Shown: positions 1 to 64,000 of the stretch, one piece after another
How positions within the stretch are numbered: position 1 is the first letter of the stretch
Layout: every line of letters begins with the position of its first letter
Assembly (NCBI GenBank): GCA_019690095.1
Contig: JADGGD010000002.1
Coordinates: 1 to 64,000, forward strand
Direction of reading: 5' to 3'
Origin: Chloroflexota bacterium
Lineage (GTDB): Bacteria > Chloroflexota > UBA6077 > FW602-bin22 > CADDYW01
DNA: 64,000 bases
Position numbers and translations under genes: made by a program
Notes under the pieces: generated by a model
What the model was told of the DNA's origin: nothing
Databases searched by the model: none
The model's input: the letters and a program-made list of their open reading frames with translations, nothing else

Positions 1-269
1 GAAGGATCGCCGCGCCGCGGCGGTCCGCGTGCCGACGCGGCGGCGCCCCGGACAGAAGCCGACCCCTGGCTTCGCGTGCTCGACCGCATCGTCGTCTCCA
101 AGCCTTCTCGCGTTCTCGCACCGGGGACCGGCGGACCGAGATGCGTGGCCCGCTGGGCACCAGCAAGACCACGATAGGGGAGAGGCAACAGCCTGACTAT
201 CGCCCCAGGGGAGACAATTTGTCACCGCAGTCCCGGAGGACCCGTGTCACCCCGGGCTGGGCGCGGCCG
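1..269. other. left-edge region without an assignable gene
   Basis: No frame gives a recognisable protein. A plus-strand frame stays open from the left edge to a TAG at about 175-177 and could be the 3' end of a gene that starts outside the window, but it matches no family I know. Confidence 0.3.
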
Positions 270-299
270 CTATCTGCGCGCGCCGGAGGGTGACACGGG
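241..299 (-). terminator. inverted repeat at the 3' end of the LuxR-type gene
   Basis: CCCGTGTCACCC (241-252) pairs perfectly with GGGTGACACGGG (288-299), with a 35-base loop holding the stop codon of the minus-strand regulator gene. There is no T-run after it, so a terminator role is uncertain. It could also be a protein-binding palindrome. Confidence 0.3.
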
Positions 300-1022
300 G
301 GGTGACAGGGTAAGAGAGGGGCGCAGAGGAATAGGCGAGCGAGGAGCTTGATGACCGAGGCCACGGGGCCATGCACGCGGCAGCAGACCCTGCTCGATGG
401 CCAGTGCTACCGCGTCATGGCGCGTTTCAGCATGGAGCTTCTCGCGAATCCGACGGAGGTAGGTCTTGACCGTATTGCGCGACAGGCTCAAACGCTCGGC
501 GATCTCCTCCTCTGACGTACCATCATAGAACAGGCAGAGAACCTGGAACTCGCGGGGCGACAGCACCGAATCAGGGAAACGGCGCTCTTCAAAGGTCGCG
601 CGGAGTACCAGGTTGATCAACAATTCGGTAGTCCGGGCGCAGAGCCAGGTGCCCCGACGGGCGAGCGTTAGCACCGCCTCACACAAATCCTCCGTCCCCA
701 GCTCGGCACAGATGCCATAGCCGCGGACCCCGAGGCGGAGCGTCGCGAGTGCCTCTTCGCCCTCTTCGTTATCTGTGAGTACTAGCAGGCGAAACGCCCG
801 GGGGGTTGCGGCGAGCTTTTCTACGATCGGCGCTGCCTCGATATGGGGGATATCACTCGTGAGCACAAGAACATCACAGTCGAGGCGATCAGTACGGACA
901 ACCGCGCCCGCGTCGCGGAGCCTGCCCACAACGCGCAGGCGCTCGTGGTGCTCGAGTGCTGCCGCGATACCCGCCTGGAGGAGCGGTGATCCCCCGGCGA
1001 GAATCGTTCGGATGCCGTCCAT
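270..1022 (-). CDS. LuxR/NarL-type regulator with a degenerate receiver domain
   Basis: This is a 250-residue protein with the NarL/FixJ layout: a receiver-like domain (about 5-120), a linker, and a LuxR-type helix-turn-helix (about 152-212, LSPREFQVL then NTVKTYLRRIREKL). A Pro/Arg-rich tail of some 35 residues follows. The receiver lacks the usual phosphorylation residues: the acidic pair is replaced (ILAGGSP), the phospho-Asp position reads T (DVLVLTSDIP), and the expected Lys is absent (GVRGYGICAEL). It therefore probably acts independently of phosphorylation. The ATG follows a GGAGGGAG ribosome-binding site. No partner kinase is adjacent. The DNA-binding assignment is firm; the target genes are unknown. 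Confidence 0.85.
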   Translation of the reverse strand: MDGIRTILAGGSPLLQAGIAAALEHHERLRVVGRLRDAGAVVRTDRLDCDVLVLTSDIPHIEAAPIVEKLAATPRAFRLLVLTDNEEGEEALATLRLGVRGYGICAELGTEDLCEAVLTLARRGTWLCARTTELLINLVLRATFEERRFPDSVLSPREFQVLCLFYDGTSEEEIAERLSLSRNTVKTYLRRIREKLHAETRHDAVALAIEQGLLPRAWPRGLGHQAPRSPIPLRPSLTLSPPVSPSGARR

Positions 1023-1578
1023 GCCTTGCTCCCTCCTGACCTCACATCATTGTAGAGGTGGGGCCTTTCAGCTCACCATTGGCGCGGGAGTACAACTTTG
1101 TATCGCCCTTGCATCGCCGCCGTATCTCGCGCGGCCGGACAGGATCAGCTACTCGGCAACGGACCATCCAGTTTCTGCATTGACATTGACTCATCCATCC
1201 CCTGCGACCGAATCCACATCACCCGGGCGAACGGGCGCGCGGCCACGTGGGTGGCGATACGGGTACCAATGATACCAGAAAAAGGTTGAGGTGGGGTTGT
1301 GAGAAAGTTCCACCGAACGTTGAGGTAACTTATGGTGCTCCGCGAAGATGCGAGAGATCCGGTCTCCAGTGGATAATTTTCGGATCGCCCCGCAAGCAAT
1401 GGACTCGCTGACCTCGGGAGAAGACAGTGAGACTGCACCAGGATGGGCGGTGCGCTTCATCGCCGATCACCGCTACCAGCAGGCTTTGCGGAGCCAAGAT
1501 GCCTCGCGTCTCGGATGATCCGGCCAGTCCGCTGTGCTACCATGGCCGGCCAGAGAGGACCGGGCTGGAGGAGTGGCC
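1023..1578. other. 555-base spacer between divergent genes
   Basis: This spacer separates the minus-strand LuxR-type gene from the plus-strand S9 peptidase gene. A TACAAT just upstream of the LuxR-type start could be its -10, but I see no good -35. Small open frames here look non-coding. The peptidase promoter is listed separately. Confidence 0.4.
1515..1543 (+). promoter_or_regulatory. candidate promoter of the S9 peptidase gene
   Basis: A -35-like ATGATC (1515-1520) lies 17 bases before TACCAT (1538-1543), which is preceded by TGTGC, giving an extended -10 (TRTGn type). The same TGTGCTAnCAT string occurs before the aldehyde dehydrogenase gene. The predicted transcript start is near 1550. 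Confidence 0.5.
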
Positions 1579-3462
1579 GTGACGATGATCTATGAGCGCC
1601 TGGCAGGCGATCGCCCCGGGCTGTGGGAGAGTGCTCTCACACCGCGCATGCTGGCTCAGGTCGCATCCGTGGCCGAGCCGCGCTGGTCACCTGACGGCGG
1701 CCACCTCGCCTACATCTCTTCGCGTGGCGGAGAAGGTCGGCTCGTGGTGCTTCCCGCTGCGGGCGGGCCGGAGCTGCAGATCAGCAGCGATCCTCCGGCA
1801 CAGGCCGGTGGGGCCTACAGTGGGGGATTCCACGACTGGGCACCTGATGGACGATCGCTTGTCTATGTCGCTCGGGACGGGAAGCTCTGGATCGTATCGG
1901 CTCACGGCGGTCGGTCGCGGCGACTGGCCGAAGACGATGGGCGCCAGCGGGCACCGGCCTGGTCGCCCGATGGACGGAGCATCGCCTACGTCCGCGAGAC
2001 TGCTGATGCATCCGCCATCGCCGTGGCTCTTATCCCGCGCGAGGGCGAGTCGCCTTCCTGGCCGCGGCGGGTAAGCGGCAAGGCGGACTTCGTCATCGAT
2101 CCGACCTGGTCACCCGGCGGAGATATGATCGCCTGGCAGGAATGGGATATCCCTAACATGCCGTGGGACGGAAGCCGCATCGTCGTCGCCAACCCAGAAT
2201 CCGGGGAACGGCGGATTGTCGCCGGCGGTGAGAACGAAGCAACAGCCCAGCCGCGATTCTCGCCAGACGGACGCTACCTCGCTTTCCTGAGCGACCGCAG
2301 TGGTTGGCTGAACCTGTGGATCGCTACGGCCGATGGTCGGGATCCGCGCCCACTCGTCGCCGAGAGCTACGAGCACGGGGGACCTACCTGGGGGCCCGGT
2401 GCGCGCACGTTCGCCTGGTCTCCGGATGGTTCGCGCATCGCCTATCTCCGGAACGATCGGGGCAACTGGCGCCTGCGGATGGTTGACGTGGCAACCGGTG
2501 CGACGTGGGGAATCGACGAGTCCGACGGCGTGCGGGCCGGACTCGTCTGGTCATCGCGCAATCAGCTCGCCTTCCTGCACAGCGCGGCGACTGCCCCAAC
2601 CAGTCTCCAGATCCTCGATCTCTCCTCCGGAGAGACGCGAACTGTTGCGCTCACTGCCCCCGGGGGGCTCACTGAGGCCGGACTGGCCGCGCCAGAGGCC
2701 ATAGAGTGGACCGGCCGCGACGGCGTCACGCTCCACGGGCACGTCTATCGCCCGCTGCGCTCGACGCGCTACCCGACGCCCCTTCTGGTGATGCTCCATG
2801 GGGGGCCAACCGGCCAGTTCGGTGTGGGATGGAATGGAATCATCCAGTATTTCGTTCAGCGCGGCTGGGCTGTCTTCACGCCAGACTACCGCGGCTCGAC
2901 CGGCTACGGGCGGGCCTACACCCAGGCCCTTCGCGAGCATTGGGGGGTATACGACGTCAATGACACCATGGATGGGATCGAGCACCTGATCCGAACTGGC
3001 GGGATCGACTCCGGACGCGTCGCGGTTATGGGAGGAAGCGCGGGCGGCTACACTGTCCTCATGCTCCTCGCCCTGGTTGGGGATCGCATTCGCGCCGGGG
3101 TTGACCTGTACGGCGTCACCGACCTCTGGGAACTGAACGAGACAACCCACCGCCTGGAGGCCCACTATAACCACCACCTTATCGGCCCCCTCCCGGAGGC
3201 GGCGTCCCGCTACATCGAGCGCTCGCCAATCTTCCTTGCCGACCGGATCAAATCGCCCCTGCTCGTGCTCCAGGGCGATGCCGACCCGGTCGTGCCCCGG
3301 AGCCAGTCCGATGCGCTCGTCGAAGCCGTTCGCCGGGCTGGCGGAACGGTGGAATACCACGTATATCAGGGGGAAGGACACGGCTGGTCGCGCGCCGAGA
3401 CCCAACAAAACGCCCTGGAGACGATCGATCGTTTCCTGATCCGGTATGTCATCCTGCGGTGA
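1579..3462 (+). CDS. S9-family serine peptidase (prolyl oligopeptidase type)
   Basis: The N-terminal half (about 25-365) has repeated WSPDG, FSPDG and WSPDGS motifs, as in PD40/TolB-like beta-propeller blades. The C-terminal half is an alpha/beta-hydrolase peptidase domain. The catalytic residues are visible: Ser487 in GGSAGGY, Asp569 in GDADPVVP and His601 in GEGHGW. The product should cleave short peptides with the propeller filtering substrates. There is no signal peptide, so it is probably cytoplasmic. An upstream GTG at 1534 is possible, but GGAGGA at 1567-1572 sits six bases before the GTG at 1579, so I use that start (627 residues). It appears monocistronic. Acylaminoacyl peptidase and dipeptidyl peptidase are the likeliest subtypes. 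Confidence 0.9.
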   Translation: MTMIYERLAGDRPGLWESALTPRMLAQVASVAEPRWSPDGGHLAYISSRGGEGRLVVLPAAGGPELQISSDPPAQAGGAYSGGFHDWAPDGRSLVYVARDGKLWIVSAHGGRSRRLAEDDGRQRAPAWSPDGRSIAYVRETADASAIAVALIPREGESPSWPRRVSGKADFVIDPTWSPGGDMIAWQEWDIPNMPWDGSRIVVANPESGERRIVAGGENEATAQPRFSPDGRYLAFLSDRSGWLNLWIATADGRDPRPLVAESYEHGGPTWGPGARTFAWSPDGSRIAYLRNDRGNWRLRMVDVATGATWGIDESDGVRAGLVWSSRNQLAFLHSAATAPTSLQILDLSSGETRTVALTAPGGLTEAGLAAPEAIEWTGRDGVTLHGHVYRPLRSTRYPTPLLVMLHGGPTGQFGVGWNGIIQYFVQRGWAVFTPDYRGSTGYGRAYTQALREHWGVYDVNDTMDGIEHLIRTGGIDSGRVAVMGGSAGGYTVLMLLALVGDRIRAGVDLYGVTDLWELNETTHRLEAHYNHHLIGPLPEAASRYIERSPIFLADRIKSPLLVLQGDADPVVPRSQSDALVEAVRRAGGTVEYHVYQGEGHGWSRAETQQNALETIDRFLIRYVILR

Positions 3463-3506
3463 TCCCGCACCCCCGTCCGGCGCGGCCTCTTACCTCGCAG
3501 GTCGGC

Positions 3507-4715
3507 CTAATGGCGCCCCCCGAGCCGCTCCATAAACCGTCGAAACCGCTCGATGCCCTTCTTAATTGTCTGTGTGTCCGTGGCGTAGGAGAAGCGAACG
3601 TGCTGATCCGACCCGAAGGCGCGGCCGGGGACGACGGCCACGTGCTCTTCTTCCAGGAAGCGCTCACAGAACGTCAGGGAGTCGAGCCCGCTGGCCGCGA
3701 TCGACGGGAAGACGTAGAATGCCCCATCCGGCCGCACGAGACTGACGCCGGGGATATCGGCCAGCCCCTTGCAGATCAGATCCCGGCGGCGAGCGAACTC
3801 CTGCCGCATCATCTCGACGGCCCCCTGGTCGCCTTCGAGAGCGGCAAGAGCACCATACTGGGCGAAGGTGGTCACGTTCGACAGGCTGTGGCTCTGGACG
3901 ACATTCGCCGCCTCAATGATCGGACGGGGTCCTGCTGCATACCCGATACGCCAGCCCGTCATCGCATAGGCCTTGCTAAACCCGTTGACGGTAATGGTCC
4001 GCGCGAAGATATCCGCCCCCAGGCTCCCAATGCTTCGATGTTCCACCTCGCCATAGGTCAGCTTCTCGTAGATCTCGTCGGAGATGACCAGGATATCGCG
4101 CCGGACGATAATGCGCGCGAGGGCAGCCAGCTCATCGGGCGTGTACATCACTCCGGTCGGATTGGAAGGGGTTGCGATAATCAGCAGGCGCGTGCGTGGA
4201 GTGACAGCCGCATCGAGCTGAGACGGCGTAATCTTGAACCGGGTGGTCTCGTCTGTCTCCAGAATCACCGGCACCCCGCCCGCGAGGCGGACCATCTCCG
4301 GGTAGCTCAACCAGTAAGGGGAGGGAATGATCACCTCATCGCCGGGGTTGATGAGCGCCATGATCACGTTGTACAGGGCCTGCTTCGCGCCGCCGGATAC
4401 CTGAATCTGGTCCGGAGTGTACGGCAGGCCATTCTCGCGCTCCAGCTTGCGCGCAATCGCGATGCGGAGCTTCTCGATGCCCTCGACTGCCGCATACTTT
4501 GTCTCACCACGCTCGAGCGCGGCAGTCGCCGCCCGCTTGATATGATCCGGAGTATCAAAGTCGGGCTCGCCCGCACCGAAGCCGCACACATCTATGCCGC
4601 GAGCACGCAGCGCCCGCGCCCGGGCGGTGATCGAAAGCGTCATAGACGGGGCAATGCCATTCAGGCGATCGGCCAGATGGTAATGTGCCTGAACGTCCTC
4701 AGTCGAAGAAGCCAT
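3507..4715 (-). CDS. class I/II pyridoxal-phosphate aminotransferase (AspC-like)
   Basis: This 402-residue fold-type I aminotransferase matches the usual length. Landmarks are GAGEPDFDTP near the N-terminus, the aspartate-binding SNPTG, SDEIYEKL, and the PLP-binding lysine in NGFSKAYAMTGWR. The C-terminal RFSYA holds the substrate-carboxylate-binding arginine. The closest textbook relatives are the thermophilic aspartate (Igamma-type) aminotransferases that move the amino group between aspartate or a related amino acid and 2-oxoglutarate. Exact specificity cannot be read from sequence. It lies 14 bases downstream of the other PLP enzyme and probably shares its transcript. Confidence 0.88.
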   Translation of the reverse strand: MASSTEDVQAHYHLADRLNGIAPSMTLSITARARALRARGIDVCGFGAGEPDFDTPDHIKRAATAALERGETKYAAVEGIEKLRIAIARKLERENGLPYTPDQIQVSGGAKQALYNVIMALINPGDEVIIPSPYWLSYPEMVRLAGGVPVILETDETTRFKITPSQLDAAVTPRTRLLIIATPSNPTGVMYTPDELAALARIIVRRDILVISDEIYEKLTYGEVEHRSIGSLGADIFARTITVNGFSKAYAMTGWRIGYAAGPRPIIEAANVVQSHSLSNVTTFAQYGALAALEGDQGAVEMMRQEFARRRDLICKGLADIPGVSLVRPDGAFYVFPSIAASGLDSLTFCERFLEEEHVAVVPGRAFGSDQHVRFSYATDTQTIKKGIERFRRFMERLGGRH

Positions 4716-4729
4716 GCCCGCTCCCTACC

Positions 4730-5872
4730 TTATCGTACTCCCAGAACCTCGGCCAGGCGCCGAGCCACGATCTCCTCCTCGCCCTCCTGGAGGGTTTGCG
4801 GATTGATGTAGATCCCCGCACGGCCCGCTCCTACGGCGATGGACGGCTCACCATCCCGGAGCGCCTTTACAACGTGGTCAACCCCGAAGCCCAGGACGGT
4901 GGGATCAAGGCTGATCAGGGCGCGCGGATGCGGCTGGCCGGCCTCGCTTGGGAAGTCGCGGCGCGCGCTCACACCCGGCTTCTTGCCGTCGAATCGCTCG
5001 ACGAACATCCGCACCACGTCCTCATAGCGCTGGAGAATCGCCCGGTGGTCCTGGCGCAGATACCACTCGACTGCGGCGAGGATTCCGGCCAGTTCCTCCT
5101 TCCCGACCTTCATCGGGCGGCCGATATTCTGCACCGGATTCGCATTCACATAGATGCCCTCAATGATCTCCTTCTTACCCAGGACAAGGCCGGTCGGCTG
5201 GGGACCGCAAAGCCCCTTTCCGCCGGAGAAGATCGCGATGTCCGCGCCCAGATCCCGCGTGAAGCGCCAGAGATTCTCCGGCGGTGGAAGCTGGGCCGCG
5301 GCATCAACAATTACCGGCACATTGTGCCGGTGGGCGCTCTCGATGACCTGCTCAAGCGGGAGCGCGCGCTGCTCGTTGAGCATACCAGCCAGATACACGA
5401 CGGCGATCGTGTTCGGGGTGTAAGCGGCCTCGAGTTCCCATGGCTGAGCTCCGTTCCCCATGCCGAACTCCACGAGGTTCACCCCGACCATGCGAATGGC
5501 GTGGTCATAGACAAACCGCTGGGACTTGTGAATGAGAACATCGTACTTGGGGCCGTCCGGCAAAGGCAAACGCTCGGCCTTCGCCTCGTCCGTGCCCGTG
5601 ATCAGCGCCGCCGTCACGAGGGTCAGGCCCGCCGCCGCGCCGCTGGTCACATAGCAGGCCTCATTGTGGGTCAGCTCCGCGATGCGGGCGCTCACCGCGC
5701 GCTGCATCTCCACGATATCCACGAACGCCTCACCGGCCTCGAGCATGGCCTGGCGCACCTCGAGCGGCATGATCGATCCGCCGAGACGGGTGAGCGTTGC
5801 CGATGCGTTGATGATCCGTCGAATGCCCAGCCTCTCGTAGATGCCAGCCGGGCGGGTTGCAGCTTCCACCAC
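4730..5872 (-). CDS. SelA-like PLP enzyme (selenotransferase / ammonia-lyase superfamily)
   Basis: The protein starts IYERLGIRRIINASAT and carries FSGGKGLCGPQ, whose lysine should bind PLP. This is the pattern of the SelA/DgaE-like group annotated as L-seryl-tRNA(Sec) selenium transferase-related or D-glucosaminate-6-phosphate ammonia-lyase. Length (380 residues) is below that of true SelA (about 460), and no selB, selC or selD is in view, so selenocysteine synthesis is unlikely. The frame opens at 5920, but GGAGGG at 5878-5883 points to the GTG pair at 5872/5869. Substrate is unknown; an amino-sugar or amino-acid lyase role is inference. Confidence 0.75.
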   Translation of the reverse strand: MVEAATRPAGIYERLGIRRIINASATLTRLGGSIMPLEVRQAMLEAGEAFVDIVEMQRAVSARIAELTHNEACYVTSGAAAGLTLVTAALITGTDEAKAERLPLPDGPKYDVLIHKSQRFVYDHAIRMVGVNLVEFGMGNGAQPWELEAAYTPNTIAVVYLAGMLNEQRALPLEQVIESAHRHNVPVIVDAAAQLPPPENLWRFTRDLGADIAIFSGGKGLCGPQPTGLVLGKKEIIEGIYVNANPVQNIGRPMKVGKEELAGILAAVEWYLRQDHRAILQRYEDVVRMFVERFDGKKPGVSARRDFPSEAGQPHPRALISLDPTVLGFGVDHVVKALRDGEPSIAVGAGRAGIYINPQTLQEGEEEIVARRLAEVLGVR

Positions 5873-6004
5873 GACGTCCCTCCAGACGGGTTCTCGGTCA
5901 CGTGCACCGCGGTTATACACACTCTAGCTGATTCTACGATCACCGTAAAGCCCGGCCGTCGCACTGGCATCCCGCAACGGTGCCCTTCACACCCTTAAAC
6001 CCCG

Positions 6005-6580
6005 TCAGATTCCCTCGGACGGTGGCAGACGGTCAGGAAAGACCTCGCGCACACGGGGGAGCTGACGGTCGCGCTCGGAGAGAATCGGGGGTCCAGCGAG
6101 CTGCCAGTGAATCGCCAGATCAGGGTCATCCCAGGCAACCCCGATCTCGCCTCCCGGCGTCCATTCCTGGTCAACCGAGTAGATGTAATCGGCGACATCA
6201 CTGAGGACGAGGTATGAATTGCCGCAGCCCGGAGGCACCACTGCCATTGCCCGTCGGCTCTCGCCCAGCCTGAGCGACTCGTACCGGCCAAAGGTGCTGG
6301 ACTCCGGACGCAGATCGACTATGACCGCCTGCACCTCACCCCGCACGACATAGATGCACTTCGTCCACCGCGCGATGTGAATACCGCGGAGGACACCCCG
6401 CACCGATCGCGCGTGGTTCCACTGGACGTGCGGCACCGGGCTACCGAGGACAGCATTGACATCCGATGCTCGCCGCTCGACCTCCCGGAAGAAGCCTCGC
6501 TCATCAGCCAGAGTGGGCCGCTCGACCAGGATCAGCCCCGGAATACCGGTCCGCGTCACGTACACCCGTTGCTCGTCCAC
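6005..6580 (-). CDS. dTDP-4-dehydrorhamnose 3,5-epimerase-like cupin
   Basis: The 191-residue product has RfbC-family features: DERGFFREV, the segment VRGVLRGIH, WTKCIYVVRGEVQAVIVDLR, and VVPPGCGNSYLVLSD. The family epimerises dTDP-4-keto-6-deoxyglucose at C3 and C5 on the way to dTDP-rhamnose. The catalytic His is present in RGIH, but other rfb genes are absent here, so the sugar nucleotide could differ. The frame opens at 6685, but AGGAGG followed nine bases later by GTG at 6580 fits translation best. It is divergent from the kinase-hydrolase fusion gene. Confidence 0.8.
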   Translation of the reverse strand: MDEQRVYVTRTGIPGLILVERPTLADERGFFREVERRASDVNAVLGSPVPHVQWNHARSVRGVLRGIHIARWTKCIYVVRGEVQAVIVDLRPESSTFGRYESLRLGESRRAMAVVPPGCGNSYLVLSDVADYIYSVDQEWTPGGEIGVAWDDPDLAIHWQLAGPPILSERDRQLPRVREVFPDRLPPSEGI

Positions 6581-6637
6581 AATCACTTGCCTCCTGCTCC
6601 ACGCGATTCCGACCGATGCCAGGCAATGAGACCTCCA

Positions 6638-6666
6638 TTGATCCCGGACCACCGGCCAGCGATACT
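6638..6666 (+). promoter_or_regulatory. candidate promoter of the anmK-type fusion gene
   Basis: TTGATC (6638-6643) and GATACT (6661-6666) are separated by 17 bases, placing the transcript start near 6673 and leaving a leader of under 30 bases with the site AGGAGA before ATG 6701. Confidence 0.5.
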
Positions 6667-6700
6667 GACAACAGTTCGGCACCATCCAGGAGAAGACGCG

Positions 6701-8980
6701 ATGCTCATTGTTGGACTGATGTCAGGCACATCGGCCGATGGGATCGATGCGGCGGTCATCGATCTCGATCACCTCCAGGTTGGAGCGCGCTTCCGCATTC
6801 GGGGCACCGCCTTTCTCCCCTATCCGAGCGACCTCCGCGCAGAGATCCTGGCCTGCTGCTCTCCCCCGTCTGGTACCGTTGACCGCATCTGCCGCCTCAA
6901 TGCCCTGCTCGGGGAGTGGTTCGCCCGGGCGGCTCTGGAGGTGATCGAACGCGCCGGTCTCCGACCGGATGACGTCGCTCTCATCGCGTCCCACGGCCAG
7001 ACAGTCTATCACGCCGTGGGCCCTGGTGCCGATCCGCCCGCAACGCTTCAGATCGGCGAGCCCGCGGTCATCGCTGAACGCACCGGCCGCACTGTCGTCG
7101 CGAACTTCCGCCCCCGCGACATCGCTGCCGGCGGGCAGGGTGCTCCGCTGCTGTCCTATGTTGACTATCTTCTCTTCGCCGCGCCCGGCCGGGCTCGCGC
7201 CCTGCAGAATCTCGGCGGAGTAGCAAACGTGACCCTGATTCCACCGAGCGCCGATGCCAGCGACGTTATCGCCTTCGACACCGGCCCGGGGAACATGGTG
7301 ATCGACGGATTGATGGAACGTCTCTTCGGCCAGCCTTTCGATGCGCAGGGTGCGGTGGCCGCCCGGGGCAGGGTCAGCGACGATCTCCTCGCTGACCTTC
7401 TTGCCGATCCGTTTTTCACTCGTCGTCCCCCCCGTACGACCGGCCGGGAGGAGTTCGGCGCGGCATACGTGAGCCGTCTGATCGAACGAGGGCGGGAGCG
7501 CGGGCTGGACCCGGCCGATCTCGTCGCGACGGCTACTGCCCTCACGGTGCGGTCGATCGGGGAGGCATACCGTCGGTTCCTCCCGTCGGTGGATGAGGTT
7601 ATCGTTTCGGGGGGAGGAGCATCGAATCCAACGCTCCTCGCCTGGCTTCGGCGTGAGCTCGCCCCCGCAGAGGTGCGCCGCTCAGATGAGGTCGGCATCC
7701 CGTCGGACTACAAGGAGGCGATCGGCTTCGCTGTTCTCGGCTTCGAGACCATCCACGGCCGGGCGAGCACACTCCCACGGTGTACCGGCGCCCGTCACGC
7801 GGTGGTAACTGGTCAAATCATCCCCGGCGACAACTACCATGAACTCCTTCGGCAGATCAGCGCCACCCCGATGTTCAGTATTGTTGGCCACGCGCATCAG
7901 CTCGAGCGTACAGTTGAGCTGATGAACCAGGCAGTTGCCGAGGGGGTCTTTCCCGGGGCGGCGCTCGTGGTCGGGCGCGGCGACGAGACCCTGCTGGCCC
8001 GAGGCTTCGGCCGCCTCACTACCGAGCCGGATGCGCCTGCTGCAAGCATCGATACGATCTATGATCTCGCCTCGCTGACCAAGGTCATCGCGACCACGAC
8101 TGCCGCCATGATCCTGGTCGACGAGGGGAGGTTGGATCTGGCGGCACCGGTCGCCACCTACCTCCCGGACTTTGCACAGGCCGGCAAGGACGACGTGCGC
8201 ATCCGAGATCTGCTCCTGCACTGCTCCGGCCTGCCGGCCATCTTCCCCGGGGGCTTTCCCGCGTATGCCACAGCTCACCGTCTCCCGCGAGACCGCGCGG
8301 CGATCATCGCAGAGGTGTGTGCTCAGCCGCTGACCTACCCCACCGGCTCACGTGTCGTCTACAGCGACCTGGGATTCATCGCCCTTGGAGCGGTGATCGA
8401 GGCAATCTGCGGCGAGCGGCTCGACACATTCACGGCGCGCCGTGTCTTCGAGCCGCTGGAGATGGCCGCAACCTGCTTCAATCCGCCCCCGTTTCTCTGG
8501 CCCCGCATCGCCCCGACGGAGTTCGACAACTGGCGCGGGGGTCGCATCATACGCGGAGAGGTCCACGACGAATGCGCCTGGATGATGGGAGGCGTGGCAC
8601 CGCACGCAGGCCTGTTCAGCACCGGCAGAGATCTCGCGCGCTTTGCCCGCCTGCTTCTCCACGAGGGCACACTTGGCTCGGTCCGGATCATCCAGCCCGA
8701 GACCGTCGCTATGTTCGTCCGCCGGGAGGGGAGCATTCCGGGCTCAACCCGTGCCCTCGGCTGGGATACGGCAAGCGCGGAGAACGCGGCAGGGCCTGCA
8801 CTGTCGGGAGCCGCCTTCGGTCACACCGGCTTCACCGGTACCTCGCTCTGGATCGATCCACAGCGCGCACTCTGGGTCATCCTCCTGAGCAACCGCGTCT
8901 ACCCGAGCCGCGCCAATCAGGCGATTATCTCCTTCCGCCCGCGCCTCCACGCTGCTGTTATCGCCGATCTCGAGCGATGA
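6701..8980 (+). CDS. fusion: anhydro-N-acetylmuramic acid kinase + AmiE/YbbE-like serine hydrolase
   Basis: One uninterrupted 759-residue frame holds two complete enzymes. Residues 1 to about 385 are AnmK: GLMSGTSADGID (5-16, ATP site), SHGQTVYH, FDTGPGNMVIDG, and an AnmK-like C-terminal end. AnmK opens the anhydro bond of anhMurNAc and phosphorylates it to MurNAc-6-phosphate. Residues about 391-759 are a class C beta-lactamase-fold hydrolase with Ser458-x-x-Lys461 (SLTK), Tyr554 (YSD) and His708 (HTG). The HTGFTGTSLWID stretch resembles Bacillus AmiE (YbbE), the N-acetylmuramyl-L-alanine amidase. No signal peptide is seen, so both halves act in the cytoplasm. ATG 6701 follows CAGGAGA. The stop overlaps the next start (ATGA). 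An upstream in-frame stretch from 6377 looks untranslated. D-aminopeptidase or esterase activity is possible for the second half. Confidence 0.9.
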   Translation: MLIVGLMSGTSADGIDAAVIDLDHLQVGARFRIRGTAFLPYPSDLRAEILACCSPPSGTVDRICRLNALLGEWFARAALEVIERAGLRPDDVALIASHGQTVYHAVGPGADPPATLQIGEPAVIAERTGRTVVANFRPRDIAAGGQGAPLLSYVDYLLFAAPGRARALQNLGGVANVTLIPPSADASDVIAFDTGPGNMVIDGLMERLFGQPFDAQGAVAARGRVSDDLLADLLADPFFTRRPPRTTGREEFGAAYVSRLIERGRERGLDPADLVATATALTVRSIGEAYRRFLPSVDEVIVSGGGASNPTLLAWLRRELAPAEVRRSDEVGIPSDYKEAIGFAVLGFETIHGRASTLPRCTGARHAVVTGQIIPGDNYHELLRQISATPMFSIVGHAHQLERTVELMNQAVAEGVFPGAALVVGRGDETLLARGFGRLTTEPDAPAASIDTIYDLASLTKVIATTTAAMILVDEGRLDLAAPVATYLPDFAQAGKDDVRIRDLLLHCSGLPAIFPGGFPAYATAHRLPRDRAAIIAEVCAQPLTYPTGSRVVYSDLGFIALGAVIEAICGERLDTFTARRVFEPLEMAATCFNPPPFLWPRIAPTEFDNWRGGRIIRGEVHDECAWMMGGVAPHAGLFSTGRDLARFARLLLHEGTLGSVRIIQPETVAMFVRREGSIPGSTRALGWDTASAENAAGPALSGAAFGHTGFTGTSLWIDPQRALWVILLSNRVYPSRANQAIISFRPRLHAAVIADLER

Positions 8981-9984
8981 AGCAGATCACCGGCTTACGC
9001 AAACAGCGGCGGTCCGGCGTATGGGCTGTCCTGTTCCTCGCGGCTGCCATTGCGACCGGCCTTACCAGCTGCATTCCCCTTGACCGACCGGCACCAACGG
9101 CACCCCCAACCGCCGGTCCCCCGGTCCCTGCCGGCAGTGGCTCTACCGCAGCAATTCCCCCCTTCAGCCACGTGTTCGTTATCGTTATGGAAAACCGGGA
9201 GTACGGGCAGATCATCGGGGCACCGGACGCCCCATATCTGAACCAGCTTGCATCGACCTACGGGCTCGCCCGACGGTACTACGCGATCACGCACCCGAGT
9301 CTTCCGAACTATCTCGCCTTGCTTTCCGGTTCCGTGCAGGGCATCGCGAACGACTGCCCGACCTGCGAGGTCACGGCGCCCAACCTGGTTGACCAGCTCG
9401 AACGGCACGGACGCACCTGGACCGCCTACGTTGAGGATCTCCCAGCCCCCTGCTTCAACGGGCCGTTCGCGGGCGGTCCGGGGTCAGTGCTTGGAACCAG
9501 CGGATATGTGCGCCGGCATAATCCATTCATGTATTTCCGTGACATTGGGCGGGATCCGATCCGCTGTCAGCACGTCGTTCCACTCACGCGGCTCGCGGCC
9601 GATCTCACCTCCGGCTATTTACCCGCGCTCGTGTGGATCACGCCGAATCTCGAGCACGACATGCACAGCGGTTCGACGCGAGAGGGCGATATCTGGCTCT
9701 CCGGACTGGTTCCGCGTCTTCTTGCTTCACCCGCGTGGCAGAACGGCGGTGTCCTCTTCATTACCTGGGATGAAGGGCAGACCAGTGACGGCTGCTGCGG
9801 CAACGCCGCAGGTGGGCACGTCCCAACCCTGGTAATCGCCGCCCACGGGCGACGCGCTTTCACCTCAGACCAACTGTATACACATTACAGCCTGCTCCGC
9901 ACGATCGAAGAGGCCTGGCAGCTCGGCTATCTCGGACACGCGGCTGACCCAACCACCCGCTCCATGGCCGACTTCTTTCGCTAA
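8977..9984 (+). CDS. exported lipoprotein, phosphoesterase family (phospholipase C / acid phosphatase type)
   Basis: The 335-residue product begins with a basic, hydrophobic signal ending in LTSC, so Cys32 should be lipidated. A Pro/Thr/Ser-rich spacer follows. The mature part has the phosphoesterase family pattern: FVIVMENREYGQIIG (metal-binding E-N), HPSLPNYLALLSG, ITPNLEHDMHSG, ITWDEGQ and GGHVPTLVIA. Relatives are AcpA-type acid phosphatases and bacterial phospholipase C. It should hydrolyse phosphomonoesters or phosphodiesters on the outer face of the membrane. The start overlaps the preceding stop (ATGA), so the two are translationally coupled. Whether its substrate is linked to cell-wall turnover is inference. 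Confidence 0.85.
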   Translation: MKQITGLRKQRRSGVWAVLFLAAAIATGLTSCIPLDRPAPTAPPTAGPPVPAGSGSTAAIPPFSHVFVIVMENREYGQIIGAPDAPYLNQLASTYGLARRYYAITHPSLPNYLALLSGSVQGIANDCPTCEVTAPNLVDQLERHGRTWTAYVEDLPAPCFNGPFAGGPGSVLGTSGYVRRHNPFMYFRDIGRDPIRCQHVVPLTRLAADLTSGYLPALVWITPNLEHDMHSGSTREGDIWLSGLVPRLLASPAWQNGGVLFITWDEGQTSDGCCGNAAGGHVPTLVIAAHGRRAFTSDQLYTHYSLLRTIEEAWQLGYLGHAADPTTRSMADFFR

Positions 9985-10153
9985 TAGTGCTGGACCCCGG
10001 GGCCAGAAAAACTCCGGCGCCCGGGGCCCAGCGACGGGCAGGATCATCCAGAGCACGGCTCCCGAGCCAGACCGCTTCCACCAGATGCAGGTCCGCGATC
10101 CGGATTGCCGCCCCCGGCTTGCGAGCGGCGTGGGGTCAGCAGAGAACGACGGC

Positions 10154-10621
10154 TCAGGCGATCTCGGCGGACGCGCCACGCGGCCGCGACGGCGGAACAG
10201 AGACCGGAGGTACAGACGGCGGCAGGGGGACCGGTCTCGGTGTATCCGATAGGCGACGGCGCTCCAGGAAATACTCGATCTTACGGAGAAGATCGTAGGG
10301 ATCGAAGGGCTTGGTGATGAAATCCTCGACACCGACGCGAGCAGTCTCCTCGGCCTCTTCAAAGGTCAGAGCAGTGACGACCAGGATCGGCACCTTGGGC
10401 GCGTAACGCTTGAAGAGCTTGATCAGACGAAATCCCGAGACAGTCGGCACGTTCAGATCGATCGTCACCAGTGCGGGCTTTTCATCATCGAACGCCCGGA
10501 GTGCCGCGAGCCCATCCTCGACAACGGTGACCGCATAGCCGGCCGCAAACAGGTTCCATTGCAGGACCTCCGCTACCTCGGGGTCGTCCTCGACAATGAG
10601 GATTCGCTCCTTCTTGAGCAT
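10154..10621 (-). CDS. single-domain response regulator
   Basis: This receiver-only protein of 155 residues has the acidic triplet EDD (11-13), phospho-acceptor Asp55 (LVTIDLNVP), Thr/Ala (VVTAL) and the conserved Lys in FITKPFDP. The C-terminus is a Pro/Arg/Ser-rich tail. With no output domain it acts through protein contacts or as a phosphate relay. The frame opens at 10705, but the purine-rich GGGAGGGAGGGG directly before ATG 10621 marks the start. It lies 90 bases downstream of another receiver and a histidine kinase, on the same strand, and is the likely last gene of that signalling operon. Confidence 0.85.
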   Translation of the reverse strand: MLKKERILIVEDDPEVAEVLQWNLFAAGYAVTVVEDGLAALRAFDDEKPALVTIDLNVPTVSGFRLIKLFKRYAPKVPILVVTALTFEEAEETARVGVEDFITKPFDPYDLLRKIEYFLERRRLSDTPRPVPLPPSVPPVSVPPSRPRGASAEIA

Positions 10622-10711
10622 CCCCTCCCTCCCTTGCTCGAGCGCAGACTCAGGTGCCAGATCGCCAGGGCGCGCGCCGGGGGCCGGGCTCTGCCTGCCC
10701 GGCAACCGTGC

Positions 10712-11167
10712 TCAGGATGCCGCTGATGCCATCCGCTCGATGAGGCGGCGGCGGCGGGCGATCAGTTGCTGGCGTCGATGATCGCGCATCGATGCGTCGA
10801 ACACATCGAGGAGGATCCGGACGCTAGCGACCAGGTTCTCCGGGTAGAAAGGCTTCGTGAGATACTCGACTGCCCCGAGGCCGAGGCCCCGGAGGACATC
10901 CTGGTCGTCTCCCTTGCAGGTCAGCATCACCACCGGGCGCCCGGCCGTGGCTGGATCCCGCTCCAGCGCTTCCAGGACCTGCCAGCCATCGAGCTCCGGC
11001 AGGAGAACATCCAGGATGATCAGGTCAGGCAGAATCTCGCGTGCCGCGGCAAGGCCCGCCGCACCATCAGCCGCCACGACCACGTCATACCCCGCCCCCT
11101 CCAGATTCACGCGCACGATTTCACAAATATCCGGATCGTCATCGACAACCAGAATGGTATGGGCCAT
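10712..11167 (-). CDS. single-domain response regulator, CheY/PilH-like
   Basis: The receiver carries VVDDDPD, phospho-acceptor Asp53 (IILDVLLPE), Thr (MLTCKG) and Lys in YLTKPFYPE. A basic C-terminal helix (DHRRQQLIARRRRLIE) replaces any output domain. The start could be a GTG at 11176 that overlaps the kinase stop (GTGA), but GGGAG eight bases before ATG 11167 favours the latter (151 residues). The near-overlap with the kinase gene strongly suggests it is that kinase's phosphorylation partner. Confidence 0.85.
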   Translation of the reverse strand: MAHTILVVDDDPDICEIVRVNLEGAGYDVVVAADGAAGLAAAREILPDLIILDVLLPELDGWQVLEALERDPATAGRPVVMLTCKGDDQDVLRGLGLGAVEYLTKPFYPENLVASVRILLDVFDASMRDHRRQQLIARRRRLIERMASAAS

Positions 11168-11172
11168 ATCCT

Positions 11173-13383
11173 TCACTCCCGCGGAAGGGCGACGTAGAAC
11201 GTGCTTCCGCGACCAACTTGGCTCTCAACCCAGATGGCGCCGTGGTGTGCCTCAACGATGCTCTTGCAGATATAGAGCCCGAGACCGGTGCCTGCCACAC
11301 GCCGCACCGCCGGTGCATCGCCCCGATAGAACTTGTCGAAGATGAAGCGCTGGTGATTCGGAGCGATCCCGATGCCCTGGTCGCGTACGATGAGCAGGAC
11401 ACCGCGCGGGATCCCGCTGGCAAACCGCACCGGCACAGGCACCAGCGAGGGATCATCAAATGCTCGCAGCTCGATAACGACCTCACTCTCCTCGGGCGAA
11501 TACTTCACCGCGTTGCTGACGAGGTTCACCAGCACCTGCTCGATCTGGTCACGATCGAGACGCGCAACCAGTCCCTCGGGCGGCACGATGCAGGTCAGGC
11601 GGTGGGAACCCACCGACCCCCGGAGAGCGGCAACCACTCTGCAGACCAGGTCGGACAGGTCAACCAGCTGGAGGTTGAGGCGGAAGCGCCCGGACTCGAA
11701 GCGGGAAACCGAGAGGAGGTTGTCAATCAGACGGGTAAGCCGGTCGGAGGCATCGTTGATTCCCCGGAGGAAGCGCTGTTGCCGCTCAGCGTCGACGTGC
11801 AGTGATGGATTCAGGAGCGTGGCCGCATATCCCTTGATGACCGCGAGCGGCGTTCGGAGTTCATGGCTGACCATCGAGATAAAGTCCGATTTGAGCCTCT
11901 CCACCTCCTTCTGGCGACTGATATCACGCACCACAGCGAGCGCGAACGGCCCCTCGCCGTTGCTCGCCGCCACGTAGGCATAGCTAGCCGCAACATGGCG
12001 ACGCTCGCCGGATCGATTCACGACCACCGCCTCTGCGACACCATCATCAGGAGGCTCACCCGCGAGCAGGCGCATCGTCGTCTCGCCCAGACCGGGGCCA
12101 AAGACCTCTTGGCAACCACGACCGAGAACCTCGCAGGCAGACCAGCCGGTGAGCAACTCCGCGGCCGGGTTAAAAGCGATGATCCGCCCATCGCGGTCTG
12201 CCATGAAGATGGCATCAGTCGAGTTCTGGAAGATCACGTCGAGGCGCTTCTTCTCGAGCTCGAGCCGGGTGAACAGCTCAGCGTTTCGCTGCGCTGCAGC
12301 CGACAGCTCCTCAACCTGCCGCTGCAGGCGAGTAAACAGCCGCGCATTATCAATGGCAATCGCCGCCTGGGCACCAAAGGAGGCGAGGAGATCGATCTCC
12401 GGGCGCGTGAACCGCTTGGGCAAGGCGTGAAAGACCCCGAGCGTTCCGATGATCCGCCCGCGGAGGAACAGCGGTACTCCCACGTAGGTGCGAAGCGCCT
12501 CGGGGGCCCCGTGACACACGATTTCCCCTAACCGCTCTCGCAGGTCGGCCACGTAGCAGGGCTCTCGACGCTGAATGACCTCATTCGCCAGATCAGTGAG
12601 GGCTTCAAGCTCAGGCCCATACCGCTCCAGTGCATCCACCGGCGCCCACTTTGTCTCGCCCGGCGCATCGTCAGTCGGACAGAGCGTCAGGCTCCCCACC
12701 GTCGCCCGCAGCATCTCTGTCGCAAGGTCAACGACGAGGCGCAGGGTATCTGGCAGGTCGAGACCGGCAGCAAGTGCATCGCCGATCCGGCGAAATGATG
12801 CCAGGAGCTCGAGCCGCTGGCGTCGGCTCTCTTCATAGAGCTGAGCGTTCTCGATCGCAACGGCCGCCTGACTCGCGATCGCCTGGATGATCGCGACCTC
12901 GTGCGGCGGATACGTGTAGTGGCGGCTGATGTGGTTGAGGAAAAGGGTACCGATGACCCGCCCTTTACTCGCCAGGGGAACGACCAGGATCGATTTATCA
13001 CCAAAGAAATCAACCGCTTTCTTATCCGTCCGCGGATCGGTTGCCGCATCAAGGACCACGACCGGCTGACCGGTCGTAATCGCCTCCTGGGACAGGCGCT
13101 CGTCCTTGATCGATAGGATCTTCCGCTTCCAGCGAGCGGCAAACGTGGGATCAATACCGTAGATAGCGGCTGGGAGAAGGAGATCGCGCGTGCTGTCCAG
13201 GAGCCACAGGCTGCAGCGATCAGCGCCCGTGAGACGGGCGGTCTTCTCGACGACCCGCTCGAGGACCTCGTGGAGTTCGAGGGTCGAACCGGCCGCCTGA
13301 GCAATCTCCAGCAGGACCGCTGACTCATCTGCACGAATCCGGGGCGGTGGATCGCTCGTGTCTATGTTCGCTGGCGATATCAT
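11173..13383 (-). CDS. cytoplasmic sensor histidine kinase, GAF-GAF-PAS-HisKA-HATPase
   Basis: Of 736 residues, GAF domains cover about 22-170 and 195-350, a coiled-coil linker about 350-385, and a PAS domain about 385-500 (IFQNSTDAIFMADRDGRI). The HisKA dimerisation domain has the phospho-acceptor His507 in SHELRTPL. The HATPase part shows the N box (LVSNAVKYSPEE), DQGIGI, FDKFYR and GTGLGLYI. No transmembrane segment is seen, so it senses a cytoplasmic small molecule or redox/light cue through the GAF/PAS modules. The GAF domains lack an obvious chromophore cysteine of the phytochrome type. It heads an operon with two receiver-only proteins. The signal is unknown. Confidence 0.92.
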   Translation of the reverse strand: MISPANIDTSDPPPRIRADESAVLLEIAQAAGSTLELHEVLERVVEKTARLTGADRCSLWLLDSTRDLLLPAAIYGIDPTFAARWKRKILSIKDERLSQEAITTGQPVVVLDAATDPRTDKKAVDFFGDKSILVVPLASKGRVIGTLFLNHISRHYTYPPHEVAIIQAIASQAAVAIENAQLYEESRRQRLELLASFRRIGDALAAGLDLPDTLRLVVDLATEMLRATVGSLTLCPTDDAPGETKWAPVDALERYGPELEALTDLANEVIQRREPCYVADLRERLGEIVCHGAPEALRTYVGVPLFLRGRIIGTLGVFHALPKRFTRPEIDLLASFGAQAAIAIDNARLFTRLQRQVEELSAAAQRNAELFTRLELEKKRLDVIFQNSTDAIFMADRDGRIIAFNPAAELLTGWSACEVLGRGCQEVFGPGLGETTMRLLAGEPPDDGVAEAVVVNRSGERRHVAASYAYVAASNGEGPFALAVVRDISRQKEVERLKSDFISMVSHELRTPLAVIKGYAATLLNPSLHVDAERQQRFLRGINDASDRLTRLIDNLLSVSRFESGRFRLNLQLVDLSDLVCRVVAALRGSVGSHRLTCIVPPEGLVARLDRDQIEQVLVNLVSNAVKYSPEESEVVIELRAFDDPSLVPVPVRFASGIPRGVLLIVRDQGIGIAPNHQRFIFDKFYRGDAPAVRRVAGTGLGLYICKSIVEAHHGAIWVESQVGRGSTFYVALPRE

Positions 13384-13717
13384 TGCCTCACCCTGATCTG
13401 CCGACGCTGGCAGACCGTCACATGCTCATCAGGACGCGAACAGTCTGGACGTCTGAGGGCAAAAACAGCTGTCGAGGGCGACTAAGCGTCCTGGTTCAAC
13501 GGGGTGCCTGGTTCACCTTTGAACGCGGACCAAACCCCGTCACGCATGGGTCGTGAGTGGTACGGCGGTCCTGTTCTCTTCGATACGCGGTCCGTTTTCC
13601 ATTATACAGACAGCCGGCCACCAACGCAAGACCGGCCAGCACAGGAGCCCCGGGCCGCTCGCCGAGACGAACAGCACCATCCATCCTTCGACTACGTGCA
13701 CATTCCGTGCCAGGGGA
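13384..13717. other. 334-base spacer holding the kinase operon promoter and leader
   Basis: No coding frame is convincing. The promoter at 13601-13629 implies a leader of roughly 210 bases before the kinase gene. I do not recognise a known riboswitch in it. Confidence 0.4.
13601..13629 (-). promoter_or_regulatory. candidate promoter of the sensor kinase operon
   Basis: On the minus strand a perfect TATAAT (13601-13606) lies 17 bases after TTGCGT (13624-13629). The transcript start would be near 13594. Confidence 0.5.
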
Positions 13718-16327
13718 TCAGCCGGGCACAATCTGGACGGTCCCGTGTGTGCCGTCCACAATGAGTTCCGCCCCTGTTCGAACCCGATCGAGAAGGCCAG
13801 CGACCGCAACAACCGCCGGAAGCCGATACTCGCGAGCAACAACTGCCGCATGGGAGAGCTGGCCGCCCGTCTCAAGGGCCAGCGCCGCGACTCGATCGAA
13901 AACAACGGTCCAGCCAGGATCAGCCGCACGGGCAACCAGCACCTCACCGTCTCGGACTGCCTCGAGCTCCTCGGGCACCGTGATGACGCGAGCACGGCCG
14001 CGGCCGATCCCAGGGCTCGCCGGCACGCCGCGCAGAGCCCCACCAATCGAGACCTGTCCTCCGACGCCGTCTGTCCCCTCGCTCAGGGGATGATCCCCGC
14101 GGAGAAAGGCCGGATAGTCAGCTCGACGGCGATTGGCCTCGTATTCACGGGCTCGGAGCGCGACACGGCCGGCCAGGCTTTCGCCGGGGGAGCAGAGCGC
14201 GTCCTGAACCTCATCGGCCGTCAGAAAGAACACGTCCTCCGGACGCGCCAGCATGCCCTGGCTGACCAGGAGTCGCCCGGCGAGGAGATAGAGGCGGCGG
14301 AGGTGCGCGAGCCCCCGCTGCCAGGTATAACGCTGATTCTCCCGCAGCCGGGCATACCGGCGCGCCAGGACAGCCAGCGGCGCAAGGAGCACACGTGCGA
14401 CCACCGGCACCGCGCTCCCGGACAGCGTGCCGGATGAAGGCGGATCCGACAGCGGTGTGCCTTCCCTCCGCCTGGCCTCGATCAGCCGGAGCACCTGTGT
14501 CGGGTCTGCAGCAAAGCCGGGCCGTGCAAGGTCAAGACTGAACGAGCGATGGCCGTGCCGGTCCAGGAACTCCCGGAGCGCAACTGCGAAAGCCGGGGTA
14601 CCCGGATTGAGGCGCGCCAGCTGGCTGAGTGCCCGATTGACCTGCATCGAGTAGTCATTAAGGGTGCTCACCGCCGCCGCACTGATGGCGGCCCCCCGCT
14701 CGTCGCCGAGCAGGCGCCGCGTTAACCGACGCAGGAGCGTGTAAAACACCTCGGCATAGGTCAGGCTCCACCGGTGAATCCGCAGGAGGCGCATATTGGC
14801 CGCGTTCACCTGCTCAATCAGCGCCAGAATCTCCCGCGCACCGGGAACAGCAGCTCCCTCGAGCTCTGCAACGGAATGCCCAATCTGTTCCATAGCCGCG
14901 ACATACTCGCGCTCGAAGGCTTTCCAGGAGCGATCGTGATGGAGAGGGGAAAGGACTGCGGGCTCGCGGGAGATCGCGCGCACCAGCCCGCGCCACAACG
15001 CCGGCGCAAGTAGCGACCGAGGTCCTGGCGCTTGCTTCCGCCGATCAGTCCGTCCCCCCGGGAAGAAGCGGCGCGCATCCTCCGGCAGGAGGAAATCGGG
15101 AAAGAGCTTGTACAGTGCCTCGTAGACGGCAACCCGGACATAAGGACGCCCATGCCAGAGGCGGGTGAGCGGTTCCAGAGCCCGGGGGTCCACGCCGATC
15201 ATTTCCAGGGTCTCGCGAAAGGCAACCTGCTCGAGCCCGCCTCGGATGATTGACCAGCCGAGTGGCGAGACAGGCTCCGAAAAGCGCTCGTTCAGGAAAC
15301 TGCTCGTCCACTCGGTGGAGTCTTTATCGGCAGAGGTCTCTGTGGGGCGCGAACGGGTTGGAACCGGCGGCAGAGCGGTGATCGGTCGAGCCTGGAAGAT
15401 GTACCAGCGTCCCCCTGCCAGCCCCCACTCGATATCTGCCGGACAGTCGAGAATTCGCTCGACCTTGAGACCAAGCAGCGCCAGGCCGCCGAGCTGGGCC
15501 CGGTCCAGAACGGCTCGCCGCCTTCGCCAGCGCGGCACGGCCACCAGGCGAGTTCCACCGCGCCCGTTCGGGAGACGCTGACACCGTTTATCCCCGATGC
15601 GCGGCTGGACTACCGGCGCGAGCGTGTCGCGTCCGAGGACATAGCGGTCCGGCGTCACCTCACCCAGAGCAAGCGCCTCGCCCATCCCCCAGACCGCCTC
15701 GACGACGATCCGATCATCCCCATCGACCGGATCCCGCGTAAAGATGACCCCGGCCGCCTCGCAGATGATCTGGGACTGGACGATGACCGCAATGCGCGGC
15801 ACTTCCGGCGCATCTTCCAAGCGCGCCCGATAGCGGATGGCCGCAACGCTGAACAACGACGCCCAGCAGCGGCGGACTGCCGTGAGAAGCTCCCCAAACT
15901 GGCGAACATTGAGGACAGTGAGATGCTGACCTGCTCCCGAGCTCTCCGGGCGGTCCTCCCCGATCGCGGAGGATCGTACGACTACCGCGCCAGTCTCAGC
16001 AAGGAGCGCCGGCAGTACCCCCTGCAGCGCCCCGACCAGCGACTCAGGGAGGGGTGCGCGAGCCAGGAGATATCCGAGACGGTCAACCGCAGTCACCAGC
16101 TCGGTCCCGGCCGCCGCATCCCGAGCCAGCCGCTCGGCCTCAGTGATCGCCTCCTGCAAGCCATTATCGCGGACAAACTCTTCGAAAACAGTAGAAGGGA
16201 TCACGAAGCCCGGCGGTACGGCGATATCGGTCCGCCGCAGCTGCCCCAGAATCGCGGCCTTCGGGCCCGCCAGAGACTCATCGGCAAGAGTCAGATCATC
16301 AAGCGGGAGGATATACGACACGGACAT
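13718..16327 (-). CDS. PEP-synthase-like phosphotransferase with rifampicin-phosphotransferase (Rph) architecture
   Basis: The protein is 869 residues. Residues 1 to about 330 are the PEP-synthase/PPDK ATP-binding domain (VPPGFVIP, VRSSAIGED, AGQ, EAAGVIFTRDPVDG). About 360-760 is a largely helical central region containing SFLNERFSEPVSPLGW. About 768-869 is the swivelling phosphohistidine domain, with His826 in GGQLSHAAVVAREY. The C-terminal PEP/pyruvate TIM barrel of true PEP synthase is missing. This three-part order and length match Rph enzymes, which use ATP to phosphorylate rifamycins, with the catalytic His near 825. The physiological substrate may differ. ATG 16327 lacks a ribosome-binding site and lies nine bases after a TATAAT, so the mRNA is probably near-leaderless. 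Confidence 0.82.
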   Translation of the reverse strand: MSVSYILPLDDLTLADESLAGPKAAILGQLRRTDIAVPPGFVIPSTVFEEFVRDNGLQEAITEAERLARDAAAGTELVTAVDRLGYLLARAPLPESLVGALQGVLPALLAETGAVVVRSSAIGEDRPESSGAGQHLTVLNVRQFGELLTAVRRCWASLFSVAAIRYRARLEDAPEVPRIAVIVQSQIICEAAGVIFTRDPVDGDDRIVVEAVWGMGEALALGEVTPDRYVLGRDTLAPVVQPRIGDKRCQRLPNGRGGTRLVAVPRWRRRRAVLDRAQLGGLALLGLKVERILDCPADIEWGLAGGRWYIFQARPITALPPVPTRSRPTETSADKDSTEWTSSFLNERFSEPVSPLGWSIIRGGLEQVAFRETLEMIGVDPRALEPLTRLWHGRPYVRVAVYEALYKLFPDFLLPEDARRFFPGGRTDRRKQAPGPRSLLAPALWRGLVRAISREPAVLSPLHHDRSWKAFEREYVAAMEQIGHSVAELEGAAVPGAREILALIEQVNAANMRLLRIHRWSLTYAEVFYTLLRRLTRRLLGDERGAAISAAAVSTLNDYSMQVNRALSQLARLNPGTPAFAVALREFLDRHGHRSFSLDLARPGFAADPTQVLRLIEARRREGTPLSDPPSSGTLSGSAVPVVARVLLAPLAVLARRYARLRENQRYTWQRGLAHLRRLYLLAGRLLVSQGMLARPEDVFFLTADEVQDALCSPGESLAGRVALRAREYEANRRRADYPAFLRGDHPLSEGTDGVGGQVSIGGALRGVPASPGIGRGRARVITVPEELEAVRDGEVLVARAADPGWTVVFDRVAALALETGGQLSHAAVVAREYRLPAVVAVAGLLDRVRTGAELIVDGTHGTVQIVPG

Positions 16328-16336
16328 CTTACCGGA

Positions 16337-16342
16337 ATTATA
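16337..16342 (-). promoter_or_regulatory. -10 element of a near-leaderless promoter
   Basis: A perfect TATAAT on the minus strand ends nine bases before ATG 16327. Transcription should begin about three bases before the start codon. The -35 is weak (CTGGCA at a 19-base spacing). Confidence 0.5.
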
Positions 16343-16468
16343 GGGACCGGACAGAGAGAAGTGCCAGCCCTTACCGCCGATGACCGCCCTGCACGACATA
16401 GCCCCGGTCCCGACGCGCGGCAAGGGTTGTGCGCACGACGGCAGAATCCGGGACGAACAGGAAGTGGA

Positions 16469-16954
16469 ATGAGCGGCCGTCATCTGGCCTGGATCGGGGC
16501 TCTGGCCGGAACCGCAGCGGGGATCGTTGGGCTCATCGCCGCCGAGATCCTCGCGGTCGTGGCCGGCCAGACCGTCGATGAGCCATACCGCATTGCCGCC
16601 AGCGTGATCATGGGAGAGCAGGCCCTCGCACCGGGCACGCGGACGGCCGACGTGTTCATTCTCGGCTCGCTCCTTGCGCTCCTCGCCGCCGCGGCCGGTG
16701 GGGTACTCTTTGCCGCAGTGGTTATGCGCTTCCCGGCGCTGGCCGCAACCCCTGGCACGCTGATTCTATCCAGTGCCTTCTATGCCGGCCTGGTCTGGCT
16801 GCTCGGGCTCCGCCTTCTCGGGGTACTGCTCTGGCCGTGGCTCGCCCGCACCGATCCAGGACGCCAGCTGGTTGCAATGGTCCTTGGTTATGGTGTGTGC
16901 CTCGGGACACTCTTCGCGCTCAGCGGAGTGCGCCGGCCGCCCGAGCTCGAGTAA
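16469..16954 (+). CDS. small integral membrane protein of unknown function
   Basis: A 161-residue protein with four hydrophobic segments at about 6-30, 62-86, 94-122 and 130-150. The loop between the first two reads GQTVDEPYRIAASVIMGEQ. The short C-terminal tail is RRPPELE. I do not recognise a family. GGAAGTGG immediately before ATG 16469 serves as the ribosome-binding site. It is divergent from the Rph-like gene (141 bases apart), and the SDR/aldehyde dehydrogenase pair follows on the same strand but from its own promoter. It could be a hydrophobic partner or a sensor; there is no direct evidence for either. Confidence 0.6.
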   Translation: MSGRHLAWIGALAGTAAGIVGLIAAEILAVVAGQTVDEPYRIAASVIMGEQALAPGTRTADVFILGSLLALLAAAAGGVLFAAVVMRFPALAATPGTLILSSAFYAGLVWLLGLRLLGVLLWPWLARTDPGRQLVAMVLGYGVCLGTLFALSGVRRPPELE

Positions 16955-16967
16955 CCGACACGATGTC

Positions 16968-16976
16968 TGGTAAAAT
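16968..16976 (+). promoter_or_regulatory. extended -10 promoter before the SDR gene
   Basis: TGG-TAAAAT (16968-16976) fits an extended -10. No clear -35 is present, as expected for this class. The leader to ATG 17124 is about 140 bases. Confidence 0.45.
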
Positions 16977-17123
16977 CTGCGCTCGACAGTCGAACCGGTC
17001 GGTGCGGCCGGGCGCTGGGCAGGGCGAACGTGGCATCGCTGACTGCTGGCCTCTCCGCCCATGCAGTCGGCCGAACCGGGATTTCCGATACCAGGACCAG
17101 ACAGGGCAGATGGAGGAACCTCA

Positions 17124-17906
17124 ATGCAACTGGACGGCCGGGTTGCACTCGTGACCGGCGGCGGATCGGGCATTGGCGAGGGAGCAGCGAAGGCCTTCGC
17201 GCACGCAGGTGCTGCCGTATCGGTCGTTGACGTGCGCGGAGAGGCCGCGGAGGCGGTCGCGCGCACGATCCGGGAGGCGGGAGGACAGGCAGTGGCATAT
17301 ACTGCTGACGTCTCGGACGAGGAGCAGATCCGCCAGGCGATTAACAGGACCGTCGAGCAGTTCGGTAGCCTGCAGATTGTCTTTGCTAACGCAGGGATTA
17401 ACGGCATGCAGGCGCCGATCGAGGAGCTGACGCTCGCGGAATGGCACCAGACGATCGAAACCAACCTGACCGGGACCTTCCTGACCGTCAAGCATTCTAT
17501 CCCGCACCTGCGTGCCGCGGGCGGCGGCTCAATCATTATCACTGCATCGGTCAATGGCAACACGATCTTCTCGCTGCCCGGCTACGCCTGCTACTCGACC
17601 TCGAAGGCGGGGCAGGTCGCGTTCGCGAAGATGGCGGCTTGCGAGCTCGCGCGGTGGGGGATTCGGGTCAACGCGATCCTGCCGGGTGGGGTCCGGACGA
17701 ACATCGGTGAACGAACCTATCGCCGCAACCTGGAAAAGGTAACCTACGACATCCAGATGCCCCGGCCTTTCCCGCCCCTGACCGGTCGCCCGGCAACGCC
17801 GGAGGAGGTTGCCGAGCTGGTTCTCTTCCTCGCCTCGGACTCGAGCCGCTACATCACCGGTGGAACCTTCCTGATTGACGCCGGTCTGTCTCTGCTGAGA
17901 GGCTGA
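17124..17906 (+). CDS. classical short-chain dehydrogenase/reductase
   Basis: The 260-residue protein has the full SDR signature: TGGGSGIG (nucleotide binding, about 12-19), NAGING, a serine in ITASVNG, and the catalytic Tyr-x-x-x-Lys in YACYSTSKA. The C-terminal ITGGTFLIDAGLSLL is typical of the FabG-like group. The acidic residue after beta-2 (VVDVRG) suggests NAD(H) preference. It reversibly oxidises an alcohol whose identity cannot be read. GGAGG seven bases before ATG 17124 fixes the start. An aldehyde dehydrogenase follows 60 bases later, so an alcohol-to-acid oxidation pathway is a reasonable inference. Confidence 0.88.
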   Translation: MQLDGRVALVTGGGSGIGEGAAKAFAHAGAAVSVVDVRGEAAEAVARTIREAGGQAVAYTADVSDEEQIRQAINRTVEQFGSLQIVFANAGINGMQAPIEELTLAEWHQTIETNLTGTFLTVKHSIPHLRAAGGGSIIITASVNGNTIFSLPGYACYSTSKAGQVAFAKMAACELARWGIRVNAILPGGVRTNIGERTYRRNLEKVTYDIQMPRPFPPLTGRPATPEEVAELVLFLASDSSRYITGGTFLIDAGLSLLRG

Positions 17907-17934
17907 TTGCCTGCCCCATCCCCTGTGCTAACAT
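17907..17934 (+). promoter_or_regulatory. candidate internal promoter before the aldehyde dehydrogenase gene
   Basis: TTGCCT (17907-17912), a 16-base spacer and TAACAT (17929-17934) preceded by TGTGC give a -35 plus extended -10. It lies in the 60-base gap after the SDR gene and would give a leader of about 26 bases. Confidence 0.45.
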
Positions 17935-17966
17935 GGAATCGCAACGCAAAACGGATCGAGGGAAAG

Positions 17967-19421
17967 ATGGCAGTCGAGACGAAGACCTACGGAATCTTCA
18001 TCGGAGGCAAGTGGCAGGAAGCAGAAACGGGACGGACCTTCGCGGTGCGCAACCCGGCCACTGGCGAGACACTCGCGCATGTAGCGGATGGAGGTGTCGC
18101 CGAGATCCGGCGCGCGATCGAGGCCGCGCACGCTGCCTTTCCATCCTGGGCCGAGACAACCGCTGACCGCCGTGCCGCACTCCTGTCCAACGCAGCGCGT
18201 CTGATGACCGAACGACGCGAAGAGCTCGCGCGCATCCTTACTCAGGAGAACGGCAAGCCACTCGCCGAGTCCCTCGGTGAGATCGCCTCGGGCGCATCGT
18301 TCTTTCAGTGGAATGCTGAGGAAGCACGCCGTGTCTACGGTGAGGTCGTGCCGACCGTAGCGAACGATCGGCGGGTTCTCACGATCAAGCAACCGATTGG
18401 TGTCGTGGGGGCGATCACCCCCTGGAACTTCCCGTTCAGCATGGTCACCCGCAAGCTGGGACCGGCCCTCGCAGCCGGCTGCACGGCGGTCCTCCGTCCT
18501 GCCCGGGCCACTCCCCTGGTGGCGATTGAGATCTTCAAGATCATGGAAGAGGTGGGCTTCCCTCCCGGCGTGGTCAATCTGGTAACCGGCACCGATTCGG
18601 CCGGTATGGGGAGGGAACTGGCGACGAACCCTCTCGTTCGTAAGCTCACCTTCACCGGGTCGACCGAGGTCGGCAAGCAACTGCTCGCCTACGCAGCGGG
18701 TACTGTAAAGCGCGTATCGCTCGAGCTCGGCGGGCACGCGCCGTTCCTGGTCTTCGACGATGCCGATCTCGATAAGGCCGCCCAGGCGGCAGTGCTGTCG
18801 CGCTTCCGAAACGCCGGCCAGACCTGCATCTGCACAAACCGCGTGTTCGTCCAGCGCTCGGTCGCGGATGCCTTCACCGAAAAGGTCGCCCGGCTCGTCA
18901 GCGCACTTCGCGTGGGCAATGGTCTGGAGCCGGGGGTTCAGGTAGGCCCTCTCATCGATGAGCGCGGCTTCCAGAAGGTTGTGGATCACGTGGAGGATGC
19001 TCGGAGCAAGGGAGCCACAGTGGTGACTGGCGGTCGGCCGGCTCAGGTCAATGGTCATCTGAAGGGCTACTTCTACGAGCCCACGGTCCTGGCAAACGCA
19101 ACGCCGCGGATGAAGGTGATGTACGAGGAGACCTTCGGCCCCGTACTCCCGATCATGACCTTCGAGACCGAAGATGAGGCCATCGCCCTGGCCAATGATA
19201 CGCCGTACGGCCTGGCCGCCTACTTCTACGCCCGCGATGTCGGGCGGATCTTCCGGGTCGCGGAGAAGCTCGAGTACGGGATCATCGGTGCCAATGATCC
19301 AATCCCAGTCGGTGCGCACATCCCCTTCGGCGGCTTCAAAGAGAGCGGCCTCGGCCGCGAGAACGGGAGCGAGGGGATCAATCACTTCCTTGAGGTGAAG
19401 GCAATCTCGATCGGCCTTTAA
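17967..19421 (+). CDS. NAD(P)-dependent aldehyde dehydrogenase, succinate-semialdehyde type
   Basis: The 484-residue protein shows the family order: TPWNFPFSM, FTGSTEVGKQL (cofactor site), the general base Glu in LELGGHAPFLVFDDADLD, and the nucleophile in NAGQTCICTNRVFV. The second Cys two residues after the nucleophile (TCICTNR) is typical of GabD-type succinate-semialdehyde dehydrogenases, as is FGGFKESGLGRE near the end. The enzyme oxidises an aldehyde to a carboxylate with NAD(P). ATG 17967 follows GAGGGAAAG. Pairing with the upstream SDR suggests coupled oxidation of a hydroxy compound. Substrate is uncertain. Confidence 0.9.
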   Translation: MAVETKTYGIFIGGKWQEAETGRTFAVRNPATGETLAHVADGGVAEIRRAIEAAHAAFPSWAETTADRRAALLSNAARLMTERREELARILTQENGKPLAESLGEIASGASFFQWNAEEARRVYGEVVPTVANDRRVLTIKQPIGVVGAITPWNFPFSMVTRKLGPALAAGCTAVLRPARATPLVAIEIFKIMEEVGFPPGVVNLVTGTDSAGMGRELATNPLVRKLTFTGSTEVGKQLLAYAAGTVKRVSLELGGHAPFLVFDDADLDKAAQAAVLSRFRNAGQTCICTNRVFVQRSVADAFTEKVARLVSALRVGNGLEPGVQVGPLIDERGFQKVVDHVEDARSKGATVVTGGRPAQVNGHLKGYFYEPTVLANATPRMKVMYEETFGPVLPIMTFETEDEAIALANDTPYGLAAYFYARDVGRIFRVAEKLEYGIIGANDPIPVGAHIPFGGFKESGLGRENGSEGINHFLEVKAISIGL

Positions 19422-19432
19422 GCAGTACGGAG

Positions 19433-19468
19433 AGTTCGGGAGGACCCGCGGGTCCTCCCGAACTTTTT
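19433..19468 (+). terminator. strong intrinsic terminator after the aldehyde dehydrogenase gene
   Basis: A perfect 32-base palindrome (19433-19464, arms beginning AGTTCGGGAGGACCC) is followed by TTTTT. It ends the SDR/aldehyde dehydrogenase transcript and also separates it from the convergent sulfate operon. Confidence 0.92.
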
Positions 19469-19515
19469 GCCCTGGCGAGATGGATACCCCCGCACACGCG
19501 AGGGATATAACGCGG

Positions 19516-20037
19516 CTACAGGGCGAGTTCGAGGTCGTGAATACGCGCCCCTCCCGGATCCAGTCGGAGCGTGAGGCGGCAGCGATCCGTCTCGATGGTC
19601 AGGGCATACCCGCCAGGTCCCTGGGCACTTAATCTGACCTGTTCGATGGCTTGACCAGCGAGAACAGTGAGAGCCTGATTGACCTCCTCAACAGCGGTGG
19701 CGATTGCGGCGCCGCGCGGCGTCTGGTGGAACAGCCGCACGAGCGCTTCCTCTCCGAGGCCACCGAAGCGCGCACGGAAACGACCGGTCTGGATACCCAT
19801 CTCGAGGAACTTCTCGAGCGTCTCCACATGCTCTGGCCGGACCGCCCCCGCCTCGACATCTGCAAGCAGATCCTGATAGCTCGCTCCAGACGGAGTGCCT
19901 GCGAGCGCGCGGGCCACGTCGCGGAGGAGCGGGAGGAGCATGGCCTGCTCCCGACTGCCGATCGCCAGAGGCTCCGCCGCGGTGGAAGCTGACGGAGGCT
20001 CCGCAGAGGGATGCTGTTCCACGCCCTGGCTGACCAC
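19516..20037 (-). CDS. uncharacterised last gene of the sulfate assimilation operon
   Basis: A 173-residue protein that I do not recognise. The N-terminal 30 residues are Ala/Ser/Pro-rich. About 35-125 is predicted helical (AMLLPLLRDVARALAG, HVETLEKFLEMGIQTGRFRARFGGLGEEALVRLFHQ). The end looks like a beta-sheet (GYALTIETDRCRLTLRLDPGG). The GTG at 20037 lies one base after the cysH stop, with GGGGGA upstream, so it is translated together with cysH. Position implies a link to sulfate reduction or its regulation. No Cys cluster, membrane segment or cofactor motif is visible. Confidence 0.7.
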   Translation of the reverse strand: MVSQGVEQHPSAEPPSASTAAEPLAIGSREQAMLLPLLRDVARALAGTPSGASYQDLLADVEAGAVRPEHVETLEKFLEMGIQTGRFRARFGGLGEEALVRLFHQTPRGAAIATAVEEVNQALTVLAGQAIEQVRLSAQGPGGYALTIETDRCRLTLRLDPGGARIHDLELAL

Positions 20038-20038
20038 T

Positions 20039-20830
20039 CTATCCCCCGGCCTCGCCCTGGAGAATTGCCTCTGCCTCGTGCTCGAATCCGCCCGTCTCGA
20101 TCGCGCAGTGCATGCCGCACTCCTTCGGGGCATTCTTCTCCCACCACCATCGGCCGGCGCGCGCATCCTCGCCGGGCCCGACCGGACGCGTGCAGGGCGC
20201 ACAGCCGATGCTTCGGTATCCCCGGTCATAGAGTGGATGGTGCGGGACGTTATGCTCCCGAATGTAGGCGAGGACCTCCTCTTCCATCCAGTCAGCCAGG
20301 GGATTGACCTTAACGATGCCGCCGTGATCATGGTCGAGCTCGATCTTGCGGATATTCGATCGGGTTGCCCACTGATCGCGGCGGAGGCCGGTAATCCACG
20401 CATCGAGATTCGCCAGCACCCGGCGGAGCGGTTCGACCTTGCGGACCTCGCAGCAGGCCAGGCGATTCTTCACCGATTTGTAGAAGAGATTCACGCCGTG
20501 CTTGCGAACAAGCGGCTCCAGGAGCTGGGGATTCGGGGTATAGACCTCGATCTCGATGCCGTAGTGCTCGCGGACGCGGTCGATCATCTCGTAGGTCTCG
20601 GCGGGCAGCCGCCCGGTATCGATCGTGAAGACGCGCACCTTCGGATTGATCCGCCAGGCCATATCCAGGATGGCCATGCCGTCCATCTGAAAGCTCGTGC
20701 AGACGGCGACCCGCGAGCCAAAGGTCTCCAGCGCCCAGCGAATGACCTCCTGCGGTTCCTGGTCGTCGTACAGGACCGCGAGCTCTCCTGCCTCGTACTC
20801 GTCCAGGATTACCCGATCCTCAGTCAGCAT
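20039..20830 (-). CDS. cysH: assimilatory adenylyl-sulfate (APS/PAPS) reductase
   Basis: The 263-residue protein is in the PAPS/APS reductase family. Numbering from Met at 20836, it has Cys128-Cys129 (LACCEV) and Cys212-x-x-Cys215 (GCAPC), the ligand set of a [4Fe-4S] cluster that marks APS-type reductases. The catalytic Cys240 sits in ECGMH. It reduces APS (possibly also PAPS) to sulfite with thioredoxin. Two starts compete; GAGGAGG six bases before ATG 20830 favours that one. It is followed after one base by an unknown gene and preceded by the sulfite-reductase-type gene. Confidence 0.93.
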   Translation of the reverse strand: MLTEDRVILDEYEAGELAVLYDDQEPQEVIRWALETFGSRVAVCTSFQMDGMAILDMAWRINPKVRVFTIDTGRLPAETYEMIDRVREHYGIEIEVYTPNPQLLEPLVRKHGVNLFYKSVKNRLACCEVRKVEPLRRVLANLDAWITGLRRDQWATRSNIRKIELDHDHGGIVKVNPLADWMEEEVLAYIREHNVPHHPLYDRGYRSIGCAPCTRPVGPGEDARAGRWWWEKNAPKECGMHCAIETGGFEHEAEAILQGEAGG

Positions 20831-20920
20831 CCTCATCCTCCTCGATCCTCGATGCCCTACCCGCCTCGATGCCCTCCTCGCCCACCGCGACCAGACAGAA
20901 AGGGTCTCGATGGGCCCGGC

Positions 20921-22540
20921 TCAGGCGACCGCCCCGGCGGTGACCTCGTTCCCTTCGGCGATGGCGGTCAGCTCCTCATCGCTCAACCGCCGGCAGAAGT
21001 CCCGGAAGCGTTCGCCCTCCTGACGGCGCTCCAGGAAGGCTCGGACCAGCCGCTCGACGTAGTACTTCACCTGGTCTGACGGCACGCGACGCAGGACTGA
21101 TTTCCCGATCTGGGCATCCGGTCCAAGGCCTCCTCGGAGGAAGATCTCATAGGCCTGGATCTTCTCACCTTCGGCAGTCCGCTCGCGCGCGGTCGTCCCC
21201 TGGAGCCCGATGTCGCCGGTCCAGTGATGGGCACAGGCGTGGGGGCACCCATCGACGTGCACGCGCACCTCATCGGCCGCCCGTCCAAACGTCTGCTCGA
21301 GATGGCGAATGATCTCATCCAGCTTATCTTTCGTCTGGGCTACCGCGTAGTTGCAGAGGGGTTCGCCGGTGCAGGCGATGCCGGTGGCGTGGTGTCGGCT
21401 CACATTGAGTGGAAATCCGATCTCCGCGATCTCCCGCACAATCCTGTCAACCTGGTCATCAGCAACACCGGTGATGATGAAGTTCTGCTGACGGGTCAGA
21501 CGGATATCCCCGCCAAATGCCTCCACCAGATCGGCGATGCGGAGCATTTGCTGGCCGGTCACCCGCCCGAGATAGACGGGGAAACCGATGTAGTTCAGCC
21601 CCTCCTGCTTCTGCGGGTGAACGCCCATATGCTCGGTCTCACCGAGCGGCCGCGGCTCCTGCTCGAGGTCCTCGAGCTTACGGCCCAGGCGCGCCTCGAT
21701 CATCTGGCGCATCCCCTCGGGACCGTAATCATCGACCATGAACTTCAGCCGTGCCTTGACCCGCGACAGGCGGTACCGCAAGTCTTCCTTCCAGCCGTCA
21801 AGAATGGCTCGCAGGACCTCCATCGCCTCGGTGACCGGGATGAAGACGCCGATCGAGCGAGCGATGCGCGGGGTTGCCGACAGCCCACCACCCAGGCGCA
21901 GGGCGAATCCATCTCGCCCACCCTGCCGGACACCAATCAAAGAGATGCAGTTCAGCTCTGGTGCGTTGCACTGGTAGGCACAGGTCGAGATGGTGATCTT
22001 ATGCTTGCGCGGAAGATCGGAATATTCCCGGTTGCCGTAGAAGAAGCGGGCGGCCTCCTCGATCAGCGGCCGTGCATCGAACAGCTCGTCCGGGTCGATC
22101 CCTGCGACCGGGCAACCGGTGATATTGCGCACAGTATCGCCGCAGCCGCCGAGAGTGGTGAGGCCGGCCCGCTCGAGGGTTGCGAATACATCCGGCAGAT
22201 GGTCGAGGCGAATCCAGTGCAGCTGGACATTCTGCCGTGTGCTCAGCTCGGTATAGTCGCGCCCGTAGCGGACCGCCAGCTCGCCAATCGTTCGCAGCTT
22301 CGCCGGGGTCAGGATGCCGCTCGGCACCTTGATCCGCATCATGAAGTAGCCGATCTTCGGCTTATCGTGATAGAGGCCGTACCATTGGAGCCGCACGATA
22401 TCGTCTTCCGAGACCGCCTCGTAACCGCGCTCGATCAGCTCTGGCAGGTAGTTGATGACATCGAGCGGAAACGTCTCTCGCTTCAGCCGCTCGATTGAAT
22501 TACGCCGGAGAACCAAATCGAGAGTGGGAGCCTCTGGCAC
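20921..22540 (-). CDS. siroheme-dependent sulfite (or nitrite) reductase, ferredoxin type
   Basis: A 539-residue protein with two ferrite-reductase-type halves. The siroheme/[4Fe-4S] ligands are CTGEPLC (Cys-x5-Cys) and GCPHAC (Cys-x3-Cys) in the C-terminal half, and GDTVRNITGCPVAG lies in the first half. This family makes six-electron reductions of sulfite to sulfide or nitrite to ammonia. Its place between ATP sulfurylase/HemD and APS reductase argues for sulfite. GTG 22540 follows GGAGG at a ten-base spacing. Specificity for nitrite cannot be excluded from sequence alone. Confidence 0.88.
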   Translation of the reverse strand: MPEAPTLDLVLRRNSIERLKRETFPLDVINYLPELIERGYEAVSEDDIVRLQWYGLYHDKPKIGYFMMRIKVPSGILTPAKLRTIGELAVRYGRDYTELSTRQNVQLHWIRLDHLPDVFATLERAGLTTLGGCGDTVRNITGCPVAGIDPDELFDARPLIEEAARFFYGNREYSDLPRKHKITISTCAYQCNAPELNCISLIGVRQGGRDGFALRLGGGLSATPRIARSIGVFIPVTEAMEVLRAILDGWKEDLRYRLSRVKARLKFMVDDYGPEGMRQMIEARLGRKLEDLEQEPRPLGETEHMGVHPQKQEGLNYIGFPVYLGRVTGQQMLRIADLVEAFGGDIRLTRQQNFIITGVADDQVDRIVREIAEIGFPLNVSRHHATGIACTGEPLCNYAVAQTKDKLDEIIRHLEQTFGRAADEVRVHVDGCPHACAHHWTGDIGLQGTTARERTAEGEKIQAYEIFLRGGLGPDAQIGKSVLRRVPSDQVKYYVERLVRAFLERRQEGERFRDFCRRLSDEELTAIAEGNEVTAGAVA

Positions 22541-22560
22541 GTGTTCTTACCTCCAGGCAA

Positions 22561-23379
22561 TCAGGCTAGCGTGACCGCACGATCGAGGACGCGGGAAAGT
22601 TCCACCACCATCGCCCCCATGGCACTACGTGCGGGAATAACCGACGGTACAACGCCGTGGTCGCGCAGGGTCGCGGCGGTGGTGGGACCGACCGCCGCAA
22701 CGACGGTTGCTGCCAGGCCGCGCTGTAGATCTGCGCTCCGCGCCTCTCGCAGGGCAAAGGCGAACAGCCCCCGGACCGCAGGCGAACTGGTGAACGTGAT
22801 CGCCGCTACCCGTCCGGCCGCCAGCTGATCGATCAGGTCGTGAACCTTCGCCGGATCGCGCGGCGGACCATACCGATAGAGCGCAACGTCGAGCACGTCA
22901 GCTCCTCTGGCGAGGAGCGCCTGGCGGAGCTCCTCGTTGTCATCGCCCGTATGCTGGATCGCGATCGTCCGGCCGGCGAGATCGAGTGCGGCGAACGCCT
23001 CAACCAGCCCGCGCGTGGTTGGTTCGGCCGGTGCAAGGTCGACCGTCAGCCCGACCGCGGCCAGTGCCTGGCGCGGCTTGGGACCGCGCGCCGCGAGTCG
23101 ACACCGGCCGAGCGCGGCGATCACCTCCGGCCGCTCATCATCCGCGACCGCGGCCAGCAGCCGCTGAACGCCGATGCCTGTCTGGAAGACCACCCAGTCT
23201 ACCGTTCCATCGCGCAGTCGACGGCACAGACGATCAACACTCTCCAGATCCACCGCGTCCTCAACAGACACGGTCGGGGCAATCAGGGGAACACGCCCGA
23301 GGTTCTCGACCAGTCGGGCAAGCTCTGCGGCACGGCGCTCCTCGGTGATAGCGATGACCTGACGATGTGCCCCGGTCAT
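22561..23379 (-). CDS. hemD: uroporphyrinogen-III synthase
   Basis: The protein (272 residues) has the weakly conserved two-lobed HemD pattern: IAITEERRAAELARLVENLG at the start, VDWVVFQTGIGVQRLL, AARGPKPRQAL, ALYRYGPP, and AITFTSSPAVRGL with VVAAVGPTTAATLRDHG near the end. HemD cyclises hydroxymethylbilane to uroporphyrinogen III, the branch point to siroheme. Placement in the sulfate operon fits supply of siroheme for the adjacent reductase. A GTG at 23391 abuts the sat stop, but GGTGG before ATG 23379 fits better. No other tetrapyrrole gene is in the window. Confidence 0.85.
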   Translation of the reverse strand: MTGAHRQVIAITEERRAAELARLVENLGRVPLIAPTVSVEDAVDLESVDRLCRRLRDGTVDWVVFQTGIGVQRLLAAVADDERPEVIAALGRCRLAARGPKPRQALAAVGLTVDLAPAEPTTRGLVEAFAALDLAGRTIAIQHTGDDNEELRQALLARGADVLDVALYRYGPPRDPAKVHDLIDQLAAGRVAAITFTSSPAVRGLFAFALREARSADLQRGLAATVVAAVGPTTAATLRDHGVVPSVIPARSAMGAMVVELSRVLDRAVTLA

Positions 23380-23391
23380 ATCATCCGCCAC

Positions 23392-24552
23392 CTATGCCGA
23401 TGCCCCGGCGAAGGCCTCGCGCAAGATCGCCGCGACCTCCGGGCGGGTAAACTCCGGCGGCAGGTCCTGTCCGGCCCGCAGGAGCTCGCGCACCCTGGAC
23501 CCACTCAGAACGACGTGGGCCTCGACCGGATGCGGGCAGGTCTTCGTCGAGGCCATGCCGCCACAGCGGCGGCAGTAGAAGGTGTGCTCGTACTTGAGGA
23601 TCGTGATGCCAATCTCCTCAGGGCGGAAGCGATCGAAAATCCGCTGGGCATCGTAGGTACCGTAGTAGTTCCCCACCCCGGCGTGGTCGCGCCCGACAAT
23701 GAAATGCGTGCACCCGTAATTCTTGCGGAGCAGTGCGTGGAAGATCGCCTCGCGTGGACCTGCATACCGCATCGCGGCAGGCAGGACAGCGAGGACAACC
23801 CGCTCGCGCGGGTAGTAGCCCTCCACCAGCACCTCGTAACAGCGCAGTCGCACTGCCGCAGGCACGTCGTCGGCCTTCGTCTCGCCGACCAGAGGATGCA
23901 GGAGCAGACCGTCAACGATCTCCAGGGCGCTCTTCTGGATGTACTCGTGCGCCCGATGAACCGGGTTTCGCGTCTGAAACCCCACGACCGTCTCCCAGCC
24001 CCGGCGGGCGAACTCGGCACGCGTCTGGGATGGGGTGAGGGCGTAGCGTCCGAATGGCTCCGGAATCTGCCGCTCCAGCACCCAGACCGGTCCCCCAATG
24101 CGCCAGCGTCCTTGCCGATAGAGCGCCGCGACCCCGGGATGCGCCTCTTCGGTCGTCCGATACACCGCGGCCGCCTCGGCCTCTGGATCCACCTCATAGA
24201 CGGCACGGACTTCCTGGACAGCCACCGGTCGACCGGTGTGATCGTCGACCAGGGCGATCCGCTGCCCACTCCGCAACTGTCGCGCGGTCTTCCCATCAGC
24301 CCCCAGGGTGACCGGCAGCGGCCACACCAGGCCATTCGCCAGCCGCATATCGGCCACAACCGATCGATAGTCCGCCTCCTCCAGAAACCCCTCGAGCGGG
24401 CTCAGCGCTCCGACCGCGAGCAACTCGAGGTCCGCCCGGGCTCGCGCGTCGACTGGCACGCGCACGAGGCCTCGGGCCTCCTCCAGGAGCGCCGCACGCG
24501 CCTCCCCCTCGGTAAGGCGGCAGACGAGCTTCCCCCCATGCGGTGTGTTCAT
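23392..24552 (-). CDS. sat: sulfate adenylyltransferase (ATP sulfurylase)
   Basis: The 386-residue protein is the monofunctional Sat type. It has [11 protein letters not shown] (the HxxH nucleotide-binding motif), [12 protein letters not shown], and [10 protein letters not shown] near the C-terminus. The pair of Cys in CRRCGG and the following CPH suggest a zinc site, as in thermophilic Sat enzymes. It forms APS from ATP and sulfate. ATG 24552 overlaps the cysC stop by one base (TGATG), so the two are coupled. Confidence 0.95.
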
Positions 24553-25109
24553 CACTCGCTCCCCTTGCCGTCGAGGATCGCGCTTCGGACATAACCGCGG
24601 CGTTCCAGCTCGGCCAGGATCCGTCCCACGCTCTCGGCCGGGCTCTGGCGATCCGTATCCACAATGACCTCGGGCGCCTCAGGCTCCTCGTATGGGTCGG
24701 AGACACCGGTGAAGTTCGCGATCTCACCGCGCAGAGCCCTGGCATAGAGGCCCTTGACGTCGCGCCGAACCAGCTCCTCGAGCGGACAGCGAACGTACAC
24801 TTCGACAAAGCGTCCAATCAACGCCCGCGCCTCGGCACGCGTGCTCCGATAGGGGGAGATCGCGGCAACGATCACCACAACCCCGTTTCGGCTAAGCAGG
24901 TGTGCCACAAAAGCGATGCGCCGAATATTGGTATCGCGGTCGGCCCGGCTAAACCCGAGCCCCTGACTGAGATGCTGACGAACAACATCGCCATCGAGGA
25001 TCTCGACCCGCTCGCCGCGCCGCCGAAGTTCCTTCGCCAGGAGCTCGGCAAGCGTGCTCTTCCCCGCGCCAGATAAGCCGGTTAGCCATACTGTCACACC
25101 CTGCGTCAC
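24552..25109 (-). CDS. cysC: adenylyl-sulfate kinase
   Basis: A 185-residue APS kinase with P-loop GLSGAGKST (11-19), [21 protein letters not shown], and the segment [12 protein letters not shown] containing the family serine. [12 protein letters not shown] is the conserved APS-binding lid. It makes PAPS from APS and ATP. It is the first gene of the operon and carries its promoter. Finding it beside an APS-type reductase means APS can flow either to sulfite or to PAPS. Confidence 0.95.
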
Positions 25110-25215
25110 GAACGCCTATCCTCCCTTGATCAATCGGTTCTACTCGTCACGCCCAGAGATCATTGTAGATGCACCGCGGGTCCTGAGCGAGAGCGAGGCA
25201 CTGCCTCAATTGATT

Positions 25216-25231
25216 ACTAACTCGATTTAGT
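25216..25231. promoter_or_regulatory. palindrome at the transcript start of the sulfate operon
   Basis: ACTAA-CTCGAT-TTAGT is an inverted repeat of five-base arms just downstream of the cysC -10. A repressor bound here would block transcription. The regulator is not identified; Rrf2/CymR-type control of sulfur genes is a precedent, not a demonstrated match. Confidence 0.45.
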
Positions 25232-25239
25232 TTGTGGCC

Positions 25240-25269
25240 TTTATACCACGGCTGGCTGGTTTGTGTCAA
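25240..25269 (-). promoter_or_regulatory. promoter of the sulfate assimilation operon
   Basis: On the minus strand a perfect TTGACA (25264-25269) and TATAAA (25240-25245) are 18 bases apart. The transcript start is near 25233, giving a leader of about 120 bases. Confidence 0.8.
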
Positions 25270-25280
25270 TGATTTCCGGG

Positions 25281-25308
25281 TTGCACCCATGTCCCAATCT
25301 GGTACAAT
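25281..25308 (+). promoter_or_regulatory. promoter of the glycosidase-like gene
   Basis: TTGCAC (25281-25286), a 16-base spacer and TACAAT (25303-25308) preceded by TGG form a -35 plus extended -10. The transcript would start near 25315. Confidence 0.6.
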
Positions 25309-25502
25309 GACCGACGCCGAAGACTTCCCCTGCTCCATGGTGGGTGCATCGTCCCCGCAGCGACGGGGTGAGCGCCGGGTCGACCGTCAGGGCCACGGCG
25401 GGACGCGGCGCGCGAGTACTCCCGGTCACCCGCCGGGGCGCGTGGCAGTGGTCGAAGAACTCCATAGCGTGGGCGTGTCCGCCATCCCGGAGGTTCCCTC
25501 CC

Positions 25503-27884
25503 ATGAGACATGGCGTCCGTTTTGCCTCGCATCTGGCACTGGCGTTCGCGCTCATCAGCGCGGCCCTGGGCACACTTTTCCTCGCCCCGCCCGCTCCCAG
25601 CCAGGCAGCGGTGGGACCGGTGCTCTTTGGAATCGATGAGGGATATCAGGCGCCGGACCTCTTTCGCCAGTCCGGCGCGACCTGGGATCGCATCAACTTC
25701 CACTGGGAGGATTTTCAGCCCAACGGGCCGGATGACTGGGTCGTGAGCATTCCCGACTCGGCAATCGCAAGCGACCTGGCCAGCGGAATGAAGATCGCGG
25801 GCGTGATCACCAATCCGCCTGCCTGGGCTACACGCAACGGGTCAGTGCCAGTGAACCTCGACCTCCCGGTCACAGATCCGCAGAACTACTGGGCTGCCTT
25901 CACGGGGCGGCTGGCCCGCGCGTACGCCGGACGGATTGACGACTGGATTATCTGGAACGAACCAGATATTGACCCCGGCCAGCCTGGAAGCACCTGGGCC
26001 GGGACTGAGGACGAGTTCTACCTGCTTGTGAAGGATGCCAGTCTCGCGATCAAGGCGGCCAACCCGAGGGCACGGATTATCTTCGCCGGCACGACCTACT
26101 GGACGGATATTCTCCACCAGCGCAAGCTCTTCGTCGAGCGCGTGCTCGACGCGGGGACGCGCCTCGATCCGACCGCGCCGGCCAACGGCTACTATTTCGA
26201 TGCGGTGGACATTCATATCTACAGCTCGCCCTACCAGATCGCAACGATCGTCCCGGCCTACCGCGCCGCCCTGGCACGCTACCACCAGGACAAGCCAATC
26301 TGGGTGAGCGAGATGAATGTCGTCCCCTGGAATGATCCAGCGTCAGATGTCCCTCGGGGTGGCTACCGGGCAACCCTCGACGAGCAGGCCGCGTATATGA
26401 TCCAGGCAGTCGCCCTGGCCCGCGTGGCTGGGGTCGAGCGGGCCGCCGTCTATAAGATGATCGATGGGACGATCCTCAAAGGCGAGCCCTTCGGGCTCAT
26501 CCGCAACGACGGAACTCCCCGTCCCGCATATCGAGCCTTTCAGGTGGCCATGCAGTATCTCACCGGGCCGGGCACGGTGATCTATCAGTCCCAGGGCGAT
26601 GCGCGCCTGGTCACGATAACCAACGGCCAGCATCGCGTACTGGTTGCCTGGAGCGCGACGCCGAACTCCATTGACCTGCCGATCACCCCCCAGGGAACAA
26701 CCGCCCTGCTGGTCACCAAGCTCGGCGAGACGACCCGGCTGGATCTGCCGCGGGATCCATCCCAGCCGAACTACGTCCTGCACCTGACCGGTGCCACCGC
26801 TAACACTGATGACAGCGATCCCTACAACTACATCATCGGCGGTGACCCGCTGATTCTGGTCGAGGACGGGATCGGCCAGGGCGTGGAGGTTGCTCCGGGC
26901 ACGATCTACTACCCGATCACTGGCTTCGCCATCAGCGGCCCGGTCCTCGACTACTTCGAGCACCGGGGCGGCCTCCGGACTTTCGGCTATCCGATCTCGC
27001 GCCCCTTCCTGTTCCTGGGTAAACAGGTCCAGTTCTTCCAGCGCCGGGTCGTGGAGATTCATCCCGACGGTACGGTTGGCCAGCTGAACCTGCTTGATCC
27101 GCAGTATATGCCCTATACCCGGATCAACAATGCGACCTTCCCACCGCCGGACCTCGAGCTCGCCCGACAGGTCCCCCCGCCGAGCAGCCCGGACTACACC
27201 CGAAAAGTGATGGATTATGTCAATTCCATGACTCCGGATGAGTGGCAGGGGATGCGGGTGAACTTCCGGAGCACATTTGCCCACGCTGTCTCGCTGAGCG
27301 AAGCCTTCCCGACTGGCACGCCCCATCCGGAACTCCTCCCCGGGATCAATCTTGAACTCTGGGGGGTTCCGACGAGCCGCCCGGCGCTCGACCCGAATAA
27401 TCACAACTTTGTTTACCAGCGGTTCCAGCGCGGGATCATGCACTATGACCGCACCACTGGCGTCACCCAAGGGCTTCTGCTGGCCGATTACTTCAAGGCT
27501 ATTATCACCGGACGCGGGCTCCCGCCTGACCTCGAAGCAGAGGCGCAGTCCAGCCGCTTCTACCGCCAATATGATCCGAGCCAGCCCGGCTGGGTCGCGC
27601 GGCCGGATCAGCTTCCGAACACGAATCTCAGCTTCGCCTTCGAGCGTCAGGCGGCTCCTACTCCGCCGCCAACGCCCACGCCGACCCCGGCGCCGGTCGC
27701 CACCGGCACTGCGGGCGCGGGCGGACTGCCGGGGAGCACGGCGACCGGCGTCCCGGAGGCGACCCCAGGAGTGGGAAAGGGAACGCCGCTGTCCACGGCC
27801 ATCGCTGGCGCTCTTTCCCCGACGCCGACGCCATCTCCCGGCGAGGGCCCAGAACCCACTGTGCGCGCTGTGCCCCAACCATAA
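25503..27884 (+). CDS. secreted glycoside-hydrolase-like (beta/alpha)8 protein with C-terminal FGYP-type modules
   Basis: A 793-residue exported protein. A signal peptide covers about 1-35 (cleavage near SQAAVG). About 36-340 is a TIM barrel of the GH-A clan type, with candidate acid/base Glu153 (WNEPDI) and nucleophile Glu270 (WVSEMN). A small beta domain follows. The C-terminal half has two related modules, around GGLRTFGYPISRPFLFLG and LWGVPTSRPALDPNN with VYQRFQRG, a pattern I associate with Chloroflexota surface proteins. The last 90 residues are a Pro/Thr/Gly-rich tail. Substrate is unknown, probably a polysaccharide outside the cell. ATG 25503 follows GGAGG. Confidence 0.8.
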   Translation: MRHGVRFASHLALAFALISAALGTLFLAPPAPSQAAVGPVLFGIDEGYQAPDLFRQSGATWDRINFHWEDFQPNGPDDWVVSIPDSAIASDLASGMKIAGVITNPPAWATRNGSVPVNLDLPVTDPQNYWAAFTGRLARAYAGRIDDWIIWNEPDIDPGQPGSTWAGTEDEFYLLVKDASLAIKAANPRARIIFAGTTYWTDILHQRKLFVERVLDAGTRLDPTAPANGYYFDAVDIHIYSSPYQIATIVPAYRAALARYHQDKPIWVSEMNVVPWNDPASDVPRGGYRATLDEQAAYMIQAVALARVAGVERAAVYKMIDGTILKGEPFGLIRNDGTPRPAYRAFQVAMQYLTGPGTVIYQSQGDARLVTITNGQHRVLVAWSATPNSIDLPITPQGTTALLVTKLGETTRLDLPRDPSQPNYVLHLTGATANTDDSDPYNYIIGGDPLILVEDGIGQGVEVAPGTIYYPITGFAISGPVLDYFEHRGGLRTFGYPISRPFLFLGKQVQFFQRRVVEIHPDGTVGQLNLLDPQYMPYTRINNATFPPPDLELARQVPPPSSPDYTRKVMDYVNSMTPDEWQGMRVNFRSTFAHAVSLSEAFPTGTPHPELLPGINLELWGVPTSRPALDPNNHNFVYQRFQRGIMHYDRTTGVTQGLLLADYFKAIITGRGLPPDLEAEAQSSRFYRQYDPSQPGWVARPDQLPNTNLSFAFERQAAPTPPPTPTPTPAPVATGTAGAGGLPGSTATGVPEATPGVGKGTPLSTAIAGALSPTPTPSPGEGPEPTVRAVPQP

Positions 27885-27896
27885 GCACGCGCCGGC

Positions 27897-28670
27897 CTAG
27901 TGCACGCCCAGCAGGAGGCCACGCACGTACTCGCGGCGCAGGGTCGCGATATTCGCCAGGGAAATTCCCTTGGGGCAGACCGCCTCGCACTCGCCCTCGT
28001 TCGAACAGCTCCCGAACCCCTCGATGTCCATCTGCTGAACCATGCGCACCGCACGGCGGGCGCGCTCCGGCTCCCCTTGCGGCAGAAGGGCAAGCTGGGT
28101 GATCTTCGCCCCGACGAAGAGGTGGGCCGAGGCGTTCTTGCAGACGGCGACACACGCGCCGCAGCCGATGCACGCTGCCGAGTCCATCGCGGCTTCTGCG
28201 CGATCCCGGGGAACGGGAATCGTGTTCGCCTCGGGCGCGGCCCCCACATTCGTAGAGATATAGCCACCAGCCGCGATGATGCGATCGAACGCACTTCGGT
28301 CGACAATGAGATCCTTGACGATCGGGAAGGCACGCGCACGCCATGGCTCGATGGTGATCGTTTCGCCATCCTTGAAGAAGCGCATGTGGAGCTGACACAC
28401 CGTGGTCCGGGGATTGGGCCCATGCGGACGGCCGTTGATGACAAAGCCGCACATACCGCAGATGCCTTCCCGGCAATCCGAGTCGAAGGCCACCGGGTCC
28501 TCGCCGCGGCGTGTCAACTGCTCGTTAAGCACATCGAGCATCTCGAGAAACGACATCTCCGGCGAGATGCCGGCCACCTGGTAGTCAACGAAGCGGCCGG
28601 GCGCGGTCGGGCCGGCCTGCCGCCAGATGCGGAGCGTAAGCTTGAGAGTGGGCTTTTTGCGCGCTTCCAT
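27897..28670 (-). CDS. sdhB: succinate dehydrogenase/fumarate reductase iron-sulfur subunit
   Basis: The 257-residue subunit has a plant-type [2Fe-2S] domain at the N-terminus (CREGICGMC, then a lone Cys in TVCQLH) and a bacterial-ferredoxin-like half with [11 protein letters not shown] and [12 protein letters not shown] for [4Fe-4S] and [3Fe-4S] clusters. It carries electrons from FAD to the membrane subunit. It is the last gene of sdhCAB, nine bases after sdhA. The sequence resembles the b558-type (Bacteroides/Chlorobi-like) complexes rather than the E. coli type. Confidence 0.94.
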
Positions 28671-28679
28671 GGAGCCAAC

Positions 28680-30656
28680 CTACTTATAGCTTCGCTGGGA
28701 TGGCTGGACGTACTCGAAGATAAGGGGTTCCTTGTGAAGCACCGGCGGGCAGCCGGCGCCCGTGAACTCCCACGCCGCGACATACGCGAAGTGTTCATCG
28801 TCGCGGAGAGCCTCCCCATCGGGCGTCTGGCTCTCCTCGCGAAAGTGTGCGCCGCACGATTCCGTTCGGTGCAGGGCATCGATCGCCATCAGCTCGGCCA
28901 GCTCCAGGTAATCCGCGACGCGACCGGCATACTCCAGGCTGTAGTTCTTGTTATCGGGACTACCGGGCACGATGACATCCTTCCAGAACTCCGCACGCAA
29001 CTCCGGGATGCGGGCAAGGGCCGTCTTGAGACCAGCCTCATTGCGCGTCATCCCGACGTAATCCCACAGGAGACGTCCCACCTCGCGATGGAAATCGCGC
29101 GGCGTGCGCGTCCCGCGGACGGCGAGCAGACGGTCGATCCACTCCTGGACAAGGCACGCCGCCTCGACGAACGGCGTATCTTCGATGCTGACTGATGCCA
29201 GACGGGTAGAGGCCAGGTAATTAGCGATGCTGTACGGGGCGATAAAATAGCCGTCGGCCAGGGCCTGCATGAGCGCGCTGGCACCCAGCCGATTCGCACC
29301 GTGGTCGGAGAAGTTGGCCTCGCCCAGGACAAAGAGGCCGGGGATCGTGCTCTGGAGGTCGTAGTCCACCCACAGGCCCCCCATGGTGTAGTGGATGGCC
29401 GGGTAGATGCGCATCGGTGTCTCGTAGGCGTTCTCGCCAGTGATGCGCTCGTACATCTCGAACAGGTTGCCGTACTCGGAGCGGATGTACTCGATGCCCC
29501 GCCGCTTGATCTCGTCGCGAAAGTCCAGGTAGACGGCCAGGCCGCTCTCACCGACCCCACGCCCCTCGTCGCACACCTGCTTGGCGTTGCGCGATGCGAC
29601 ATCACGCGGCACCAGGTTGCCAAAACTGGGGTACTTGCGTTCCAGGTAGTAATCGCGCTCGTCCTCCGGGATCTCGTTGGGGGGACGCGGATCGCCCGGC
29701 TTCTTGGGGACCCAGATCCGACCACTGTTGCGGAGGCTCTCACTCATCAGGGTAAGCTTCGACTGGTGATCGCCCGAGACAGGGATGCAGGTCGGATGGA
29801 TCTGGGTGAACGAGGGGTTGGCAAAGTAGGCGCCGCGACGGTGCGCACGCCAGATCGCAGTCACGTTGGAGTTGATTGCGTTCGTTGAGAGGTAGTAGGC
29901 ATTGCCGTAGCCGCCGGTGGCCAGGATCACCGCGTGGCCGGCGTAGCGCTCGATCTCGCCGGTGATCAGATTGCGCACCACGATCCCCCGGGCGTGCCCA
30001 TCAACCACCACCAGGTCAAGCATCTCCCGCCGCGGGTAGACTGTGACTGTCCCATTGTCTACCTGCCGCATCAACGCCTGGTAAGCTCCGAGGAGCAACT
30101 GCTGGCCAGTCTGCCCGCGCGCGTAGAAGGTGCGCGATACCTGGGTGCCTCCGAACGACCGATTCGCGAGGAGACCGCCGTACTCACGCTCGAAGGGCAC
30201 TCCCTGAGCAACGCACTGATCGATGATATTGGCGCTGAGCTCGGCCAGACGATATACGTTCGCTTCACGCGACCGGTAGTCCCCGCCCTTGATGGTCTCG
30301 TAGAAGAGCCGCCAGACGCTGTCGCCGTCATTCCGGTAATTCTTGGCCGCGTTGATACCGCCCTGGGCCGCGATGCTGTGGGCACGGCGGGGGCTATCCT
30401 GGATGCAGAAGCTCAGCACCCGATAACCGAGCTCCCCAAGCGACGCCGCGACCGAGGAACCGGCCAGACCGGTCCCGACGACGATGATCGTGTAGTTGCG
30501 CCGGTTTGCCGGCGCCACCAGATGATACTCGTCCTTCCGCCGCGTCCACTTCTCCGGGAGCGGTCCGGCTGGAATACGAGCATCAAGGCCGCTTTCGACG
30601 GCCTCACGGTAAAACCCCCGGTCAAGGGTTGGCTCACGCGTGCTGATCTGAACCAT
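28680..30656 (-). CDS. sdhA: succinate dehydrogenase/fumarate reductase flavoprotein subunit
   Basis: The 658-residue flavoprotein has [14 protein letters not shown] for FAD binding, the covalent-FAD His93 in AHSIAAQGG, the substrate-binding [10 protein letters not shown], and [12 protein letters not shown] and [12 protein letters not shown] later. It oxidises succinate to fumarate or the reverse. ATG 30656 is preceded by GAGGGTAAG, which overlaps the sdhC stop. The 40-residue N-terminal extension before the FAD motif is typical of the b558-type family. The direction of catalysis in vivo is inferred only. Confidence 0.95.
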
Positions 30657-30661
30657 GGGAC

Positions 30662-31429
30662 TTACCCTCGGAAGAAGTACACCCAGAGCGGGATCGTAAT
30701 AAACCCGGCTGCAATGATCAGGGCAACCAGGCGAGTGAGACGCAGGAGGGCCGGGGTGTACCGCGGATGATCGATGCCGAGGGAGTTGAAGGCACTGCCA
30801 ATCCCATGCCAGAGGTGAAAGCCGATCAAGACCAGGCACAGGACATAGAACGTCACAATCAGACCGTTGCTGAAGGTCTCGACATCCAGACGGTACAGAT
30901 CGCGAATGCCCGGCGTCCCGAACTCCGGCGATGCCACCCGATACTCCGGCCCGAACTTGAACTGAAGGAGGTGGACGATCAGGAAGACAACAATCACCAG
31001 GCCTGTCACGATCATCGTCGTCGAGGCGATGCCTTTTCGGCTCGGTCGTCCCGCCCAGCCATACCCCAGGAGCCGCCGCACCGGGCGCGAGTACCGGATT
31101 GGGCGCGCCTGGCGGTTCACCAGCCAGTTAGTCACAGCCTCCACAACGTGGACAAGGAAGATCGCAAGCAGGCCGATCTCCGCCGGAACGAGCAGGGGAT
31201 TCACAATCAGCCAGTTCGAGAACTCGTTCAGCGACGCCGGCCCGAAGAAGAGGAGCAGATTCCCGATCAGATGAAAGATCAGGAAGCCGACCAGACAGAG
31301 ACCGGTGAGGGCGATGAGCATCTTCTTTCCGACCGACGACGCCAGGAACGGGTGACGCACGACCGCCGGGGGCGATCGGTCTCTGGCATTCGATGGTGAT
31401 GGAAGAACCGGTTGCTTCTGCAGGGCCAC
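30662..31429 (-). CDS. sdhC: succinate dehydrogenase cytochrome b558-type membrane subunit
   Basis: A 255-residue membrane protein with five hydrophobic helices starting near 36, 76, 127, 176 and 222. Histidines in the helices ([29 protein letters not shown]) would bind two haems. It passes electrons to quinone. This one-subunit anchor contrasts with the SdhC/SdhD pair of proteobacteria. The frame opens at 31552, but GAGGAG seven bases before GTG 31429 sets the start. It leads the operon sdhC-sdhA-sdhB. Confidence 0.92.
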
Positions 31430-31467
31430 GGGCGGGCTCCTCACGAAAAGGATCGATGTGCCAGCTC

Positions 31468-31501
31468 CCGGCGGGGCCGGTAGATCTGCCGGCCCCACCG
31501 G
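31468..31501 (-). promoter_or_regulatory. stable hairpin in the sdh leader
   Basis: CCGGCGGGGCCGG (31468-31480) and CCGGCCCCACCGG (31489-31501) pair over 13 positions with one G-U in the minus-strand RNA. It falls between the predicted transcript start and the sdhC ribosome-binding site. There is no T-run, so it may affect stability or translation. Confidence 0.55.
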
Positions 31502-31523
31502 ACGAACCGGACGAACGCCCTGC

Positions 31524-31552
31524 ATTATCAATCCGAACGAGCGGGGCGTCAA
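31524..31552 (-). promoter_or_regulatory. promoter of the sdhCAB operon
   Basis: TTGACG (31547-31552) and GATAAT (31524-31529) are 17 bases apart on the minus strand. The transcript start is near 31517. Confidence 0.72.
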
Positions 31553-31655
31553 TCACGACACCCCCAGTCCACCGCGGGCGTCGACATGAAGTCGACATTG
31601 AGAACGTGGTTCAGGGAGTGGCCCGCCGCAGCAAGATGCCCTGGGCAGATGCGGG

Positions 31656-31685
31656 TTGACCGGGCGGTTCCCCTGGCGGTACACT
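31656..31685 (+). promoter_or_regulatory. promoter of tRNA-Arg
   Basis: TTGACC (31656-31661), 18 bases, TACACT (31680-31685). The predicted start near 31692 leaves a 13-base 5' leader for RNase P. Confidence 0.6.
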
Positions 31686-31704
31686 ATGAACAGACTGAGA
31701 GCGT

Positions 31705-31780
31705 GCGCCCGTAGCTCAGAGGATAGAGCAGGTGCCTTCTAAGCACTTGGTCGGGGGTTCGAATCCCTCCGGGCGTGCCA
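31705..31780 (+). tRNA. tRNA-Arg (anticodon UCU)
   Basis: A full 76-base cloverleaf. The acceptor arm GCGCCCG pairs with CGGGCGT (one G-U), the D arm is GCTCAGAGGATAGAGC, the anticodon loop is CTTCTAA with TCT at 34-36, and the T arm is GGGGGTTCGAATCCCTC. CCA is encoded (31778-31780). Confidence 0.96.
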
Positions 31781-32049
31781 GGCCCACCTCATTCAGGGCA
31801 CTAGCTTCCGGGCGGCCAATCGGGCCGACTGCCCTCGCCGTCTCCGCGATGCACCACTGCCGATCGGGACTATCCCCGTATATACTCCGGTTGGAGCGTC
31901 TATCTATACGTTTGCCGATCTATACGTGCCCATAAAAAGCGGCGAGGAACTCCGATCCGCCTTCGCTGACGTGATCGGAATTCCCCGCCGGGACTGCCTT
32001 CAGCGCGACGACAGGTCAGTTCTCCTGCACCGATCGGGCCGTTTCCCGA

Positions 32050-34359
32050 TCAGTGACGCGCCTTCGCCGCCCGGATCGCGGACCAGACGCGTTCGGGGGT
32101 CAGCGGCATATCGAGGTGGCGAATCCCAAAGGGCGACAGCGCGTCCATCACGGCATTGACCACGCACGGTGCCGAGCCAATTGTCGCCAGCTCACCAATT
32201 CCCTTCGCGCCCAGCGGATTCAGCGGTGTAAGCGTCTCGGTTCGATGGGTCTCGTAAGAGGGCAGCCATTCCGCCACCGGGACTGGATAATCCATCAGGG
32301 TACCGGTGATGAGCTGACCGCTCTCATCATAGACAACCTGCTCCCAGAGGGCCTGGGCGATGCCCTGGGTCAGTCCGCCGTGCACCTGTCCCTCAACAAG
32401 GAGTGGACTGATCACCCGTCCGCAGTCGTCCACGGCGACATACCGTCGCAGTGAGATGACGCCGGTCTCCGGATCTACTTCGACCACGGCAACATCAGCC
32501 CCGAACGGAAAGGTTGTGCTCGGTGGGCGGAAGAAGTCGAGGGATTCCAGCCCTGGCTCGATATCCTCCGGAAGCGAGCCGCTGTAGGCTGCCCGGGCGA
32601 TCTCGGCGAGTGTCTTCGCGCGGCCGGGTGCTCCCTTCACTGCGAACTTCCCATCGCGCAGCTCGATATCCTCGGGCGCGGCCTCGAGCAGGTGGGCCGC
32701 GATCCGGATCGCCTTCGCCCGCACTTCCTGCACCGCGCGATAGAGCGCAGTTCCGCCGACCGCCAGGCTCCGCGACCCCATCGTACCAATGCCCTGCGGT
32801 GTTCGCGCGGTATCCCCGTGGACGACCACGATGTCATCCAGTGAAACACCGAGCTCATCCGCGACGATCTGGGCAAAGGTCGTCTCGCTCCCCTGGCCGT
32901 GCGGCGACACGCCGGTCGCGACGGTGACCTGGCCGGTCGGCTCGACCCGTACGTTGGCGCTCTCGTAGGGACCAAATCCGCAGATCTCAGTGAAGGTAGA
33001 AATACCGATCCCGATATAGCGTCCCTGCTGCCGCAGGCGCTCCTGCTCTGCGCGCAGTCCCGCGTAATCTGCCGCGGCCAGGGCTTTATCTAACGCCTTG
33101 GCGTAGTCGCCGGTGTCATAGGTCGGGCCGGTAGGTGTCTTGTAGGGGAAGGCCTCCGGAGGAATGAAGTTCCGCCGCCGTACCTCCGCCGGATCCAGCC
33201 CCAGCTCATCGGCGACCAGATCCATGAGCCGCTCCAGGTAGTACGCCGCTTCCGGCCGGCCGGCACCGCGGTATGCGCCGGTCGCCATCGTATTCGTGTA
33301 GACCCCCTGGATCGTCAGGTCGACGTTCTGGAAGCGATAGACCCCGCTCATGAGCAGGCCAGTCAGCGTGGGCACGCCGGGGTCGCGTGGATATGCCCCC
33401 AGATCGGCGAGCAGACGCATCCGAATCGCCGTGACCGTTCCATCCTTCCGGGCTGCGACCCAGAACTCGCCGGACTGGGCGCGACCGTGATGCGTCGTGG
33501 CCATATTCTCTGACCGCGTCTCGATCCACTTCACCGGCCGCTTCAGAACCCGGGCCAGCGCCGCGATCAGGATATCCTCGGGATAGCAGCTGATCTTCGC
33601 CCCAAAACCGCCCCCGACCTCCGGGGCGACGACCCGCAGGTCGATCTCGGCCATGTTTAGCGCTGTCGCGAGCTGTGTCCGGACGCTGTGCGGGTTCTGG
33701 GTCGAGGTGTAGACAGTGAGATCCCCCGCAAGCCCCGGCACGGCAAGCACGCCGCGCGGCTCCATGGACACCGAGGCGACGCGCTGATTGCTCAACTCCT
33801 GGTGAATGACGACGTCTGCCTCGGCCAGCGCCCGATCGACATCGCCGGCCTGCCGCGTCCAGGTAAAGGCGATATTGTTCGGAATCCAGTCATACACGCG
33901 CGGCGCGCCGTCCTTGACTGCCTCGCGAAAGTCCGCAATGACCGGCAGGGGCTCATAATCTACGTTGATCAGGTCTAATGCGTCGCGCGCAATGTAGGGA
34001 TCCTCCGCCACGACAACCGCCACGGCCTGACCAACGTGGCGGACCTCCTCTGGCTCGACCGGCCAGACCACGATCTTTCCCTGCTCCGAGCCGGCACCCC
34101 CCTCGCCGCCCGCCAGCGGCATGGGCCCATAGATCTTCTGCAACTGCGCGCCGGTGTACACCGCGACCACTCCAGGATGTCGCTCGGCCGCAGTCGTGTC
34201 GATCCCTCGAATGCGCGCGTGGGCGTACGGGCTCCGGAGGATCGCGGCGTGGAGAAGAGAGGGGGGATGAAAGTCGTCAACGTAGGTTGCAGTTCCGGTG
34301 ATGAGGCGTGGATCTTCCTTACGCTTGACCCGGGCCCCCATGTATCGGCTGTACACCAT
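32050..34359 (-). CDS. molybdenum hydroxylase large subunit, form II CO-dehydrogenase-like
   Basis: The 769-residue subunit has the xanthine dehydrogenase/CoxL fold: an N-terminal a/b-hammerhead (GARVKRKEDPRLITG), VGGGFGAK, MEPRG, GVSPHGQGSETTF and the catalytic Glu in GAKGIGELATIGSAP. The active-site loop reads AYRGAGR, the form II signature, not AYRCSFR of true form I CO dehydrogenase. CO oxidation is therefore unlikely as the main role; an aldehyde, purine or other heterocycle may be hydroxylated. The FAD and [2Fe-2S] subunits are not adjacent, which is unusual. The start codon at 34359 encodes the Met of MVYSRYMGARV. Confidence 0.9.
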   Translation of the reverse strand: MVYSRYMGARVKRKEDPRLITGTATYVDDFHPPSLLHAAILRSPYAHARIRGIDTTAAERHPGVVAVYTGAQLQKIYGPMPLAGGEGGAGSEQGKIVVWPVEPEEVRHVGQAVAVVVAEDPYIARDALDLINVDYEPLPVIADFREAVKDGAPRVYDWIPNNIAFTWTRQAGDVDRALAEADVVIHQELSNQRVASVSMEPRGVLAVPGLAGDLTVYTSTQNPHSVRTQLATALNMAEIDLRVVAPEVGGGFGAKISCYPEDILIAALARVLKRPVKWIETRSENMATTHHGRAQSGEFWVAARKDGTVTAIRMRLLADLGAYPRDPGVPTLTGLLMSGVYRFQNVDLTIQGVYTNTMATGAYRGAGRPEAAYYLERLMDLVADELGLDPAEVRRRNFIPPEAFPYKTPTGPTYDTGDYAKALDKALAAADYAGLRAEQERLRQQGRYIGIGISTFTEICGFGPYESANVRVEPTGQVTVATGVSPHGQGSETTFAQIVADELGVSLDDIVVVHGDTARTPQGIGTMGSRSLAVGGTALYRAVQEVRAKAIRIAAHLLEAAPEDIELRDGKFAVKGAPGRAKTLAEIARAAYSGSLPEDIEPGLESLDFFRPPSTTFPFGADVAVVEVDPETGVISLRRYVAVDDCGRVISPLLVEGQVHGGLTQGIAQALWEQVVYDESGQLITGTLMDYPVPVAEWLPSYETHRTETLTPLNPLGAKGIGELATIGSAPCVVNAVMDALSPFGIRHLDMPLTPERVWSAIRAAKARH

Positions 34360-34479
34360 GCTCGCTTATTCCCCTGAACCTTAGAGTTATCCCTCTCCCT
34401 GGCTGGCATTCCTCGGCTGGTCACGGGTGTGCAGATCAGGCAGCCAGGATTTCTGCCATAACCAGCCAGATGCTCCCCT

Positions 34480-34508
34480 AGTCTAAAGCGTCGGCAGTCT
34501 TTGATCAA
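34480..34508 (-). promoter_or_regulatory. candidate promoter of the CoxL-like gene
   Basis: TTGATC (34503-34508) and TAGACT (34480-34485) are 17 bases apart on the minus strand. The leader would be about 115 bases. Confidence 0.4.
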
Positions 34509-34643
34509 ACCCGCTTGCCCAGACTGTGCAATCCGTCCCCGTTCCTGCTGCCCGGAGGCAAGCTGCCTGCAAAGGCACGGGCCGGCGCCAGGCGTCCCTT
34601 CTATCCAGGTCCATAAGCTGCAGGCTAAGGCGACCGCTCGCTG

Positions 34644-35486
34644 TCACAGGTCCACGACCATCCCATCATAGGCAAACTGGACATCAAGGGGGGCAAGACT
34701 CGCGGCCAACGCATCGAACTCCTCCGGCGTGCGCCCGTGCAGGTCCATCAGATGCGTGAGCACAGTTCGACGGGCACGGGCGGCCCTGATGAGAGGGAGT
34801 GTATCGCGCTCGAAACCCGCCTCCTCTGTGCGCAGGCGACTGTTTTCCCGCACCAGGATATGCCCATCGGGATCCCGCTCGAACCACCCGCACTCGGCAA
34901 CGAGCAGATCATGGCCCTGGAGCAGTGGATCCGCCGCGACCTGCTCGGCCAAGTCCTTCGTCTCGTCCAGAACCAGGAGAGCCCTAGCCCGGCCGTCGTC
35001 AAGCACGAAGCCTGAGAGAAACCCCTCCGGCGCGTAGTTGAACCACGTCGCGGTTATGCTGCCGAGATCCAGGCGCGTGCCCGGTTCGACGACGTTCAGA
35101 CGGCAGTAGCCAACCGCCTCGAAGAATCGCCAGCTATCTGCCAGCCGGCGAGCGGTCGCCGCGTTCATCCAGACCATTGTCCTCCTTCCTGCCGCTCCGC
35201 GCAAAACATCAAAGTTCACCTGCTCGACAAAGCGAAACCCCGCCGTGTGATCCGGATGCCAGTGGGTAAGGAAAAGGTGATCAATCCGCTCTACGCCTGC
35301 GCTGTTCAAAAGCGGCACGATATCCTCAGTCGCGTCGATGAGCAGATGGGCATCATGGACAAAGATGCCGGGGCCGCCGCGGCGGCCCCGGCCCCCGTGT
35401 CGCCGTGCCGCCGTGCAGACACGACACGGGCAGCCGGGCCGCGGCGTAGTAAGTGGTCCACCGGATCCGAGAATCGTCAAGCGCAC
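34644..35486 (-). CDS. metallo-beta-lactamase-fold hydrolase, PhnP-like
   Basis: The 280-residue protein begins LTILGSGGPLTTPRPGCPCRVC, where the Cys pair after GG is typical of PhnP-like members, and has the metal-binding THWHPDH. Further ligands are likely in the ECGW and LTHLMDLHG regions. PhnP is a cyclic phosphodiesterase, and others in the group process RNA or lactones. No phn genes are near, so the substrate is open. A GTG at 35492 is possible, but GAGGAG eight bases before GTG 35486 is a better start. Confidence 0.82.
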   Translation of the reverse strand: MRLTILGSGGPLTTPRPGCPCRVCTAARRHGGRGRRGGPGIFVHDAHLLIDATEDIVPLLNSAGVERIDHLFLTHWHPDHTAGFRFVEQVNFDVLRGAAGRRTMVWMNAATARRLADSWRFFEAVGYCRLNVVEPGTRLDLGSITATWFNYAPEGFLSGFVLDDGRARALLVLDETKDLAEQVAADPLLQGHDLLVAECGWFERDPDGHILVRENSRLRTEEAGFERDTLPLIRAARARRTVLTHLMDLHGRTPEEFDALAASLAPLDVQFAYDGMVVDL

Positions 35487-35492
35487 GATCAC

Positions 35493-35835
35493 TACTCCTC
35501 ACGGACACAGCATAGACAGGCTGGTTGCGGAGCACGGCCAGGGGCGCCGCCAGGACCGCGGTTCGATTATAGCTATATTGCGCACTGCCGCCGACCTTTC
35601 CTCTCAAACGGCTAGCATCCGCTTGCCACAATGTGAATGTGCTCCCCAGTAGGAAGAAGGTCCTACCGGTCAGGTTGCGGATAGCCCGATCGGGGCAATT
35701 GACCCGATCGGTGTCCCGTGTTAGAAGGGCACCAGGAGGTTCGGATACCTGGAGTTCGGCCGATCGGAGTTACCGTCCAGATGGGCCGGCTCTCACCCAG
35801 GGGGTCCGGACGGCTCCAGTGAGGCCCAAGCGACG
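35493..35835. other. 343-base spacer rich in palindromes
   Basis: Lies between the divergent metallo-hydrolase and the low-complexity exported protein gene. It holds TAGGA-AGAAGG-TCCTA (35650-35665) and three CCGATCGG boxes at 35685-35694, 35703-35711 and 35760-35767. A weak TTGACC/TAGAAG pair near 35699-35727 might be a promoter. Confidence 0.4.
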
Positions 35836-37455
35836 GTGGATCGAGGATTGCTGAAGAGAGGCGTGGTCGCAGCGTGCATTGCCGTCGCTGCTCTCGGGAT
35901 CACCACCGCAGGCGCAGCAGCGGCCGGTCCGCGAGGATCGGCAGGAAAGATCGCGGCAACGCGGGAGATGCCGCCGTCGGTCACGTCTGCCAGGAATGCG
36001 GTGTCATCGCGAGGACGGGAACCGGTATCACCGCTCCGGGAGCAGCCGATCCCGCCGCCTGCACGTGTCTCTTCAGACAAAGAGAACTCCCTGGACAAAG
36101 GGAACGGCAAAAACGTTTCCCGAGCACCGCGGCCCCCCGCACCGCCTCCTGCGCCGGCGCGCTCACCAGTCCCGGCCGGTGGGTCATCCGCGCCCCGACC
36201 TGCAGCATCCGAACGCTCAGCCGGGGTCCCTCCCTCAAGCCCAGTCCATCCTGCGAATTCATCCAGCTCGTCTGCTCATCCTCTGGTGCGCTCGGATACT
36301 GCAGGAAAGCCCGCACCGGGTCAGCATCCGAGCCCGGGGGTGCGCCCTCCGGTGATGAACCGGGAGACAGCCGCCGCGTCGGGATTCTCATCAGGAGCCA
36401 CACAGCCGGCCAGAGGAGCGGCGGCATCCCCGATACGGATGGCTGCCCGGACTGTTAAGCCGGGGGAGGCTGCTCACTCAGGCCGACCAACGGGAGGGCA
36501 GGCGCCAGTACCAGCCGCACCGCAAACAGCATCCCGATCACATTGGTCTCCCGATCCGGTGTCGTCCCGGCTCGCCACAATGCCCGACGCTCCCACCCGA
36601 GCCAGTAGTGCTACGAGTGATGACTGGGCGGAGCGAATACGATCGCGCGTCGAACAGCAGCTCCGCTCGCGCCTTGACCGCCTCGAGGAAAGATTCGGGT
36701 CGGCGGCGTCAGCACCACAATCCGCGCTGAAGCACATCGAGCGACAGCTGCCATCCGAGCGGCCGGCGGCTGTGCGGCATCTCGAGGATAATGCGCTTCG
36801 ATCGATCGACACGATCTCTCCCGGCATGGATAGCCGGGCAGGCGGGCGGCCTCGGGCCTCGACCAGTCCGTGGGTCAGAGCACCGGCATTCTCGTTCGAC
36901 CAGCCGGATGCGGCCGATGGACGTACACCGCCGGCTGCCACCAGCTCAGTCACCACGGCATCACCTCCGCCGTGGACCGACCGTCCCGGCCCGGCTGTCC
37001 TGGGCCCGTCCGCTCCAGACGGCATCTCCGTGTCACGCCTCGCCCCTGTCCCGCCAGCCGCGGGCGCAGGCCAGGTGGTCATCGGAGCACCGCGTAACGC
37101 CCCCGGTTTGCATCAGCCCGCAGAACGATCAGGCGCGTCTGCTTCTCGCCCGGGGCCAGCAAGATCAGTGGCGGATGGTGACACTGCCGCGACCACTGAG
37201 CGGTCATCAGCACCAGACCAGGCCCCGATCGAGAGCCTCCCTCCTGCCGTGCCCTCGGGCCCTCTACTGGCTGAGCTGATCGAGGTGGCCGCGAACACGG
37301 TATCGCCAGGTCCCGGGACTTCGACCGGGGGCTCGCCTGGTTTTCTCCTGGTGGGATTTCTCTTCCCTATCCTGTTCACCTGGCACCGTCTGCCAGGGCT
37401 CGATCTCGTGAAGCCCAGAGAGCTGGTGCTCGCCGCTCTCGTTCCTCCTGGATGA
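35836..37455 (+). CDS. large Pro/Ala/Ser-rich exported protein with C-terminal membrane segment
   Basis: This 539-residue protein is not in any family I know. A signal peptide is clear (hydrophobic 9-29, AAAAG cleavage region). About 45-250 and 320-500 are disordered, made of Pro, Ala, Ser, Gly and Arg. A short charged helical segment at about 257-320 (DDWAERIRSRVEQQLRSRLDRLEERFG) may form a coiled coil. Near the C-terminus GFLLVGFLFPILFTW could anchor it in the membrane. The GTG start has only a distant GAGG. Codon use keeps the GC3 bias of real genes, and the frame is long, supporting coding. A cell-envelope spacer or surface-layer accessory is a guess. Confidence 0.6.
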   Translation: MDRGLLKRGVVAACIAVAALGITTAGAAAAGPRGSAGKIAATREMPPSVTSARNAVSSRGREPVSPLREQPIPPPARVSSDKENSLDKGNGKNVSRAPRPPAPPPAPARSPVPAGGSSAPRPAASERSAGVPPSSPVHPANSSSSSAHPLVRSDTAGKPAPGQHPSPGVRPPVMNRETAAASGFSSGATQPARGAAASPIRMAARTVKPGEAAHSGRPTGGQAPVPAAPQTASRSHWSPDPVSSRLATMPDAPTRASSATSDDWAERIRSRVEQQLRSRLDRLEERFGSAASAPQSALKHIERQLPSERPAAVRHLEDNALRSIDTISPGMDSRAGGRPRASTSPWVRAPAFSFDQPDAADGRTPPAATSSVTTASPPPWTDRPGPAVLGPSAPDGISVSRLAPVPPAAGAGQVVIGAPRNAPGLHQPAERSGASASRPGPARSVADGDTAATTERSSAPDQAPIESLPPAVPSGPLLAELIEVAANTVSPGPGTSTGGSPGFLLVGFLFPILFTWHRLPGLDLVKPRELVLAALVPPG

Positions 37456-37596
37456 TGCTACGCCGGGGCAGGGAGAGCGTATTCCATGCCCCAACGCCGG
37501 GGTAATCCCTCGGCGCCGGACGCGAAGCATCCGGTGCTTTTCCTGGGTCATCGAGACCAGGAGACTGCACTGTACTGACAGGAGAGATACGCACAT

Positions 37597-38031
37597 ATGC
37601 ACTTACCAGTGGTCGCACATGCGCCGACGACCCGGCCGATCCACGCACCGCGCGTTGATACCGCGCCGTTGGCGCTGGTTGTCGACGATGACCCGAGCAT
37701 CCGCACACTGGTCCGCTATATCCTCGAAGCCGAGGGAATCGATGTCGAGACCGCGCGGAACGGTCTGGAAGCGCTGGTGAAGATTGCGCACCGGCGCCCC
37801 TCGATCGTCCTCCTGGATCTCGACATGCCGGGCTGCAACGGTGAGATCGTCGCACACGAACTCCGCACCCGATACGGGGCGGAGCTCCCACTCGTAGTCG
37901 TGAGCGGGAATCTGGAGGCAGACGAGATCGCCGAGCGGCTGGGCGTGGACCAGTACGTGGCGAAACCCTTCTCCCGGGCAACGATTCTCCGGGCGGTCCA
38001 GCGGGCGCTGAGCCGCACGCGAATCGGCTGA
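37597..38031 (+). CDS. single-domain response regulator
   Basis: A 144-residue receiver with an N-terminal extension of about 25 residues. It has VVDDDPS, phospho-acceptor Asp74 (VLLDLDMPG), Ser in VVSGN and Lys in YVAKPFSR. No output domain follows. ATG 37597 follows GGAGAGA. No kinase is adjacent; it could be served by the GAF-PAS kinase at 11-13 kb or one elsewhere. It follows the low-complexity exported protein by 141 bases. Confidence 0.85.
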   Translation: MHLPVVAHAPTTRPIHAPRVDTAPLALVVDDDPSIRTLVRYILEAEGIDVETARNGLEALVKIAHRRPSIVLLDLDMPGCNGEIVAHELRTRYGAELPLVVVSGNLEADEIAERLGVDQYVAKPFSRATILRAVQRALSRTRIG

Positions 38032-38039
38032 CCCTCGAA

Positions 38040-38078
38040 GGCCGGTGGACGGAGCGCTTTGGGGCTCCGTCCCCGGCC
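38040..38078 (+). terminator. hairpin after the response regulator gene
   Basis: GGCCGG/CCGGCC flank GACGGAGC/GCTCCGTC with an eight-base loop, nine bases after the stop. There is no T-run, so termination efficiency is uncertain. Confidence 0.5.
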
Positions 38079-38243
38079 CACTCCTCTATAGCAAGCCTAC
38101 CGATCCAGCCGATCCCCGCACGGTCATCCTCCGGAGGTGGCGTAACCCCCGGTAAGGCCGACCGATAGCCCCTTGGCAGTGAGCCAGGGTGATCCCCATC
38201 TATGCGCAGGGACGCGAGCTAGCCCCACGGCGCCAGGAAGCGC

Positions 38244-39089
38244 TCAGGTGGAATGCGGGAGCAGTCCCTGGTCCGCAAGCCAGGAGGTGAACAGCTCGAT
38301 CCAGTTATCCGATGCGAGCCCCTGCCTCCGCATGCCAAAGCCGTGACCGCCACGAGTGAAGATATGGAGTTCCACCGGCCGTCCCGCCGCCCGCCAGCGA
38401 GAGTAGAGCGGCAGACTGGCGTTCACCGCCATGTCATCATCGCTGGCGAGAGCGAGAAAGAGCGGCGGTGCATCCGATGGCACAGTCGTGAACTCAACCG
38501 GTGCCGGATAGATCGGAGCGGCAAAATCGGGGCGGGATGCCTCGTCGTGCTGAAATGCCACTGCGCCGGCGATCACGCCGCCGGCGGAGAAACCCAGCAA
38601 GCCAATTCGATCGGGTCTGATTCCCCACTCGGCCGCGCGGCCACGTACCACGCGCACCGCCTGCTGGCCATCGGCAAAGGCCAATCGCGTGATCGATCCG
38701 AACAGCTCTCGCATTCGCTCCCGGTCTGACAGGCTGGCCCGCATCTCCTCCTGGAAGCGCTCATCATCGTCCGGCGTCTGCAGAACGCGGTAGCGCAGGA
38801 TGAATGCGGCCACGCCGCGTGCAACCAGCCACTCAGCTACCGCTGTCCCCTCGTGCTCGATCGCCAGAAAGTGGAAAGCACCGCCGGGACAGACGATCAC
38901 CGCAGTGCCGGTGGCGCGCGCCGCCGGCGGAAGGTAGGGGGTCAGCGTCGGATGGGTCACATTCCGTACAATTCGAATCCCGTGGGGCGGGAGCACCGAC
39001 TCCCGTTCCGGCCGGTTCCATGTCTCTGAGCCGGGCGCCCCGTCCGGCCAGAGGGGGATATCCGCCGCTCGAATGACTGCATCACTCAC
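38244..39089 (-). CDS. alpha/beta-hydrolase, acetyl esterase / xylan-esterase-like
   Basis: The 281-residue protein starts IPLWPDGAPGSE and contains VIVCPGGAFHFLA (oxyanion hole), the nucleophile Ser in GFSAGG, LASDDDMAV with the acid residue, and the catalytic His in RGGHGFGM. This combination is typical of the Axe/BD-FAE type esterases that deacetylate sugars or xylan. No signal peptide is present with the start chosen. The frame extends up to 39287, but GGAGGAG just before GTG 39089 marks translation. It is divergent from the RND efflux genes. Confidence 0.85.
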   Translation of the reverse strand: MSDAVIRAADIPLWPDGAPGSETWNRPERESVLPPHGIRIVRNVTHPTLTPYLPPAARATGTAVIVCPGGAFHFLAIEHEGTAVAEWLVARGVAAFILRYRVLQTPDDDERFQEEMRASLSDRERMRELFGSITRLAFADGQQAVRVVRGRAAEWGIRPDRIGLLGFSAGGVIAGAVAFQHDEASRPDFAAPIYPAPVEFTTVPSDAPPLFLALASDDDMAVNASLPLYSRWRAAGRPVELHIFTRGGHGFGMRRQGLASDNWIELFTSWLADQGLLPHST

Positions 39090-39407
39090 GGTCTCCTCCG
39101 CACGTGATCTTCCGCCGGCTCCTCGCGCGGCACGGGCCGCGCCGGCCGTTCGCCTCAGTATAGCCAGGAGATTCCCCAGCCGCCAGGGATAGAATCGCCG
39201 CAGGGCCTCGAGCCACCGGTGCCGGACGCGCCCGGCAGGGACAGGAAAAACCAAGAGGGTAGCAAACAGTTTACCGTTTGTTAACAAACTTTGCGCGAAG
39301 ATTCGCTATTCTCTGCGTCAGGCCAGGTCCCGGCCCCACGGCAGGAGTGTCAGCTCGCGGACCGGGAGTGGGAGGACGTACAAGCGGATCACACCGAGGA
39401 GGGGGAC
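39090..39407. other. 318-base divergent spacer with a palindrome
   Basis: Separates the esterase gene (minus) from the efflux adaptor gene (plus). Apart from the palindrome at 39276-39289, I see no confident promoter pair and no coding frame. Confidence 0.4.
39276..39289. promoter_or_regulatory. perfect palindrome upstream of the RND efflux genes
   Basis: GTTTGTTAACAAAC reads the same on both strands and is AT-rich in a GC-rich spacer. A related half GTTTACC lies just upstream. TetR-type repressors of efflux genes often bind such sites, but no regulator gene is adjacent. Confidence 0.5.
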
Positions 39408-41234
39408 GTGAACCGTGCCCGAGCCTGTGCTGTCGCGCGTCTCGTGCTACTCGGAACGCTCCTCGCCGGGTGCAGTGCCATCTCCGGGGGCAATGGCACC
39501 CGCGCATCGGTCGCCGGCGGCGGGAGACCGGCGACGGTGGTGACCGTCGCCCGGGTCATCAGCGGCCCGATCGCCCAGACGGCCACTTACACCGGCACCG
39601 TGCAAGCCGCGGACAGTGTCAATATCGCCCCTCAGGTATCCGGACGCATCACCAAGCTCAACGTTGATGTTGGAAGCAGGGTCAAGGCAGGGCAGATCAT
39701 CGCTGAGCTGGATAAGTCCATCCTGAGTGCGCAGGTTGCCCAGGCGCAGGCGGGGCTGGACGCGGCTGAGGTCAAGCTGGCGCAGATCCAGGCCGGGGCT
39801 CGCCCTGAGGCCGCCGACGCAGCGGCCGCCAACGCGAAGGCGGCTGCCGCGAAGCTACACGCCCTGCAAGCTGGTCCGCGGCCGGAGACGGTCGCCCAGG
39901 CCAAGGCCAATCTCGACGCTGCCAGGGCAAAGCTTGCGGCGATCCAGGCAGGCCCACGCCCGGAGAACGTCGCGGCGGCCAAGGCCAACCTCGATGCAGC
40001 CCAGGCGAAGCTCCAGGCCCTGCTGGACGGCCCGACGCCGGACCAGGTCGCTGCTGCCCAGCTGCAGGTCCAGCAGGCGAAGAACGCGCTCGCAGCAGCC
40101 CAGGCGAACAAGGATGGCCAGTGCAATCCGCGGAATCCCTCCTATCTCTGCGAGGCGGCGCAGGCTCAGGCATTTGCGGCAGAGACAGCGGTTCAGGTCG
40201 CCGAGCAGAACCTCAAGACCCTGACCGATCCGCCGACCCAGGACGCCATCAATCAGGCCAAGGCCGCGGTTGACGCCGCCGAGCAGCAGTACAAGCTCGC
40301 CCAACAGCCCTACACCGCCCAGGATCTGGCCCAGGCCAAGGCCGCGGTTGATGCCGCCGAACAGCAGTACCAGCTCGCTCTGAAGCCGTATACCGACGAC
40401 GACATCGCCCAGGCTGCGGCCGCGGCCCAGGCCGCGACCGATCAGGCAAAACTCGCCGCACAACCTTACACCAGCCTCGATCTCAAGGCCGCCCAGGCAG
40501 CCGTGGAACAGGCCAAGGCCGCGCTCCAGATCGCCCAGGCCCAGCTCGCCCAGGCCGATATCGTCGCCCCCTTTGATGGCATTGTGACCGCCAAGTACCT
40601 GTCCGTGGGCGCGCTTGCCTCCCCCTCCACGCCTATCGTGGCGCTGATGTCTCCGCACCTCCAGGTTCAGTTCTCGATCGAGGAGTCACGGGTCGGCAAT
40701 ATCTCCGTCGGACAGGAGGTGAATCTCAGTAGCGAGGCGTTTCCGGGCAAACAGCTCCCTGCTCGCGTCGTCAGCATCTTCCCATCGGCAGATCCCAAGA
40801 CCCATACCTTCAACGTCCTGGTCGAACCAACCGACACAAATACCCCGCTCCGTGCCGGCATGTTCGTCAGCCTCGCCCTCCAGATCGCCTCTTTCTCCAA
40901 TGCGACGCTTGTTCCCAACGTGGCGATCGTCCAGCGCGGGGAGCAGCCGGTCGTATTCGTGGTCAATGACGGAACGGTTCATCTCCAGCCGGTCACCGTC
41001 GGTATCTCCGACGACAAGAACACCCAGATCCTGAGCGGCGTTAAGGTTGGCGATACCGTCGTGACCTCGGGGCAGGCGAACCTGGACGATGGTTCCCCCG
41101 TGCGCGTCGCCACATCCGGTTCCACCGCGGGTCCCAGCGTGGCCGGGCGCGGCCGCGGCGCAGGGCCCGGCGCAACCGCACCGCGCCCAGGGAGTCGTCC
41201 AGCGGCCTCGCCAACCGGGCGGGCTGGTTCGTGA
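39408..41234 (+). CDS. RND efflux periplasmic-adaptor-type lipoprotein (membrane fusion protein)
   Basis: A 608-residue HlyD/AcrA-family adaptor. LLAGC places the lipidated Cys at 22. A lipoyl/barrel half follows (TGTVQAADSVNIAPQVSG), then a long Ala/Gln-rich alpha hairpin of about 300 residues with tandem repeats (AKLxAxQAGPRPE and AAEQQYxLA). The second lipoyl half begins at ADIVAPFDGIV, and the beta-barrel and membrane-proximal domains complete it. The hairpin is much longer than in AcrA. GTG 39408 follows GAGGAGGGGG. It pairs with the RND pump 54 bases downstream. No outer-membrane TolC gene is seen. Confidence 0.92.
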   Translation: MNRARACAVARLVLLGTLLAGCSAISGGNGTRASVAGGGRPATVVTVARVISGPIAQTATYTGTVQAADSVNIAPQVSGRITKLNVDVGSRVKAGQIIAELDKSILSAQVAQAQAGLDAAEVKLAQIQAGARPEAADAAAANAKAAAAKLHALQAGPRPETVAQAKANLDAARAKLAAIQAGPRPENVAAAKANLDAAQAKLQALLDGPTPDQVAAAQLQVQQAKNALAAAQANKDGQCNPRNPSYLCEAAQAQAFAAETAVQVAEQNLKTLTDPPTQDAINQAKAAVDAAEQQYKLAQQPYTAQDLAQAKAAVDAAEQQYQLALKPYTDDDIAQAAAAAQAATDQAKLAAQPYTSLDLKAAQAAVEQAKAALQIAQAQLAQADIVAPFDGIVTAKYLSVGALASPSTPIVALMSPHLQVQFSIEESRVGNISVGQEVNLSSEAFPGKQLPARVVSIFPSADPKTHTFNVLVEPTDTNTPLRAGMFVSLALQIASFSNATLVPNVAIVQRGEQPVVFVVNDGTVHLQPVTVGISDDKNTQILSGVKVGDTVVTSGQANLDDGSPVRVATSGSTAGPSVAGRGRGAGPGATAPRPGSRPAASPTGRAGS

Positions 41235-41288
41235 GTAACCGTATCGGTACGCTTGACTGACCGGTGAGGTCGGCAGGGAGGTAAGTCA

Positions 41289-44200
41289 GTGAACCCGACC
41301 CGCTTAGCCCTCCGGCGCCCGGTGACGATGGCGATGATCGTCGTGGCGCTGGTCCTCATGGGCATCATCTCGTACCGCCAGCTTCCGGTGCAGGAACTCC
41401 CGAGCGTCAGCTTTCCCTTCGTGACCGTGGTGATCAGCTACCCCGGCGCGAGCCCGGAGGATATGGAACAGCTCGTCACCCAGCCTGTCGAGAACGCTGT
41501 GGCAGGCGTTTCTGGCATTCAGCAGATCAACGGTCTCTCGGCAGATGGGCTGTCGCGCGTCTCGATTCAGTTCGCGTCGGGCACCGACGTGAACGTGGCG
41601 GCAAATGATGTTGCGCAGGTTATCAACCGAATCCAGCGACAGCTCCCGGCTGGCATCCAGACCCCTTCGATCCTGAAGGCCAATCCGAACGCCGAGCCGC
41701 TCCTGAATATCGGCCTGAGCGGCGGTCCCCTCGATGAGATGTACGATGTGGCGACCAACCTCATGGCACCGGCACTCCAGGAGGTGCCGGGGGTTGCATC
41801 GGTCACCGTTCAGGGAGGCCTGGTTCCCCAGATCAACGTGGTGCTGGATCCTCACGCCATGGAGGCCTACGGGATCTCGGTTCAGCAGGTCACCCAGGCG
41901 ATCCAGGCCCAGAACCTCAGCATCCCCGGCGGCACCACCACCGAAGGGGGACAGAACTGGACGATTCGCACGAATGCCTACTTCCAGACCGTCGATGACC
42001 TGCGCAACCTCGTCGTGCAGTCGCGGACGAACGGTCTGCCGCTCACCCTGGGCCAGATTGCCAGGGTGAGCCAGGGATACGCACCGATCACCCAGCAGAC
42101 CCACTTGAACGGCAAGGATGCGGTGGTTCTCGTGGTCACCGCCCAGAGCGGGGCGAACGTCGTCGAGGTCGACAATGCGGTGAAAGCGCGCCTGGCCCAG
42201 CTCAGCCGCCAGCTCCCGCCCGGTCTGCGGACTGATATCGTCAATGATTCAACGATCTATACCCACGAGTCGATCCAGGCAGTGGAGGACGACCTCGCTC
42301 TAGCGATCGTGCTCCCCGCCATTGTACTCCTGCTCTTCCTGCACCGACCGCGCAACATGATCATCGTCATCCTCGCCATCCCGATCTCTCTCATCTCGAC
42401 CTTCACGGTCATGTACTTCCTCGGATTCAGCCTGGATCTGATCTCTCTGCTGGCTCTCTCCCTCCTGACCGGCATTCTGGTCGATGACTCGATCGTGGTG
42501 CTTGAGAATATCAACCGTCACCTCTCGATGGGCAAGAATCCGATCCAGGCCGCCCTGGACGGACGGATGGAGATCGGCCTGGCCGCGGTGGCGATCACCC
42601 TGACCGACGTTGTCGTCTACGGCCCGATCGCCTTTACCCAGGGGCTGGTCGGCGAGGTCTTCCGTGAGTTTGGCCTGACAATTGTCACAGCCACCCTGTT
42701 CTCGCTGTTCGTCTCCTTCACCGTCACGCCGCTCCTGGCATCGCGCTGGCTGAAGGAGCCGCTTGACGAGGAGCAGCTCGAGGCGCGCGAGGGCGCGGGG
42801 CTCTGGCAGCGCTTTACTGTATGGTGGGAACGGGAGTATGGGCGGCTCCGCGAGGCTTACGGACGACTGCTCCAGGCGGCTCTCCGACGGCGGCCATTCG
42901 TTATCCTGATCGGCGTCGCCGCGCTTGCCCTGAGCATCGGTTTCATCCCGCTCGGCTGGCTGGGCACCGAGTTTACCCCGCAGGAGGACAACTCTCAATT
43001 CTCGGTGAACATCACCCTGCCCAACGGAACCCCGCTCAGCCGCACCATCGCCGTAGTTGACGGCCTTGATGAGCAGATCCGGGCGATGGAAGGGGTCCGG
43101 CAGTCGTACGCGACCGCCGGCTCGCGCGGCGGCTTCTTCGGCGGTGCGGGCACCAACACCGGCCACATCGCTGTCGACCTTCTGCCAGTCGGCCAGCGCC
43201 CGCCTATCGACACCTACCTTAACCGTGTGCGCCAGCTCGCCCGTCAGTACCCGGATGCGGTCATCACGACCTCCGTGGCCAACCCTCTGCGCGTCGGCGG
43301 ATTCCGCGCGGTCGGCGTGGTCCTGCTCGGCCCTGACGTGAATGTCCTGAACCAGCTCGCTTCGCAGGTCGCGGCGATTATGCAGGGACTCCCCGGCGTG
43401 GTCGAGGTGCAGAACGAGGCTTCCCAGGCGGTACCGGAGCTCGAGGTGCAGATCGACCGGGCTAAGGCCGCCGAGCTCGGCATCACCGCTCAGCAGATCG
43501 GGAACACCGTCGCGACCATGGTTGGCGGTTCCCAGGTCACGAATCTGACCCCGAGCGGGAGTACGATCCTCACCCCAATCGTCCTCAGCGTTGCCAATAG
43601 CGCAACCATCACCCCGGCCCAGATCGAGGAGCTTCCACTGACCACGGCGACCGGCGCCATAGTCCGGCTGGGGGATGTGGCAAAGGTGGTTCCGACCACT
43701 GAGCCAGCTCAGATCAATGACCAGAACCGGACCCTTGAGGTGACGGTCAGCGCGGCGACGTTCGGTGTGCCGCTCGGCACCGTGGCCAGTGAGGTCAGCC
43801 GGGCCCTGCAGCAAGTGGTGATGCCGCCTGGCTACTCCTACACCTTCAGTGGATCGGTCCAGCAGCAACAGCAGGTCTTTGCCCCCCTCGAAGGCGCATT
43901 CGCCCTGTCGATCCTGCTCGTATATATGCTGACGTCAGCGCTCTACGAATCGCTCCTCTATCCCCTTGCGGTTCTCCTGAGCCTTCCCCTGGCGACGGTT
44001 GGCGCCCTGGGTGCCCTGACCCTCACCGGCAACACCCTGAACCTGTACTCCTTCATGGGCCTGATCATGCTGATGGGGCTTGTCGCTAAAAACGCGATCC
44101 TGCTGGTCGACTACACGAACACCCTGCGGGACCGCGGCTACAAGCGGAATGAAGCGCTGATCGAATCCGGTCGGACGCGGCTCCGGCCAATCCTTATGAC

Positions 44201-44555
44201 TACCTGCACCATGGTCTTCGCGATGCTCCCGCTCGCAGTGAAGATCGGCACGGGCTCGGAGGAACGGTCGCCCATGGCGACGGTGCTTGTCGGCGGCCTC
44301 GTCACCTCGACCCTGCTGACGCTGGTGTTCGTCCCCGTGATGTATACCTACCTTGACGACTTCGGCCACTGGCTCGAAAGGCTGGGGCTGACCACTATGC
44401 GGTGGGAGAGCCTCCGACCGCTACCGGCCCTTGCGACACAGCCCGTGGAGATGGGCCCGCTTGCCCGCCCCACAACCGACGGCGATACAACGCCGGTTGG
44501 ACATCCGCCGGTTGCCGAGGGCACGGGGAGCGTCCCACCGACGTCAACAGGATAA
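41289..44555 (+). CDS. RND-family efflux transporter (AcrB/MdtC-like, HAE1 type)
   Basis: The 1088-residue protein has the duplicated RND fold: a first transmembrane helix (13-29), a large extracytoplasmic loop (PGASPEDMEQLVTQPVENAV), helices 2-6 (about 335-480), a second loop, then the C-terminal helices. The proton-relay pair Asp-Asp is visible in GILVDDSIVVLEN. A Gly/Thr/Pro-rich C-terminal tail of about 40 residues is unusual. It should export hydrophobic compounds with the proton gradient, using the adaptor just upstream. GTG 41289 follows GGGAGGTAAG. Confidence 0.94.
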   Translation: MNPTRLALRRPVTMAMIVVALVLMGIISYRQLPVQELPSVSFPFVTVVISYPGASPEDMEQLVTQPVENAVAGVSGIQQINGLSADGLSRVSIQFASGTDVNVAANDVAQVINRIQRQLPAGIQTPSILKANPNAEPLLNIGLSGGPLDEMYDVATNLMAPALQEVPGVASVTVQGGLVPQINVVLDPHAMEAYGISVQQVTQAIQAQNLSIPGGTTTEGGQNWTIRTNAYFQTVDDLRNLVVQSRTNGLPLTLGQIARVSQGYAPITQQTHLNGKDAVVLVVTAQSGANVVEVDNAVKARLAQLSRQLPPGLRTDIVNDSTIYTHESIQAVEDDLALAIVLPAIVLLLFLHRPRNMIIVILAIPISLISTFTVMYFLGFSLDLISLLALSLLTGILVDDSIVVLENINRHLSMGKNPIQAALDGRMEIGLAAVAITLTDVVVYGPIAFTQGLVGEVFREFGLTIVTATLFSLFVSFTVTPLLASRWLKEPLDEEQLEAREGAGLWQRFTVWWEREYGRLREAYGRLLQAALRRRPFVILIGVAALALSIGFIPLGWLGTEFTPQEDNSQFSVNITLPNGTPLSRTIAVVDGLDEQIRAMEGVRQSYATAGSRGGFFGGAGTNTGHIAVDLLPVGQRPPIDTYLNRVRQLARQYPDAVITTSVANPLRVGGFRAVGVVLLGPDVNVLNQLASQVAAIMQGLPGVVEVQNEASQAVPELEVQIDRAKAAELGITAQQIGNTVATMVGGSQVTNLTPSGSTILTPIVLSVANSATITPAQIEELPLTTATGAIVRLGDVAKVVPTTEPAQINDQNRTLEVTVSAATFGVPLGTVASEVSRALQQVVMPPGYSYTFSGSVQQQQQVFAPLEGAFALSILLVYMLTSALYESLLYPLAVLLSLPLATVGALGALTLTGNTLNLYSFMGLIMLMGLVAKNAILLVDYTNTLRDRGYKRNEALIESGRTRLRPILMTTCTMVFAMLPLAVKIGTGSEERSPMATVLVGGLVTSTLLTLVFVPVMYTYLDDFGHWLERLGLTTMRWESLRPLPALATQPVEMGPLARPTTDGDTTPVGHPPVAEGTGSVPPTSTG

Positions 44556-44887
44556 GAATACCCGCGGCGCGAGCATTCGCCTCCCTCTTCGCCGCGACGC
44601 CAGGCATCCTCCGTCGATGCCTGGCGTCGTTCTTTGTCCGCGCCAGCCCTGCTCGATAGGGTCTGTGACCGCGCCCAAGCCGGGCGCAAGGCGTCATGGC
44701 GAGACCGAAGCAGCCCATCGCGGCAGCACGGCACTCCCTCTCGGGAGCGGCCAGTGGTCTGAGCACCACTTCGACGATACCCGCTGCTCCACTGCCGCAC
44801 TCGCGTGCTGGAGATCCCGGGGAAAGCGGTGTAGACTGCTCCTACCCGGCGCGGGGGCATAATCATCGGCGCATGGTGAGGTATACG
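44556..44887. other. 332-base spacer after the efflux genes
   Basis: Holds the strong terminator at 44595-44635. The remainder has a CATAAT at 44858-44863 that might be a -10 for the epimerase gene, without a well-spaced -35. No convincing coding frame. Confidence 0.4.
44595..44635 (+). terminator. intrinsic terminator of the RND efflux operon
   Basis: CGACGCCAGGCAT (44595-44607) pairs perfectly with ATGCCTGGCGTCG (44617-44629), followed by TTCTTT. Confidence 0.88.
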
Positions 44888-45703
44888 ATGAAAGTTCTCC
44901 TGGTTGGCGGATCCGGCCATGTTGGCTCGTTCATCACGCCGTACCTGCAGCGACACCACACCCTGCGGGTCCTGGATCTTCGTCCCCCGCGTCTGGAGGG
45001 CATCGAGTACGTCGAAGGATCGGTAACGGATCCGGTTGCGATCCGCCAGGCGCTTGACGGTATCGACACATTTATCTGGCTCGTGATGAAAAGCGGCCAG
45101 GGCGGCATGCTGAAAGACCAGACGATCCCGGTGATCCTGGACAACTATGAGGTGAACACCAAGGGCCTCCACCTGTTTCTCTTCATCGCCCAGGAGATGG
45201 GGATCACCCGGGGTGTCTACACCAGCTCGATGAGCGTTCACTACCGCAATCGAACCTGGTACCCGGCTGAGGAGCTTGTCCCCTACGATACGCCGAGCGT
45301 CTACGGACTGACCAAGGGGTTCGGCGAGCTGATCTGTCAGTACTTCGCGCGGTGGTTCGACATGAACCTCATCGCCCTGCGCATTACCGGGCCGCGCACC
45401 CGTGCGCAGTGGCTCGAAGAACGCCGCCATCCGCGGATCTACCCGGATGGTAGCCGCATCTTCGTCACAGATGAGGAAGACCTGGCCGATGCCTACCTTC
45501 GGGCACTCGACGCCGTCCAGATCGGGCACGGACGCTTCGACGCCATCTTCATCGCGGGCGATGAGCAGGAGCAGGAGCACAACCTCTCCAAGGCCAGGCG
45601 GCTTCTCGGGTGGGAGCCGCGCGCGCACCGCCTGCTCGCCAGTGGCGAGAGCGAGCCCGGAACGACAGAGAATGGCCCGACACGAGGGGGTGTGACGGGC
45701 TGA
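44888..45703 (+). CDS. NAD-dependent sugar epimerase/dehydratase (extended SDR)
   Basis: The 271-residue protein starts KVLLVGGSGHVGSFI (Rossmann GGxGxxG), has TSSMSVHY, and the catalytic Tyr-x-x-x-Lys in VYGLTKGFGE. The shortened C-terminal substrate domain ends with an Arg/Ser-rich tail. It resembles the second NAD-dependent epimerase-like protein at 54.5 kb. A UDP-sugar or uronate is the likely substrate type, but specificity is unknown. GGTGAGG six bases before ATG 44888 gives the start; ATG 44873 is the alternative. It stands alone. Confidence 0.82.
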   Translation: MKVLLVGGSGHVGSFITPYLQRHHTLRVLDLRPPRLEGIEYVEGSVTDPVAIRQALDGIDTFIWLVMKSGQGGMLKDQTIPVILDNYEVNTKGLHLFLFIAQEMGITRGVYTSSMSVHYRNRTWYPAEELVPYDTPSVYGLTKGFGELICQYFARWFDMNLIALRITGPRTRAQWLEERRHPRIYPDGSRIFVTDEEDLADAYLRALDAVQIGHGRFDAIFIAGDEQEQEHNLSKARRLLGWEPRAHRLLASGESEPGTTENGPTRGGVTG

Positions 45704-46156
45704 GCCATCAGGGTCTCTAACAGCCCACGTCGCCTGCGGCGTCACCCGCGGGTGTCACCGGAAGGCGGCGACGTCCCAGCCCGTCTGGAATCGAGAGTAG
45801 CATGAAGCGTGCACATGAACAAGATGTGAATTCTGGGCCGCGGCCGTCGCTATTCCTGTCCACGCGGTGCGATTCGCCGTCGCGAACGTGTCGCGTGATC
45901 AATGACGAAAGTACTCCCGCCTGGACGGTCGATGGTATAATCGTGAAGAGATAGATCACGCGCATCCCACGGACCACCTCCTCGGGTCCGCGAACGGTCC
46001 GTTCGTCGCGGCAGCCGGTGGGTAGCGAGCGGAATGATCACTACATCACCGGGATATCTCAGCCGCGGCCTTATCTGCACACAGCATTTGATGATACCGG
46101 CGACCACGCGGCAGCAGGTCGCCGCATCCTTTTTCAGACAAACAAGGAGACAGATC
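45704..46156. other. 453-base spacer holding the GreA promoter and a long leader
   Basis: Contains an extended -10 (listed separately) and about 210 bases of leader. A CACCCGCGGGTG palindrome lies at about 45747-45758. No convincing gene or known riboswitch was recognised. Confidence 0.4.
45933..45941 (+). promoter_or_regulatory. extended -10 promoter of the GreA-like gene
   Basis: GATGGTATAATCG holds TGG-TATAAT, identical over 13 bases to the coaX promoter. No -35 is evident. Start near 45948. Confidence 0.6.
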
Positions 46157-46651
46157 ATGTCGGGGCAGCTAGACGCACGGGAAAGCCATCCGATCACAGC
46201 GTTCGGCCGTCGCCAGCTCGAAGCGGAGCTGGTTCGGCTCGACCAGCGGCTCGAGGAGCTCAAGGGCTTGCTGGAAGACGCACGGGCCGACCGAACCGCG
46301 GACGATGACGAGTCCGCAGCCACCCTCGCGCTGCTCGATGAGTATAGCCGCGTGCTGGCCCGCCGGGCGGAGGTCCAGGCGCTCCTCGCAACCGAGCCGG
46401 TCAGTCCTCCGCCCGCATCCACCGATACCGTCAGCATTGGAACGGTAGTCCGCCTGCGCGAGGATGATGGCACGGAATCCTCGTATATTCTCGTCGGACC
46501 TGCCGAGGCGTCGCCGCGCGATCGCCGGATCTCAATCGCCTCTCCCCTTGGGCGAGCCCTGTTGGGCCGTCGGGTCGGCGAGCGAGCCACGGTTGAGGCA
46601 CCAGACGGGACCTGGCAGGCGACGATCATCAGCATCGAGCCAGCGATCTGA
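46157..46651 (+). CDS. GreA/GreB-family transcript cleavage factor
   Basis: The 164-residue protein has an N-terminal coiled coil (RRQLEAELVRLDQRLEELKGLLEDARADR) with an acidic tip (ADDDESAAT), and a C-terminal FKBP-like domain (SIGTVVRLRED, SPLGRALLGRRVGERATVEAP). Gre factors insert the coil into RNA polymerase's secondary channel and stimulate cleavage of backtracked RNA. The tip differs from the canonical NGDLSENAEYHAA of GreA, so this may be a paralogue with altered activity. AAGGAGA before ATG 46157 marks the start. Confidence 0.85.
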   Translation: MSGQLDARESHPITAFGRRQLEAELVRLDQRLEELKGLLEDARADRTADDDESAATLALLDEYSRVLARRAEVQALLATEPVSPPPASTDTVSIGTVVRLREDDGTESSYILVGPAEASPRDRRISIASPLGRALLGRRVGERATVEAPDGTWQATIISIEPAI

Positions 46652-47025
46652 CCGGCCGGGACCAGGGGATAGGGGCTATCCGGGAACCGGCGGAGCCCCT
46701 ATCCCCATCGCTCCAGACCTCGCCGAGATAGCAGAGGACTCGGCAAACGCGCCCGTCTCCCCCGCTCGGCTGCCACTCCCAGATGCGTCCTCACCGTCCG
46801 CAGGTCAGACGATCAGCCATATGTCTTGTGCTCACGTCCGCGAACCTCACCGTCTGCACGAGAGCCGCGCTGGCCTTCGGAAGGCCAGATCCCGGTCGCC
46901 TGCAGTCTTGCGTACCTGCTCGTCGGCAGGGAGCCGACAGCAGGCCGGCAGAGCGTAACGCCTGCCGCCTGCCGTCGTTTCTCCATGGTGCAGATACCCG
47001 GCATGCGACGGTGAGGAGGTAAACG
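46652..47025. other. 374-base spacer after the GreA-like gene
   Basis: Holds the hairpin at 46665-46706 near its left end. The rest has no convincing gene; small frames present are probably chance. The right end carries GAGGAGGTAAACG, the ribosome-binding site of the next gene. Confidence 0.4.
46665..46706 (+). terminator. hairpin after the GreA-like gene
   Basis: GGGGATAGGGGCT (46665-46677) pairs perfectly with AGCCCCTATCCCC (46694-46706), 13 bases after the stop. No T-run follows. Confidence 0.6.
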
Positions 47026-47742
47026 ATGGGTCGTCGGACCATTGCCGTCCTGGGAGTTGTCGCTGGAGCCGCGCTGGTCATCGGTGCGGCGACTGCGGCG
47101 GCATCCCCGGACCGCGTACCGACCCCCACAGCGGCTGCACCAACGAGCACGCCAACAGCGCTCTCCGACTCGCAGTGGCACATCGGCGGCGTAATCCAGG
47201 CAATCAACGGGCAGTTCTGGACAGTCGCCGGCTTCGTCGTCCGGGTAAATAGTCAAACGCGCATTGAATCGAGTGAGCCGCTCAGCACAGGCGTTGCGAT
47301 TCAGGTCTGGGGCATCGTCGAACCCGACGGCACCTGGCAGGCAACCTTGATTCGACTGGATAGCCCGGATACCCCCACGCCGACCAGTACACCCACGCCA
47401 TCGGCCACACCTACCCCAACCAACACTGCGACCGCCACCCCGACAGTTACCGTCACGCCGCGCCCGACCGACACGCCAGTCGAGCGCGAGGACGACGACA
47501 CCTCTGCGAGGAAGGATGAAGAGAACAGCAAAACCGGCGTCCGGCGATTCCCCCCCGGGATCAATCGAGCAGCGGTGAATATCCTGACCGATATCCTTCA
47601 GCAGATCGCGCCGCAGGTCGCGATCACCCCGCCGGCTGGACCGAAGCCGCATCCGCACCCCGGCAATCCACACCACAATGATTCACCTCACCAGAACGGA
47701 CATCACTTCGGCCGCGGGCATGGGAACGGACCCGAGGATTGA
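47026..47742 (+). CDS. secreted protein: DUF5666-like domain, Thr/Pro linker and His-rich tail
   Basis: The 238-residue protein has a signal peptide (cleavage near ATAAASP), a short Thr/Pro stretch, and a beta domain at about 48-112 (WHIGGVIQAINGQFWTVAG, then VQVWGIVEPDGTWQATLIRL-type strands) of the DUF5666 kind. A Thr/Pro-rich linker (112-148) and an acidic patch follow. The last 35 residues are His/Pro/Gly/Asn-rich (HPHPGNPHH, HQNGHHFGRGHG), suited to metal binding. Function unknown. GAGGAGGTAAACG precedes ATG 47026. A KGG-repeat protein follows 36 bases later, perhaps on the same transcript. Confidence 0.72.
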   Translation: MGRRTIAVLGVVAGAALVIGAATAAASPDRVPTPTAAAPTSTPTALSDSQWHIGGVIQAINGQFWTVAGFVVRVNSQTRIESSEPLSTGVAIQVWGIVEPDGTWQATLIRLDSPDTPTPTSTPTPSATPTPTNTATATPTVTVTPRPTDTPVEREDDDTSARKDEENSKTGVRRFPPGINRAAVNILTDILQQIAPQVAITPPAGPKPHPHPGNPHHNDSPHQNGHHFGRGHGNGPED

Positions 47743-47778
47743 CAGCACAAAAACGTACAAGGCATCAGGAGGCTGATT

Positions 47779-48108
47779 ATGGATGAGCATGGTGGAATGA
47801 CCGTCCGCGAGGCTGGCAAGCGCGGTGGTGAAACGGTGAAGCGCAAGTACGGGCGCAATTACTATGTTGAGATTGGCAAGAAGGGCGGGGAAACGGTAGC
47901 AAGCGAGCGCGGCCAGGGCTTCTACCGGGCCATTGGTGCGCGTGGCGGGCAGGTGGTCAAGGAGACGCATGGACCGGAGTTCTTCGCCCGGATTGGACGA
48001 AAGGGCGGAGATACGGTGAAGGCCAAGCTCGGCCACGAGCATTACATTCGGATCGGCAAGATCGGCGGCTCGACCCCGCGAAGCAGACAGAAACCCGCGG
48101 AGGGTTAA
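47779..48108 (+). CDS. KGG-repeat stress protein, GsiB/LEA-group-1-like
   Basis: A 109-residue, highly hydrophilic protein made of four imperfect repeats of about 20 residues (GKRGGETVKRKYG, GKKGGETVASERG, GARGGQVVKETHG, GRKGGDTVKAKLG) and a partial fifth (GKIGG). This matches the KGG motif of Bacillus GsiB and plant Em proteins, linked with water-stress tolerance. It lacks cysteine and hydrophobic segments, so it is probably disordered. AGGAGG before ATG 47779 supports translation. Likely cytoplasmic. Confidence 0.85.
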   Translation: MDEHGGMTVREAGKRGGETVKRKYGRNYYVEIGKKGGETVASERGQGFYRAIGARGGQVVKETHGPEFFARIGRKGGDTVKAKLGHEHYIRIGKIGGSTPRSRQKPAEG

Positions 48109-48200
48109 ACCCTCGCGCAAGATCCACCGGTGCCGCCTTCCACGCTGTCGGTAAGCGCGATGGCTCGCCGTCCGATCGGGCTCCGGCGTGGTGTGATTCC

Positions 48201-48230
48201 TTGACGTTCGCCCGCGGCGGCCCCTACAAT
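48201..48230 (+). promoter_or_regulatory. promoter of rlmN
   Basis: TTGACG (48201-48206), 18 bases, TACAAT (48225-48230). The start near 48237 leaves a leader of about eight bases. Confidence 0.7.
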
Positions 48231-48244
48231 CCGGAGCGAGAGCC

Positions 48245-49378
48245 ATGGTCACGACGGTTTTGCATCGCGCGTCCACTGAGGCGCGGCCAGCGCTCGTCGG
48301 CGCCACGCCCGGGGAACTCCGGCTGCTGGTCGAAGGCTGGGGCGAGCCAGCCTATCGCGCGCGTCAGATCGCTCACTGGATCTACCAGGAGTTCGTCTTC
48401 GATCCAGGAGCAATGCACGACCTACCCGCGTCCTTGCGCGAGCGATTGGCGCGTGAGACGGTGATCCTGCCGCTTGAGGCGGTTCTGGAGCGGTCCGCCG
48501 ACGGCGGCCTGACCCATAAGGCGCTCCTCCGACTGGGCGATGGCAGTCTGATCGAAGCAGTGCTGATGCGCTACCCCGGCACCGCCCGGTCGCGTCCGCG
48601 GAATACGGTCTGCGTTTCCTCGCAGGTAGGCTGTGCGGTGGGGTGCCCGTTCTGCGCCACCGGCATGCTGGGCCTCAAGCGGCATCTCACCGCCGGTGAG
48701 ATTGTCGGCCAGGTCCTGTATTTCGCCCGCCGCCTCCGCGAAATCGAGGGCGATAACGCCCGCATCACCAACGTCGTCCTCATGGGTGAAGGGGAGCCCC
48801 TCGCCAATTTCGGCAATGTCTGGCGGGCGATCGAGCTCCTGCACGCGCCGGAGGCGATTGGCCTCGGGGCTCGCCGCGTGACCATCTCGACCTCCGGCCT
48901 GGCACCACGCATCCGAGAGCTGGCGACCAAGCCCCTGCAGGTCGGTCTTGCCGTCTCTCTCCACGCGCCGACTGACGACCTCCGAGATCGGCTGGTCCCG
49001 GTCAACCGCAAGTATCGGATTGCCAGTGTCATTGATGCTTGCCGGGCGTACGTCGCTGCGACGCGACGACGCATCTCTTTCGAGTATGCGATGATCCGCG
49101 ACGTGAACGACAGTATCGCGCAGGCGCGGATGGTCGCCCAGCTCCTCAACGGCCTTCTGGCCCACGTTAACCTGATCCCTCTGAACCGCGTACCGGGTAG
49201 CCCGTTTGAGCCCTCGCCCTGGTCGCGGATCCTCGCCTTCCAGCGCACGATCCAGGAGCACGGTATCTCGTGCACGATTCGGGAAGAGCGAGGAAGTGAA
49301 ATCGACGGTGCCTGCGGTCAGCTGCGGGCCGCACTCGCCGAAGACCACCTCGCTCCACGCGCATCATCAGGCGTCTGA
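48245..49378 (+). CDS. rlmN: 23S rRNA (adenine2503-C2)/tRNA methyltransferase RlmN
   Basis: The 377-residue radical-SAM enzyme has the cluster motif Cys130-x3-Cys134-x2-Cys137 (CAVGCPFC), VVLMGEGEPLANF, VTISTSGLAP, and the catalytic Cys near 357 in GACGQL. RlmN methylates A2503 of 23S rRNA and A37 of some tRNAs. The usual GMGEP is GEGEP here. The short N-terminal region is normal. It stands alone, with the neighbour on the other strand downstream. Confidence 0.93.
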   Translation: MVTTVLHRASTEARPALVGATPGELRLLVEGWGEPAYRARQIAHWIYQEFVFDPGAMHDLPASLRERLARETVILPLEAVLERSADGGLTHKALLRLGDGSLIEAVLMRYPGTARSRPRNTVCVSSQVGCAVGCPFCATGMLGLKRHLTAGEIVGQVLYFARRLREIEGDNARITNVVLMGEGEPLANFGNVWRAIELLHAPEAIGLGARRVTISTSGLAPRIRELATKPLQVGLAVSLHAPTDDLRDRLVPVNRKYRIASVIDACRAYVAATRRRISFEYAMIRDVNDSIAQARMVAQLLNGLLAHVNLIPLNRVPGSPFEPSPWSRILAFQRTIQEHGISCTIREERGSEIDGACGQLRAALAEDHLAPRASSGV

Positions 49379-49418
49379 GCGGCGCGAGAGATCCCCTCTC
49401 CTCACAGCGGTCTCCCGC

Positions 49419-50201
49419 TCAGGATGCCCGGACTGCCCGTGTTGGCGTCGGGTGCGGGATGCGGTCGGGGAAAACCCGCAGGAGCGCCTCCGCAGTGAGA
49501 AACCAGACCCGATGGTCGGGATGGATCCGGTGCCAGCCCGGATCAGCACGCTGGTAATAGTAGCGGGCACCCCGGCTGTCCGATGTCACAAACTGTCCCT
49601 GCTCCTCCGGGACACGGCCGGGGATCGCCGTGGCCGCCGGGGGCACCGGCGTTGCAGTCGGACGCACTACTGGCGTGGCTGATGGGCGGGATGGCGGGCT
49701 CGGAAAAGCGGCCGCGGGCGACACCGGAATCGAGCCAGCAACAACGGCTGTCCGATCCGGTCCGGATGGCATGCTCGGTAGCGCCGGCGGCGCGGCCGGG
49801 GTCGGCCGCGGCTCTGCCCCTGCAGTGGGATCATCAGCGGTGAACTCCGCCGCGGGCAATGGCGTCTCGTCGAGCGCGGCATCAGCAGGGGATGCGTCTG
49901 ATGTCTGGCCTGCGGGCTCGGAGGGCGGGTAGGGGGTCTCGGTGCTAAACGAGACAACAACCGGAGGAGGCTCGGTGAGGGAACGGCCCTGCGTCGGCGT
50001 GGGAAGGCGAGTTGGGCGGCGGGGCCGCGGCGTCGGGGTCACAATGGTTGGTACAGCAGGCGGGGTTGCATCGTAGCTGATCACCAGGGGCGGCTCAGCC
50101 GGTGCACAGGCACCAGCCGTGAGCGCGGCACCCAGGACAAATGCAATCCAGCGGGTCCGGCTCCTCGATCGGTGCTGGTAGACGTCTGCTGGCTTCCACA
50201 T
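49419..50201 (-). CDS. Pro/Thr-rich lipoprotein with a small C-terminal domain
   Basis: A 260-residue protein with a basic signal ending LTAGAC, so Cys32 is probably lipidated. About 35-200 is low-complexity Pro/Thr/Ala. The C-terminal 65 residues are better ordered: QGQFVTSDSRGARYYYQRADPGW, then HRVWFLTAEALLRVFPD. I do not recognise this end domain. ATG 50201 lies eight bases after TATACT, so the message is probably leaderless; a GTG at 50219 overlaps the -10 and is unlikely. It is divergent from coaX. Confidence 0.65.
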   Translation of the reverse strand: MWKPADVYQHRSRSRTRWIAFVLGAALTAGACAPAEPPLVISYDATPPAVPTIVTPTPRPRRPTRLPTPTQGRSLTEPPPVVVSFSTETPYPPSEPAGQTSDASPADAALDETPLPAAEFTADDPTAGAEPRPTPAAPPALPSMPSGPDRTAVVAGSIPVSPAAAFPSPPSRPSATPVVRPTATPVPPAATAIPGRVPEEQGQFVTSDSRGARYYYQRADPGWHRIHPDHRVWFLTAEALLRVFPDRIPHPTPTRAVRAS

Positions 50202-50209
50202 CGAGGATG

Positions 50210-50218
50210 AGTATAGCA
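50210..50218 (-). promoter_or_regulatory. extended -10 of the Pro/Thr-rich lipoprotein gene
   Basis: TGC-TATACT on the minus strand, matching the GTGCTAnnAT pattern. It ends eight bases before ATG 50201, so the transcript would have no leader to speak of. Confidence 0.55.
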
Positions 50219-50333
50219 CGAGGGTACTCCCGACAGCTTCCGTGACTGCCTGGTCGACCGGGACAGCGTGCCGGGGCGCAAGAGCCCTGACTGGCCATGC
50301 CCGGGCGCGCCATCCGCGCGCCCTGCTGGAGGA

Positions 50334-50342
50334 TGGTATAAT
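50334..50342 (+). promoter_or_regulatory. extended -10 giving a leaderless coaX mRNA
   Basis: TGG-TATAAT (50334-50342) ends six bases before GTG 50349, so transcription probably starts at the start codon. The GGAGGA upstream is outside the predicted transcript. Confidence 0.6.
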
Positions 50343-50348
50343 CGCCCC

Positions 50349-51128
50349 GTGCTACTCGCTATTGACGTTGGGAATACCAATATTGTCATCGGTGCCTACG
50401 ACGGCGACCTTCTGCTCGCGCACTGGCGCGTGAACACCGACGCGGCGCGGACCCCGGATGAGTATGCCGTGCTCATCAACGCGTTTCTGAGCCGCGTCGG
50501 GCGCTCGCTTGCTGATACATCGGCTGTCGTGCTCTGCAGTGTCGTTCCCGCGTTGACCACCACATTTGAGGAAGTCGCGCGCGCTTACTGCGACTGTACG
50601 GCGCTGGTCGTAGGCCCCGGCACCCGCACTGGCATCAAGATTCTCTACGAGAACCCGCGGGAAGTCGGCGCCGATCGGATCGCCAACGCGGTAGCGGCCT
50701 TCCAGCTCTACGGCGCACCATCCATCATCATTGATTTCGGTACCGCCACAACCTTCGACGCGCTCTCGCGCGATGGGGAGTACCTCGGGGGAGCAATCGC
50801 GCCGGGGCTCACGATCGCTGCAGACGCTCTCTTCCAGCGGGCAGCGCGGTTGTACCGTGTCGAGCTCAAGCGCCCGCGTTCGGCTATCGGTAGAAACACC
50901 GGTTGGAGCATTCAGTCCGGCGTGATCTTCGGGTATGTCGGCCTCATTGAAGGGCTGGTAGCGCGGTTCCGTCAGGAAATGGGCCCGGCCCGGGTCATTG
51001 CGACTGGCGGTCTCTCGCACATCATCGCGAACGAGACCGCTGTGATCGATATCACCGATCCCCTGCTGACCCTGGAGGGCCTGCGGCTGATCTATCAGAT
51101 GAATGACGGTCTGACGTCACGCCGATAA
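50349..51128 (+). CDS. coaX: type III pantothenate kinase
   Basis: The 259-residue protein has LLAIDVGNTN at the start (phosphate-binding), the segments GPGTRTGIKI, PREVGADRIANA, IDFGTATTFD and GGAIAPGLTIAADALF, all typical of CoaX. It phosphorylates pantothenate in the first step of coenzyme A synthesis; this type is insensitive to feedback by CoA and needs a monovalent cation. It is followed by coaBC after ten bases, giving a CoA operon. Confidence 0.94.
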   Translation: MLLAIDVGNTNIVIGAYDGDLLLAHWRVNTDAARTPDEYAVLINAFLSRVGRSLADTSAVVLCSVVPALTTTFEEVARAYCDCTALVVGPGTRTGIKILYENPREVGADRIANAVAAFQLYGAPSIIIDFGTATTFDALSRDGEYLGGAIAPGLTIAADALFQRAARLYRVELKRPRSAIGRNTGWSIQSGVIFGYVGLIEGLVARFRQEMGPARVIATGGLSHIIANETAVIDITDPLLTLEGLRLIYQMNDGLTSRR

Positions 51129-51138
51129 GGGAAGAGAG

Positions 51139-52347
51139 ATGGGCGAGCTCCGCGATCGGCGGATCCTCCTCGGCGTATCGGCCAGCATTGCCGCCTTCAA
51201 GGCAGTGAGCCTGGCGAGTGAGCTCGTGAAACAAGAAGCTATTGTCGACGTCATCATGACGCCGAATGCGGCTCGCTTCGTCACCCCTTTAAGCTTCGAA
51301 GCGATTGTTCATCGACCGGTCATTCTGGATCTCTTCGCGGCAGCCGACCCGACCGCTCACGTCTCCCTTGGTGCTGATGCGGACGCCTATATTGTTGCTC
51401 CCGCCACGGCTGACTGTATTGCGGGCCTCGCGCTCGGGCTTGCCGATGATGCCGTCCGGACCGTTGCACTCGCGACCCGCGCCCCCCTCCTGATCGCACC
51501 TGCTATGGAGACGCGCATGTACGAGCACCCGGCCACCCGGGCGCACCTGGCAACCCTTCGTGCGCGCGGCGCGCTGATCCTCGAGCCGGGAACCGGGCGG
51601 CTGGCATCCGGCCGTATTGGACAGGGACGCATGGCCGAGCCGTCCGAGATTCTCGCGGCGCTTATCCGCCTCCTCGGGCGAACGCGAGACCTCGCCGGTC
51701 GCTGCATCGTCGTGACCGCCGGCGGGACGCAGGAACCGATCGATCCGGTCCGCCACATCAGCAATCGCTCATCGGGCAAGATGGGTTACGCGATCGCAGA
51801 GGCGGCCCGCGACCGTGGTGCCCGCGTTATCCTGATCAGCGCACCAACCGCGATCGCCCCGCCGGACGGGGTAGAGCTCCGCCGCGTCACGACCGCTCTC
51901 GACATGAAAACAGCGGTCGAAGAGGCCGTGATCGGTGCAGACGCCCTGATCATGGCGGCGGCTGTGGCTGATTACCGCGTCGCGGCGCCAGCCGAGCAGA
52001 AGATCAAGCGCACCGGCGAGGAGTTTGTCCTGCGCCTGGTCCCCAACCCGGATATCATTGCTGGCATCCGGCAGCCGTCACTGATCAAGGTCGGATTCGC
52101 CGCGGAGACTCACGACCTGGTCGCTAACGCGCGGAAGAAGCTTGAGGCAAAAGGCCTCGACTTCATCGTCGCCAACGACGTCAGCGCACCGGACTCCGGG
52201 TTTGGGTCAGACACGAATCGTGTGACGATCATCGATCGCCAGGGCCTTGAAGCTCTACCGCTCCTTTCCAAACGCGAGGTCGCTGACCGGATCCTCGACC
52301 GCATTGCCAGCCTGCTTCGGAGCAGACCAGCAGACCGCCCGGGCTGA
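51139..52347 (+). CDS. coaBC: bifunctional phosphopantothenoylcysteine decarboxylase/synthetase
   Basis: The 402-residue protein joins CoaC (1 to about 185: LLGVSASIAAFK, SPATAD-type VAPATADCIAG, and APAMETRMYEH) to CoaB (about 190-400: VVTAGGTQEPIDPVRHISNRSSGKMG). CoaB couples CTP, phosphopantothenate and cysteine; CoaC, an FMN enzyme, decarboxylates the product to phosphopantetheine. ATG 51139 follows AAGGGAAGAGAG. Length and order match E. coli Dfp. Confidence 0.94.
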   Translation: MGELRDRRILLGVSASIAAFKAVSLASELVKQEAIVDVIMTPNAARFVTPLSFEAIVHRPVILDLFAAADPTAHVSLGADADAYIVAPATADCIAGLALGLADDAVRTVALATRAPLLIAPAMETRMYEHPATRAHLATLRARGALILEPGTGRLASGRIGQGRMAEPSEILAALIRLLGRTRDLAGRCIVVTAGGTQEPIDPVRHISNRSSGKMGYAIAEAARDRGARVILISAPTAIAPPDGVELRRVTTALDMKTAVEEAVIGADALIMAAAVADYRVAAPAEQKIKRTGEEFVLRLVPNPDIIAGIRQPSLIKVGFAAETHDLVANARKKLEAKGLDFIVANDVSAPDSGFGSDTNRVTIIDRQGLEALPLLSKREVADRILDRIASLLRSRPADRPG

Positions 52348-52414
52348 GTTCGGCACGGAAGATGCGCACCGCGATCTGACGTGCTATGCCGATTGTCAAA
52401 AGCCGGAGGTTGCG

Positions 52415-53449
52415 GTGGCCGTAAGAGTTGGGATCAACGGGCTCGGGCGAATCGGTTCCCTCGTGCTCAGGGCTGGCCTTGATTATCCAGATCTCCAGTT
52501 CGTGGCGGTGAACGATCTCACCGATCCGGAGACGCTGGCTTACCTGTTCGAGTTCAACTCGGTCCACGGGGCATTCGATGGATCCGTCGAGGTCCATAAC
52601 AGCACGCTGGTCGTGGATGGGGAGCAGATCCAGATCTTCCACGAGAAGGATCCGTCCCGAATCCCCTGGAAAGATGCTGGGGTCGAGCTCGTGATCGAGT
52701 CGACCGGCATCTTCGAGTCGCTGCAGGCCGCTTCGAAGCACCTGCAAGCCGGCGCGTCGAGGGTCATAATCACCGCGCCAGCGAAGGATGTTCCGACCAC
52801 CCTGGTCATGGGGGTAAACCACCAGGTCTACGACCCTGGGCGAGACCACGTCGTCGCCATGGGCTCCTGCACGACCTACGCGCTGGCCCCTGTTGTCAAG
52901 GTGCTCCAGGAACGCTTTGGGATCGTCAAAGGGCTGGTAAACACAACCCACGCCTACACCAACACCCAGGCACTCCTTGACCGTGCCATCGGGGGCAACC
53001 CACGGCGGAGCCGGGCGGCGCCGCTGAATATCGTGCCAACAACGACTGGCGCGGTCCGGGCGGTGGGGAAGGTCATTCCGGCGGTCGATGGAAAGATTGA
53101 GGGGCTGGCAGTTCGGGTACCGGTGCCGGACGGCTCCCTACTTGACTTCACCTGCGTGCTGGAGCACGACGTGACGACCGATGAGGTCAACCAGGCCTTC
53201 CGCGAGGCCGCCCGAAGTGAGGAGCTGGCACCGTACATGGCAGTGATCGACATCCCGATCGTCTCAAGCGATATCATCGGCGTGGACCAGTCATCGGTCA
53301 TTGATGCGACCCTGACCATGACCAGCGGCAACCTGGCCAAGGTCTTCAGCTGGTACGATAACGAGTGGAGCTTCGCCCTGCGGGTGTGCGACCTGGCCAG
53401 CTACATGGCATCGAAGGTGCCGGTCCAGGCGGGGCAGTCCGCTACCTGA
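52415..53449 (+). CDS. glyceraldehyde-3-phosphate dehydrogenase, divergent active-site motif
   Basis: A 344-residue GAPDH with INGLGRIGS for NAD, catalytic Cys152 and His179 (NTTHAYTNTQ), and SWYDNEWSFA near the end. The active-site segment reads GSCTTYALAP instead of the near-invariant ASCTTNCLAP: the Asn and the second Cys are replaced by Tyr and Ala. It may still be a phosphorylating GAPDH or a related erythrose-4-phosphate-type enzyme. GGAGG five bases before GTG 52415 marks the start. It follows coaBC by 67 bases on the same strand. Confidence 0.88.
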   Translation: MAVRVGINGLGRIGSLVLRAGLDYPDLQFVAVNDLTDPETLAYLFEFNSVHGAFDGSVEVHNSTLVVDGEQIQIFHEKDPSRIPWKDAGVELVIESTGIFESLQAASKHLQAGASRVIITAPAKDVPTTLVMGVNHQVYDPGRDHVVAMGSCTTYALAPVVKVLQERFGIVKGLVNTTHAYTNTQALLDRAIGGNPRRSRAAPLNIVPTTTGAVRAVGKVIPAVDGKIEGLAVRVPVPDGSLLDFTCVLEHDVTTDEVNQAFREAARSEELAPYMAVIDIPIVSSDIIGVDQSSVIDATLTMTSGNLAKVFSWYDNEWSFALRVCDLASYMASKVPVQAGQSAT

Positions 53450-53493
53450 GGGGGACGGGCAACGCGCGGCGGGACGCGGTCACCGCAAGCTCC

Positions 53494-54360
53494 TCAACCG
53501 GCGGACGTTTTCTCATCCGCCGATGTCTCACTGGCCGGAGGCATCGGCGGTGCATTCTCCCCTGACGCCCCGGATCCGGCACGGGTCGCGCCGGTTCCCG
53601 GCCGCGGCCGGGAGATCTGGTTGAGCACCATGCTCTTGTGCGGGCGGACGCGGCTGAGAGGACACCGCTGGTAATCGGCCAGGGTCTCGTCGCAGTAGCC
53701 CAGGCGGAACTCCCCACATTTGGGCTGAATGAACTTCTTCAGCTCCGGACAGACCCGCCCAACCTCAGCCCGCGTCTTCGCCCAGAAGTGGCGAATCTCC
53801 CACTGCGCACGCGTGCAGAGCCGCTGATCGGCGATATGGAGGAGTTCCTCGAAGTTCACCGTAAACTGAATATTCGTGGCCGCGCTGTGCGGCAGGACAT
53901 AGCGGGCATCCTCTGCTGGGATGCCTGCGGCGAGGGCCTCCTGGTACAGTCGGGCTGCTTCGGCCATGAAGGCCACGTAGCGGTCCACCAGGCCGGCCTT
54001 TACCCAGGTCGGGGGAATAACGTACGGGAAATCGCCGCCGGTGAACTCAACGTAGCGTTGGCTCTGCTGGTCGAAGACAATCCCCACGTGGTGGCGAACA
54101 AGCTGATGCGATGTGACGCGCGACATCCCGCTCAGGCCAAAGGTGAAGTGAAGCTGCTGCTTGGGGGAGCCGTGGCCCGTCGGAAGCCAGCGTTCGAGGA
54201 ACTCCACCATTTTCTGTCGGCTGATCCTGCCCTCTTCGATGCGCCGACGGATCTCCTGCGGCGGCAGGCTCGAGTAACAGGTGCGGTATGCCACATACAG
54301 GACCGCAAGGGGATCGCGGGGATAATCGAGTAAGCGGACATCGGGAACGACCTCGGCCAC
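53494..54360 (-). CDS. thyX: flavin-dependent thymidylate synthase ThyX, atypical signature
   Basis: The 288-residue protein is ThyX by overall pattern: YRTCYSS, FTFGLSGMSRVTSHQLVRH, SQRYVEF and the C-terminal HFWAKTRAEVGRVCPEL. It makes dTMP from dUMP with methylenetetrahydrofolate, FAD and NADPH. The signature RHRxxSxNExSxRY reads RHHVGIVFDQQSQRY, with three or more substitutions. Four Cys after residue 205 (VCPEL, PKCGE, GYCDE, RCPLS) may bind a metal. The tail of about 35 residues is Pro/Ser/Ala-rich. GGGAGGG seven bases before GTG 54360 sets the start. No thyA is in view. Confidence 0.88.
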   Translation of the reverse strand: MAEVVPDVRLLDYPRDPLAVLYVAYRTCYSSLPPQEIRRRIEEGRISRQKMVEFLERWLPTGHGSPKQQLHFTFGLSGMSRVTSHQLVRHHVGIVFDQQSQRYVEFTGGDFPYVIPPTWVKAGLVDRYVAFMAEAARLYQEALAAGIPAEDARYVLPHSAATNIQFTVNFEELLHIADQRLCTRAQWEIRHFWAKTRAEVGRVCPELKKFIQPKCGEFRLGYCDETLADYQRCPLSRVRPHKSMVLNQISRPRPGTGATRAGSGASGENAPPMPPASETSADEKTSAG

Positions 54361-54416
54361 GGCCACCCCTCCCGAAAACTCATACCGTCACGACGGGCTT
54401 GCCCGGACCAGTATGG

Positions 54417-54422
54417 CCAGTA
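54417..54422 (-). promoter_or_regulatory. candidate -10 of the thyX gene
   Basis: TATACT on the minus strand about 57 bases before GTG 54360. No confident -35. Confidence 0.35.
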
Positions 54423-54437
54423 TAGCGCCGCGGCACA

Positions 54438-54472
54438 CGGACGGGCGTTCGAAATCCGTGAACGCCCGTCCG
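54438..54472 (-). terminator. hairpin after the uronate-dehydrogenase-like gene
   Basis: CGGACGGGCGTTC pairs perfectly with GAACGCCCGTCCG around a nine-base loop, 11 bases past the stop on the minus strand. No T-run, so it may slow or protect the RNA end. Confidence 0.55.
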
Positions 54473-54483
54473 CTACCCGGCGA

Positions 54484-55221
54484 TCAGACGCCCGGGCCCA
54501 GGATCTCCGCGGCGTAAATCTCCGCGTCATCCTCAGGGCGGTAACCGAGCAGCTCGATGGTATTGGTGATATCCCAGTGTCGTCGGCTGTTGCGGGAGAT
54601 CGCGTAGAAGATGCCAAAGCTGAGTGGACTTTCGATCGCCCGGGCGACAACCTGGGCGCAGTCTCGTGGACTCAGCCACATCCAGAGCCCGATTTCATCG
54701 CGCGGACGCTCGAGAAACCAGCCGATCCGCAGGCAGATAATTGAGAGCCCGTACTGGTCCACGTAGTAGCGCGCCAGAACCTCCCCGAACGCCTTGGAGA
54801 CACCGTAGAGCGAATCAGGACGCACCGGCTGATGGGTATAGATCGGCCACTGACGGTCGCGGTCGTACATCCCCATCACGTGATTTGTGGAGGCAAAGAC
54901 GATCTTGGGAACCCCTGCCTGGCGTGCCGCCTCGAAGACGTTGTAGGTTCCGATGATATTCCGCTCGAGGACGCTCTCCCACGGCGCGCGTGTGCTTGGA
55001 TCCGCAGCCATGTGCACCACCGCGTCGATCCCGTTCATGGCAGGGGCGATCTCGTCGAACCGGGAGATATCCGCGATCCACGTATCGGCCACGGGCGGGT
55101 GCTCCGGGATCGTCTGGTGATAGTGAAGCCGGAGATCATACTGGTCCTTCAGCCGCTCGGCGAGGGAACTGCCGATGCGTCCTGCCGCGCCGGTAATGAG
55201 AACCTTCTTCCTGGCAGTCAC
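54484..55221 (-). CDS. NAD-dependent epimerase/dehydratase, uronate-dehydrogenase-like
   Basis: A 245-residue extended SDR: KVLITGAAGRIGSSL (nucleotide site), VVHMAADPST, FASTNHVMGMY, and the catalytic Tyr-x-x-x-Lys in LYGVSKAFGE. RHWDITNTIELLGYRPEDDAE at the end resembles uronate dehydrogenases, which oxidise glucuronate or galacturonate to the lactone. AGGAGG six bases before GTG 55221 sets the start. A small unknown gene lies 56 bases upstream on the same strand. Confidence 0.85.
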   Translation of the reverse strand: MTARKKVLITGAAGRIGSSLAERLKDQYDLRLHYHQTIPEHPPVADTWIADISRFDEIAPAMNGIDAVVHMAADPSTRAPWESVLERNIIGTYNVFEAARQAGVPKIVFASTNHVMGMYDRDRQWPIYTHQPVRPDSLYGVSKAFGEVLARYYVDQYGLSIICLRIGWFLERPRDEIGLWMWLSPRDCAQVVARAIESPLSFGIFYAISRNSRRHWDITNTIELLGYRPEDDAEIYAAEILGPGV

Positions 55222-55277
55222 CTGATTCCTCCTGTATCGAGCCGTTGAGATCGATGCGGGAAGACGATCCACAGCGG

Positions 55278-55511
55278 TCAGGCGCGATCTGACGGGCGGG
55301 CCGCGAGGTCACCCAGGCCGGATCGGCACCGGGCCACGAGTTCGTGCGCCCGGGCCACTCTGTCGCGATCGGCCTCGCTCATGGGAATTCGTTCCACGTA
55401 ATGGGCAAGCCGGCTCTCGAGCTCGGCAAGCGCTGCATCGATCGGGCGGAGCAGTGCCTCCGCTGACTGTGGTCCCAGGTGGTACGGGGTATGAAATCGT
55501 GCGGGCATCAT
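55278..55511 (-). CDS. small helical protein of unknown function
   Basis: A 77-residue protein, predicted helical in its middle (SAEALLRPIDAALAELESRLAHYVERI, then EADRDRVARAHELVARCRSG). No transmembrane segment. GAGGAG four bases before ATG 55511 (or seven before ATG 55508) supports translation. I do not recognise it. The frame extends upstream to 55631 without a ribosome-binding site. Confidence 0.55.
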   Translation of the reverse strand: MMPARFHTPYHLGPQSAEALLRPIDAALAELESRLAHYVERIPMSEADRDRVARAHELVARCRSGLGDLAARPSDRA

Positions 55512-55544
55512 CAATCTCCTCGGAAGCAGTAACGCCACGGCGTG

Positions 55545-55550
55545 TAGAAT
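55545..55550 (+). promoter_or_regulatory. -10 element of the TPR-like gene
   Basis: TAGAAT lies ten bases before ATG 55561, so the mRNA would be near-leaderless. There is no ribosome-binding site. Confidence 0.4.
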
Positions 55551-55560
55551 AATCCACGGA

Positions 55561-56442
55561 ATGGGCCTCGTGCAACGTCTCCTTGCCCGGGCGCTGATCG
55601 GTCGCCGGGTACGAGAGCTGGCGGCGCTCATCCCCGATCCGGGATGTCCGCCGGACCGTCTGGTCTCCGCGTTCGCCCGCGCCGAGGTGGCTTATCAGGC
55701 CTCCCCCCGGCACTACGGGCTGGCTTTCCTCCTGGGGCGAGCAAGCCAGTGCATCGCCGCGGAACTCCCGTGGCACGACCGCACCGCCTGGTATCGGCGG
55801 GCTCTCGAATATTTCGAAAGCGCGGCACGCCTGGCAGAAGCCGGAAACACTGCGGGCGCGGATGGTCTGCCGGAGGTCTCGGCCCATACCTGGGGGGATG
55901 ATCTCGATCTTCAGCACCGGGCCTGGCTGGCCGCGTCGTTCGAGGCTGGCGTCCTTGCCGTTGGGGAGTTCCGGATCCGCGATCCAGCTCGAGCGGTCCA
56001 CTACCTGCGCCGCGTGGCCGAGACCGTGCGGGGCGCTCATCCAGTCTGGTACTATCTGGGAGAAGCCTATCTGCTCGTCGGCGAGTTCGACGCGGCGGAA
56101 GCGGCATGGCGCGAAGGGCTGGCACGCGCCCCCGACGACAGGACGCTCCAGGCCGTGCTTCGCAATCTTCCCGCTGATCGGGTCCGACACGCCGTTCGCG
56201 ACGGAGACTGGCTAGCCGCACGCCGAGCCCTGGAGCGGCTTCCAGAGGGCGCAATGCCCACAAGCGAGCGCCTGACCATTGAAGGGGACGTCCACCTGGC
56301 CATGGGCGACCCGGAGGCAGCCCGACGGTGCTGGATTGCCGCACTGGAGGCAGATCCGCACGCCGTTGGCGTCCGGCGTCGCCTGCATCGCCTGGCGCGA
56401 GGCGGACACCTGCCCCCAGCGGGACGATCGGCGAGCGGATAG
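55561..56442 (+). CDS. TPR-like helical repeat protein
   Basis: The 293-residue protein has repeated helical pairs, including ARAVHYLRRVAETVRGAHPVWYYLGEAYLLVGEFDAAEAAWREGLARAPDD and a last repeat with GDVHLAMGDPEAARRCWIAALEADPHA. These match tetratricopeptide repeats that bind proteins. About 1-110 is also helical but not clearly TPR. No signal or membrane segment. It precedes the transketolase pair on the same strand but the pair has its own promoter. Partner unknown. Confidence 0.75.
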   Translation: MGLVQRLLARALIGRRVRELAALIPDPGCPPDRLVSAFARAEVAYQASPRHYGLAFLLGRASQCIAAELPWHDRTAWYRRALEYFESAARLAEAGNTAGADGLPEVSAHTWGDDLDLQHRAWLAASFEAGVLAVGEFRIRDPARAVHYLRRVAETVRGAHPVWYYLGEAYLLVGEFDAAEAAWREGLARAPDDRTLQAVLRNLPADRVRHAVRDGDWLAARRALERLPEGAMPTSERLTIEGDVHLAMGDPEAARRCWIAALEADPHAVGVRRRLHRLARGGHLPPAGRSASG

Positions 56443-56447
56443 GACCG

Positions 56448-56456
56448 TGCTATAAT
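56448..56456 (+). promoter_or_regulatory. extended -10 promoter of the split transketolase genes
   Basis: TGC-TATAAT (56448-56456) with no clear -35. The start near 56463 leaves a 19-base leader containing GGAGGAG. Confidence 0.6.
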
Positions 56457-56481
56457 GCGCCAAAACAGTGGGAGGAGAGCG

Positions 56482-57354
56482 GTGCAGACAGCGGTGGATG
56501 AACTCCAGATGCTGCGCGAAACCGCCCGTCAGGTGCGGCGACTGGTCGTGCAGTCAGTGTATCGGGCTAAGGCCGGGCACCTGGGCGGACCACTTTCAGC
56601 CGCGGATGTCCTCACTGTCCTCTACTTCAAGATCCTGCGCGTGGATCCGTCCCGGCCGGACTGGCCGGACCGGGATCGCTTCATTCTCTCGAAAGGCCAC
56701 TCGGCGATCGCGCTCTACGCGACGCTCGCCCTGCGAGGATTCTTCCCGGTCGAGGAGCTCGATACCTTCGACGAGATCGACTCCCGCCTGCAGGGTCATC
56801 CGGATATGACGCGGACGCCTGGTCTCGATATGTCAACCGGTTCCCTTGGTCAGGGGCTCTCTCCCGGCGTCGGCATGGCCCTCGGCGCCAGGCTACTGGG
56901 CAAGGATTTCCACACCTGGGTCATGCTCGGCGATGGAGAGATCCAGGAAGGGCAGATCTGGGAAGCGGCCTTCGTGGCCGAGCGCTACCGCCTGGATAAC
57001 CTGACCGCGATTCTGGACTACAACGGCCTTCAGCAGTATGGCTGGACCAGTGCGGTGCTGAACGGGAAGCGATCGCCCCGGATGTCGGTTGAGGATCCAC
57101 GGCGCCTCTGGGAGGCGTGGGGATGGAACGTCCTGGAGATGAATGGACACGATGTCGGCGAGATCCTGCACACCTGTCGGCAGGCCCTATCGTTCCGCGG
57201 ACAGGGGAAGCCAACGATCATCATCTCCCATTCGGTCAAGGGAAAGGGCGTCTCATTCATGGAGAATGACTACAACTGGCACTCCAAAGTATTAACCGAC
57301 GAGGATTATGCTCGGGCCATGGCTGATCTCGAGCGCCCTCTGGGAGGTGCATAG
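56482..57354 (+). CDS. transketolase, N-terminal (TPP-binding) subunit
   Basis: The 290-residue protein is the N half of transketolase: AKAGHLGGPLSAADVL, ILSKGHSAIALYA, DMSTGSLGQGLSPGVGMA, and the TPP/Mg motif GDGEIQEGQIWEA followed by LDYNGLQ. Split transketolases need the C-terminal partner, which begins one base after this stop. Together they would move two-carbon units between ketoses and aldoses, with sugars of the pentose phosphate pathway as usual substrates. GTG 56482 follows GGAGGAGAGCG. Confidence 0.93.
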   Translation: MQTAVDELQMLRETARQVRRLVVQSVYRAKAGHLGGPLSAADVLTVLYFKILRVDPSRPDWPDRDRFILSKGHSAIALYATLALRGFFPVEELDTFDEIDSRLQGHPDMTRTPGLDMSTGSLGQGLSPGVGMALGARLLGKDFHTWVMLGDGEIQEGQIWEAAFVAERYRLDNLTAILDYNGLQQYGWTSAVLNGKRSPRMSVEDPRRLWEAWGWNVLEMNGHDVGEILHTCRQALSFRGQGKPTIIISHSVKGKGVSFMENDYNWHSKVLTDEDYARAMADLERPLGGA

Positions 57355-57355
57355 G

Positions 57356-58297
57356 ATGCCCGAGAGCGTGGCCATGCGTGACGTGTTCGCGAATACCCTG
57401 GTGGAGCTGGCCGGTCAGTACCCGAACCTGGTGGTCCTGGATGGCGACCTCGCGAACTCGACCCGAGCTGAGGTATTCGAGCAGCACTACCCGGATCGCT
57501 TCCTGGAGATGGGGATTGCCGAACAAAACCTGATGGGCGTTGCGGCAGGTCTGGCCACGGTCGGCTTGATCCCGTGGCTGAGCAGCTTCGCGGTCTTCCT
57601 GGTCAACCGGGATCTGGATCAGCTGCGCATGGTCGTGGCCCAGCCGAACCTCAATGTGAAGATCGGCGCGGGATACGCCGGCCTGTTTACCGCACGAACC
57701 GGCAAGACGCATCAGGAGGTATCCGACCTCGCGGTGATGCGTGCCATGCCGCATCTCACCGTCGTAGCTCCCGCGGACGGCGTGGAGGCGCGTCTCGTTA
57801 TGCACGCGGCCACCGCCAGCCCCGGACCATGGTATGTTCGCCTCGTCCGGGACCCGACACCCGTTATCTTCGATAACAGTTACCGCTACGTGCCCGGTCA
57901 GACGGTGACGCTCCGGCAGGGAACAGATATCACGCTCTTCGGAACAGGGGTTCAAAGCGTCCGGGCGCTCCAGGCCGCGGATCTGCTCGCCGCGGAGGGC
58001 ATCTCCGCGGAGGTGGTGCACGTCCCAACCCTCAAGCCGCTCGATCCAGAGGGGATCGTCCGCGCCGCCGAGAAGACCGGTCTGGTGGTCACGACCGAGG
58101 AACATACAATCATCGGCGGGCTGGGAAGCGCGGTCGCCGAGATCCTCGGTGAACACCGTCCGACGCCGCTCCGCCGCCATGGGCTGATGGATGTGTTCGG
58201 CGAGTCGGGCGCGAACGATGATCTGATCGAGAAATACGGACTGGCACCCCACCACATCGCCGACGCCGCTCGCGCGCTTCTCCGGGCCCACCGCTGA
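57356..58297 (+). CDS. transketolase, C-terminal (pyrimidine-binding) subunit
   Basis: The 313-residue protein holds the PYR domain (RDVFANTLVELAG, LDGDLANST, MGIAEQNLMGVAAGLA, with the conserved Glu) and the C-terminal domain (VTLFGTGVQSVRALQAADLL). It completes the active site with the upstream subunit. A related split exists in DXP-synthase-like proteins, but the pair here matches archaeal and deep-branching bacterial transketolases. ATG 57356 follows GGAGG at eight bases. Confidence 0.92.
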   Translation: MPESVAMRDVFANTLVELAGQYPNLVVLDGDLANSTRAEVFEQHYPDRFLEMGIAEQNLMGVAAGLATVGLIPWLSSFAVFLVNRDLDQLRMVVAQPNLNVKIGAGYAGLFTARTGKTHQEVSDLAVMRAMPHLTVVAPADGVEARLVMHAATASPGPWYVRLVRDPTPVIFDNSYRYVPGQTVTLRQGTDITLFGTGVQSVRALQAADLLAAEGISAEVVHVPTLKPLDPEGIVRAAEKTGLVVTTEEHTIIGGLGSAVAEILGEHRPTPLRRHGLMDVFGESGANDDLIEKYGLAPHHIADAARALLRAHR

Positions 58298-58379
58298 GGT
58301 CCTGAGCCGCAAGCCGGATACGGCCGTGAGTCCCGCCCCGGGACGCATGGCTGGACGGCGGTGAGGTGGCCTTCCTGGT

Positions 58380-58409
58380 TTGACAGGGGGATGGACCGCC
58401 CCGTATAAT
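58380..58409 (+). promoter_or_regulatory. consensus promoter of the rpmH-parA block
   Basis: Perfect TTGACA (58380-58385) and TATAAT (58404-58409), 18 bases apart. Transcript start near 58416. This is the strongest promoter in the window. Confidence 0.9.
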
Positions 58410-58453
58410 CACAAGGTACACGCGTACGCCGGCAGCAAGAGGAAGAGCGCACC

Positions 58454-58594
58454 GTGCCCAAGCGAACCTATCAGCCGAAGAGGCACCATCGACGACGAGT
58501 CCACGGCTTTCTGAAGCGCATGTCAACGCCCGGTGGTCGCAACGTGATTCGACGACGCCGAGCGAAGGGGCGTCATCGCCTGGTACCGGTCTAA
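58454..58594 (+). CDS. rpmH: 50S ribosomal protein L34
   Basis: A 46-residue, very basic protein ([41 protein letters not shown]) that matches L34 in length and pattern. L34 lies deep in the large ribosomal subunit. GTG 58454 is the start. It heads the conserved rpmH-rnpA-yidD-yidC-jag block. Confidence 0.96.
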
Positions 58595-58604
58595 CACGGT
58601 CACG

Positions 58605-59084
58605 TTGACGGACGACCCGGGGCGGACGGTGACCGTTGGAGGAGAAAGGGAACCCCGTCAGCGGTCGAAGCGACGCTGTGAGCGACTGCGCGGCTCTGCT
58701 GATTACACACGGGTGCGGACAGCGGGTCAATCGTGGCCATCATCCCTTTTCGTCGTCCAGGCGGCGCCGAATGAAGCCGGAATCGTGCGTGTCGGGATCA
58801 TCGTCAGCAAGCGGCTGGGAAAGGCAGTCCGCCGGAACCGGGTCCGCCGTTTGCTGCGAGAGGCCTCACGGCGTTTGTGCGACTATATACCGGGCGGGTG
58901 GGATCTGGTGATTATCGCACGACCGGCAATTGTCGGGGTCGCGCTGACCGAGATTACCGAGGTACTCGCCAACACCCTGCGACGTGCCGGCCTTCTCACC
59001 GAACGACCGATCGAGGGTACGGCCGGAGATGGACGGCTTCTCCTGGCCGACGAGCCGCCGCGACCGAACGAGGCGGGCCCATGA
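58605..59084 (+). CDS. rnpA: ribonuclease P protein component
   Basis: The protein has the RNR motif region [19 protein letters not shown] and [23 protein letters not shown], typical of RnpA, which binds the RNase P RNA and helps mature tRNA 5' ends. The product is longer than usual (159 against about 115-130) because of a charged N-terminal extension and a C-terminal tail. The start is uncertain: TTG 58605 or GTG 58629. The stop overlaps the next gene (ATGA). Confidence 0.92.
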
Positions 59085-59290
59085 AGGGGCTTGTACTGGC
59101 ATTGATTCGTCTCTACCAGCTGACCCTCTCGCGCGTTCTTCCCCCGGCGTGCCGCTTCTATCCGACCTGCTCTCAGTACGCCTATGAAGCGGTCGCCCGG
59201 TACGGGGTCCTCCGGGGAGGATGGCTAGCCATGGGCCGTCTGCTCCGGTGCCACCCGTTCAATCCCGGCGGTTACGATCCCGTCCGCTAG
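59081..59290 (+). CDS. yidD: membrane protein insertion efficiency factor YidD
   Basis: A 69-residue protein with the whole YidD signature: [27 protein letters not shown] (three conserved Cys-type positions), and [16 protein letters not shown] at the end. It is associated with the Sec/YidC insertion site in the membrane. ATG 59081 overlaps the rnpA stop, so translation is coupled. Confidence 0.95.
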
Positions 59291-59309
59291 CTCCGAGGAG
59301 GATTTGTCC

Positions 59310-60152
59310 TTGCCAGATATTGGCGGCCTGTACAACGCGCTCCGCGATGCCCTCGCGGGTCCGATGTTCCAGGCACTGGTCTTCCTCTACCACGTGCTTG
59401 GCAGTATCGGCATCCCCAATTGGGGACTGACGATCATCCTGTTTACGATTCTCGTCAAGATCATCTTCTGGCCGCTGACAATCCAGCAGATTCGGTCCTC
59501 CCGAGCCCTGCAGGCTCTCCAGCCCCAGCTGAACGAGCTGAAACGGCTCCACGGGAAGGATAAAGAGCGGCTCATGCAGGAGCAGATGCGCCTCTATCGG
59601 GAGAACCGGGTCAACCCGATGGCAGGCTGCCTGCCCATGCTGATTCAGCTTCCGATCTGGATTGCGCTCTACCAGGCCCTGTACGAACTCGCTGCCCGGC
59701 ACTTTCTGGATAGCGGCTTCCTCTGGGTCCCTAACCTCGCCCAGCCCGAGGGCTTCCCCTATGTGCTGGCCATCTTCACCGGGCTGACCCAGCTGGTTAT
59801 CCAGCGCATGATTCAGGTCCAGACGACCGATCCCCAGCAGCAGGCCATGAATCAGGCGATGCAGTTAATGCCGCTGATGTACATCGTGATCTCGATCAAG
59901 ATGCCAGCCGGGCTGGTTCTGTACTGGGCCGCGTCGAATCTCTTTACGCTGATTCAACAGTCCTTCTTCTACGGGTGGGGCTCGGTGCTCCCGGGGCGTC
60001 GCCGCCCCGCGCTTGCCGTGAGTGCGCCTCGTCCATCCTCCGGCGCGGCGGCACCGCGGCCATCCCCCGAGCCGGCCAACGGCCGGGTCTCCGCCCCAGC
60101 AGCCGGGGCACCGGCCGGGGCGCCGCGTCGCGTCAAGAAACGACGGAAGTAA
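59310..60152 (+). CDS. yidC: membrane protein insertase YidC/Oxa1
   Basis: The 280-residue protein has the YidC/Oxa1 core with five membrane segments: about 17-60, IFWPLTIQQI, CLPMLIQLPIWIALYQALY, PYVLAIFTGLTQLVIQ, and LMPLMYIVISIKMPAGLVLYWAASNLF. It lacks the large periplasmic domain of Gram-negative YidC, as in monoderm bacteria. The C-terminal tail is Pro/Ala-rich then basic (RRVKKRRK), which can contact the ribosome. TTG 59310 fits GAGGAGGA at eight bases; TTG 59304 is the alternative. Confidence 0.93.
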   Translation: MPDIGGLYNALRDALAGPMFQALVFLYHVLGSIGIPNWGLTIILFTILVKIIFWPLTIQQIRSSRALQALQPQLNELKRLHGKDKERLMQEQMRLYRENRVNPMAGCLPMLIQLPIWIALYQALYELAARHFLDSGFLWVPNLAQPEGFPYVLAIFTGLTQLVIQRMIQVQTTDPQQQAMNQAMQLMPLMYIVISIKMPAGLVLYWAASNLFTLIQQSFFYGWGSVLPGRRRPALAVSAPRPSSGAAAPRPSPEPANGRVSAPAAGAPAGAPRRVKKRRK

Positions 60153-60182
60153 AGGCCCTCTTCGATAGGAGGAGAAACAACC

Positions 60183-60875
60183 GTGGAGAGCCTGGAAGTC
60201 ACCGCCCGAACGGTCAGTGAGGCTATCGAAAAGGCGCTGGCCAAGCTGGGTCTCACGCGCGACGAGGTCGACATCTCGATCCTCTCCGAAGGAAGTCGGG
60301 GTATCCTGGGCATCGGCGGGGAAGATGCCCGCATCCTTGTCTCTCCCCGCGAGATCAGCCGACCGAACGGAGACACCCGCCCCCGTCCTGCCCCGACACC
60401 GGAGCTGTATGCCGAGACGGCTCGTGATGTCCTTGATCATCTCTTGAGCACAATGCGCGTGCGAGCACGGGTGGAGATCCGTGCGGTGCCCGCGGCCGCC
60501 GCCGAGCAGGGATTCGTTGCGGCGGTCGAGGTTGTGCGCCCTGATGATGTCGGGATCCTGATCGGCCGCCGCGGCGAGACCTTATCAGCACTCCAGTTCC
60601 TGACCACTCTGATCGTTGCGAAGCGGGTCGGAAAATGGGGGAAGATCCTCGTTGATGTCGAAGGATACCGTGCCCGCCGGGAGATCACCCTGCGCAATCT
60701 GGCCAATCGGATTGCCTCGCGGGTCCAGGAGACGCGCAAGCCCATGGCGCTCGAGGCCATGCCGGCCAACGAGCGGCGGATCGTCCATCTTGCTCTCCAG
60801 AACCACCCGGCCGTGACGACGGCCAGTACCGGCGAGGGCGATCAGCGCCGCGTCGTGATCTCGCCAAAGCGGTGA
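60183..60875 (+). CDS. jag: RNA-binding protein Jag (SpoIIIJ-associated, KhpB)
   Basis: The 230-residue protein has the Jag-N domain (SLEVTARTVSEAIEKALAKLG), a linker, a KH domain (VRPDDVGILIGRRGETLSALQFL), and an R3H domain near the end (ANERRIVHLALQNHPAV). It binds RNA and is the usual neighbour of yidC. GTG 60183 follows AGGAGGAGAAAC. Its stop overlaps the start of the PfkB gene by four bases (GTGA). Confidence 0.93.
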   Translation: MESLEVTARTVSEAIEKALAKLGLTRDEVDISILSEGSRGILGIGGEDARILVSPREISRPNGDTRPRPAPTPELYAETARDVLDHLLSTMRVRARVEIRAVPAAAAEQGFVAAVEVVRPDDVGILIGRRGETLSALQFLTTLIVAKRVGKWGKILVDVEGYRARREITLRNLANRIASRVQETRKPMALEAMPANERRIVHLALQNHPAVTTASTGEGDQRRVVISPKR

Positions 60876-61762
60876 GCAGGATTTCCGCTCCCCGGCCGGT
60901 GGATGGGTTCGTCCCGGATTACCTGATCGTCGGGCACGTGACCCGCGATATCGTGGGCGACGGCCATGTGATCGGCGGAACAGTGACCTACGCCGGCCTC
61001 ACGGCGGTTGCCCTGGGCCGCCGCGTCGCCGCGGTGACCAGTGCGGGGGATGACTTTGACGTGGGGCGCGCCCTGCCGTCCATTCAATTTCAGGTCCGCC
61101 GCGCGCCTGCCACGACGACCTTCGAAAACGTGTACCACGGCGGCCATCGCCAGCAGTGGATCCGTGCCGTCGCCGCGCCGCTGGATCACTCGTTGATTCC
61201 AGAGGGCTGGCGGCATGCGCCGATTGTGCACCTGGCACCGCTCGCCCGCGAGTTCGGGGCGGAGATGATCACTGCCTTCTCGGGCTACGGCCTGCTCGGG
61301 CTCACCCCTCAGGGCTGGCTGCGCCGCTGGAACGCTGACGGCTTCGTCGAGCGATGCAGTTGGGAGCACCCTGAGGAGGTGCTGAAGGTCTGTGATGCGG
61401 TCGTGCTAAGTGAAGAGGATGTCGACGGCGACTGGGAGCTATTGCGTGGATACGCGGGAGTCGCACGTCTGCTGGTGGTGACCCAAGGGGCCCGGGGCTG
61501 TACCGTCTTTCAGCGCGGACGGGCCTGGCAGGTCGCGGCCTTCCCTGCCACTGAGGTCGATGCGACCGGCGCGGGTGACGTCTTCGCTGCCGCCTTCTTT
61601 ACCCACCTGCTCGATCACGGCGACCCGGTCCAGGCCGCGCACTACGCTAACTGCGTTGCCAGTTTCGCGGTCGAGGCTCTCGGCACGGCCGGCATTCCAA
61701 CGCGCGAGGCGATCGCCCGACGCCTGGCGGCGCACCCACTGTCCCTCACGGTTATCCAATGA
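60872..61762 (+). CDS. PfkB-family sugar or nucleoside kinase
   Basis: The 296-residue protein has the ribokinase fold: YLIVGHVTRDIVGDGHVIGGTVTYAGLTAVALG at the N-terminal (sugar-site glycine pair), and the C-terminal signature EVDATGAGDVFAAAFF with the catalytic Asp. It phosphorylates a small alcohol with ATP; the substrate is unknown. GTG 60872 overlaps the jag stop (GTGA), and its own stop overlaps parA (ATGA), so the three are translated as one. A kinase at this place is unusual, since mnmE and mnmG often sit between jag and parA. Confidence 0.88.
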   Translation: MSRISAPRPVDGFVPDYLIVGHVTRDIVGDGHVIGGTVTYAGLTAVALGRRVAAVTSAGDDFDVGRALPSIQFQVRRAPATTTFENVYHGGHRQQWIRAVAAPLDHSLIPEGWRHAPIVHLAPLAREFGAEMITAFSGYGLLGLTPQGWLRRWNADGFVERCSWEHPEEVLKVCDAVVLSEEDVDGDWELLRGYAGVARLLVVTQGARGCTVFQRGRAWQVAAFPATEVDATGAGDVFAAAFFTHLLDHGDPVQAAHYANCVASFAVEALGTAGIPTREAIARRLAAHPLSLTVIQ

Positions 61763-62550
61763 AAGGCCCAACGACCGTCCTCGCCATCGCCAATCAGAAG
61801 GGAGGGGTCGGCAAGACAACCACCGCGATCAACCTCGGGGCGGCACTGGCCGCCAGAGGTCAGCGGGTACTCCTGATCGACCTCGATCCCCAGGCCAATG
61901 CCACAAGCGGGCTTGGCCTCAACAAGGGACAGATCGAGCGCTCGGTCTACGAGGCGCTGATCGGTCAGGTTGCCCTGGAGCGGGCGATCACAGGGGTCAA
62001 CTGGGATGGACTTGATCTGGTTCCCTCGGCGATCCGACTGGCAGGTGCCGAGATCGAGATGGTCGGCTTGATGGCACGCGAGCAGCGTCTGCGACGAGTC
62101 CTCGAACCCGTACAGGGGCGCTATGACCTCGTCCTGATCGACTGCGCCCCATCCCTTGGGATCCTCACCGTGAACGCCTTGACCGCGGCTCACGGGATTA
62201 TCATCCCGATCCAGTGCGAGTACCTCGCACTGGAGGCACTCGGTCACCTCCTCAACACGATCGCGCTCATCCGTGATCACCTGAACCCGGCTCTGGAGAT
62301 CACCGGCATCGTGATGACCATGTTCGATGCACGGACGAACCTTTCCCAGCAGGTCGTTGACGAGGTGCGCACGCACTTCCCGCGCGAGATCTTCCAGACG
62401 ATCATTCCGCGGAGTGTCCGCCTCTCCGAGGCGCCCAGCCACGGCCGACCGATCCTCTCGTACGATCCCTCGTCACGGGGAGCCGTGGCCTACCGACATC
62501 TCGCCGATGAGTTGCTGGCGCGTTTAGGAAGTCGCAGTCCGGACGCCTGA
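61759..62550 (+). CDS. parA: chromosome-partitioning ATPase ParA (Soj type)
   Basis: The 263-residue Walker-type ATPase has the deviant P-loop KGGVGKTT (14-21), LLIDLDPQANAT, LVLIDCAPSLG and IVMTMFDART. It pairs with ParB to segregate chromosomal origins. The arrangement next to rpmH-jag is the near-origin norm, but parB does not follow; the downstream genes are on the other strand. ATG 61759 overlaps the PfkB stop. Confidence 0.93.
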   Translation: MKGPTTVLAIANQKGGVGKTTTAINLGAALAARGQRVLLIDLDPQANATSGLGLNKGQIERSVYEALIGQVALERAITGVNWDGLDLVPSAIRLAGAEIEMVGLMAREQRLRRVLEPVQGRYDLVLIDCAPSLGILTVNALTAAHGIIIPIQCEYLALEALGHLLNTIALIRDHLNPALEITGIVMTMFDARTNLSQQVVDEVRTHFPREIFQTIIPRSVRLSEAPSHGRPILSYDPSSRGAVAYRHLADELLARLGSRSPDA

Positions 62551-62596
62551 CCGTCCCTCGCAACAGACAAGACCCCGGACGGACAGCCCGCGTACC

Positions 62597-62908
62597 TCAC
62601 GGCGCATCCCCCCCTTGCCAGAAGACGTTCTCGAAGCGCTGACAATACCGCGCCAGGACCGCTGGATCAAGCATGGCCATACCGATCTCGGCGCTCCGGA
62701 CCGTCTCGTGGTGGAAGTGACGGCGTACGATCGCCGCGATCACCGAGGGCCAGTCACTCAGATCGAGCGGGAGAAAGGCCACGCCGCCGCCGCGCGGCTC
62801 GACCTGGTCGTCCCAGATGGGGAAGACCGTCTGGAAGGCGACCACGCGGTACCGCTCCAGGGCCGCACTCACCTCACCCTGCCGCAAAGGATCGACCGGA
62901 TTCGGCAT
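62597..62908 (-). CDS. hypothetical protein downstream of a Gfo/Idh/MocA gene
   Basis: A 103-residue protein unlike any family I know (ALERYRVVAFQTVFPIWDDQ, ETVRSAEIGMAMLDPAVLARY). The frame extends to 62962, overlapping the dehydrogenase gene by 16 bases, and may start earlier than the ATG chosen at 62908. It is probably a real gene or the end of one in the same operon, but the evidence is weak; it lacks a clear ribosome-binding site. Confidence 0.45.
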   Translation of the reverse strand: MPNPVDPLRQGEVSAALERYRVVAFQTVFPIWDDQVEPRGGGVAFLPLDLSDWPSVIAAIVRRHFHHETVRSAEIGMAMLDPAVLARYCQRFENVFWQGGDAP

Positions 62909-62946
62909 CGCGGCGCCCACCGGGCCCGACACCGCGAGGGTGCCGT

Positions 62947-64000
62947 CTACACCTGCTTCCACAGTTCGATCGGTCGCTTTGCCTCGGTTCGGAAGGGCAG
63001 GCTGACCTTCTGGCCGGTGCGCGCCGACGCGTACGCCGCGCAGATGATCTCCATCACCTGCCGGCCGTCCTCGCCGGTTTCCATGGGGGTCAGGTCATCT
63101 CGCACACAGCGGACAAAGTGCGCCATCTCCTGGGGAAAGCCGTAGTTCCATGTCTCCTCAAACATCGTGAAGGTCCAGCCACGGGTGTCGGGTGCCTTTT
63201 CCACGGCGTAGCCGTAGCCCGGCTCGCTGAAGGTGATCAGCGAGCTCCCCCGGAGCAGATCGGCGACCGTGAGGCCAGCTGATCCATACAGCTCGGCGCG
63301 GTCGTCAACGCCGCCCGTTCGTGCCCAGCTATTCTCGGCAATACCGATGCGGTTGCCCTCAAACTCGATGATGCACACGCTGTGATCCTCGCCCCGCGTC
63401 CGACTCCCATGGACGTAAGTGCCGAGCTGGGCGTAGACAGAAAGCGCACGCGGTTTCCCGTAGATCCAGCGGGCGAACTCGATCGAGTGACAGCCCATGT
63501 CCATGAGCACGCCGCCGCCGGAGCGATTCACATCCCAAAACCAGTCGGAATGCGGACCGTAGTGGCACTCGGACTGCTTGACGAGATAGACCCGACCGAG
63601 CGCTCCCTCGTCAGCAAGCTCTTTCGCACGCACATACTTGGGCGCGAAGCACAGCTCCTCAGCGTACATCAGCTTAACGCCGGCGGCGCGGCAGGCCTCG
63701 ATCATCCGATCGCACTCGGCCAGGTTCAAGGCCATCGGCTTTTCGCAGACGACGTGCTTGCCGGCCGCGGCCGCGTCGAGTGTCGCGGCGCAGTGAAGAT
63801 CGTTCGGCAAGGCGAGAGTGACCATCTGGATATCCGTACGTTCGAGGAGCGCCCGATAGTCGGTATAGGCGTGGGGGATATCGTGCTTTCGGGCGAACGC
63901 TTCGGCATGCCCCGGGCTGGGTGAGGCGACAGCAACCAGCCGCGCCTCCGGCACCCGGCGGAGGGCCTCGCAGTGCAGGGATGCCACGAATCCTGCTCCG
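62947..64000 (-). CDS. Gfo/Idh/MocA-family NAD(P)-dependent oxidoreductase (5' end beyond window)
   Basis: The visible part (about 350 residues) has EKPMALN (the family's conserved EKP) and the C-terminal dehydrogenase domain (GGVLMDMGCHSIEFARWIYG with the catalytic Asp/His region). The window ends inside the N-terminal nucleotide-binding motif (GAGFVASLHC), so about 5-15 residues are missing. The GTG at 63987 is inside the gene, not its start. Likely substrates are sugars or inositols such as myo-inositol. The neighbour downstream is a small unknown gene. Confidence 0.88.
   Translation of the reverse strand, partial: GAGFVASLHCEALRRVPEARLVAVASPSPGHAEAFARKHDIPHAYTDYRALLERTDIQMVTLALPNDLHCAATLDAAAAGKHVVCEKPMALNLAECDRMIEACRAAGVKLMYAEELCFAPKYVRAKELADEGALGRVYLVKQSECHYGPHSDWFWDVNRSGGGVLMDMGCHSIEFARWIYGKPRALSVYAQLGTYVHGSRTRGEDHSVCIIEFEGNRIGIAENSWARTGGVDDRAELYGSAGLTVADLLRGSSLITFSEPGYGYAVEKAPDTRGWTFTMFEETWNYGFPQEMAHFVRCVRDDLTPMETGEDGRQVMEIICAAYASARTGQKVSLPFRTEAKRPIELWKQV

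Follow-up and report, generated by a model that had tools for sequence, protein, structure and literature searches.

Contig JADGGD010000002.1 of a Chloroflexota bacterium carries a fusion gene whose product has an AnmK half at the N-terminus and a serine hydrolase half at the C-terminus, which raises the question of whether the two enzymes are truly joined in this organism and which reaction the hydrolase contributes. In the window, i.e. the whole stretch of 64,000 nucleotides that was analysed, the gene is a single frame (6701-8977, stop at 8978-8980) of 759 aa with zero internal stops. A preliminary description had read this frame as a complete AnmK joined to a complete hydrolase, and this reading was borne out by Pfam spans at residues 2-375 and 407-737 with intact motifs; moreover, SxxK (458-461), YSD (554) and HTG (708) were all found at the positions it had given. 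The features are collected in Table 1.

Table 1. Coordinates of the fusion gene, its domains and motifs, and related fusions (positions in the window unless a locus is named).
Feature	Position	Strand	Evidence
Fusion gene AnmK + serine hydrolase, 759 aa	6701..8980	+	Open frame; colinear ortholog L002/L124
Shine-Dalgarno-like AGGAGAA, 6 nt 5' of the ATG at 6701	6688..6694	+	Sequence read
AnmK domain, residues 2-375	6704..7825	+	Pfam PF03702; NCBIfam equivalog; AnmK and levoglucosan kinase structures
Asp193 of FDTGPGN	7277..7279	+	Alignment with FDTGPG motif of levoglucosan kinase
Interdomain linker, residues 376-402	7826..7906	+	19% identity and dN/dS ~1 vs sister fusion, frame kept
Class C beta-lactamase-fold hydrolase domain (predicted), residues 403-759	7907..8977	+	Pfam PF00144; structure model
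SxxK, S458-L-T-K461 in DLASLTK	8072..8083	+	S and K conserved in all 37 relatives
YSD, Y554-D556	8360..8368	+	Y invariant in 37-relative alignment
Hydrolase family signature RGEVHDECAWMMGGVAPHAGLFS, residues 618-640	8552..8620	+	Common to YfeW, NamZ-linked and AnmK-linked relatives
HTG, H708-G710 in GHTGFTGT	8822..8830	+	Alignment of relatives
Lipoprotein-like PF04185 phosphoesterase, ATGA-coupled to the fusion gene	8977..9984	+	Pair conserved beside sister fusion
MurQ-hydrolase fusions	L237:8810-10870; L238:4293-6467; L242:7344-9491	-	Open frames, Bacillota-like genomes
AnmK-MurQ fusions	L091:1480-3609; L093:1489-3558; L094:809-2899; L160:5729-7858	+	Open frames

AnmK converts anhMurNAc to MurNAc-6-phosphate and requires ATP. 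The N-terminal half was matched by Pfam PF03702 (AnmK) over essentially the whole model (residues 2-375, E 2e-107; 359.9 bits vs a cut-off of 24), and it also passed the cut-off of the NCBIfam AnmK equivalog (473 vs 387 bits). The ATP-binding motif GLMSGTSADGID (test motif GTSxDGID) and D193 in FDTGPGN were both present and aligned to kinase structures; from what is known of AnmK and LGK, Asp193 is presumably the catalytic base. Thus the window protein has the complete domain, the glycine-rich motif and the FDTGPGN motif in common with AnmK (PF03702; PDB 3QBW, 8BRE), but differs in that another catalytic domain follows at its C-terminal end. The kinase half is most likely an anhMurNAc kinase.

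The C-terminal half was assigned to Pfam PF00144 (Beta-lactamase) at residues 407-737 (E 9.6e-63). Among hydrolase models, the best match was PBP4B (E. coli YfeW, NF002968), yet the score of 193 bits lay below the cut-off of 385. An alignment of 37 relatives displayed the blocks DLASLTK, YSDLG, GxVHDENA..GGVSGHAGLFS, GHTGFTGT and LLTNRVHP; the window hydrolase carries VHDECA..PHAGLFS and conforms to the family signature (VHDENx..GHAGLFS, SxxK, Tyr motif, HTG). The VHDE..GHAGLFS block is common to E. coli YfeW and AmiE-like proteins, and it is absent from AmpC, AmpH and the remote esterase-like Chloroflexota paralogs. A generic esterase was set aside as the identity of this half, which shares family motifs with YfeW, an AmiE candidate and relatives in salvage operons.

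Phylogenetic analysis placed this half more closely. In a hydrolase tree of 50 rows, in which deep forks are weakly supported and several are open, the family formed one branch (85/86), and the AmpC/AmpH outgroup was split off at 95/81. The two fusions, from the window and from a sister genome described below, formed a clade (100/100) that joined AnmK-linked hydrolases (93/86); one row labelled as AnmK-linked (AK_L243) comes from a genome with AnmK elsewhere, and the placement of the fusions is unaffected by it. YfeW fell in a clade with proteins adjoining NamZ and NagZ (98/98), among them L239, where the genes follow the B. subtilis order amiE-nagZ-namZ and the hydrolase is 41% identical to the fused one. 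This secreted AmiE/YfeW clade excludes the fusion pair, though the pair lies inside the same family, and the exact sister group of the fusion hydrolase is uncertain. The proposal in the preliminary description that the hydrolase belongs to the AmiE family was therefore upheld by the shared motifs and by the tree with YfeW and the synteny-defined candidate L239. In sequence terms, the fused hydrolase is a member of the broad YfeW/AmiE-type family, a poorly characterised salvage family. Membership with AmiE (YbbE) was judged via the synteny of L239 and motifs, rather than the B. subtilis 168 sequence, and the fused domain lies outside AmiE sensu stricto.

An AF2 model of the hydrolase half built from four sequences (pLDDT 75.6, pTM 0.82) was compared by Foldseek. 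The best PDB match was EstG (TM 0.78), with 4ivi at 0.73 and R61 at 0.71; the model also matched family VIII esterases and AmpC, and the fold is common to the DL-peptidase Lip3. The predicted class C beta-lactamase/family VIII esterase fold was thus confirmed by modelling, and the substrate is not settled by the fold. To our knowledge, there is no biochemical test of the fused-type hydrolase clade. B. subtilis AmiE is an amidase that works outside the cell and is encoded in the order amiE-nagZ-namZ (PMC5061867). It is a separate protein acting with NagZ on MurNAc-peptides, whereas the fused domain is cytosolic, has an epimerase and a phosphoesterase as gene neighbours, and has anhMurNAc-peptide as its predicted substrate. 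The likeness to YfeW/PBP4B of the E. coli murQP operon extends to SxxK, YSD, VHDE..GHAGLFS, GHTG and a MurQ pathway neighbourhood; however, YfeW has an export signal and only 34.5% identity to the fused domain.

The joining of the two halves was then examined by comparison with related genomes. A genome of another genus in the same Chloroflexota family (G201) encodes both domains in the same order and without an intervening stop; its product shares 70% identity with the window protein across residues 1-758, the alignment being interrupted by one gap of 1 residue. Comparison of the two fusions by the Nei-Gojobori method gave a dN/dS of ~0.15 both for residues 1-375 and for residues 403-759. For the linker of 27 residues, dN/dS was ~1 and amino-acid identity 19%, with near-constant length and the frame kept. 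Hence the AnmK and hydrolase halves are both under purifying selection and only the linker drifts. Such a freely diverging linker with a kept frame is the prediction of a true fusion, which indicated that the fusion is genuine; short and freely diverging, the linker reads as a tether. The flanking genes are conserved as well, namely the upstream divergent dTDP-sugar epimerase (73% identity) and the downstream PF04185 phosphoesterase (62%, L124). In the window, the start of the latter overlaps the fusion stop as ATGA. A SelA/DgaE-like PLP enzyme, recognised by eye at 4730-5920 on the minus strand and possibly an amino-sugar acid lyase, also lies near the fusion, and this gene is not conserved beside the sister fusion.

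The preliminary description had raised the objection that a sequencing error might join two neighbouring genes. The window assembly is indeed a draft (403 contigs, 5.3% contamination), which would favour a merger of two adjacent genes by an assembly or sequencing error. This was checked and excluded by the colinear frame and conserved flanking genes of an independent sister genome, by purifying selection on both halves and by the in-frame drift of the linker. Moreover, the usual operon order is hydrolase then AnmK, the reverse of the fusion, so that losing one stop would not create it. The chance of an artefact is therefore negligible, and the fusion is confirmed as real, rare and conserved, joining two enzymes of a known pathway.

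The species range was surveyed in the sampled genomes, among which a protein with both domains was confirmed in the window genome and G201 only. The fusion is present in two of the four sampled genomes of its family; another member (G233) encodes AnmK alone, terminating where the linker would begin, with no hydrolase trace in the AnmK contig, and no AnmK match was obtained in the fourth (G145). No match spanned both halves in any other of 400 sampled Chloroflexota genomes, and in the phylum of G404 (labelled Bacillota), 399 genomes yielded no confirmed AnmK-hydrolase fusion. One further candidate, G773, resembled a fusion in that both matches were reported with the same open-frame length, and it was ruled out by a stop codon and ~55 codons separating the genes. 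A search of viral contigs gave one distant relative only. Full-text searches of open-access papers yielded no account of AnmK joined to this hydrolase in one protein, which is not proof of novelty.

The unfused relatives of both enzymes are frequently neighbours. The two genes are closely adjacent on the same strand, with the hydrolase upstream, in 14 of the 400 Chloroflexota genomes (G002, G015, G369, G190, G394, G163, G373, G249, G171, G075, G368, G284, G298 and G240; the gap in G298 is 0.8 kb), and the same arrangement is found in the phylum of G404, where at least nine genomes have it. In G404 and G773, the kinase comes first and the hydrolase second as separate genes; the fusion thus has the minority gene order. 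Neighbours include GH3 or GH20 hexosaminidases, BadF-type kinases, MurQ, NagA, SIS proteins and sugar ABC transporters. Annotated clusters illustrate the pattern in Thermomicrobium roseum (SIS-NagA-hydrolase-AnmK-GH20 and BadF-MurQ), Deinococcus (GntR-AnmK-MurQ-hydrolase-GH3), Halorussus (AnmK, hydrolase, NamZ and NagZ) and Mariluticola (hydrolase-AnmK with an ABC transporter), and the order NamZ-MurQ-hydrolase-BadF recurs in Alicyclobacillaceae. In T. roseum (TRD_RS12395-TRD_RS12400), the same two enzymes as in the window are adjacent in a salvage cluster, but as two proteins with the hydrolase first. Members of the hydrolase family therefore lie in cell-wall salvage operons across Chloroflexota, Bacillota, Deinococcus, Rhizobiales and haloarchaeal plasmids, and because its pairing with AnmK is so widespread in operons, there is good ground for assigning both enzymes a shared role in the salvage of cell-wall sugars. 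On a Halorussus halophilus plasmid (L178, 3900-14944), ABC transporter genes accompany AnmK, the hydrolase, NamZ (DUF1343) and NagZ, and Haladaptatus plasmids likewise carry AnmK and the hydrolase. Since archaea make no peptidoglycan, these clusters look like a means of scavenging bacterial walls.

Further fusions within the same enzyme set were also found. MurQ and the hydrolase form single frames of 686, 724 and 715 aa (L237, L238 and L242, respectively) within NamZ-BadF-[MurQ-hydrolase]-GH3-AnmK clusters or close variants, and AnmK and MurQ form single frames of 709, 689 and 696 aa (L091, L093 and L094) in Chloroflexota, where the three genomes concerned belong to a single family. Each of the three possible pairs of hydrolase, AnmK and MurQ thus exists as a fusion, in different lineages. 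The fusions that contain MurQ belong to the same pathway and contain the same domains as the window fusion, but with other partners and in other lineages, as separate fusion events. MurQ is cytosolic and AnmK needs ATP, so the fused hydrolase branch is cytosolic, unlike B. subtilis AmiE; moreover, the position of the hydrolase C-terminal to AnmK makes a signal peptide impossible. A bolder proposal is that, in bacteria lacking AmpD, the three enzymes assemble into a physical complex for salvage, of which different lineages froze different pairs into fusions. The window protein would then represent the amidase-kinase pair, in which a serine hydrolase has taken over from the zinc amidase the cytosolic cleavage of anhMurNAc-peptide. 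The proposal as a whole is conceivable but doubtful.

Taken together, the window protein probably acts in peptidoglycan salvage as a cytosolic enzyme with two activities, combining a predicted (anhydro)MurNAc-peptide amidase, in place of AmpD, with an anhMurNAc kinase. In the proposed route, MltG-type lytic transglycosylases would yield anhMurNAc ends, and the fragments would be imported and relieved of GlcNAc before peptide cleavage. The C-terminal serine hydrolase would then cut the D-lactyl-L-Ala amide and free the stem peptide from the (anhydro)MurNAc-peptide, the N-terminal AnmK would open and phosphorylate the freed anhMurNAc to MurNAc-6-phosphate, and the separately encoded MurQ would turn this into GlcNAc-6-phosphate. 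The lactyl-L-Ala bond is inferred from family and context, and anhMurNAc-peptide, rather than MurNAc-peptide, as the substrate and the order of the steps are likewise the presumed ones. The preliminary description had proposed that one chain removes the peptide and phosphorylates the sugar; the domains, the family and the salvage association agree with this, whereas amide cleavage and the anhydro substrate are predictions. AmpD is a zinc amidase of the NALAA-2 fold and is reported to be missing from monoderms (PMC6403190), so that there is room for a replacement amidase. The E. coli enzyme cuts anhMurNAc-L-Ala and feeds cytosolic AnmK, the reaction predicted for the fused hydrolase, but it has another fold and no homology to that domain, so that the comparison is one of analogy only.

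The genomic context agrees with this reading in part. The window genome encodes MltG, NamZ and a partial MurQ cut at the contig end. The contig ending in MurQ (L148, G000:C265) also carries, at ~1-6400, a probable type I-E CRISPR-Cas locus, recognised by eye from cas5/cas6/cas1-like ORFs followed by frames reading through regular repeats. G201 encodes MurQ, MltG and NamZ, and its NamZ adjoins an ABC transporter, a PIG-L deacetylase and a GNAT protein. NamZ was not found in G233 or G145, the family members without the fusion; in four draft genomes, its co-occurrence with the fusion is only suggestive. PIG-L-type deacetylase-like genes adjoin NamZ in unrelated genomes (L226:10906-11673, L185:8721-9434 and L190:1750-2457; Pfam confirmed the identity for the L226 gene only), and such a deacetylase may carry out a step in the salvage of muramic acid that has gone unrecognised. 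The fusion gene itself lies outside any salvage operon, which counts against a salvage role. No GH3 or GH20 hexosaminidase was detected in the window genome to supply GlcNAc-free anhMurNAc-peptide, which speaks against the amidase-kinase reading. Accordingly, the notion of a recycling unit in one protein proved incomplete, with MurQ and NamZ encoded elsewhere and no GH3/GH20 found for GlcNAc removal.

Other functions were weighed against these data. The hydrolase could be a stem-peptide peptidase (a DD-carboxypeptidase or a DL-/DD-endopeptidase) that trims muropeptides, with release of the sugar for AnmK left to a different enzyme. In work cited by PMC5061867, the family member YfeW is described as a low-affinity PBP with weak DD-carboxypeptidase activity, and the fold is common to the R61 DD-peptidase and Lip3; together with the position of the fused domain outside the AmiE/YfeW clade and below the PBP4B cut-off, the reported activity of YfeW is a point against an amidase. 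However, AnmK and MurQ need a peptide-free sugar, and pairing and fusion with them fit an amidase better, as does the amidase activity of B. subtilis AmiE, whose synteny matches; a peptidase is thus unlikely. A role in anhydrosugar catabolism, in which levoglucosan would be the substrate of the kinase and a sugar ester that of the hydrolase, would draw on the family VIII esterases among the fold neighbours and on the best PDB sequence match of the kinase, levoglucosan kinase (263 bits vs 239 for AnmK), a slight advantage that also tells against salvage. Nevertheless, the AnmK equivalog cut-off was passed with a large margin, relatives of both halves adjoin MurQ, NamZ, NagZ and NagA, and the window genome encodes MurQ and NamZ, which renders this role very unlikely.

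With the amidase-kinase reading preferred, the remaining question is whether the two catalytic centres are turned towards each other and anhMurNAc passes directly from one to the other, as the preliminary description had suggested. Consecutive reactions in one chain would favour such a transfer, and the pairwise fusions of hydrolase, AnmK and MurQ hint at selection for proximity. On the other hand, the linker diverges freely at near-constant length, most relatives, close ones included, are separate proteins, and a single-sequence AlphaFold model of the full-length protein reached a pLDDT of 34, too low for interdomain geometry. Direct transfer is therefore not implied and appears quite unlikely; the fusion probably provides equal amounts and co-localisation of both enzymes.

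In conclusion, the fusion very probably joins two recycling steps that are run elsewhere by two neighbouring genes. Together with the operon pattern, it points to one uncharacterised family for freeing anhMurNAc from peptide before AnmK in monoderms, and it offers a simple, testable protein for the peptide-removal step upstream of AnmK. These findings suggest that relatives of E. coli YfeW, a protein of poorly defined function, act in salvage within the cytosol, and that the clusters of haloarchaea have the same role, which would serve organisms that make no peptidoglycan of their own.
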